A DNA stretch of 23,433 nucleotides from the IMG/VR virus record IMGVR_UViG_3300010153_005122, positions 1 to 23,433 of that record. One strand, written 5' to 3'. Shown piece by piece: positions 1 through 23,433 of this stretch. The position numbers and the translations under genes were made by a program. The DNA is from a virus. The notes under the pieces were generated by a model that had not been told where the DNA came from, searched no databases, and saw only the letters and a list, made by a program, of their open reading frames with translations. Each line of letters starts with the position of its first letter. Within the stretch, counting starts at the first letter, position 1.

Positions 1-2
1 GC

Positions 3-143
3 AATACAGGCACGTTTTGTAAGACTTTGGTAGAAAATACTGATGGATATATGGATAGAAAGAATGAGATTATAGGATCACAGATAGGAACCTTGACATT
101 ATCATTCAATGCTGAGGAGGGAACTATAAATGGTCATATCTAA
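3..143 (+). CDS. 3' end of an unidentified gene (partial)
   Basis: One frame is open from the window edge to the TAA at 141-143, giving the last 46 residues of a protein that begins outside the window. The tail is mildly polar, reads ...GSQIGTLTLSFNAEEGTING at its centre-right, and carries no motif I recognise. It overlaps the next gene by 14 nt, the tight packing seen elsewhere in this genome, which supports it being real. The other two plus frames close within the first 33 bases. Function unknown. Confidence 0.55.
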   Translation, partial: NTGTFCKTLVENTDGYMDRKNEIIGSQIGTLTLSFNAEEGTINGHI

Positions 144-408
144 ACCTGTTCGTGCTAAGAAAAAAAACATACCTAATTATATAAACGTAGATACAACTCC
201 TAAAAGAGTTAGTACTAGAGACAAAGTTATAAAGAGTTTGAAAAAGAACAAGACAGGAATATCTTTAATTGGAATAGCTGAAGATATTAACGTAGCAAGT
301 CAGGGAAATCTTCATGAGACATTGAAAAGAATGTTAAGAAGAAAAGAGGTAACGTTAGAACCATGTGTCATCTGTGGGCGAACAGAATTATATAAACTTT
401 CAAAATAA
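130..408 (+). CDS. winged-helix-like DNA-binding protein
   Basis: A 92-residue basic protein, unidentified by name. Residues 1-30 are a Lys/Arg-rich tail. Residues 30-75 look like a winged-helix fold: a helix RDKVIKSLKKN, then GISLIGIAEDINVASQGNLHE as a helix-turn-helix and LKRMLRRKEVTLEP as recognition helix plus wing. The C-terminus has a single CVIC pair at about 79-82, perhaps half of a zinc site. The start is set by a strong GAGGAGG at 114-120, 9 nt before the ATG, so this gene is translated from an internal ribosome-binding site and not leaderless. A transcriptional regulator is the simplest reading; it is inferred from fold-like pattern only. Confidence 0.7.
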   Translation: MVISKPVRAKKKNIPNYINVDTTPKRVSTRDKVIKSLKKNKTGISLIGIAEDINVASQGNLHETLKRMLRRKEVTLEPCVICGRTELYKLSK

Positions 409-415
409 TTATAAT

Positions 416-440
416 TTATATTTCTTTTTATATTTCTTTT
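416..440 (+). terminator. T-rich terminator after the first gene pair
   Basis: Directly after the stop codon at 408 the plus strand carries several T-runs (TTTCTTTTTATATTTCTTTT). Archaeal transcription commonly stops at such oligo-T tracts without a hairpin. A new promoter begins immediately downstream. Confidence 0.45.
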
Positions 441-449
441 ACAGCTTAA

Positions 450-459
450 TTTAAATATA
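450..459 (+). promoter_or_regulatory. TATA box (TTTAAATATA)
   Basis: TTTAAATATA is centred 25-26 nt upstream of the ATG at 480. That is the archaeal distance from TATA to transcription start, so the 41-aa gene is probably leaderless. Confidence 0.6.
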
Positions 460-479
460 CCAGTAACATAGGTTGTTGT

Positions 480-605
480 ATGTTTATTGAAATTCATATT
501 GATGGACTTAAAGATGCACAAGTTGTTGCTATTGAAAAGGCAGGAGAGGTTGCACTTGAACTAGAAAAACGAGGCAAACGTTTCCGTTTAGGAAAAACCT
601 GCTAG
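480..605 (+). CDS. 41-aa protein of unknown function
   Basis: A small ORF with its own TATA box at the leaderless distance. The product starts MFIEIHIDGLKDAQVVAIEK and continues as an amphipathic, Glu/Lys-rich helix, ending in a basic RGKRFRLGK tail. A short strand followed by a helix could be a small dimeric DNA-binding or adaptor protein, but no family is recognised. The main support is the promoter spacing and the absence of any competing gene between 409 and 650. Confidence 0.5.
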   Translation: MFIEIHIDGLKDAQVVAIEKAGEVALELEKRGKRFRLGKTC

Positions 606-620
606 TATTTTTTATTAAGA

Positions 621-630
621 TTTATATTTA
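621..630 (+). promoter_or_regulatory. TATA box (TTTATATTTA) of the replication operon
   Basis: TTTATATTTA is centred 25-26 nt upstream of the ATG at 651. It would start a leaderless transcript carrying the ribbon-helix-helix-like protein, MCM, the methyltransferase, RadA and the mini zinc finger, which all overlap. Confidence 0.6.
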
Positions 631-650
631 AGAACATTTAATACCATACT

Positions 651-953
651 ATGCAGTTCAACTCAAGTATCAAAACAATATCTGTTACTGAAAATGCAAG
701 AAGAATTTATCAAGAGCTAAATGATATAAAACCAAAAGAAATGTCATTCAGTTCCTTCCTTGCTTTTGTTGCAGAGGACTATTTAATTAACTACACTGGA
801 AATGTTCCAGAGAAAAAAGAAACGGACATAATGTCCGAAGATTGGTACTCCGTTGTCAACAGTTGTGATGAAGAAGAATTAAAAAAGATACAGGAAGCTT
901 TAATAAAAATACAAAACCTAATAGATAACAGAGTGAGGAAACAACTATGCTGA
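651..953 (+). CDS. ribbon-helix-helix-like (antitoxin-type) regulator
   Basis: 100 residues. The N-terminus SSIKTISVTENARRIYQEL followed by a helix KEMSFSSFLAFVAEDYL resembles the short beta-strand plus two helices of archaeal VapB-like ribbon-helix-helix proteins, in which the strand binds the DNA major groove. Residues 60-100 are a charged helical tail (EEELKKIQEALIKIQN), possibly for dimerisation or a partner. There is no toxin gene beside it: it overlaps the MCM start by 7 nt (ATGCTGA), so a plausible role is control of the replication operon it heads. First gene of a leaderless transcript. Confidence 0.65.
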   Translation: MQFNSSIKTISVTENARRIYQELNDIKPKEMSFSSFLAFVAEDYLINYTGNVPEKKETDIMSEDWYSVVNSCDEEELKKIQEALIKIQNLIDNRVRKQLC

Positions 954-2929
954 CACGTTCTGCCGTAAGAGATACTCTTTATAACTTGAGTGGAACAGGT
1001 ATTTTTCAACAGAGAAAGTATGTTGATGTGATTGACAGACTTACCACAAACAGCGTGTTCACTGTAAATTTTATGGAAGATAACATGTATGAATATCTTT
1101 CAGAATTAGATCCAGAAGATTTCAAAGAAATAATAAGAGAAGCAGTATACAGGTCACTTGACACACGTTTTGCAGGTGCCATTGATGTAGAAAATGCTTT
1201 CAAAAACATGACGATAAGACTGGTCTCTAATGACATAGAGTTAATGCATAATCTAAATGCAAGAGACCATGAAAACACGGTAGTTGTTTTTGACTGCGAG
1301 GTTATTGCAACCGAAAAAGAAAAAACATTCACCAAGTTTTGTGAAGGCTACTGTCCTCTATGTGGTCAAGAAGTTGGTGTCAAGGCAAACGAAGACAGAA
1401 AGATTGAAGATACTTATTGCACAAACATCAAATGTAAAAAGGCAAAACTTATTCTAAGAAAGAACACGTTAAAAACTGATAACATACAGTCAATATATGT
1501 TCAGGAACCAATGTCAACTTCGAAGAACAATACTCCTGTAATGATAAAGGCTATATTGACAGGAGCCTTATCAGGTAAAATATTCATAGGTCAGAAGAAA
1601 AGAATAACAGGAATCTACAAGTCAGTCATAGATACGAAGACAAATATCAATGAAATAACAATCGAAGTTATATCTGAACGTGATTTGGAAGAGAAGAGCA
1701 TTACTGAGTTAAATTCTGATGACATTTCCGAGTTAAAAAATCAAACAAAAAATGAAGAAAAGTTTATACAAAAACTTACAGATAGTTATGCTCCACTCAT
1801 AGTAGGTTACAAGGATATCAAGTTGGCTATCATGTTGTTTCTAGTAGGTGGTCATTCCAAGGTCAAACGTGAAGACATTAACATGTTTCTTATAGGAGAC
1901 CCTTCAATGGCAAAGTCAGAACTGTTGAAGTTTGGGAACAAAGTCACAGACAAGTCAATGTATACATCAGGCAAGGGTTCATCAGCAGCAGGTCTTACAA
2001 TAGGTCTGGTCAAGATGGAAAATGGAAATCATGTTGCACAGGCAGGTGTTCTTCCGCTTTGTTCTGGCGGATTTGCATTTATTGACGAGTTTGACAAGAT
2101 GTCTAAGGATGACAGAAGTGCATTACACGAAGGCATGGAACAACAGACAGTAAGCATCGCAAAGGCAGGATTCAGAATGACTCTGCCAGCAAAGACTCCA
2201 ATACTGGCAGCAGCAAATCCAAAGTATGGAAAGTATGATACATCACAGACAATTCTTGACAATATTGACATTCCAATACCATTAATATCAAGATTCGATA
2301 TGATATGGCTTATACGTGACACTGTTGACGAGAAGAGTGACGAAGAGAAAGCAAAGTTCATACTTGACACGTTTACAGGAGACGTTAAAATGAAGGCAGA
2401 CATATTTGATGAGGAAAAACTTCGTTCATTCGTAAACCATGTGAGAACTATAGAACCAGTAATGACAGAAGAAGTAAAGGTAAGACTGGCAGATATATAC
2501 AAGAATATGAGAAAGGCATCAAACAATAACAACGGTATTGCAATAGGAACAAGACAGTTGGAAGCACTTGTAAGACTGACTGTTGCACATGCAAAATTGC
2601 TTATGAAAACAGAGACAGACATATCTGACGTTGAATGTGTGGAAGGCTTGTTCAATTCTATGTTTAAAGAGTTTGGAATTGATATCAAGCAAGGCTCGTT
2701 CAATCAGAACGTGTTTTATACGTCATCAAAAATGAACAAACAGCAGTTGTTTGATCATATATGGGCAGAGTGCAAAGACCATGAGGGTGTTGTTTTGCAT
2801 GCAAACTTTATCAAAAAGTTATCAGAGAACGAAAAGTTTGATGAGAAATCTGCAAACATGTATTTTGATAGCATGGAAAGACAATGTATTATAAAACATG
2901 TAGGAGATAACAAATGGAAAAAAGTGTAA
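947..2929 (+). CDS. mcm: MCM replicative DNA helicase
   Basis: A 660-residue protein, the usual length of archaeal MCM. It should form the hexameric 3'-5' helicase that unwinds the viral genome. The N-terminal domain carries a zinc site (C136, C139, C158, C163). The AAA+ core shows an MCM-type Walker A, GDPSMAKSELLKF (about 317-329), a Walker B, FAFIDEFDKM (about 376-385), sensor 1 AAANPKYG (about 421-428) and the arginine finger in PLISRFD (about 445-451). The last 80 residues look like the winged-helix tail. I see no intein or frameshift. The ATG overlaps the upstream stop; the end overlaps the methyltransferase by 16 nt. A virus with its own MCM can replicate without loading the host helicase. 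No primase or polymerase is visible here, so those would come from the host or from outside the window. Confidence 0.95.
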   Translation: MLTRSAVRDTLYNLSGTGIFQQRKYVDVIDRLTTNSVFTVNFMEDNMYEYLSELDPEDFKEIIREAVYRSLDTRFAGAIDVENAFKNMTIRLVSNDIELMHNLNARDHENTVVVFDCEVIATEKEKTFTKFCEGYCPLCGQEVGVKANEDRKIEDTYCTNIKCKKAKLILRKNTLKTDNIQSIYVQEPMSTSKNNTPVMIKAILTGALSGKIFIGQKKRITGIYKSVIDTKTNINEITIEVISERDLEEKSITELNSDDISELKNQTKNEEKFIQKLTDSYAPLIVGYKDIKLAIMLFLVGGHSKVKREDINMFLIGDPSMAKSELLKFGNKVTDKSMYTSGKGSSAAGLTIGLVKMENGNHVAQAGVLPLCSGGFAFIDEFDKMSKDDRSALHEGMEQQTVSIAKAGFRMTLPAKTPILAAANPKYGKYDTSQTILDNIDIPIPLISRFDMIWLIRDTVDEKSDEEKAKFILDTFTGDVKMKADIFDEEKLRSFVNHVRTIEPVMTEEVKVRLADIYKNMRKASNNNNGIAIGTRQLEALVRLTVAHAKLLMKTETDISDVECVEGLFNSMFKEFGIDIKQGSFNQNVFYTSSKMNKQQLFDHIWAECKDHEGVVLHANFIKKLSENEKFDEKSANMYFDSMERQCIIKHVGDNKWKKV

Positions 2930-3483
2930 AGGATTCAACACATTATTTAATAAAAGGCTACCCAGGTTTGGAACACACAGCAGAATATATCAAACCTTTG
3001 ATACCACCTTCAGATACATACATCGAGGTATTTGCAGGCATGGGTAGAACTGTAGAGATTGAAAAACATAATACGGTAGTCTTAAATGACATGTCAGACT
3101 TTGCAGTCAAAACACTGAAAGAAAAGTTTCCAACAGCGATAGTAACACAGTTAGATTATTCTGAGGTGATAAAGAACAGTTACAAAGATCCTGATACGTT
3201 TCTTTTCATTGATCCGCCTTGGCGTAAGAACATTTACAAGAACAATGCAAAACCTGTGTTCACTCATGACTCTCCAATTAAATATTACGACAAAATTTTA
3301 TTTTATCTCAGTGATGCAAAATGTAAATGGATATTATGTGTAGACAAGGATGAACATGAGATAGGTAGCAGAGTCAGTAGAAGTGGATGGGTAAATAAAG
3401 TCTATGAGCATCCAACTAAGAAATTATATGGTAGACCTATTGGAGTAAGATTGGCAAGTAACATGTGGAGCAGAAATGACTAA
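2914..3483 (+). CDS. D12-class-like DNA adenine methyltransferase (DPPW)
   Basis: 189 residues with the class I SAM methyltransferase layout: YPGLEHTAEYI N-terminal motif, motif I YIEVFAGMGRT (residues 36-46; the FxGxG SAM loop), VVLNDMS after strand 2, and the catalytic motif IV FLFIDPPWRKN (96-106), the (D/N)PPY/W signature of adenine-N6 enzymes. It is shorter than Dam (about 270), so the target-recognition domain is reduced. It sits between mcm and radA in overlapping order, suggesting co-expression with replication and a role in marking or protecting viral DNA. No cognate nuclease lies next to it. Adenine specificity is inferred from the motif; the target site is unknown. Confidence 0.85.
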   Translation: MEKSVKDSTHYLIKGYPGLEHTAEYIKPLIPPSDTYIEVFAGMGRTVEIEKHNTVVLNDMSDFAVKTLKEKFPTAIVTQLDYSEVIKNSYKDPDTFLFIDPPWRKNIYKNNAKPVFTHDSPIKYYDKILFYLSDAKCKWILCVDKDEHEIGSRVSRSGWVNKVYEHPTKKLYGRPIGVRLASNMWSRND

Positions 3484-4525
3484 GGAGAAAGATTCAAATA
3501 TAACAGATACAGTAGATAATGATATGTCAGAAGAAGTTGTAGAAGAAATTATAGAAGAACCAGAAGTAGATTTGTCAGTGTCACAATTAAAAGGTGTCGG
3601 TGCAAAAACAGAAGAGAAATTAATTAGCTTTGGTGTGGTATCTTTGCTTGACTTGTGCGTTCGTGGTGCAAAAGAAATATCAGAGATAACAGGTGTTGCA
3701 AAAGACACAGCAAAGACTTGGATATTTATGGCACATAAAATGTTAGAAGAAAACGGTATGATCAGAAAGTCAGACATGCCAGTCCAAGAATTACTTACTT
3801 ATCAGTTAAATCATAGAAGACTCAAGTGTGGAGCAACCGAAGTAGATGAATTATTCGGTGGCGGTCTTACACCAGAAGCTGTTTATGAAGTATACGGTGA
3901 GTTTGGCAGTGGCAAAACACAGTTTTGTATGTCAGTCACAGCAGAAACACTTGCAAACAATGGTAAAGTAATATGGATTGATTGTGAAGACACATTCAAG
4001 CCACAAAGACTTGTAGAAATACTAAAAGCAAGAGAACTTGTAGCTGATGAAGAGGAAGCAGTAGATCTTATTGGCAACGTAAAGTATTTTCATACTCCTA
4101 CAACAGAACAGTTGACTGGCACAGTTGACAGTCTATCTAAACTTATGAGAGAAGAGAAGACAGATCTGCTAGTGCTTGACGGTTCCATTGGACAGTTCAG
4201 AGAGGAATATCTAGGTAGAGGAACACTTGCAGAGAGACAAAACGAAATAGCAAGACTCATGACACACATAAAAAACATCTCATACTATTTCAGATGCACT
4301 GTATTGTTTACCAATCAGGTACAAAGTGATCCAGCAATAATGTTTGGTGATCCAATCAAACCTATCGGTGGAAACATTGTAGCACACGCATCAACTTACA
4401 GAACGTACTTTAAAAAATCAGGCAAGAAACGTATTGCTAGAATGGTAGACAGTCCTGAACACAAACAGATGGATGCATCATTTGTTCTTGATGAAAAGGG
4501 AATTTCAGACAAAGATGAAGAATAA
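3476..4525 (+). CDS. radA: RadA/Rad51-family recombinase
   Basis: 349 residues, near full archaeal RadA length. Residues 1-31 are acidic. An HhH region SQLKGVGAKTEEKLISFGV follows (about 36-54). The core has FGGGLTPEAVYEVYGEFGSG leading into Walker A GEFGSGKT (141-148), WIDCEDTF (about 167-174), Walker B LLVLDGS (231-237, with Gly where cellular RadA usually has Ser), and the ssDNA-binding L2 segment ending GGNIVAHAS (298-306). It should form ATP-dependent filaments on ssDNA for strand exchange, supporting recombination-dependent replication or repair. It overlaps the methyltransferase by 8 nt. A recent host-derived copy is possible; the motifs appear intact. Confidence 0.93.
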   Translation: MTKEKDSNITDTVDNDMSEEVVEEIIEEPEVDLSVSQLKGVGAKTEEKLISFGVVSLLDLCVRGAKEISEITGVAKDTAKTWIFMAHKMLEENGMIRKSDMPVQELLTYQLNHRRLKCGATEVDELFGGGLTPEAVYEVYGEFGSGKTQFCMSVTAETLANNGKVIWIDCEDTFKPQRLVEILKARELVADEEEAVDLIGNVKYFHTPTTEQLTGTVDSLSKLMREEKTDLLVLDGSIGQFREEYLGRGTLAERQNEIARLMTHIKNISYYFRCTVLFTNQVQSDPAIMFGDPIKPIGGNIVAHASTYRTYFKKSGKKRIARMVDSPEHKQMDASFVLDEKGISDKDEE

Positions 4526-4625
4526 GTGCAAACAATGCAGTAGTATAATAAAAGAAGATAATCAAGACTTGTGCTGCATAAAATGCTGGGATCTATATTA
4601 TTTTAATTCCACACCAACTTCCTAA
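4515..4625 (+). CDS. 36-aa mini zinc-ribbon protein
   Basis: The ATG lies inside the last codons of radA (11-nt overlap). The product MKNKCKQCSSIIKEDNQDL continues into CCIKCWDLYY, giving CxxC-x11-CCxxC, enough for one zinc knuckle. Length and position as the last gene of the mcm-radA run fit the many Cys-pair mini-proteins in this genome. Function unknown; nucleic-acid or protein binding is the general expectation for such ribbons. Confidence 0.6.
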   Translation: MKNKCKQCSSIIKEDNQDLCCIKCWDLYYFNSTPTS

Positions 4626-4627
4626 CA

Positions 4628-4637
4628 TTTATATATA
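4628..4637 (+). promoter_or_regulatory. TATA box (TTTATATATA) before the foldable element
   Basis: TTTATATATA is centred at 4632.5. Applying the 24-27 nt spacing seen at this genome's leaderless genes puts the transcript start at about 4656-4659, the first base of the closing stem of the element at 4659-4743. Confidence 0.55.
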
Positions 4638-4658
4638 GTATACACGTACATATGTCAT

Positions 4659-4743
4659 GTGGGCTAGATGTTGGTCATAAACACAAACAACTTTGGTGTG
4701 AAAGCCAACCAGAGGTAACCCGATTCCTCGCATTGATGCCCAC
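4659..4743 (+). ncRNA. candidate structured small RNA (three-way fold)
   Basis: An 85-nt, visibly GC-richer island. The ends pair perfectly, GTGGGC (4659-4664) with GCCCAC (4738-4743). Inside, GTTGG (4670-4674) pairs with CCAAC (4705-4709), enclosing ACAC (4681-4684) with GTGT (4696-4699), and GAGG (4712-4715) pairs with CCTC (4726-4729). That makes a closing stem and two arms. It is not a tRNA: there is no TTCRA loop, the D arm is too short, and 8 nt separate the last arm from the closing stem. A competing reading is a 36-codon ORF at 4652-4762 (MSCGLDVGHKHKQLWCESQP...), but that ATG is only about 20 nt from the TATA box. RNA is preferred, not proven. Confidence 0.4.
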
Positions 4744-4744
4744 C

Positions 4745-4755
4745 TTTATTAATTA
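4745..4755 (+). promoter_or_regulatory. TATA box (TTTATTAATTA)
   Basis: TTTATTAATTA is centred 24 nt before the GTG at 4774. It supports leaderless initiation at that GTG. Confidence 0.5.
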
Positions 4756-4773
4756 CCTATAGTAATTTACCTT

Positions 4774-5127
4774 GTGAATCCAAGGGAAAGGATGAGATCT
4801 TCCAACAGAAAAGCTGTACTATGGTTACTTAAGAATAATTATGATGAAGTATGGTTGAAATCACATACACGAAGATCTGACTTGGTATATACTAGGGGTG
4901 AATGGTATCGTGCACTTGATCTATGGAATTTGTTTGATGGCATATGTTTTGATGACAATGATAACATTGTGTTTATTCAGATTAAAACTAATGCATGGGC
5001 AAAGGAGAAACCACTAATTTCATTCGCAAACACGCACAAAAATGTAAGAGTATTATCTATAAATGTTAAACAGAAAAAAGACAAAAAGTGGGAAGTTTTA
5101 TATAGAGAATACTCTATTATAAAATAA
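4774..5127 (+). CDS. PD-(D/E)XK-fold nuclease-like protein
   Basis: 117 residues. Residues 11-54 are helical and basic. The catalytic-type core is WNLFDGICFDDNDNIVFIQI followed by KTN: an Asp at 55, then a hairpin, then Q69-x-K71, matching the D...(E/Q)xK pattern of the PD-(D/E)XK superfamily (Holliday-junction resolvases and many phage nucleases). Start chosen at GTG 4774 because a TATA box lies at the leaderless distance; ATG 4792 is the alternative. The stop shares its last A with the next ATG (TAATG), so translation is probably coupled. Position after mcm/radA suits recombination or DNA processing. Substrate unknown. Confidence 0.7.
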   Translation: MNPRERMRSSNRKAVLWLLKNNYDEVWLKSHTRRSDLVYTRGEWYRALDLWNLFDGICFDDNDNIVFIQIKTNAWAKEKPLISFANTHKNVRVLSINVKQKKDKKWEVLYREYSIIK

Positions 5128-5528
5128 TGCATAAAGATGCTAATGGCAATTTCATAGGCAGGGGTGAAGACAGTGCATTTGAATTACTTCTACAACTATA
5201 TCCTGACAAAGAAATCAAGAGACAGGTGAAGTTCAAAGACTTGCTTTCTGGTGAATGGACAGATACAGTTACAGAAAGACAGGAGAAAGAGACAATAGAC
5301 ATAGTTGTATATTCTGATCCGATAATAGCAATAAGAGTTCAAGATCCACATCATAATGGCAGGCTTACGTCAGCAAGAGATTTAGTTCAACGTAAAACTC
5401 TTGAGTGGAACGGTGTCAGAGTAGTAGACTTGCAGCACTATGAATGTGTTGAATTAATGAAGGAAAATGTCAGTGATAAAAGCATGAAAGAATTGCTAAA
5501 TGCTCTCAAAGAAGAGGGTATTCATTAG
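5127..5528 (+). CDS. PD-(D/E)XK-like protein with altered active site
   Basis: 133 residues, translationally coupled to the gene before. GRGEDSAFELLLQLYPDKEI offers the helix-1 Glu; ETIDIVVYSDPIIAIRVQD gives strand-Asp58-strand ending R70-x-Q72 where a nuclease would have (E/Q)-x-K. The following DLVQRKTLEWNGVRVVDLQ is the usual alpha-beta continuation of the fold. The missing catalytic Lys suggests an inactive or reshaped paralogue, perhaps a subunit that pairs with the 4774-5127 nuclease. Its stop (TAG 5526-5528) interlocks with the stop of the opposite-strand gene. The fold assignment is pattern-based. Confidence 0.6.
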   Translation: MHKDANGNFIGRGEDSAFELLLQLYPDKEIKRQVKFKDLLSGEWTDTVTERQEKETIDIVVYSDPIIAIRVQDPHHNGRLTSARDLVQRKTLEWNGVRVVDLQHYECVELMKENVSDKSMKELLNALKEEGIH

Positions 5529-5749
5529 TTATATATGTCAGAACCTTTTTTATTAGCTTCTTCTGCTTCCATATGATTTAATATTCTATGTTTTTCTTGT
5601 TTTATTTTTTCTTTAACCATGTATAAAGAAAAATCTATTTCAATAAAATTCATACCATCTTTTATGCCTTCATCAATTAATTTATCAATTTTATCTGACA
5701 TTGTTACTACTTTTACCCAGTCAGGCTCAAATTCTTTTTCTTCTGGCAT
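5525..5749 (-). CDS. 74-aa hypothetical protein, helical and acidic
   Basis: No family recognised. The product (MPEEKEFEPDWVKVVTMSDK...) is charged and predicted helical, with a regular hydrophobic pattern in KIDKLIDEGIKDGMNFIEID, and no Cys, signal or membrane segment. TATAAA at 5773-5778 lies about 26 nt upstream of the ATG, so it has its own leaderless promoter. It converges on the PD-(D/E)XK pair, the two stop codons sharing TTAG. Confidence 0.65.
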   Translation of the reverse strand: MPEEKEFEPDWVKVVTMSDKIDKLIDEGIKDGMNFIEIDFSLYMVKEKIKQEKHRILNHMEAEEANKKGSDIYN

Positions 5750-5769
5750 GATTCATTTATATATAAATA

Positions 5770-6021
5770 TTATATAAACTTATGCCTTATCTTTGAAATA
5801 ATTGCAAGAGTAGTGCTTATTATTGGTATCATTTCAAGTAAATCTATCCCATAAAGTAGAAAATCTAACACAATGTTCTTACCAAACAGATATGTGTGTT
5901 CGTGGTCTCCAAAAAAACATTCTGCTGCGGTAATAGTGTGTGGTATCTGTAAATATAGTATAATAGCAGTCACAATCATGCTTTCTGTTATATGTCTTTC
6001 GTACCAGTCGAAAAATCCCAC
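5770..6021 (-). CDS. small membrane protein, two or more helices
   Basis: From GTG 6021 the product is 83 residues, beginning VGFFDWYERHITESMIVTAI. Hydrophobic stretches SMIVTAIILYLQIP and a long C-terminal NIVLDFLLYGIDLLEMIPII...STTLAIISKI suggest two or three membrane helices round a loop with ECFFGDHEH. The frame is open to ATG 6099, which would add 26 residues (including KIIKIVCIF) but overlap the divergent gene. I prefer 6021 because an AT-rich TATA-like tract lies 22-23 nt upstream and no TATA sits right for 6099. Paired head-to-head with the HExxH mini-protein. Function unknown. Confidence 0.5.
   Translation of the reverse strand: MGFFDWYERHITESMIVTAIILYLQIPHTITAAECFFGDHEHTYLFGKNIVLDFLLYGIDLLEMIPIISTTLAIISKIRHKFI
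5773..5778 (-). promoter_or_regulatory. TATA box of the 74-aa minus gene
   Basis: Read on the minus strand, TTTATA is centred 26-27 nt upstream of the ATG at 5749. It lies within the last codons of the next upstream gene. Confidence 0.45.
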
Positions 6022-6037
6022 AAATATACACACAATC

Positions 6038-6049
6038 TTTATTATTTTA
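6038..6049. promoter_or_regulatory. shared divergent TATA tract
   Basis: TTTATTATTTTA is centred 24-25 nt upstream of ATG 6068 on the plus strand and 22-23 nt upstream of GTG 6021 on the minus strand. One AT-rich block could therefore direct both leaderless transcripts. Confidence 0.4.
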
Positions 6050-6067
6050 GTGTTTCTTAGATTTTGT

Positions 6068-6301
6068 ATGGTATCAGTAGATTTTAGTATGTTTGGCAAA
6101 GGTGAGGCAGGAATATACTATCCTAATAGTGGAAGGGTGTTAATTTATCTCAATAATCACGAATCCCTGACAGATATATTAAAAACAGTGCAGCACGAAC
6201 TTATTCATGTTGCAATAGAAGAATGTGATATAGAAATGGATGAGGATCAGGAAGAAAAATTGATATTTTTTATGGCTTGGACAGATGAATTTTTGGTATA
6301 A
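6068..6301 (+). CDS. 77-aa HExxH metalloprotease-like mini-protein
   Basis: Residues 13-30 form beta strands (EAGIYYPNSGRVLIYLNN). The helix TDILKTVQHELIHVAIEECD holds a clear zincin motif, H43-E44-L-I-H47, with acidic residues after it. Length is far below a typical zinc peptidase, so this is a minimal metallopeptidase-like domain (compare SprT/ImmA-type cores) with the third ligand probably within the Glu-rich tail. I chose ATG 6068, not upstream ATG 5873, because of the TATA tract 25 nt before it; the upstream extension also overlaps the opposite membrane gene. Activity is inferred from the motif. Confidence 0.65.
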   Translation: MVSVDFSMFGKGEAGIYYPNSGRVLIYLNNHESLTDILKTVQHELIHVAIEECDIEMDEDQEEKLIFFMAWTDEFLV

Positions 6302-6471
6302 AAGTTTCTAATTTTTGTTCTAACTAAGCCTTTACAGCATAAACACCTGTATCTACTTAGTACTTTATTCTCTTTATATAGGTGTGATTCTTCTATGAAC
6401 TTTGTACAAGACTCACAATAGTGATAATTACCATCAGTTTTTTCATATCTACTACATAAGTTCCGACACAT
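6247..6471 (-). CDS. thaumarchaeal-type small zinc-ribbon protein (copy 1)
   Basis: 74 residues with four Cys clusters: MCRNLCSRYEKTDGNYHYCE carries C2, C6 and C19, followed by SC at 22, then RCLCCKGLVRTK at about 42-53. The arrangement CxNLCxRY...YxCxxC...CxCCxxxxRT matches the gene at 17349-17558 and a family of short proteins I associate with Nitrososphaeria genomes. In host members the last cluster is CPCC; here it is CLCC. The 3' end overlaps the convergent HExxH gene by 55 nt. A TATA element lies 25 nt upstream of the ATG. Function of the family is unknown; nucleic-acid binding is plausible. Confidence 0.7.
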   Translation of the reverse strand: MCRNLCSRYEKTDGNYHYCESCTKFIEESHLYKENKVLSRYRCLCCKGLVRTKIRNFYTKNSSVQAIKNINFSS

Positions 6472-6491
6472 ATATATTATATTGATTTCTC

Positions 6492-6500
6492 AAATTTAAA
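6492..6500 (-). promoter_or_regulatory. TATA box (minus) of zinc-ribbon copy 1
   Basis: AAATTTAAA, nearly symmetric, is centred 25 nt upstream of the ATG at 6471 on the minus strand. Confidence 0.45.
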
Positions 6501-6564
6501 CGTTTCTATGAAATTCTAACGCATAAATTCGTTTTGAAAAAAACCTCAATTTTCGAATTTTTTT

Positions 6565-6605
6565 GTGTACACACCACCGATTCCCGTTTTTTTAGTGTAC
6601 ATATT
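6565..6605. repeat. paired GTGTACA motifs after T-runs
   Basis: In the gene-poor stretch 6501-6641, TTTTTTTGTGTACA (6558-6571) and TTTTTTTAGTGTACA (6587-6601) form two direct copies. The second extends to TAGTGTACATATT (6593-6605), a 13-mer found again at 13633-13645; GTGTACA also recurs at 13797-13803. TGTACA is itself palindromic. Role unknown: a repressor site or operon-end signal are both possible. Confidence 0.4.
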
Positions 6606-6641
6606 ATACTACCCTACTAATTTTTTATGCAAAATTTTTTT

Positions 6642-6669
6642 CCTAGATAGATAGTATCTATCTTCTAGG
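6642..6669 (-). terminator. hairpin at the end of the 18-gene operon
   Basis: CCTAGA-TAGAT (6642-6652) pairs with ATCTA (6656-6660) and TCTAGG (6664-6669), with a 3-nt loop and a 3-nt bulge: 11 base pairs. It straddles the TAG stop (6658-6660) of the last gene of the minus operon and is followed on that strand by A7T4 and more AT-rich sequence. It could terminate the transcript or protect its 3' end. Confidence 0.5.
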
Positions 6670-6894
6670 TATGCCGAACTCATCCCACATAGATTTAGAT
6701 AGTGTCATCTCTAATCTAACATCGTCTATTAGTTTGTCTATCTCTTCGATAGAAAGGTCACGACATCTATTCACACGTATGAACTCTAGTATCTTTTTGT
6801 GTGGTATGTCTATGTCCTTAGCAGTTTCTAATGTCATAGATACCATGACAGAATGTAGAATGAATCTCTCTCTTTGAGTTAATTCATTTGCCAT
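6658..6894 (-). CDS. 78-aa hypothetical helical protein
   Basis: Last gene of the minus operon. The product is charged and all-helical by eye, with MANELTQRERFILHSVMVSM at the N-terminus and LSIEEIDKLIDDVRLEM near the end. No Cys and no membrane segment. The ATG overlaps the stop of the 33-aa membrane protein by 11 nt, so it is translated from the same message. No family recognised. Confidence 0.65.
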   Translation of the reverse strand: MANELTQRERFILHSVMVSMTLETAKDIDIPHKKILEFIRVNRCRDLSIEEIDKLIDDVRLEMTLSKSMWDEFGIPRR

Positions 6895-6985
6895 TAGATA
6901 TCATCTTTCTTATGATAGTGAATCCTATAAACGTTGCCATACCTATGAGTACACTCACTAATAGTTTCTTACCTGCATTACTCAT
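6884..6985 (-). CDS. 33-aa single-span membrane protein
   Basis: MSNAGKKLLVSVLIGMATFI followed by GFTIIRKMISNGK: a short polar start, one hydrophobic helix (about residues 8-25) and a basic tail. It is linked to its upstream neighbour by an ATGA overlap (TCATGAG) and to the next gene by an 11-nt overlap, which is the main evidence that this tiny frame is coding. A phage-type accessory or holin-like peptide is possible; no family identified. Confidence 0.6.
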   Translation of the reverse strand: MSNAGKKLLVSVLIGMATFIGFTIIRKMISNGK

Positions 6986-7122
6986 GAGTAATCTAGCCCA
7001 CATTCTCCACAGAACTGATAGTATTCATAGTCCTTACCACCGTCTTCTGTTTCATATACGTTTGTTCCTACTTGCATAGGTATGTGACAGTAAGGACAAA
7101 GAGAATGGTCGTCACTACTCAT
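6982..7122 (-). CDS. 46-aa two-knuckle zinc-finger protein
   Basis: The product has LCPYCHIP (C9, C12) and FCGECGLDYS (C38, C41): a CxxC-x25-CxxC zinc ribbon. Between them lies an acidic, Tyr-rich turn (YETEDGG...YEYYQ). It overlaps the upstream gene by 8 nt and the downstream ATG by 4 nt (ATGA). The rubredoxin-like spacing points to a single zinc-ribbon fold. Function unknown. Confidence 0.65.
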   Translation of the reverse strand: MSSDDHSLCPYCHIPMQVGTNVYETEDGGKDYEYYQFCGECGLDYS

Positions 7123-7396
7123 GCTGTAACTTTCCTATTGCTTTCCTGATTGCATTTCTTTTATAGCCTGTTGCATCTTCCAAAGCATAAAGACTATGAA
7201 GTAACTCAGAATCATCCTTTACTTTATTTATGTTTGAATCCACAATCAGATTGAATCTATCTTTTGTATGTTTTTCAATCCATTTTCTTACCCAAACAAA
7301 TTTTTGTGTTCTTACTAAGTAGTCATATATCTCATAAGAATATACTATTGTCTGAGGTGTAGAATCAAACCAATCTCTTTGTTCCAGATTAATCAT
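7115..7396 (-). CDS. 93-aa hypothetical protein
   Basis: Start moved to ATG 7396 from the longer open frame (ATG 7450): 7396 makes an ATGA overlap with the preceding zinc protein, as at neighbouring junctions, and a purine-rich GAAGAAGG precedes it. The protein is rich in Trp/Tyr/Arg in the first half (RDWFDSTPQT, KFVWVRKWIEKH) and ends with a helix-turn-helix-like ALEDATGYKRNAIRKAIGKL. A DNA-binding role is possible from that tail only; no family recognised. Confidence 0.6.
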   Translation of the reverse strand: MINLEQRDWFDSTPQTIVYSYEIYDYLVRTQKFVWVRKWIEKHTKDRFNLIVDSNINKVKDDSELLHSLYALEDATGYKRNAIRKAIGKLQHE

Positions 7397-7554
7397 TCCT
7401 TCTTCCATTTCCAATCCACATATGCTTTCATAGCTTCTTCTTGACCACACTTAGAACATAGGTCAGTCTCGTTATCTTTTCTAGATAGAGCTGGGTAATC
7501 TTCATCATAACTTTTAGTTACGTTGCAGTTACCACATGTATAGTACTCAGTCAT
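7393..7554 (-). CDS. 53-aa zinc-ribbon protein
   Basis: TCGNCNVTKSY (C7, C10) and LCSKCGQEEA (C33, C36) make a CxxC-x22-CxxC ribbon, followed by a Trp/Lys-rich tail YVDWKWKKE. Both ends interlock with neighbours through ATGA overlaps (TGA 7395-7393; ATG 7554 over the upstream TGA), which supports the frame. One of a run of similar mini-proteins; function unknown. Confidence 0.65.
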   Translation of the reverse strand: MTEYYTCGNCNVTKSYDEDYPALSRKDNETDLCSKCGQEEAMKAYVDWKWKKE

Positions 7555-7652
7555 TCTTCTGCTCCACATATATCACAGTGTCTTGGCTCATCATATCCAT
7601 TAGGTAGGAACTGTCTTATGTCAAAACATTTCCTACAATACTTGAAAGGCAT
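7551..7652 (-). CDS. 33-aa zinc-knuckle protein
   Basis: MPFKYCRKCFDIRQFLPNGY then DEPRHCDICGAEE: C6-x2-C9 and C26-x2-C29, a complete minimal zinc ribbon in 33 residues. The start codon shares one base with the upstream TAA (TAATG) and the stop overlaps the next ATG (ATGA). Its sequence is close in pattern to a zinc ribbon without any other domain. Function unknown. Confidence 0.6.
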   Translation of the reverse strand: MPFKYCRKCFDIRQFLPNGYDEPRHCDICGAEE

Positions 7653-7921
7653 TACTCTTCTCCAATGTATATGTTGAATCCACCAACAGGTTGTATGCAT
7701 ATCTTTCCTACTAATGATTCGTCTTTACGATTGTACCTAGCCTTGGCAGGTATGCCAGCAGTTGATAGTATGTAATTCATTGTCGATAGATGTAGAAACT
7801 TTTGTGCCGTTCCTACATACAGTTGCTCTATCATATCTTTCTTATTCAACAGCAAATAGTATAGGTACTTGGGAAGTATTCTTGCTTCGTTCTCTATGTC
7901 TATTACTATTCTTTTGACCAT
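7652..7921 (-). CDS. 89-aa hypothetical protein
   Basis: Starts MVKRIVIDIENEARILPKYL and shows alternating strands and helices: a helix KYLYYLLLNKKDMIEQLYVG, then FLHLSTMNYILSTAGIPAKA and a strand-rich C-terminus KICIQPVGGFNIYIGEE. No Cys cluster and no membrane span. Coupled to both neighbours by TAATG junctions. No family recognised. Confidence 0.65.
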   Translation of the reverse strand: MVKRIVIDIENEARILPKYLYYLLLNKKDMIEQLYVGTAQKFLHLSTMNYILSTAGIPAKARYNRKDESLVGKICIQPVGGFNIYIGEE

Positions 7922-8091
7922 TAGATATCAATCCCTTGTTGCATGTCTTGATAGTATCTGTTGTGATGATTGCATACGTGTATAGTATGTATCTCTTCAG
8001 GCTTGTCCTCGAACTCTATTACACATCTGTAAGAGTAAGGAGCTTCAGCATTACACTTAACGTGATCTACTGTTACCATGCATGTTTCCAT
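7921..8091 (-). CDS. 56-aa Cys/His-rich protein
   Basis: METCMVTVDHVKCNAEAPYS followed by YRCVIEFEDKP and a His-rich IHTIHVCNHHNRYY. Cys at 4, 13, 23 and 40 plus several His could hold one zinc. GAGGT lies 6 nt before ATG 8091, the reason for this start; an in-frame ATG 8097 would instead overlap the upstream stop as ATGA, adding two residues. The strand-rich middle is like other single-domain ribbons. Function unknown. Confidence 0.55.
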   Translation of the reverse strand: METCMVTVDHVKCNAEAPYSYRCVIEFEDKPEEIHTIHVCNHHNRYYQDMQQGIDI

Positions 8092-8093
8092 AG

Positions 8094-8306
8094 TCATACC
8101 TCTTCGTACACCTCAAGCACAGTAGTAGCTCCGCACACCTTTGCTTCGCTTATTGTATTGTTGAAAGCCATACGTATGTCACAGCCCTTGAATCCTATCT
8201 TACTTGTGGTTCTTAGCTTACCTGTTATCATGTTCTTCACTACGATAGGCTTGCCTGTTTTCTTAAGTGTCTTCTTATACCATACGATATGTGTAAGTCT
8301 TTTCAT
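8094..8306 (-). CDS. 70-aa basic hypothetical protein
   Basis: A Lys-rich, strand-forming N-terminal half (LTHIVWYKKTLKKTGKPIVV, then MITGKLRTTSK) and a helical C-terminal half ending in ATTVLEVYEEV. Net positive charge in the first 40 residues suggests nucleic-acid contact. It overlaps the upstream 43-aa gene by 4 nt. No family recognised. Confidence 0.6.
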   Translation of the reverse strand: MKRLTHIVWYKKTLKKTGKPIVVKNMITGKLRTTSKIGFKGCDIRMAFNNTISEAKVCGATTVLEVYEEV

Positions 8307-8434
8307 TTTATATACACCGCATTAACATGGTCTTTGTAACAAAGGTCACAGTCTATCTTCTCATACTGACTAGAGCATGGGTCTCCATACCCACACTCAA
8401 ATCGTATGCCACATGTTCTACACGTATGGTTCAT
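8303..8434 (-). CDS. 43-aa zinc-finger protein
   Basis: HTCRTCGIRFECGYGDPC then DCDLCYKDH: C5, C8, C14, C20, C29 and C32 plus H36. The outer CxxC pairs fit a zinc ribbon, with two extra Cys. The ATG overlaps the stop of the VWA gene (ATGA) and its own stop overlaps the next start, so it is embedded in the operon. Function unknown. Confidence 0.6.
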   Translation of the reverse strand: MNHTCRTCGIRFECGYGDPCSSQYEKIDCDLCYKDHVNAVYIK

Positions 8435-10371
8435 TTCATACTGTCCTTTACTGCTCGTTTGAACTCCTTACGTATGAAGTTAGGCACACCATCTATCGGA
8501 ACCTTTAGGAAGTCATTACCAAATATCTTTTTGAGTGTTTCATCATAGTGATCGTAGGTTGTTATCATCAGTGGCTTGATAATCATATTAGGATTTGCTG
8601 TCTTTATTTTCCTGTATGTTTTACCTGCCTGTGCTGCTAGTGTTACATGACTTGTTCTCTCTGCACATTGAGGCACACCATCAGTCAGATAGATCATAAG
8701 CTTTTTCTTTCCTTTCATTTTATTCAATGCCTCTGCACAATAGACTAATGATATGCTTGTCGGAGTAAGCATGTGATACCTATCAAACCCTATCTTGTCA
8801 CATTGTTTCTCGCTATTTATTTCCAAGATACCTGTCTTACGATCTGTTTCACTTCCACCGCCATAACAAACTGCCTTCATATCTATTGTTGGTATGTTTG
8901 ACACTGATCTAAACATAGTTGAGGTTATGTTTTTACATATCTGTAGCTTGTCTCCCTCTCTCATAGAGCCTGAACAATCAACCGCAATTAATATGGAAGT
9001 GCCTTCGACTTTCTTACTGCTTATGTAGAACTCGTTGCCACCTTTCTTTACCTGTTCAAGGAATGATTCTATATCTATGTCATCCCCTTCATCAGATAGT
9101 TTTGGCTTTGCCTTTTGTTTTAACGTAGTGAATGTTCTACGTATCTCTGCTACTGCATCATTATATACGGTTGCTTTCTCCATTGAATGGTAACTATTAG
9201 CAGTGTTTAGCGGTTCAACATTCATACTTATAGGTGGTGCTGGCTGTGAACCATGTAATGATTTCATATCCTGTATGTCTTTTCCTTTCTTTCCTTTCTC
9301 TTTACTAGGATCAGTCTTGTTCATCTTATCTTCTATTGCAGTTAGTTGTTTGTCAGTAGGAGTATAGCCATTGGAGTGTGATTCTTCTATGGTATTCTTA
9401 TTCATACTTTCAGTTCCTTCGGCATCTACGTCTCTTCTATCCTGATAGATTTTTCTTTCTGCTTTGTTAACTTCATGGTCTGCATCCATTAGTTCTGCCT
9501 GTAGCTTATTGTATTCTTCTCTATCTTCTCCTTGCAATTCAGACTTGTGTTTATTAGGTGTCTCTTCTATTAGTTTGTCTATTGCATTTGATATCTTATC
9601 GAACTCTTTCTTCCTATCCTTACTTTCTGCATTATTATTCTTCTCTTTCTCATCTTTCTTTTCATTTAGTATCTTGATACGTTCCAAGATATAATGTCCA
9701 AGACTACCGTCAAGCCAGTCATGAAATACCTTATGAATACCTCTTACAGTAGTACACACAGACTGTTCGAATATCTCATTGGTCTCTTTCTTATGTACCT
9801 TTGGTATCAAGTCATCTCTAAAGAATCTCTTCGCCAATACGTATGCATGTATCTCTCCCATCTTAGGTTTGTATGTCTCGCCATCTATGTTCCATTCAAG
9901 ACCTGCATTTCTACACATGTTATTGTATGCACGCTTTCTTCCCATGAATATCTCGCCATCGATAGACTCTATTCTTATGTCCTCGATTATATTCATAGCA
10001 TCTCTGCATACTGTCTGAGTTATGTTGTCAGCTAGCCTACCTTTAGAATCAGTAGGAACATTCTTGTCATACCAATTAGTAATCATACCCTTGAATGGTT
10101 TCCAGAACTGAGAGTCTAGGCTACCCTCTCTAACATGAGATAGTTCATGGTCAAGACCTGCCCTTACAGGTATGCTGCCGTTCAACTCTATCCTATATCC
10201 TGAACCTCTTGTCTTCATGGCACAGTTATTTGGATAGGTTAAGTTGTATGAGACCTGAATCTTTGAGTTTACCATATCAGATACCAGTTTGATTTTCTTA
10301 TCGTTGTATGATTGTTCTTCCTCTACCTCTTTGTTCAAATCATACTGGTCTGTTATTCTATTGTTGGTCAA
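8431..10371 (-). CDS. CobT-like VWA-domain protein with HExxH N-terminus
   Basis: 646 residues. The N-terminal domain has a zincin-like RAGLDHELSHVREG (H75-E-L-S-H79) and NIIEDIRIES (127-136), the pair seen in CobT/DUF2201-type VWA proteins. Residues about 230-370 are a highly charged linker. The VWA domain (about 455-640) has a full MIDAS: DCSGS (465-469), Thr in LTPTS (536-540) and LTDGVP (562-567). Members of this class work with MoxR/CobS AAA+ ATPases to remodel a target or insert a metal; the ATPase lies just upstream. I found no cobalamin-pathway gene, so a cobaltochelatase role is not supported. The start is TTG 10371, overlapping the upstream stop (TTGA). The target may be viral or host; unknown. 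Confidence 0.85.
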   Translation of the reverse strand: MTNNRITDQYDLNKEVEEEQSYNDKKIKLVSDMVNSKIQVSYNLTYPNNCAMKTRGSGYRIELNGSIPVRAGLDHELSHVREGSLDSQFWKPFKGMITNWYDKNVPTDSKGRLADNITQTVCRDAMNIIEDIRIESIDGEIFMGRKRAYNNMCRNAGLEWNIDGETYKPKMGEIHAYVLAKRFFRDDLIPKVHKKETNEIFEQSVCTTVRGIHKVFHDWLDGSLGHYILERIKILNEKKDEKEKNNNAESKDRKKEFDKISNAIDKLIEETPNKHKSELQGEDREEYNKLQAELMDADHEVNKAERKIYQDRRDVDAEGTESMNKNTIEESHSNGYTPTDKQLTAIEDKMNKTDPSKEKGKKGKDIQDMKSLHGSQPAPPISMNVEPLNTANSYHSMEKATVYNDAVAEIRRTFTTLKQKAKPKLSDEGDDIDIESFLEQVKKGGNEFYISSKKVEGTSILIAVDCSGSMREGDKLQICKNITSTMFRSVSNIPTIDMKAVCYGGGSETDRKTGILEINSEKQCDKIGFDRYHMLTPTSISLVYCAEALNKMKGKKKLMIYLTDGVPQCAERTSHVTLAAQAGKTYRKIKTANPNMIIKPLMITTYDHYDETLKKIFGNDFLKVPIDGVPNFIRKEFKRAVKDSMK

Positions 10372-10517
10372 TCTAAATCGTACCTCATATCCTCATGGTC
10401 TGCTTGATGTTCACATAGCATATCATTTGCATAGTCTTCCAGCCAATCCTGATAGAATCTCTCCACTATATTATTCCAGAAGAATAGTTTGATATAAAAG
10501 GAGGGGGAATGTGCCAT
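10368..10517 (-). CDS. 49-aa linker gene between ATPase and VWA protein
   Basis: MAHSPSFYIKLFFWNNIVER followed by an acidic helix with Cys and His (DMLCEHQADHED). It starts one base after the ATPase stop and its TGA overlaps the VWA TTG start, so all three are co-translated. Aromatic-rich N-terminus (FY, FFW, FY, W) could bind a hydrophobic groove; a small adaptor for the ATPase-VWA pair is a guess from position only. Confidence 0.55.
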   Translation of the reverse strand: MAHSPSFYIKLFFWNNIVERFYQDWLEDYANDMLCEHQADHEDMRYDLD

Positions 10518-10518
10518 A

Positions 10519-11685
10519 CTATGCACCGATTCCAAAGACATCCTCTAATAGTTTAGAGACTGCCTTGCGTTCCTCGTCACTATCAAGCTTATGATTTATG
10601 ACTGTTGTATGCAATACTCTTGATAACGTATCATAGTATTCATCGCTGCAACCACCATGTCCATCGTCAAAGTCTTTACCCTTACTGAACATACGTAGGA
10701 CATCAACGAACTGCTTGACATCCCTAACAGATAGACTGTATGATATGTCTCCTTGTACCCTAAGATTTCTCATGTTTTCACATAGAGTAATGATCTTTGA
10801 CTTAAGGTCAGTCACTATTTTGTCACGCATAGGCTGAGGGATGGTATCGATATCCCATGTTACTGCGTTATCTAACTGTGCTTGCAAGTCATGCTTCCAT
10901 ACTCTACCAGTAAACCTTGACTTCAAGTCCTCGTTAAGAGTATTGACACCGCTGTATGATACAGGATTCATGGCTGCAACTATTGATAACTTGCAGTCTT
11001 CTTTCAATCTATACAGTTTACCATTGACATAGATTGATTGTCTTTCATCTAGTACAGGATTCAATCTCTTTTGCAACTCATTATCCAGTGCGTTTATCTC
11101 GTCTAGGAATATGACTGCATGACCAAAGTGATTGGCTAACTCTATTGCGGTAGGTATGATTCCAAGTTGGAAGTAACTACCATTCTCATCGACATGAGTT
11201 CTACCCTCTAGGTCTGTCATTCTAGTACCTGATGAACAGGACAATGTTATGCATGGTATGCTGTTCTCTAAACATATGTCATTGATTAACAATGTCTTAC
11301 CCATACCTTTCTCACTCTCTATGAGATACGGTTTTGCATATGCTTTGTCTGCCATAATAAATGACTCTAGTTCTCTTGCCTCTCCATCTATCTCTACGTA
11401 TTCAACTCCCCATTTGTGAGGTAGGTATGAATCGTAATCGATAGAGGCGACAGGAACAACCCTGCTTATGTTAGTCTGTGGCACTGGGTCGGCAGTCTTA
11501 CTAGGTGGTACTTGTTGCTTGACCAACTTGTTCACATAGTTGAGTAGGTAATCACTTCTAGCAAATTCTGTTGCTGCTTTCTCCTTATCTTTAATAACAT
11601 TCTTTCTCGAATAGTTATTCCTTGCCCACTCTCTTGCTTCTAGAGTAAGCTCGTATCTTATGTTGTCCATGCTATCGTCTGTCAT
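10519..11685 (-). CDS. MoxR/CobS-like AAA+ ATPase
   Basis: 388 residues. After a helical N-terminus of about 110 residues comes the AAA+ core: Walker A ESEKGMGKTLL (123-133), Walker B HAVIFLDEINAL (189-200), sensor 1 SIVAAMNPV (234-242) and an Arg-finger region LNEDLKSRF (250-258). DLEGRTHVDENGSYFQLGII is the helix-2 insert region typical of the MoxR clade. Such ATPases form hexameric rings that act on substrates together with a VWA partner (CobS-CobT, CbbQ-CbbO, NorQ-NorD). The VWA partner is encoded 148 nt downstream. Annotation pipelines may call this cobS; there is no other sign of cobalamin synthesis. In a virus, maturation or disassembly of a protein assembly is an open possibility. Confidence 0.88.
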   Translation of the reverse strand: MTDDSMDNIRYELTLEAREWARNNYSRKNVIKDKEKAATEFARSDYLLNYVNKLVKQQVPPSKTADPVPQTNISRVVPVASIDYDSYLPHKWGVEYVEIDGEARELESFIMADKAYAKPYLIESEKGMGKTLLINDICLENSIPCITLSCSSGTRMTDLEGRTHVDENGSYFQLGIIPTAIELANHFGHAVIFLDEINALDNELQKRLNPVLDERQSIYVNGKLYRLKEDCKLSIVAAMNPVSYSGVNTLNEDLKSRFTGRVWKHDLQAQLDNAVTWDIDTIPQPMRDKIVTDLKSKIITLCENMRNLRVQGDISYSLSVRDVKQFVDVLRMFSKGKDFDDGHGGCSDEYYDTLSRVLHTTVINHKLDSDEERKAVSKLLEDVFGIGA

Positions 11686-11688
11686 ATC

Positions 11689-11994
11689 TTATACGTTAGA
11701 CTTGTAGTCAAGTTCACAAAGAGAGCATTTCTTAGTAGTCTTAAAGTATGCTTCGAATGTTTTCTTACATACATGACACTTTGCATTGTGTTTCTTACTA
11801 TCCTTGGCACGCTCTGCATCTATTGCATGAAGCCTATCAATTTCTATCTTCAAGTCAGTACCGTATGCGTTAGCCAACTCTTCCTCGTTGTCTATGTATC
11901 TGTACTTGTACTCTACTTTCTTTGGCTTGTCTTCCATAGTTATAGCGTGCTTGTCCAATAACCTATTGAACATATCTTCAGGAGATTCAGACAT
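11689..11994 (-). CDS. 101-aa protein with C-terminal zinc ribbon
   Basis: An acidic helical N-terminus (MSESPEDMFNRLLDKHAITM) leads to a coiled-coil-like stretch and a C-terminal ribbon AKCHVCKKTFEAYFKTTKKC followed by SLC: two CxxC pairs (C73/C76 and C90/C93). It lies directly upstream of the ATPase gene with 3 nt between them, so it may be a partner. The ATG overlaps the preceding stop by 8 nt. No family recognised. Confidence 0.65.
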   Translation of the reverse strand: MSESPEDMFNRLLDKHAITMEDKPKKVEYKYRYIDNEEELANAYGTDLKIEIDRLHAIDAERAKDSKKHNAKCHVCKKTFEAYFKTTKKCSLCELDYKSNV

Positions 11995-12319
11995 ATTCTT
12001 TATCTCCGAATGACATTTTCTCTGTTGCCTTTGCTATGTCTGCCATTGTATTAAGCATGGCAATAGTAGGTCGGTCTCCTTTCTCCTGTACTAACTGTGC
12101 TATGACAGGAGCCACATCAATAGGAAGGTGTTTTTCTGCTGTCATACTTATACTTGATATGATTTTTGTTGCCATCCCCTTACTGTTATGTGGCTTCAAC
12201 ATAAAGTCCTGAAATGCTAGCATGTAACCCACCATAACGTATGACCTTTCGGCTCTAGTTAATTCGGGTACGCTATTCAATTCGGACATACCTGAACCAG
12301 TAGGTATGTTGTCAGTCAT
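11987..12319 (-). CDS. 110-aa hypothetical helical protein
   Basis: Start taken at ATG 12319 (MTDNIPTGSGMSELNSVPEL), not ATG 12343, because it overlaps the previous stop by 8 nt, the same arrangement as its 3' junction. The body is helical and Ala/Met-rich (RAERSYVMVGYMLAFQDFML, VAPVIAQLVQEKGDRP, LNTMADIAKATEKM). No Cys, no membrane signal strong enough to call. Unknown. Confidence 0.6.
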   Translation of the reverse strand: MTDNIPTGSGMSELNSVPELTRAERSYVMVGYMLAFQDFMLKPHNSKGMATKIISSISMTAEKHLPIDVAPVIAQLVQEKGDRPTIAMLNTMADIAKATEKMSFGDKEYV

Positions 12320-12782
12320 TGTATGCGTTAAGCACTTCCTCACTAGGAGTACTTCTCGGACTGCTTTTCTTAACTACCTTGTTGCCGTAGTTATGAATGA
12401 GGTCTACATTATTAGTGCGTAACCAAACAGCCATAAACATATGACTTGCACCTTCCATTCTACCTATGAATTTCTTTCTCTCTAACTCTAGGGCTTTCTC
12501 TTGTTCTACGTATTCGAGACGTGATTCCCTAGCATTATTCAATAGCCTTGCCTTCACATTCTTACCTGTTACGGTAATGTTAGGCATAGCCAAGATGTCA
12601 TTTCCAGAGTTGCCATCTACGAGTAGCGTAAAGCTACCAAATAAGTCATAGATTGGCTTCTGACTTTGTAATTCTTTCGAATTTTGCATTGCCTTATATT
12701 GCATTTTCCCCCAATTTAAACCTTTGTTTGTTCCTGAATAGGAACAGATAGATCTATAATCGGTGTAGGATAGCGATAGCAT
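12312..12782 (-). CDS. 156-aa hypothetical protein
   Basis: N-terminal third Ser/Tyr/Asn-rich (LSLSYTDYRSICSYSGTNKG), middle strands SFTLLVDGNSGNDILAMPNI and a long charged helix at about 85-112 (ESRLEYVEQEKALELERKKF). The Ser/Pro/Lys-rich end (VVKKSSPRSTPSEEV) looks disordered. No recognised family. It follows the 67-aa zinc protein by 5 nt. Confidence 0.6.
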   Translation of the reverse strand: MLSLSYTDYRSICSYSGTNKGLNWGKMQYKAMQNSKELQSQKPIYDLFGSFTLLVDGNSGNDILAMPNITVTGKNVKARLLNNARESRLEYVEQEKALELERKKFIGRMEGASHMFMAVWLRTNNVDLIHNYGNKVVKKSSPRSTPSEEVLNAYND

Positions 12783-12787
12783 TTATT

Positions 12788-12991
12788 TTATAGGTCGCCT
12801 AGTTCTATGTGTGCCTTCATATATTGTCGTGGGGTATGGTTAGGACAGAACTGTTCATAGTTTCCTTGACACCTACCACCATTAGCATTAGTAGAGTGTG
12901 ATATTGCTAGACCTTCGCAGTCATATACATTACCACATATCTGACACAAGTGCTTGCCCTTACAGTAGGGTGGATCTATAGTAAGAGTCAT
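12788..12991 (-). CDS. 67-aa Cys/His zinc-binding protein
   Basis: YCKGKHLCQICGNVYDCEGL gives C10, C16, C19 and C25; later GRCQGNYEQFCPNHTP adds C41, C49 and H52. Enough ligands for two zinc ions. It overlaps the upstream gene by 4 nt (ATGA). HLCQICGNVYDCEGLAISHS has the feel of a C2H2-like finger (CxxC followed by H32). Function unknown. Confidence 0.65.
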   Translation of the reverse strand: MTLTIDPPYCKGKHLCQICGNVYDCEGLAISHSTNANGGRCQGNYEQFCPNHTPRQYMKAHIELGDL

Positions 12992-13347
12992 TCAGACTCA
13001 ACTCCTACTATACGTATACACTCAGTCCTTACATTATCATCATATAATGTAAAGGCTTTGGCGTTCCTATTGTAGGCTGTGCCTTTCCAGCCACCTATGA
13101 GGGGGGATTTAATTAACTTCTTGAACACCTCTTTACCTATGTGATTGTTCATATGTAACCTATACACTTCCCCTTCCTTTCCATTATAGGTGTATTTGCT
13201 ATGGATTACCTTATAATCCTCCTTGTTGTTACTTAATATATCCCAGACAGACATATCAAGTATAGATGACTCACTCATATTACGATTAGAAACAGTCTCT
13301 ATGAGTGAATCAATAGACATATTAATTGCTTCACGATTGTTCGTCAT
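12988..13347 (-). CDS. 119-aa hypothetical protein, first gene of the long operon
   Basis: Leaderless: a TATA element is centred 27 nt upstream of ATG 13347. N-terminal half helical and polar (AINMSIDSLIETVSNRNMSE), C-terminal half strand-rich: KVIHSKYTYNGKEGEVYRLH, GGWKGTAYNRNAKAFTLYDD, VRTECIRIVGVE. The C-terminus could be a compact beta domain. No motif recognised. As first gene of 18, its product may be made in the largest amount. Confidence 0.65.
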   Translation of the reverse strand: MTNNREAINMSIDSLIETVSNRNMSESSILDMSVWDILSNNKEDYKVIHSKYTYNGKEGEVYRLHMNNHIGKEVFKKLIKSPLIGGWKGTAYNRNAKAFTLYDDNVRTECIRIVGVESE

Positions 13348-13369
13348 GGTCTCTATACGTCAAAACCAA

Positions 13370-13377
13370 ATATAAAT
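13370..13377 (-). promoter_or_regulatory. TATA box of the 18-gene minus operon
   Basis: Read on the minus strand ATTTATAT, centred about 27 nt upstream of ATG 13347. I found no other clear promoter between here and 6658, and most of the junctions in between overlap, so one transcript of about 6.7 kb is likely. Confidence 0.55.
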
Positions 13378-13825
13378 CTTGTGACCAAGAACAATAACTA
13401 CACTATAACAATAATACCTATACACCCAATATAAGCGTATCTAACTGTATTATATATCCTATGTTTGATTCCTGATACATAGGCTAGTATACCATATATA
13501 GGCACAGCATAATATAAACCTAACTATTATCTATACAGGTATATACTATGGGCACAGTCAGGCACGAGTCCTATATACTATTCTATATACTATATATATC
13601 TATATACTATCTACTATCTATTATTTACTATATAGTGTACATATTCTATATACTATATAACCTCGTTAGTACCTATATAGGCTAGTATTATACTATATAG
13701 ATAGGAAGGATCCCCCCAAATTATTTCCCTATATAGTATATAGGCTAGGTTAGTATATAGTATTATAGAGTATCTAGATATTTAATTTTCTATATAGTGT
13801 ACAAAAAATAAGGGAGAGGATAGGA
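13378..13825. other. gene-free, repeat-rich AT tract (candidate origin/control region)
   Basis: About 450 bases without a convincing gene. TATATACTAT-type words recur on both strands between 13535 and 13760. ATAGGCTAG occurs three times (13479-13487, 13676-13684, 13739-13747), GGCAC three times (13501, 13551, 13561), and GTGTACA twice (13635-13641, 13797-13803). CTATATAGTATATAG (13729-13743) is near-palindromic. A run GGATCCCCCC (13708-13717) breaks the AT content. The tract separates two minus-strand operons. Easily melted DNA with iterated motifs near operon heads is what an origin or phage control region looks like, but no initiator site is identifiable. A hydrophobic 35-codon GTG frame at 13398-13505 (minus) was considered weak. 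Confidence 0.5.
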
Positions 13826-14032
13826 CTAAAATATGCCTATTGCTTTTAGTCTCTTATCTATCTCTTCTTGCTCAAAGTCAGGTAAGTCTTCCGAATATTC
13901 CATAACTATGTTGAAGGCTTTTTCCCATTTAGTTACCTCGTTGCCTAAAGTTATGTTTTCATAGACAATTTCATGCATTTTTTGAGCAAAGGCAAGTTTT
14001 GCTTTTTCTTTTTCTATCTCTTTTTTATTCAC
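13826..14032 (-). CDS. 68-aa hypothetical helical protein
   Basis: GTG start at 14032 chosen because a full Shine-Dalgarno GGAGGTGA lies 6-7 nt before it and its G overlaps the upstream TAG (TAGTG). The product is Lys/Glu-rich and helical: IEKEKAKLAFAQKMHEIVYE, then TKWEKAFNIVMEYSED and EQEEIDKRLKAIGIF. No Cys, no membrane span. Last gene of a three-gene unit ending at the repeat-rich tract. Unknown. Confidence 0.65.
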   Translation of the reverse strand: MNKKEIEKEKAKLAFAQKMHEIVYENITLGNEVTKWEKAFNIVMEYSEDLPDFEQEEIDKRLKAIGIF

Positions 14033-14259
14033 TAATAATCACCTCCTGGCACCCATAATACTGCCTTGTGGCATGGGTCGTGATGACTGCAAGCGTGGTC
14101 TCCTTTGATAGTATATTCAGGAGAGCCACAAGTGGTATTTCTACCGTGAATTCTAGCCTTCTCGTGGAATTCAGTGTGTCTCTTTAGCCTAGTGATGAGT
14201 AATGAATCACTAGAATCAAAGTTCATTTGACACAAGGAACAGATGAGTACCTGGCTCAT
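14032..14259 (-). CDS. 75-aa C2H2-like zinc-finger protein
   Basis: LICSLCQMNFDSSDSLLITR followed by LKRHTEFH: C7, C10, then two His at about 28 and 32, a C2H2 finger with the normal CxxC and HxxxH spacing and a slightly long middle. The C-terminal half has more Cys/His (TTCGSPEY, DHACSHHDPCHKAV), probably a second zinc site. C2H2 fingers of this kind are common regulators in archaeal viruses, so DNA binding is likely. It overlaps the upstream gene by 4 nt. Confidence 0.7.
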   Translation of the reverse strand: MSQVLICSLCQMNFDSSDSLLITRLKRHTEFHEKARIHGRNTTCGSPEYTIKGDHACSHHDPCHKAVLWVPGGDY

Positions 14260-14516
14260 TCTGATTCTCCTTGTTCGAATACATAGAGCGGTTCGTCGTC
14301 ATTGAATCCCTCAATTCTTACCTCGTATAGGAAGTAAGCAGGCTCAAACACGAAGAGTATATCACAACCACATGTTATGCATTTTCCCATTAGAGACGTA
14401 GCTATAGTTCCGTCTCCAACAAATTCAGGAGTAGAGTCTCCTAAGTCATGCTCTTGCATCTTACAAATACGTATGCTAAGATTTGACTTTATATTGTTCA
14501 TTTGTTTTTTGTTCAT
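14256..14516 (-). CDS. 86-aa hypothetical protein with one CxxC
   Basis: First gene of a three-gene minus unit. An N-terminal basic stretch (MNKKQMNNIKSNLSIRICKM) is followed by KCITCGCDILFVFEPAYFLY and an acidic end. C45, C48 and C50 with C18 could hold a zinc. Alternative start: the Met at residue 6. A T-rich TATTT-like element near 14553-14560 would give a leader of roughly 14 nt, so the promoter is unclear. Function unknown. Confidence 0.6.
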   Translation of the reverse strand: MNKKQMNNIKSNLSIRICKMQEHDLGDSTPEFVGDGTIATSLMGKCITCGCDILFVFEPAYFLYEVRIEGFNDDEPLYVFEQGESE

Positions 14517-14552
14517 TTTTGTTCACTTTGTTTTGTTGTGCGTGTAAGTATG

Positions 14553-14618
14553 AAGATAAAAAAAAGGGGAGTCGGAGTGCTAGCGGTCTCCTAGTTTAGA
14601 TAGATTGTGTTAATCTAT
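14553..14618 (-). terminator. hairpin plus oligo-T terminator
   Basis: ATAGATT (14600-14606) and AATCTAT (14612-14618) form a perfect 7-bp stem with a 5-nt loop, one base after the stop codon of the 14620-15219 gene. On the minus strand, after about 40 nt, T8 (plus-strand A8 at 14553-14560) follows. Together they are a reasonable transcription end. Confidence 0.5.
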
Positions 14619-14619
14619 T

Positions 14620-15219
14620 CTATGCTTTACGCCAATCTTTCCAAAGTTCTAACTGCTCTTCAGTGACTTGAACTACGACTGTATGTAGTTTTTTACCACC
14701 TGCAACTTGTTTCTTGTAAGTATCGCCTTTAGTAACAATTACCCCTTCAAAGGTAAGTGTTTCTCCGTCGATTTTTACAGAAGAAGTTTTTGCAGATTTA
14801 GAAACTTTAGAAGATTTGGCTTTTTTAGCAGTCGATTTAATGACTTTTTGCTTACTAGAAGCAATCTTGATATCGTATTTTGCAAATACGTTGTCAAGTA
14901 TGTCTGTTAAATCGTCTTTACTAATGTATGTGACCATATCTTTTGTATTCCCGATTCTACCACATCTAACGCCATGCCTAGCGGAACTGCACTCTGTATC
15001 AGTAGGTGGCACGTATGAAACGTTTGTCAAACTAATCTTATCAATGACTAGAGATAAGGATTGACTGTGTGATTTTGTCATATCTAGATAAGGATTAAAC
15101 AACTTAATAAGGCTGGCTACAGAAGCTTTTCCACAGTATTCAGGCGTGAACCAGGTTGTGCCTAGTTGATATGGAAAAAATTCAATTTTAAAATCCTCGG
15201 AAAATACAGATAGATACAA
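14620..15219 (-). CDS. 199-aa protein with Lys/Ser/Ala-rich histone-tail-like linker
   Basis: Three parts. Residues 1-118: a folded domain with strands, EFFPYQLGTTWFTPEYCGKA and a helix DDLTDILDNVFAKYD. Residues about 122-149: KQKVIKSTAKKAKSSKVSKS and more, a lysine linker like histone H1 tails or DNA-condensing proteins. Residues 150-199: a small beta domain (GETLTFEGVIVTKGDTYKKQ) ending in a helix EEQLELWKDWRKA. TTG 15219 is the only usable start I see downstream of an in-frame TGA. A DNA-binding or packaging role is inferred from the linker. Tandem operator-like repeats lie at its promoter and a terminator follows it, so it can be expressed alone and perhaps strongly. Confidence 0.65.
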   Translation of the reverse strand: MYLSVFSEDFKIEFFPYQLGTTWFTPEYCGKASVASLIKLFNPYLDMTKSHSQSLSLVIDKISLTNVSYVPPTDTECSSARHGVRCGRIGNTKDMVTYISKDDLTDILDNVFAKYDIKIASSKQKVIKSTAKKAKSSKVSKSAKTSSVKIDGETLTFEGVIVTKGDTYKKQVAGGKKLHTVVVQVTEEQLELWKDWRKA

Positions 15220-15223
15220 ATCG

Positions 15224-15244
15224 GGTTCAAGTTCGGTTCAAGTT
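15224..15244. repeat. tandem GGTTCAAGTT repeat (operator-like)
   Basis: Two exact copies of GGTTCAAGTT (15224-15233 and 15235-15244) with an 11-nt period, one helical turn. They sit between a TATA-like TTATATATTA (15258-15267) and the TTG at 15219, spanning the predicted transcription start near 15237. This geometry fits a repressor bound on one DNA face. Confidence 0.5.
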
Positions 15245-15257
15245 AGGACATAACTGG

Positions 15258-15398
15258 TTATATATTAGTCTCTCTGAGGACACAGGACTTGCACAGAATG
15301 TTTTTCCTGTCGTCTATCAGTACGTTTGAAATGTTACATCCGTGACATAATCCATACATGGGGGTGCAGTCATCACATACGTGTATCTTTTTAGTCAT
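15258..15398 (-). CDS. 46-aa three-pair Cys protein
   Basis: KIHVCDDCTPMYGLCHGCNI has C8, C11, C18 and C21; NILCKSCVLRE adds C36 and C39. Three CxxC pairs in 46 residues make a compact zinc protein, perhaps with two metals. The start shares one base with the upstream stop (TGATG). Its last codons contain the TATA-like element of the next gene. Function unknown. Confidence 0.6.
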   Translation of the reverse strand: MTKKIHVCDDCTPMYGLCHGCNISNVLIDDRKNILCKSCVLRETNI

Positions 15399-15553
15399 CA
15401 AAAATCTACCTCAACTTGATCCTTGCATGACTCTATGCATCTCTCTATGGTCTTAATTCGGTACTCAGTAGCGGAGGGATCTTTCTTTGAGTGTTCCAAT
15501 ACATTTATAAAATCTTCATAGTGGGCTTTTCTTACTGCATTGTCGCTGTACAA
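15398..15553 (-). CDS. 51-aa hypothetical protein, TTG start
   Basis: No ATG fits this frame. GGAGG at 15563-15567 lies 9 nt before TTG 15553, so I start there; the SD overlaps the end of the preceding gene. The product is a charged helix: LYSDNAVRKAHYEDFINVLE, then SATEYRIKTIERCIESCKDQ. The frame would be missed by ATG-only gene finding. Function unknown. Confidence 0.5.
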   Translation of the reverse strand: MYSDNAVRKAHYEDFINVLEHSKKDPSATEYRIKTIERCIESCKDQVEVDF

Positions 15554-15554
15554 G

Positions 15555-15833
15555 TCAGTTATCCTCCAAAGGCATATTGGTTCCGTCTACGTATGTTACA
15601 TGCTTAAATGGAAATCCACACGCATCAATAGCATTCAAATCAATGTTATGGTCAACCTTGCATCCGCAGAAACTGCAAGCAGGCTTTGATCCGTCATCTT
15701 TCATTTCTGCTTCTTCATGTGGATGTGTCTTCTCATGCTCTAGAATGACACTTATGATCTTGGATTCGCCTTCAATCTCAAAATCACATTCTTTACAGTT
15801 GTACTTCATATATGTTATATAAGTACTACTCAT
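15555..15833 (-). CDS. 92-aa zinc-finger protein
   Basis: YNCKECDFEIEGESKIISVI followed by LEHEKTH: C13, C16 and two His near 33 and 37, a C2H2-type finger. A second cluster KPACSFCGCKVDHNIDL has three Cys and a His. The stop of the methyltransferase is directly before the ATG (TAAATG). Likely DNA- or RNA-binding; target unknown. Confidence 0.65.
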   Translation of the reverse strand: MSSTYITYMKYNCKECDFEIEGESKIISVILEHEKTHPHEEAEMKDDGSKPACSFCGCKVDHNIDLNAIDACGFPFKHVTYVDGTNMPLEDN

Positions 15834-16361
15834 TTATAAAACTTTCCTCTTGTTTATTTCCTCAAATACTATTTGTCTTGGTAGCATCTTGCTGCAAAGA
15901 TAAACGCTGCTAAAAGGAGGATTGACATCTGGTTTTTGGTCTTTAAAATCCTTAAAGTATGATATTCTTCTATTCATATACAATACTTCAAACTCATTAT
16001 CCCTGAACATCTCAAATCTTTTTTGACTCTCAAACAGCCCAACTACCCCTACTAGCATGGCAAACGGCTTTCCCAACTTAAACAGTCTCTCAAACACTTC
16101 ATTCTTCAATGAGTATGGAGGATTTGATATGATATAGTCGCATTGTATGTCATTCTCGAAGAAATCAACCCCAACGTCTTTATGCGTAGCAAGTACCTGA
16201 TGCCCTTCTTGCTTAAGCATTTTGTAAAAATGACTTTCTGTTGTGTCAAAAGGACACCATATATTGGAGTTTGGCTTGATATACTTTAGAATAGGCTCTA
16301 CTGCATACTCTGGAGTATAGAACTCGTCATATCCGCTTCCTGCAACCTTGTCCATCTTCAT
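15834..16361 (-). CDS. N6-adenine DNA methyltransferase-like protein (NPPY)
   Basis: 175 residues. DEFYTPEYAVEPILKYIKPN is the usual entry region of phage N6-adenine methyltransferases; motif IV is CDYIISNPPYSLKNEVFERL (N80-P-P-Y83). Motif I is unusual: where FxGxG is expected there is IWCPFDTTES (about 34-43), a substitution known in small phage adenine methyltransferase-like proteins. The rest (FKLGKPFAMLVGV, then PPFSSVYLCSKML) continues the Rossmann core. It is the second methyltransferase in the window, on the other strand and in a different operon from the DPPW enzyme. Target and activity unproven; it may protect viral DNA against host restriction. Confidence 0.8.
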   Translation of the reverse strand: MKMDKVAGSGYDEFYTPEYAVEPILKYIKPNSNIWCPFDTTESHFYKMLKQEGHQVLATHKDVGVDFFENDIQCDYIISNPPYSLKNEVFERLFKLGKPFAMLVGVVGLFESQKRFEMFRDNEFEVLYMNRRISYFKDFKDQKPDVNPPFSSVYLCSKMLPRQIVFEEINKRKVL

Positions 16362-16549
16362 GCTTCTGTACCGTTATATATTGTATGTCCGTTGTTGCAG
16401 ACTATGCGTTTTTTGTTTTCTTTGGCATACAGTATGGTGCTAGAGTTGACAAGCAGTTTCTTCATATTCTTGCATGAGATGCAGTCGTTGCTTTCGCAGT
16501 CCTCGCAAAGCTGTTTTTGCGAATAGCACTCCTCACAATCCCAAGTCAA
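16358..16549 (-). CDS. 63-aa Cys-rich protein, TTG start
   Basis: The frame is open to ATG 16600, but that start would overlap the previous gene by 68 nt. AAGGAGGT (16559-16566) lies 9 nt before TTG 16549, cutting the overlap to 17 nt, so I prefer it. The product opens TWDCEECYSQKQLCEDCESN and continues DCISC: seven Cys in 27 residues, then a C-terminal CNNGH. Two zinc ions are likely. The stop overlaps the methyltransferase start (ATGA). Confidence 0.55.
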   Translation of the reverse strand: MTWDCEECYSQKQLCEDCESNDCISCKNMKKLLVNSSTILYAKENKKRIVCNNGHTIYNGTEA

Positions 16550-16754
16550 GCAATACAGACCTCCTTCTCTCTTCTGACTCTGCATCAATTTCCGATTCAT
16601 CCCCCTCGATGCCTTCGGCTGATTTTTTGCCTTCGGCTACAAAAGTACCTTGAATACGGAAAAGACACCTGCCTAGACCGTTTTTTGTATGTTTTCCAAT
16701 TAAAGTGCCACAGGCTATACAGATAACTTTGTCTATTTGTTTAGACCCAATCAT
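16533..16754 (-). CDS. 73-aa protein with single zinc knuckle
   Basis: MIGSKQIDKVICIACGTLIG contains C12 and C15; GLGRCLFRIQGT adds C30. The last third is acidic then basic (GIEGDESEIDAESEERRRS). Starts inside the stop of the 69-aa membrane gene (ATGA overlap). The C-terminal region also carries the Shine-Dalgarno for the next gene. The tail's low complexity leaves room for a frameshift between this and the next gene, but two separate genes read well. Confidence 0.5.
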   Translation of the reverse strand: MIGSKQIDKVICIACGTLIGKHTKNGLGRCLFRIQGTFVAEGKKSAEGIEGDESEIDAESEERRRSVLLDLGL

Positions 16755-16960
16755 TTGTTTGCCTCCAACGTTTCGTCTTGGAACACTGCTGCTTTTCCTT
16801 TTGGTATTTCTTTCTTAATTGGTTCAGGGTAAAGTTCTGGTTTTAAAAATCTCTTTACGTCATCCCAATAGTAAGCCACCATTAGACATATTCCTACAGG
16901 CAACAGTACCCCTGTTCCCATGCAGACACATGAAATAAAAAATAGTAGTTTGTTTCTCAT
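16751..16960 (-). CDS. 69-aa membrane protein
   Basis: Start chosen at ATG 16960 (MRNKLLFFISCVCMGTGVLL), since TATAAA lies 27 nt upstream; ATG 17026 and ATG 16984 are longer options. The hydrophobic stretch from residue 5 to about 31 makes one long or two short membrane helices, followed by a Lys/Pro-rich cytoplasmic-type tail KPELYPEPIKKEIPKGKAAV. First gene of a minus run reaching at least to 14620. Confidence 0.6.
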   Translation of the reverse strand: MRNKLLFFISCVCMGTGVLLPVGICLMVAYYWDDVKRFLKPELYPEPIKKEIPKGKAAVFQDETLEANK

Positions 16961-16992
16961 AGTTATTATTGGCTGTATAGTCATATAAATCT
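16954..16992 (-). promoter_or_regulatory. duplicated promoter, copy 1
   Basis: This 39-nt block and 17153-17191 match at 32 positions, from the TATA element (AGATTTATAT on the minus strand) through to the start codon ATGAGAA. It drives the 69-aa membrane protein. Confidence 0.55.
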
Positions 16993-17159
16993 TATGATGT
17001 CGACCAACATTCGACAAATAAAACATCTAATATGTCCTTGTTAGATTTTTTACTTCTTGATATTTCAGGGGAAGTTTTATGATATAGTTCCAAGTGAGAC
17101 AGTCTAGTTTTGATATTATATTCCCTGCATAGCCTGCAAAAGTGAGTTAGTTTTCTCAT
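16992..17159 (-). CDS. 55-aa hypothetical protein with CxxC
   Basis: MRKLTHFCRLCREYNIKTRL, then a basic helical stretch and an acidic end. C8 and C11 form one knuckle; H22, H27 and C51 may complete a site. TATAAA at 17183-17188 is 26 nt upstream of ATG 17159, in a promoter that is a near copy of the next gene's. Leaderless. Function unknown. Confidence 0.55.
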   Translation of the reverse strand: MRKLTHFCRLCREYNIKTRLSHLELYHKTSPEISRSKKSNKDILDVLFVECWSTS

Positions 17160-17191
17160 GGTTGTTGTTTACTGTATAATAATATAAATCT
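17153..17191 (-). promoter_or_regulatory. duplicated promoter, copy 2
   Basis: Counterpart of 16954-16992, 199 nt away, ending in the same ATGAGAAA gene start. It drives the 55-aa gene. Confidence 0.55.
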
Positions 17192-17266
17192 AGCCCTTGA
17201 AGGGGAAGTGTGAACTTTACGTATTCACACGCCTTCGACCTGAAGGTACGAGGTTTAAGAGGGCTA
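17191..17266 (-). ncRNA. candidate structured RNA with switchable stems
   Basis: A GC-richer 76-nt block. TAGCCCT (17191-17197) pairs perfectly with AGGGCTA (17260-17266). Inside are GTGTGAA/TTCACAC (17208-17214 and 17224-17230, 9-nt loop) and CCTTC/GAAGG (17232-17236 and 17242-17246, 5-nt loop). GAAGG at 17199-17203 is a second possible partner for the same CCTTC, so two folds compete. A palindromic TATA element at 17315-17326 predicts a minus-strand start near 17295, giving an RNA of about 105 nt, or a leader for downstream minus genes. No tRNA landmarks (no TTCRA loop, no D arm) and no ORF. Confidence 0.45.
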
Positions 17267-17314
17267 CCGTCTGACTTATTGACCTTGCATGTTTAGGTAA
17301 TCCCTGACAACCTG

Positions 17315-17326
17315 TTTATTAATAAA
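17315..17326. promoter_or_regulatory. palindromic TATA element TTTATTAATAAA
   Basis: A perfect 12-nt palindrome, identical to the one at 20957-20968 that appears to serve two divergent genes. Here the useful direction is minus, towards the foldable element at 17191-17266; no plus gene starts at the matching distance. Confidence 0.45.
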
Positions 17327-17348
17327 CTACTGATTATATATATTTAAC

Positions 17349-17558
17349 TTAAGCACTGATTCTTTTGTATTCTGACTCGTTTCGCCATCTTTCAGTTCTT
17401 ATGCTGATTCTCAGTTTATATCCGCAGCAAGGACATAGAATTCCGCCTTCTGGATGTGTTATGAACATACTGCACAAAGTACATCTTCCACTTACTTTGT
17501 AGTTTCTTTTGCCTTTAGGTGCTTGAAATCTACCGCAGATGTTTTTACAATGATGCAT
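17349..17558 (-). CDS. thaumarchaeal-type small zinc-ribbon protein (copy 2)
   Basis: 69 residues from ATG 17558 (a TTG at 17564 is possible). Cys layout: HHCKNICGRFQAP, then SGRCTLCSMFITHPEGGILC followed by PCCGYKLR. This is the full C-x3-C...CxxC...CPCC pattern with the basic LR...R tail; it is closer to the host-type family than the copy at 6247-6471. TATA-like ATATAAA at 17588-17594 is about 32 nt from this ATG and 26 nt from the TTG. Function of the family unknown. This is the best single clue to the host lineage. Confidence 0.7.
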   Translation of the reverse strand: MHHCKNICGRFQAPKGKRNYKVSGRCTLCSMFITHPEGGILCPCCGYKLRISIRTERWRNESEYKRISA

Positions 17559-17587
17559 ACCCAACGTAATCTAATAAAACAAGGTCA

Positions 17588-17594
17588 ATATAAA
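17588..17594 (-). promoter_or_regulatory. TATA box of zinc-ribbon copy 2
   Basis: TTTATAT on the minus strand, 26-33 nt upstream of the possible starts at 17564 and 17558. Confidence 0.4.
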
Positions 17595-17608
17595 CTGTTA
17601 CAACAATA

Positions 17609-17615
17609 TTTATAT
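17609..17615 (+). promoter_or_regulatory. TATA box (TTTATAT) of the virion module
   Basis: Centred 26 nt upstream of the ATG at 17638, consistent with leaderless initiation. Confidence 0.55.
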
Positions 17616-17637
17616 GCATTAAATATATTGACTATAT

Positions 17638-17772
17638 ATGGCTAAACATGATAAACAAGAAACTGTAGAAGTCGAAATACCAGTAGCAAAGTCTGATTGT
17701 TCCTGTGGAGCAGCAGGTTGTGGCGGAAGAGACATCTATTGTAAAGTTCACAAAAAAGAAACAAATTTTTAA
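17638..17772 (+). CDS. 44-aa Cys/Gly mini-protein
   Basis: MAKHDKQETVEVEIPVAKSD then CSCGAAGCGGRDIYCKVH: C21, C23, C28, C35 and H38. One metal site is likely. It has its own TATA element at 26 nt and lies just before the portal gene, which has a separate promoter. Function unknown; the location hints at the late or virion module. Confidence 0.55.
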   Translation: MAKHDKQETVEVEIPVAKSDCSCGAAGCGGRDIYCKVHKKETNF

Positions 17773-17796
17773 CAATTTGTTACAATTTTGACAAAC

Positions 17797-17806
17797 TTTA
17801 TATATT
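17797..17806 (+). promoter_or_regulatory. TATA box (TTTATATATT) of the portal gene
   Basis: Centred 25-26 nt upstream of the TTG at 17827. This spacing is what fixes TTG as the start codon. Confidence 0.6.
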
Positions 17807-17826
17807 TAGAATAGAACAATAAGTCA

Positions 17827-19698
17827 TTGGGTTTTACTGATACATTTAAAAATATAGCAAAGTCGCTTAGTTTTAGCAACAAGTCCTATACTGAGAACGT
17901 AGTCAGACCTTCTATGGCACAGCCTTATATGGCTACCGACACAGGTGCCAAACTACCTATTTTCCCATTCCCACTCATTATGATTTATGAGTTGGCTGAC
18001 AATATTGATGCCTTGCGTATTCCTATAGAGACTCTTAACAGAGAGATGTTTAAGAACGGATTTGAGGTTGTAGAAAGATTCAAGTTCAAATGCAATACAT
18101 GTAGCAAAGAGTTTCAAACAGCACCAGAATCATCTGGTTCAATACAGAATGACGATGTAGTATTGGAATGTGACTCATGTGGATCTAAAGACCTAAGAAG
18201 ACCAGACCCGTTAAGAAGAAAAATACTTGATGACATGTTGTACAACCCTGTAAACGGAAACAACCAGACAGTAGAGGATCTTTCAAGACAGTTGGAAAGA
18301 GACTTGGAAATTGCAGACAACGCTTACCTTCTTCTTCTCAAGAACTATTTCATTGATGATGCAACAGGAAAGATTGACCATCAGAAAAGTGAAATTAAAG
18401 AGATGATCAGAATTGATCCTCCACAAGTTGCCATGATTGCAGACAGTGACGGCAAGATTGGATATGATGACAAGAGACAGAAAATATACGTCTGTCCTAG
18501 ATTTGAACACAGAGGCACTCGTCTTTACGAGCCAACTTGTCCTAAGTGCGGTGCTGAGGCACTAAAGGCAGTAATAGAAGTAAACTCAGTATACTCTGTA
18601 GGCATTCCACAGCCAAAAAGAGTCATTTATGCAGAAGGTGAAATCATATGGAAAGCAGGAAAATACAGACCTGCACTTATCTATGGATATTCTCCTATAT
18701 TTGCCGTATGGTCTAAAGCCATGTCACTGTCACACATGGATGAGTACATACGAAAGTACTTTGACAAGATGAGACCTCCAAGAGGATTGCTGTTAATTGC
18801 CTCTCGTAACTACGAGACATTTAGAAAGTCATGGGATATGCTTGAACAAAAGGCAACCGAAGACCCTTACATGATACATCCACTTATGGTAGAGTCAGAA
18901 CGTGGAAACAAAAACATGGCACAGTGGCTAGACTTTACAGGATCACTTCAAGAATTACAGTTTATTGAAATTAGAAAGGAACTAAGACAGATAATTGGTG
19001 CAATTTATGGCGTACTTCCGTTATACTATGGTGAAATGGTAGGCGGATGGTCACAGGAAGGACTGCAAGTTACAATTACAAACAGGGCAGTCAAATGGGG
19101 TCAGGATGTCATGTACAAGTCATTCTTTAGAAAAATTGCAGAGGCAGTTGGTATTGATGACTGGGATCTCAAGCTTGTACAGGGTGAAGAGAATGACAAA
19201 CTAGCAGAACTGCAAAGAGAAGGCGTAGAAATACAAAACATGTCTTTGTTGCAACAAATGGGATTTGATGTCTCCATGTCACATAACGGAGAGTTCAAAG
19301 TATCAAAAGACCCTGTAAATCAGCCAGCACTGCCAGACAACAGCGGTGTAAACGGAAGAGGAAGAAGTGAAGCAGCACCAGAAGAAAACAGACAAAAGTT
19401 TGAAGGCTCTCCAATGCAGACAAGACCGTCAGACACGGGAGGAATTGCACAGGGAAGTCCTTCATCTGGAAGCGGAACATCACTAAGTCAGAAGAACTTT
19501 CCTGACGGCATTACTCCTGCAAACTTTACAGTAATCAAAAAGACATTACAAACAGCAGTAGACTTTGGATGGAACAAGACAAAAACCATAGAAGAAATAA
19601 GAAAATATGGCGGTCTAACTGTGCGACAAGCAAGAGAACTTGTCAAAAATGAATTTGAACAAATGAGGAGGTGGGAGGATGCTGAAGAGAAAGAGTAA
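17827..19698 (+). CDS. portal protein with zinc-ribbon inserts
   Basis: 623 residues. The portal is the dodecameric ring through which DNA enters the head. Indicators: an N-terminal extension, a core with PIETLNREMFKNGFEVV, RRKILDDMLYNPVNGNN, a helix DLSRQLERDLEIADNAYLLL, then the typical helical stem region LQFIEIRKELRQIIGAIYGV with PLYYGEMVGGWSQEG, and NRAVKWGQDVMYKSFF. Two zinc inserts break the core: C89/C92 with C115/C118, and C223 plus H228 with C238/C241; such ribbons are absent from most bacterial portals. Residues about 490-560 are low-complexity; the C-terminal 60 residues form a small helical domain. TTG start, leaderless. The assignment is by overall pattern and by the prohead protease downstream. 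Confidence 0.8.
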   Translation: MGFTDTFKNIAKSLSFSNKSYTENVVRPSMAQPYMATDTGAKLPIFPFPLIMIYELADNIDALRIPIETLNREMFKNGFEVVERFKFKCNTCSKEFQTAPESSGSIQNDDVVLECDSCGSKDLRRPDPLRRKILDDMLYNPVNGNNQTVEDLSRQLERDLEIADNAYLLLLKNYFIDDATGKIDHQKSEIKEMIRIDPPQVAMIADSDGKIGYDDKRQKIYVCPRFEHRGTRLYEPTCPKCGAEALKAVIEVNSVYSVGIPQPKRVIYAEGEIIWKAGKYRPALIYGYSPIFAVWSKAMSLSHMDEYIRKYFDKMRPPRGLLLIASRNYETFRKSWDMLEQKATEDPYMIHPLMVESERGNKNMAQWLDFTGSLQELQFIEIRKELRQIIGAIYGVLPLYYGEMVGGWSQEGLQVTITNRAVKWGQDVMYKSFFRKIAEAVGIDDWDLKLVQGEENDKLAELQREGVEIQNMSLLQQMGFDVSMSHNGEFKVSKDPVNQPALPDNSGVNGRGRSEAAPEENRQKFEGSPMQTRPSDTGGIAQGSPSSGSGTSLSQKNFPDGITPANFTVIKKTLQTAVDFGWNKTKTIEEIRKYGGLTVRQARELVKNEFEQMRRWEDAEEKE

Positions 19699-19888
19699 GG
19701 TAGATAAGAAAGAACCTGTAAAAGTCAAAGATAGTTTTAAAAGTACAATAATCATTGGAGATCTTACAGAACTATACGATGAAGGAAAGTCTGTTATTGG
19801 TTTTACTGATATGGAATACGAAGTACATGTAATTTTACAGGACTGTATCAAAAAGATTAATAACTGCAAAAAGGATCACGGTTATTAA
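19679..19888 (+). CDS. 69-aa basic hypothetical protein
   Basis: Lys-rich start (MLKRKSKVDKKEPVKVKDSF) followed by a mixed alpha/beta body STIIIGDLTELYDEGKSVIG and a C-terminal CIKKINNCKKDHGY. GAGGAGGTGGGAGG just before the ATG, inside the portal gene, supplies the ribosome-binding site; overlap with the portal is 20 nt and the stop shares one base with the next ATG. Function unknown. Confidence 0.7.
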   Translation: MLKRKSKVDKKEPVKVKDSFKSTIIIGDLTELYDEGKSVIGFTDMEYEVHVILQDCIKKINNCKKDHGY

Positions 19889-20334
19889 TGGCAACTAAAC
19901 TCGATGTAAACACTGGTGGAACCAAATTAGGGGATAAAATTTGGGATATACACCAAAAAAGCGAGTATACCAAGGTAAACGAGTACAAAGAAGGCATGTG
20001 TTTTAGTTGTTTTAAGACTGGAGTTCCAGTAGGAGCAGGTGTAAATGATATCTGTGGCGACTGTGCAGGAAAGAAAGGCAGAGAGACCATTTTAGTGCCA
20101 ATTAAGGGTGTTTACTACGGTATGTGTCATTTTTGTGGTAAATACAAGTTCAATATGGAACAGATTAACTGTAGACTTTGCCAAAGATGCCATGAAAGGT
20201 GTGCAAAACACATTAAAAACTACAATCTGAAAGGCGGACAGTTCGGTGCAGACCCATTTTGGCAAAAAATGAGGAAAAAACACGGAAAAGATTGGAAAAT
20301 TATTTTCAATAACGGTTTAGGGAATCAGCGGTAA
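19888..20334 (+). CDS. 148-aa multi-zinc protein of the virion module
   Basis: At least two zinc sites: MCFSCFKTGVPVGAGVNDIC then GDC (C38, C41, C56, C59), and MCHFCGKYKFNMEQINCRLC followed by QRCHERC (C80, C83, C95, C98, C101, C105). The C-terminus is basic with GGQFGADPFWQKMRKKHGKD, reminiscent of zinc proteins that bind RNA or ribosome surfaces. Coupled to the previous gene by TAATG. Position after the portal suggests a head-assembly or DNA-contact role, by inference only. Its 3' end overlaps the convergent 64-aa gene by 29 nt. Confidence 0.7.
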   Translation: MATKLDVNTGGTKLGDKIWDIHQKSEYTKVNEYKEGMCFSCFKTGVPVGAGVNDICGDCAGKKGRETILVPIKGVYYGMCHFCGKYKFNMEQINCRLCQRCHERCAKHIKNYNLKGGQFGADPFWQKMRKKHGKDWKIIFNNGLGNQR

Positions 20335-20500
20335 TACCCCTTTTTTCCATTCTTTTTTTCTTATCTAAGGCGTATTTCTTCATATCTGGAGGTATTAGTA
20401 TGAATTCTAGGAGTTTTTCTATGTTTTCTAGACGAAAATTGGTCTCTTTTAGTAGTTCTTCTACGTCTCCAAGGACAAAATCAAATTTTATCTTTGTCAC
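20306..20500 (-). CDS. 64-aa hypothetical protein, GTG start
   Basis: MTKIKFDFVLGDVEELLKET then a helical NIEKLLEFILIPPDMKKYAL and a basic end. GTG 20500 lies inside the previous gene (20-nt overlap); GTAGGT precedes it. One amphipathic helix with Leu/Ile spacing suggests dimerisation. No family recognised. Confidence 0.55.
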   Translation of the reverse strand: MTKIKFDFVLGDVEELLKETNFRLENIEKLLEFILIPPDMKKYALDKKKRMEKRGITADSLNRY

Positions 20501-20939
20501 CTACTATTAGGATTAATCTGTTGTATGTCATGTCAAAAAACATGTTTTTTTGGTCTATTTTGACTGTTTTTGTTGGTTTTTCACCGTTAAACTTGTCAAC
20601 GTTGAGTTCCAAACATGATTTTCTAAATTTTTTTGGAATTAGTTTTAGAAGATTTGATTGCGGATCATACTCAATATTGTCATATGTTATTAGTTTTTCA
20701 CTGCCGTCAGCATAATATTTGTATTCTTTGAGATTAAAAAACGTAATTGATCTTGTTGCATTTACTTTGTTGGAATATTTGTTGGTGTCAAGTATTATCC
20801 AAAGCCTTTCTTCATCTTTTATATACAAGTCAAGAACTTTAAATGATGTTTCGTTAACTGTTTTTCTTGGATCTACAAAATTTTCATATTTTTTACAGTA
20901 ATGATCTAAGTTTTCATACAAGTATAGTGCTGTTCCCAT
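20481..20939 (-). CDS. 152-aa hypothetical protein, beta-rich
   Basis: ATG 20939 is 23-24 nt from a palindromic TATA element. Sequence alternates strands (FKVLDLYIKDEERLWIILDT, SITFFNLKEYKYYADGSEKL, NRLILIVGDKDKI) with few helices: a beta-sandwich or barrel-like fold is likely. An isolated minus-strand pair inside the virion module often carries a regulatory or anti-host gene in viruses, which is only a positional hint here. No motif recognised. Confidence 0.65.
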   Translation of the reverse strand: MGTALYLYENLDHYCKKYENFVDPRKTVNETSFKVLDLYIKDEERLWIILDTNKYSNKVNATRSITFFNLKEYKYYADGSEKLITYDNIEYDPQSNLLKLIPKKFRKSCLELNVDKFNGEKPTKTVKIDQKNMFFDMTYNRLILIVGDKDKI

Positions 20940-20956
20940 GCTTGATATTGAAAATC

Positions 20957-20968
20957 TTTATTAATAAA
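20957..20968. promoter_or_regulatory. bidirectional palindromic TATA element TTTATTAATAAA
   Basis: A perfect palindrome centred 23-24 nt from ATG 20939 (minus) and 23-24 nt from ATG 20986 (plus). One site could seat TBP in either direction and drive two leaderless genes. Confidence 0.55.
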
Positions 20969-20985
20969 CCTTTTTTATACATATC

Positions 20986-21222
20986 ATGACAAAAACAAAG
21001 ACAAAGACAAAAAAAAGAGAAAAATGTAAGTGCGGTGGATTCAAATACAATTTTCGCAAGCATGACTCCGATGACGAAGACTTGTTATCGTTAAAGGTCT
21101 GTTTTAAATGTGGTAGATTCAAGGGCACTTCAATGTCAGAAGAAGTAGTAAAGATGTTTTGTAGTGAGCCTGAACTGTTACTGTATATGATAGAAAGCGG
21201 ATATCTACAAAGAGTCAATTAA
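20986..21222 (+). CDS. 78-aa zinc-ribbon protein
   Basis: MTKTKTKTKKREKCKCGGFK: a Lys/Thr repeat tail (ACAAAG iterations in the DNA) then C14, C16; VCFKCGRFKG supplies C39, C42. The pattern CxC...CxxC is a short ribbon; the C-terminus SEPELLLYMIESGYLQRVN is helical. Leaderless from the shared palindromic promoter. The basic tail implies nucleic-acid contact. Function unknown. Confidence 0.65.
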   Translation: MTKTKTKTKKREKCKCGGFKYNFRKHDSDDEDLLSLKVCFKCGRFKGTSMSEEVVKMFCSEPELLLYMIESGYLQRVN

Positions 21223-21230
21223 TTTAAATA
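21222..21230 (+). promoter_or_regulatory. TATA-like ATTTAAATA before the holin-like gene
   Basis: Centred 25 nt before GTG 21251. A second TTTAAATATA (21232-21241) lies only about 15 nt from that GTG, so the first is the better fit. Confidence 0.4.
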
Positions 21231-21250
21231 GTTTAAATATAACTGATAGT

Positions 21251-21475
21251 GTGAACATACATACGAAAAAGGTTCTTGCTCGAATAATCGGTAACTTTGG
21301 AATTGCTTTCTTCAGTCCACTTGTAGGTGGAAATGTGGCTGAAACACTATTTAATCTTAGTCTAACATTTGGACAAACCGTGATTATTGCTTTCTTTTCA
21401 GCAATATTTGTATCAGGATTGTCAATAAGCAAAGAAGCAGTCGAATGGAGTAGGTTATGGAATGAAACAAAGTAA
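21251..21475 (+). CDS. 74-aa membrane protein, holin-like
   Basis: GTG start. A basic N-terminus (NIHTKKVLARIIG) is followed by hydrophobic NFGIAFFSPLVGGNVAETLF and a second helix TVIIAFFSAIFVSGLSI, then a charged tail KEAVEWSRLWNETK. Two membrane spans with a short basic head and charged tail is the build of small phage holins, which permeabilise the membrane at release. No lysin gene is visible, and archaeal release mechanisms differ, so holin is a structural comparison only. Confidence 0.55.
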   Translation: MNIHTKKVLARIIGNFGIAFFSPLVGGNVAETLFNLSLTFGQTVIIAFFSAIFVSGLSISKEAVEWSRLWNETK

Positions 21476-21545
21476 GAACAGCAAAAAAAAGAAGACAAAG
21501 TGTAAGATTTTTTGTGAAATAGTAGATACTGTGCTTATAATGTAG
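21462..21545 (+). CDS. 27-aa Lys-rich peptide (tentative)
   Basis: MKQSKNSKKKKTKCKIFCEI then VDTVLIM. It starts within the holin-like gene (14-nt overlap) and ends before the next promoter. Basic head, one short hydrophobic end. Coding potential rests only on the overlap and the lack of another use for this interval. Confidence 0.3.
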   Translation: MKQSKNSKKKKTKCKIFCEIVDTVLIM

Positions 21546-21551
21546 TACAAG

Positions 21552-21561
21552 TTTAAATATT
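21552..21561 (+). promoter_or_regulatory. TATA box (TTTAAATATT)
   Basis: Centred 25-26 nt upstream of ATG 21582; leaderless start of the 88-aa membrane gene. Confidence 0.55.
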
Positions 21562-21581
21562 AGGGTTTTCAACGAATCTAC

Positions 21582-21848
21582 ATGGTAGATCCATTATTGA
21601 TCGCAGTGTTATCAACAGTAGTTGGAGCAGGATTAAACACCGTTAGAGGTTATCTTAATTCTGATGGCGAAGGTTATTCAGCAAGAAAATTGTTTGGAGC
21701 AATCATCGTATCAACTTTTGCAGGTATTGCTGTATCACAAACAATAGTCATTGATGGTATGAGTGCATTAGGCGTAGGTCTAATTGGACTCACAACTGGT
21801 TTCACTGTTGACTACGTAGTAACCAGATCAAAAAAAGACATTATTTAA
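21582..21848 (+). CDS. 88-aa membrane protein, Gly/Ala-rich
   Basis: MVDPLLIAVLSTVVGAGLNT (span 1), SARKLFGAIIVSTFAGIAVS (span 2) and GMSALGVGLIGLTTGFTVDY (span 3), with a basic end VTRSKKDII. Three Gly-rich helices resemble phage holins or small virion membrane proteins. The next gene is the prohead protease, so either a lysis or a head-module role is possible. Own leaderless promoter. Confidence 0.6.
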   Translation: MVDPLLIAVLSTVVGAGLNTVRGYLNSDGEGYSARKLFGAIIVSTFAGIAVSQTIVIDGMSALGVGLIGLTTGFTVDYVVTRSKKDII

Positions 21849-21881
21849 TAGAGTAGTCCTCTCTTATTTTTTATCATAATA

Positions 21882-21887
21882 TTTATA
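21882..21887 (+). promoter_or_regulatory. TATA box (TTTATA) of the prohead protease gene
   Basis: Centred 28 nt before ATG 21913, slightly longer than the other leaderless promoters here. Confidence 0.45.
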
Positions 21888-21912
21888 TGCTATTATACAC
21901 TCAAAATTATAT

Positions 21913-23325
21913 ATGACAGAAGACAATTTATATTTTACTAAATTCGTAACCAAAAGTTTGCAGCCAATTAATTCTGATGACAGATATTTTGAGGGTTATC
22001 TTACTGTTCAGGTAAAAGACAAGCAAGGTGAAGTTACAATAGTAGACGAGTTATACAAAGTTCTTCCTGTTTGGATGGACAGAGGTGCTCCTATCTCTGA
22101 CACACACTCAAACAGAATTATTGGTAAAGGAATCAATTATTCCAAATCTTCGTATGTAGATAAAGACGGATCTGAATATCCTGCAATTAAAATTACTGGC
22201 AAGATTCACAAGAACTATGAATTGGACAATGAAATATGGAACAAGATTAAATCAGGAGAATACAAAGGCTTGTCATTCGGTGGTGCTACAAGAACAAACA
22301 GAGAACCAATCGTAATGAAAGACGGATCTATTGCTTATGCATTAAAAGAATTAGAACATTATGAAGTTGCAGTATGTAAAGACCCTGCTGTACCATTGGC
22401 ATTAATCACTGATCATAACAATGTTGCAAAGGCTATGGCTGAAAAAACAGAGGACAGAGGAGATGGCAAGATGGTAATCAAATGCAGCAAGTTTGGATGT
22501 TATGTCAAGAAAGATTCACTGATAAAAATAGAAGACGAAGATGATAAGAATACAAAGGCTGAGGTTTTAGACGAATGGAAGAATGATGACAATGATCATG
22601 GTGAGGATAAAGTCAAAAAAACAAAACAGTTAGATCCAGACCCAACAAATACAGATCCAGAACAAATAATGAATAGAGCAAAAGTTGTAGGAAGAAGACA
22701 AGACATATACCAATCAGCATCACTTGACGATCAATGTTTGTTGACTCTTGTTGAAAATATTGCAAAAACAGATTTAAGTAAATACAGATCATTTGAAGCA
22801 AAAGTACAAGCATTAGTGAATGAGGGTTATGCCAAAGAAAATGCAGAAAACATTGTAGGCTCATTCGTAAAAGGTGAAAAGAATAAAGATGAAGGTGGTG
22901 GCATGATGAGTGCTGATACAGAGGGAGCAGTTAACACACGTTATAACAAGCCAATAATAGAGGAAGATGTAAAAAAACAGTTTAAAGAGATTGAACAAGA
23001 GGCAGGAACAGAATTTTCAAACGCAGGTGGAGATAAAGTCGATTTGCATAATCAAGATTCGCCTGGAAAAGAAATAGACAAGACATTCAGCGGTGGTGTA
23101 AGACATTCAGGCAAAGAATATGATACTAATCAAGAATCTACACAAGTAAGTGAGGTTAAAAACGAAGAGGAAAACTCAGGAGTAGATTCACATCATAATT
23201 TGTATAACCAAGACGAGTCTACAGGAATAGGAGAGGATGAAAAAGAATTGCGTAAGATTACAGGCAAGACCAAAAGCATCAAGTTGGAATCTAGCATGTT
23301 GATAAATAGATTAAGAGATTTATAA
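21913..23325 (+). CDS. prohead maturation protease, XkdF-like, with long scaffold-like tail
   Basis: 470 residues. The first 170 are the protease: DRYFEGYLTVQVKDKQGEVT start, ISDTHSNRIIGKG with His65, KGLSFGGATRT with Ser121, and ELEHYEVAVCKDPAVPLALI with His149. These are the ordered His...Ser...(E)xxEVxVxxxPA landmarks of the herpes-assemblin-like phage proteases (HK97 gp4/XkdF group), which cleave scaffold and capsid proteins during head maturation. Residues about 170-470 are polar and acidic, with a CSKFGCYVKK cluster near 188-197, and end KLESSMLINRLRDL; a fused scaffold domain is likely. Usual order is protease then major capsid protein; the next frame is cut by the window edge. Confidence 0.82.
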   Translation: MTEDNLYFTKFVTKSLQPINSDDRYFEGYLTVQVKDKQGEVTIVDELYKVLPVWMDRGAPISDTHSNRIIGKGINYSKSSYVDKDGSEYPAIKITGKIHKNYELDNEIWNKIKSGEYKGLSFGGATRTNREPIVMKDGSIAYALKELEHYEVAVCKDPAVPLALITDHNNVAKAMAEKTEDRGDGKMVIKCSKFGCYVKKDSLIKIEDEDDKNTKAEVLDEWKNDDNDHGEDKVKKTKQLDPDPTNTDPEQIMNRAKVVGRRQDIYQSASLDDQCLLTLVENIAKTDLSKYRSFEAKVQALVNEGYAKENAENIVGSFVKGEKNKDEGGGMMSADTEGAVNTRYNKPIIEEDVKKQFKEIEQEAGTEFSNAGGDKVDLHNQDSPGKEIDKTFSGGVRHSGKEYDTNQESTQVSEVKNEEENSGVDSHHNLYNQDESTGIGEDEKELRKITGKTKSIKLESSMLINRLRDL

Positions 23326-23365
23326 CAATCTTTATATACACAATACATTTAAATAAGCTAAGAAC

Positions 23366-23433
23366 ATGGTCAAAGAACTTCTAAAAGAACATGACGTAGA
23401 AGAAAAAAAAGACGATGAAGAAGAAGATGAAGA
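23366..23433 (+). CDS. 5' end of an acidic protein (partial; capsid or scaffold candidate)
   Basis: Only 22 codons are in the window: MVKELLKEHDVEEKKDDEEE and onward, still open at the edge. Two possible TATA elements lie upstream (TTTATATAC at 23331-23339, 32 nt; ATTTAAATA at 23347-23355, 15 nt), neither at the ideal distance. The position after the prohead protease suggests the major capsid protein, but the acidic start could equally be a scaffold or decoration protein. Confidence 0.4.
   Translation, partial: MVKELLKEHDVEEKKDDEEEDE

Follow-up and report, generated by a model that had tools for sequence, protein, structure and literature searches.

An archaeal tailed virus encodes a MoxR-type ATPase paired with a VWA protein bearing a predicted zincin-type zinc site

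The DNA analyzed here, a 23,433-base IMG/VR virus record (the window), is a fragment of an archaeal tailed virus that encodes a MoxR-type AAA+ ATPase together with a von Willebrand factor A (VWA) protein carrying a predicted metallopeptidase-type zinc site. The pair is not a cobaltochelatase and inserts no cobalt. On balance, we favor the view that the two proteins form a virus-encoded, two-component AAA+ metalloprotease-like machine that would act early in infection on a host or viral client. The sequence-only reading had listed the motifs HELSH and EDIRIE in the VWA protein and missed the zincin signature that they form together, which shifts the likely mechanism from chaperone activity or metal insertion towards proteolysis.

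Genes for MCM and RadA were encoded in the window, as were a portal, nearest to those of archaeal tailed viruses (e.g., HCTV-5 and HVTV-1), and a prohead-protease-like gene at 21913–23325. Between MCM/RadA and the portal/prohead-protease-like gene was a block of three tightly coupled minus-strand genes forming a single operon. These were the ATPase gene (10519–11685; 388 aa), a small gene for an aromatic and acidic protein of 49 aa (10368–10517; 57 aa when counted from the first ATG, upstream at 10541) and the gene for the 646-aa zincin-VWA protein (8431–10371). The 49-aa ATG begins 1 nt past the ATPase stop codon, and the small and VWA genes share the sequence TTGA, in which the TGA stop of the former overlaps the TTG start of the latter. 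A 101-aa zinc-ribbon-like protein, encoded directly upstream of the ATPase (11689–11994, minus strand), probably belongs to the same operon. No RNA family was found at the window, and promoter and terminator scans were at or below shuffled expectation. Separately, a C-terminal relative of the zinc-ribbon-like protein was seen adjoining a relative of the small gene at one other locus (L079).

Relatives of the pair were reached through the portal clade first and then by profile searches. The portal search returned 152 relatives, from which the 80 best loci (65–100% identical) were retained, and profile searches of viral contigs gave 35 VWA-protein loci and 34 ATPase loci; single-protein searches of the same type of contig found no ATPase relative and one VWA-protein relative. 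The ATPase gene lay upstream of the VWA gene on the same strand at all 38 loci (38/38). This constant order, which goes beyond chance, a Pfam AAA_5 match in the ATPase (E = 1.1e-14) and a clear VWA fold bear out the earlier identification of a MoxR-type/VWA pair. The Walker A/B, sensor 1, DCSGS, HELSH and EDIRIE motifs reported in that reading were likewise all found where it had placed them.

The C-terminal VWA domain (8434–9009, minus strand; approximately residues 455–646) was sub-threshold with Pfam (E about 0.01), and its fold was clear from Foldseek, where the top match was the VWA domain of NorD in the NorQ-NorD complex (E = 2e-9). Its MIDAS motif DCSGS occupies residues 465–469 (8965–8979), with further MIDAS positions at T536 and D564. 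The N-terminal, metallopeptidase-like domain covers residues 1–240 (9652–10371) and contains HELSH (residues 75–79; 10135–10149), a predicted zinc-binding and catalytic HExxH, followed by EDIRIE (residues 130–135; 9967–9984), in which E130 is the predicted third zinc ligand. An HExxH with a Glu downstream is the signature of zincin metallopeptidases, and HELSH and EDIRIE together match it at the level of sequence. In an alignment of 36 diverse marine VWA proteins, about 22% identical to the window protein, the invariant columns were H75, E76, H79, N127, E130, D131, R133, E135, R182 and a few others, along with the MIDAS positions D465, S467, S469, T536 and D564. HExxH and ED.R.E were as strictly conserved as the MIDAS (36/36), and the spacing from the first His to the third-ligand Glu ranged from 35 to 88 residues among the relatives.

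AlphaFold2 predicted the full-length VWA protein with a pLDDT of 80 and residues 1–240 with a pLDDT of 87 and a pTM of 0.84. The predicted order of elements in the N-domain (a helix, three strands, the HExxH helix and then the Glu helix) matches, in the model, the usual zincin layout, and conservation and fold layout together predict an HExxH...E zinc site. When the N-domain was compared with the PDB using Foldseek, the best match had E = 1.1, and the non-significant top matches included MATCAP, BACCAC_01431, selecase, SPRTN and BlaR1, which are zincins. Since the domain has no significant solved relative and zincins are among these top matches, we regard the zincin fold class as probable. Pfam and NCBIfam peptidase models did not match the window proteins. 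The DUF2201_N model (PF13203) likewise gave no match.

In the ATPase, Walker A (K126–T131), Walker B (D195–E196) and the sensor-1 residue N240 were conserved in 33 relatives; R257 is a probable Arg finger, and R321 is sensor-2-like. A 43-sequence tree placed the marine ATPases and one Nitrosotalea sequence in a supported group (100/99), and, within this sampling, the window ATPase belongs to a clade of its own. A constraint joining the marine ATPases with CobS in one clade was rejected (p-AU 0.00135). Because this tree lost the ATPases of HVTV-1, Hanem and Nitrosopelagicus and contains several long phage branches, the exclusion from CobS is its only dependable result. The nearest single-ring PDB proteins to the ATPase profile were CbbQ (90.8 and 73.9 bits) and NorQ (73.3 bits), with CobS at 42.3 bits. 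Despite this best match, the window ATPase fell outside the CbbQ/NorQ clade in the tree.

These profile scores, and the VWA fold nearest to NorD, would suit a non-proteolytic remodeler or metal inserter of the CbbQO/NorQD type, in which the ATPase-VWA complex would remodel a host or viral enzyme and the HExxH domain would only bind metal or dock the client. We consider this unlikely. H75, E76, H79 and E130 are all invariant, yet the catalytic Glu E76 would be needless for mere metal binding; the tree placed the ATPase apart from CbbQ/NorQ; and neither a Rubisco nor an NO-reductase gene was recognized in the window. As the solved proteins nearest to the ATPase in sequence and to the VWA domain in fold, NorQ/NorD and CbbQ/CbbO nonetheless provide the model for docking of the ring onto the MIDAS in the metalloprotease-like machine that we favor.

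The warning that labels such as cobS and cobT would mislead was upheld, and the earlier remark that no cobalamin gene is nearby agrees with the annotated proteins, among which none was recognized. Neither the CobS equivalog TIGR01650 nor the CobT model PF06213 matched the window proteins, and the suggested phylogenetic comparison did not nest the ATPase in the CobS clade. CobN, which the sequence-only reading had linked to a true chelatase, was sought in relatives and likely hosts; it was found in 0 of 18 virus records of relatives and in none of 41 genomes from the inferred host family, where controls were positive. Thaumarchaeota have also been reported to lack CobNST (PMC4303638). CobS/CobT (PDB 9ujv, 9uka) do resemble the window pair in joining a MoxR-type AAA+ ATPase to a MIDAS-VWA protein, and an ExxR.E helix is retained in the N-domain of CobT, as in the window VWA protein. 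Unlike the window protein, however, CobT lacks HExxH (absent from 6/6 cellular CobT sequences), and the chelatase requires CobN. Because HExxH is kept here and absent in CobT, joining with CobS was rejected and CobN was not found in these records and genomes, we conclude that the pair is not a cobaltochelatase. A viral CobST that relies on CobN from the host for inserting cobalt into corrin, as proposed for haloviruses (Liu et al. 2021), would fit the top viral family match of the ATPase, PHROG 249 'porphyrin biosynthesis' (5.3e-13), but is highly improbable given these same observations. A B12 demand linked to RNR was also considered and rejected, as no RNR was found in the 18 relatives' records.

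The HExxH signature was present in a broad range of viruses. These included HVTV-1 (gp57), HHTV-2 (gp2, an ORF separate from the VWA protein gp3) and Cantare (gp56), the 'peptidase' proteins of the cyanophages Syn33 and P-SSM7, and S-CREM1, ICP2, BlueNGold, BS162P1, Lidong, Hanem and DSL-LC01; actinophages and a Bacteroides phage are among the viruses with the signature, and two E. coli phage-like plasmids also carry it. Every tested phage or halovirus pair with a VWA protein had HExxH...E in the partner, with the third-ligand Glu replaced in ICP2. For the ATPase matches in Snenia, Mithridates, Tunturi_4, Pumpernickel and R22Y, no HExxH-VWA partner was present in the stretch read. In profile comparison, marine and phage N-domains matched each other with the two motifs lined up (97.9%, E = 4.8e-13). 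The marine N-domain profile had no match when compared directly with cellular CobT, and the phage N-domains matched CobT weakly (33%, E = 4.6e-4); that match covered the N.LED.RIE helix and contained nothing equivalent to HExxH. As this match is weak and limited to that helix, homology of the CobT N-domain is suggested only.

HExxH can disappear while the ATPase/VWA pair persists, and CobT is one of three natural controls. An Acinetobacter pV plasmid copy has QEVAK in place of HExxH, and in VWA proteins encoded by ammonia-oxidizing archaea (AOA; L195–L198) the motif is also missing, with HELAH aligning with RILSK. Because the architecture survives elsewhere without HExxH, the fact that the marine viruses keep it without exception points to selection to retain the site.

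The genomic position of the pair bears on when it may act. In all eight records in which MCM, portal and VWA genes were located (8/8), the VWA and portal genes were on opposite strands and the VWA gene was situated between the portal and MCM, an arrangement shared with the window. MCM was present in 17 of 18 large relatives' records. The pair is outside the structural block of the window virus and its relatives. In cyanophages, it is flanked by nrdC or a purine gene on one side and by the clamp and clamp loader genes on the other; its neighbors include primase in ICP2, ThyX in Cantare and DNA polymerase in BS162P1, while dnaE is near the pair in the phage-like plasmids, and thymidylate synthase and a SprT-like gene accompany the HVTV-1 pair in one block. 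An early role is supported because pairs in these other viruses adjoin replication and nucleotide genes, and the evidence favors it over a structural one.

This arrangement leaves little room for a virion-remodeling target, which the sequence-only reading had put forward, or for a virion-assembly chaperone or protease more generally. Such a role has been published (PMC7824862, PMC4124505) for jumbo phages and the ATV tail; Iyer et al. (2021) proposed virion assembly as the role of a MoxR-vWA pair that they found in group 2.2 jumbo phages, the VWA protein of which has a metallopeptidase domain at its N terminus (PMC7824862). ATV p618/p892 is also a MoxR-VWA pair in an archaeal virus, and ATV ORF892 was recovered in the fold search. 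That match was weak (rank 29), however, and ATV is an unrelated virus in which the pair is a tail chaperone. With the pair opposite the portal in 8/8 records and outside the structural block, its phage and plasmid counterparts beside replication and nucleotide genes, and a prohead-protease-like gene of the virus's own, we think a function in virion assembly improbable. The jumbo-phage pair (ASV44728/9), compared here by its published description, is similar in that a MoxR ATPase gene adjoins a VWA gene with an N-terminal HExxH metallopeptidase domain; the window pair differs in its archaeal host, own ATPase clade, location outside the structural block and optional small partner.

The small protein belongs to a genuine family with a pattern resembling LFxWNxxxxRFxxDWLxxYA...D[LM]D. 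Relatives were identified in six other lineages, always on the strand of the pair and no more than about 4 kb away. The tight coupling of a 49-aa gene between the ATPase and VWA genes, noted earlier, holds in the window; elsewhere that placement was seen only in L121, the weakest match. A fixed wedge was rejected, as the ATPase–VWA gap ranged from −4 to about 3000 bp, with about half of the pairs abutting and others holding small genes between. Most pairs had no detectable copy in the stretch examined or had one elsewhere in the operon, which weakens the suggestion of a dedicated adaptor. An obligatory adaptor role is unlikely because most pairs lack a detectable copy, and the small protein is an optional, operon-linked accessory.

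The closest cellular pair was found, intact and with cellular-type flanking genes, on a Candidatus Nitrosopelagicus contig (L182), and also in related genomes. Strong matches to the VWA protein were present in about 9 of 250 genomes from the Nitrosopelagicus family, and two genomes of this family carried portal relatives (44 and 41% identity). Because both the cellular pair copies and the portal relatives occur in this family, the virus likely infects marine ammonia-oxidizing archaea.

In the metalloprotease-like machine, the MoxR-type ATPase ring would dock on the VWA domain at its MIDAS face, by analogy with NorQ-NorD. ATP hydrolysis would then remodel a client or present it to the zincin domain that the VWA protein itself carries; this domain may bind zinc and cleave the client at the HExxH...E site. 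Judging from where the pair lies in many viral genomes, the machine would be made early in infection, and its target may be a host or viral protein tied to takeover or DNA replication. The 49-aa protein would serve as an optional accessory.

The haloarchaeal virus pairs (HVTV-1 gp59/57, HHTV-2 gp10/2/3 and Hardycor1; PMC8651126, PMC7911831) share with the window a related portal and, in HVTV-1 gp57 and HHTV-2 gp2, HExxH...E. In HVTV-1, too, a small gene separates the ATPase and VWA genes, with no resemblance to the 49-aa protein by eye. In sequence, the haloviral pairs are very distant from that of the window: the HHTV-2 ATPase gave 25.7% across half of the protein, and tblastn found no haloviral relative of the VWA protein. 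In contrast to our reading, these pairs were published as cobaltochelatase subunits; Liu et al. (2021) named them CobST and deemed the 'peptidase' label of cyanophage cobT mistaken (PMC8651126). The HExxH pattern suggests that 'peptidase' was closer to the truth.

Pairs of this type were already known from jumbo phages and haloviruses, and the interesting part is the wider re-reading of viral cobS/cobT genes. The published readings conflict, one being a vitamin-B12 chelatase (Liu 2021) and the other a metallopeptidase-linked chaperone (Iyer 2021). The metallopeptidase reading is favored because HExxH...E is kept in viruses and lost in CobT and CobN is undetected in the likely host family; related viral pairs are usually labeled vitamin B12 genes, probably wrongly. 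More tentatively, the 'cobS/cobT auxiliary metabolic genes' of many tailed viruses could be early AAA+ metalloproteases, with CobST derived from them by loss of HExxH and recruitment of CobN, and with AOA having taken up viral pairs, some of which lost the site. On the metallopeptidase reading, viral cobS/cobT matches, often counted as metabolic genes, would need re-annotation, and the pair offers a concrete target for mutation (H75, E76, E130, MIDAS and Walker residues) to learn what is cut or remodeled by tailed viruses at an early stage of infection.

The stretch upstream of the ATPase operon, on the operon's strand, is AT-rich and largely non-coding (about 13390–13820) and contains TATATA-type repeats. 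TRF placed repeats with periods of 7 and 18 within it, at 13571–13659. This stretch is a possible regulatory region or origin. On the plus strand, an ORF at 5873–6301 that contains TVQHELIHVAIEECD is a candidate second small HExxH protein, perhaps SprT-like. A SprT-like gene is also present in the haloarchaeal tailed virus HVTV-1.

Relatives of the ATPase-VWA pair were also observed in archaeal and bacterial genome contigs and in plasmids. Two ammonia-oxidizing archaeal contigs (L182 and L213; genomes G019 and G183) carried intact pairs with HExxH kept, near HFX_2341-like (Cas_APE2256-related) and TPR-repeat genes. Neither portal nor MCM genes were present in the stretch read around these pairs, which are possibly captured loci or cellular conflict-type loci. 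One branch of the VWA proteins is encoded by the host itself, in four archaeal genomes (L195–L198; G163, G186, G113, and G249); it keeps the MIDAS as DESSS or DESGS, with HExxH replaced (RILSK aligned to HELAH). In the MoxR-VWA pair of the Acinetobacter baumannii plasmid pV_JAB144 (L101), the peptidase motif has degenerated, with QEVAK in place of HExxH, whereas related copies on E. coli plasmids retained HEVAH. Among contigs of bacterial genomes (L183–L191; Gammaproteobacteria, Desulfuromonadales, Endozoicomonas, and others), all four that were read (L183, L187, L189, and L190) encoded HExxH-type VWA proteins with an upstream MoxR ATPase; these loci may be cellular or may belong to prophages.

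The final ~50 residues (about 565–612) of the portal protein (17827–19698) matched short segments, at times two copies per protein, in proteins from some 20 archaeal genomes, all belonging to the family of ammonia-oxidizing archaea that is the likely host. The portal end and these archaeal proteins have a small domain in common, which supports the host link.
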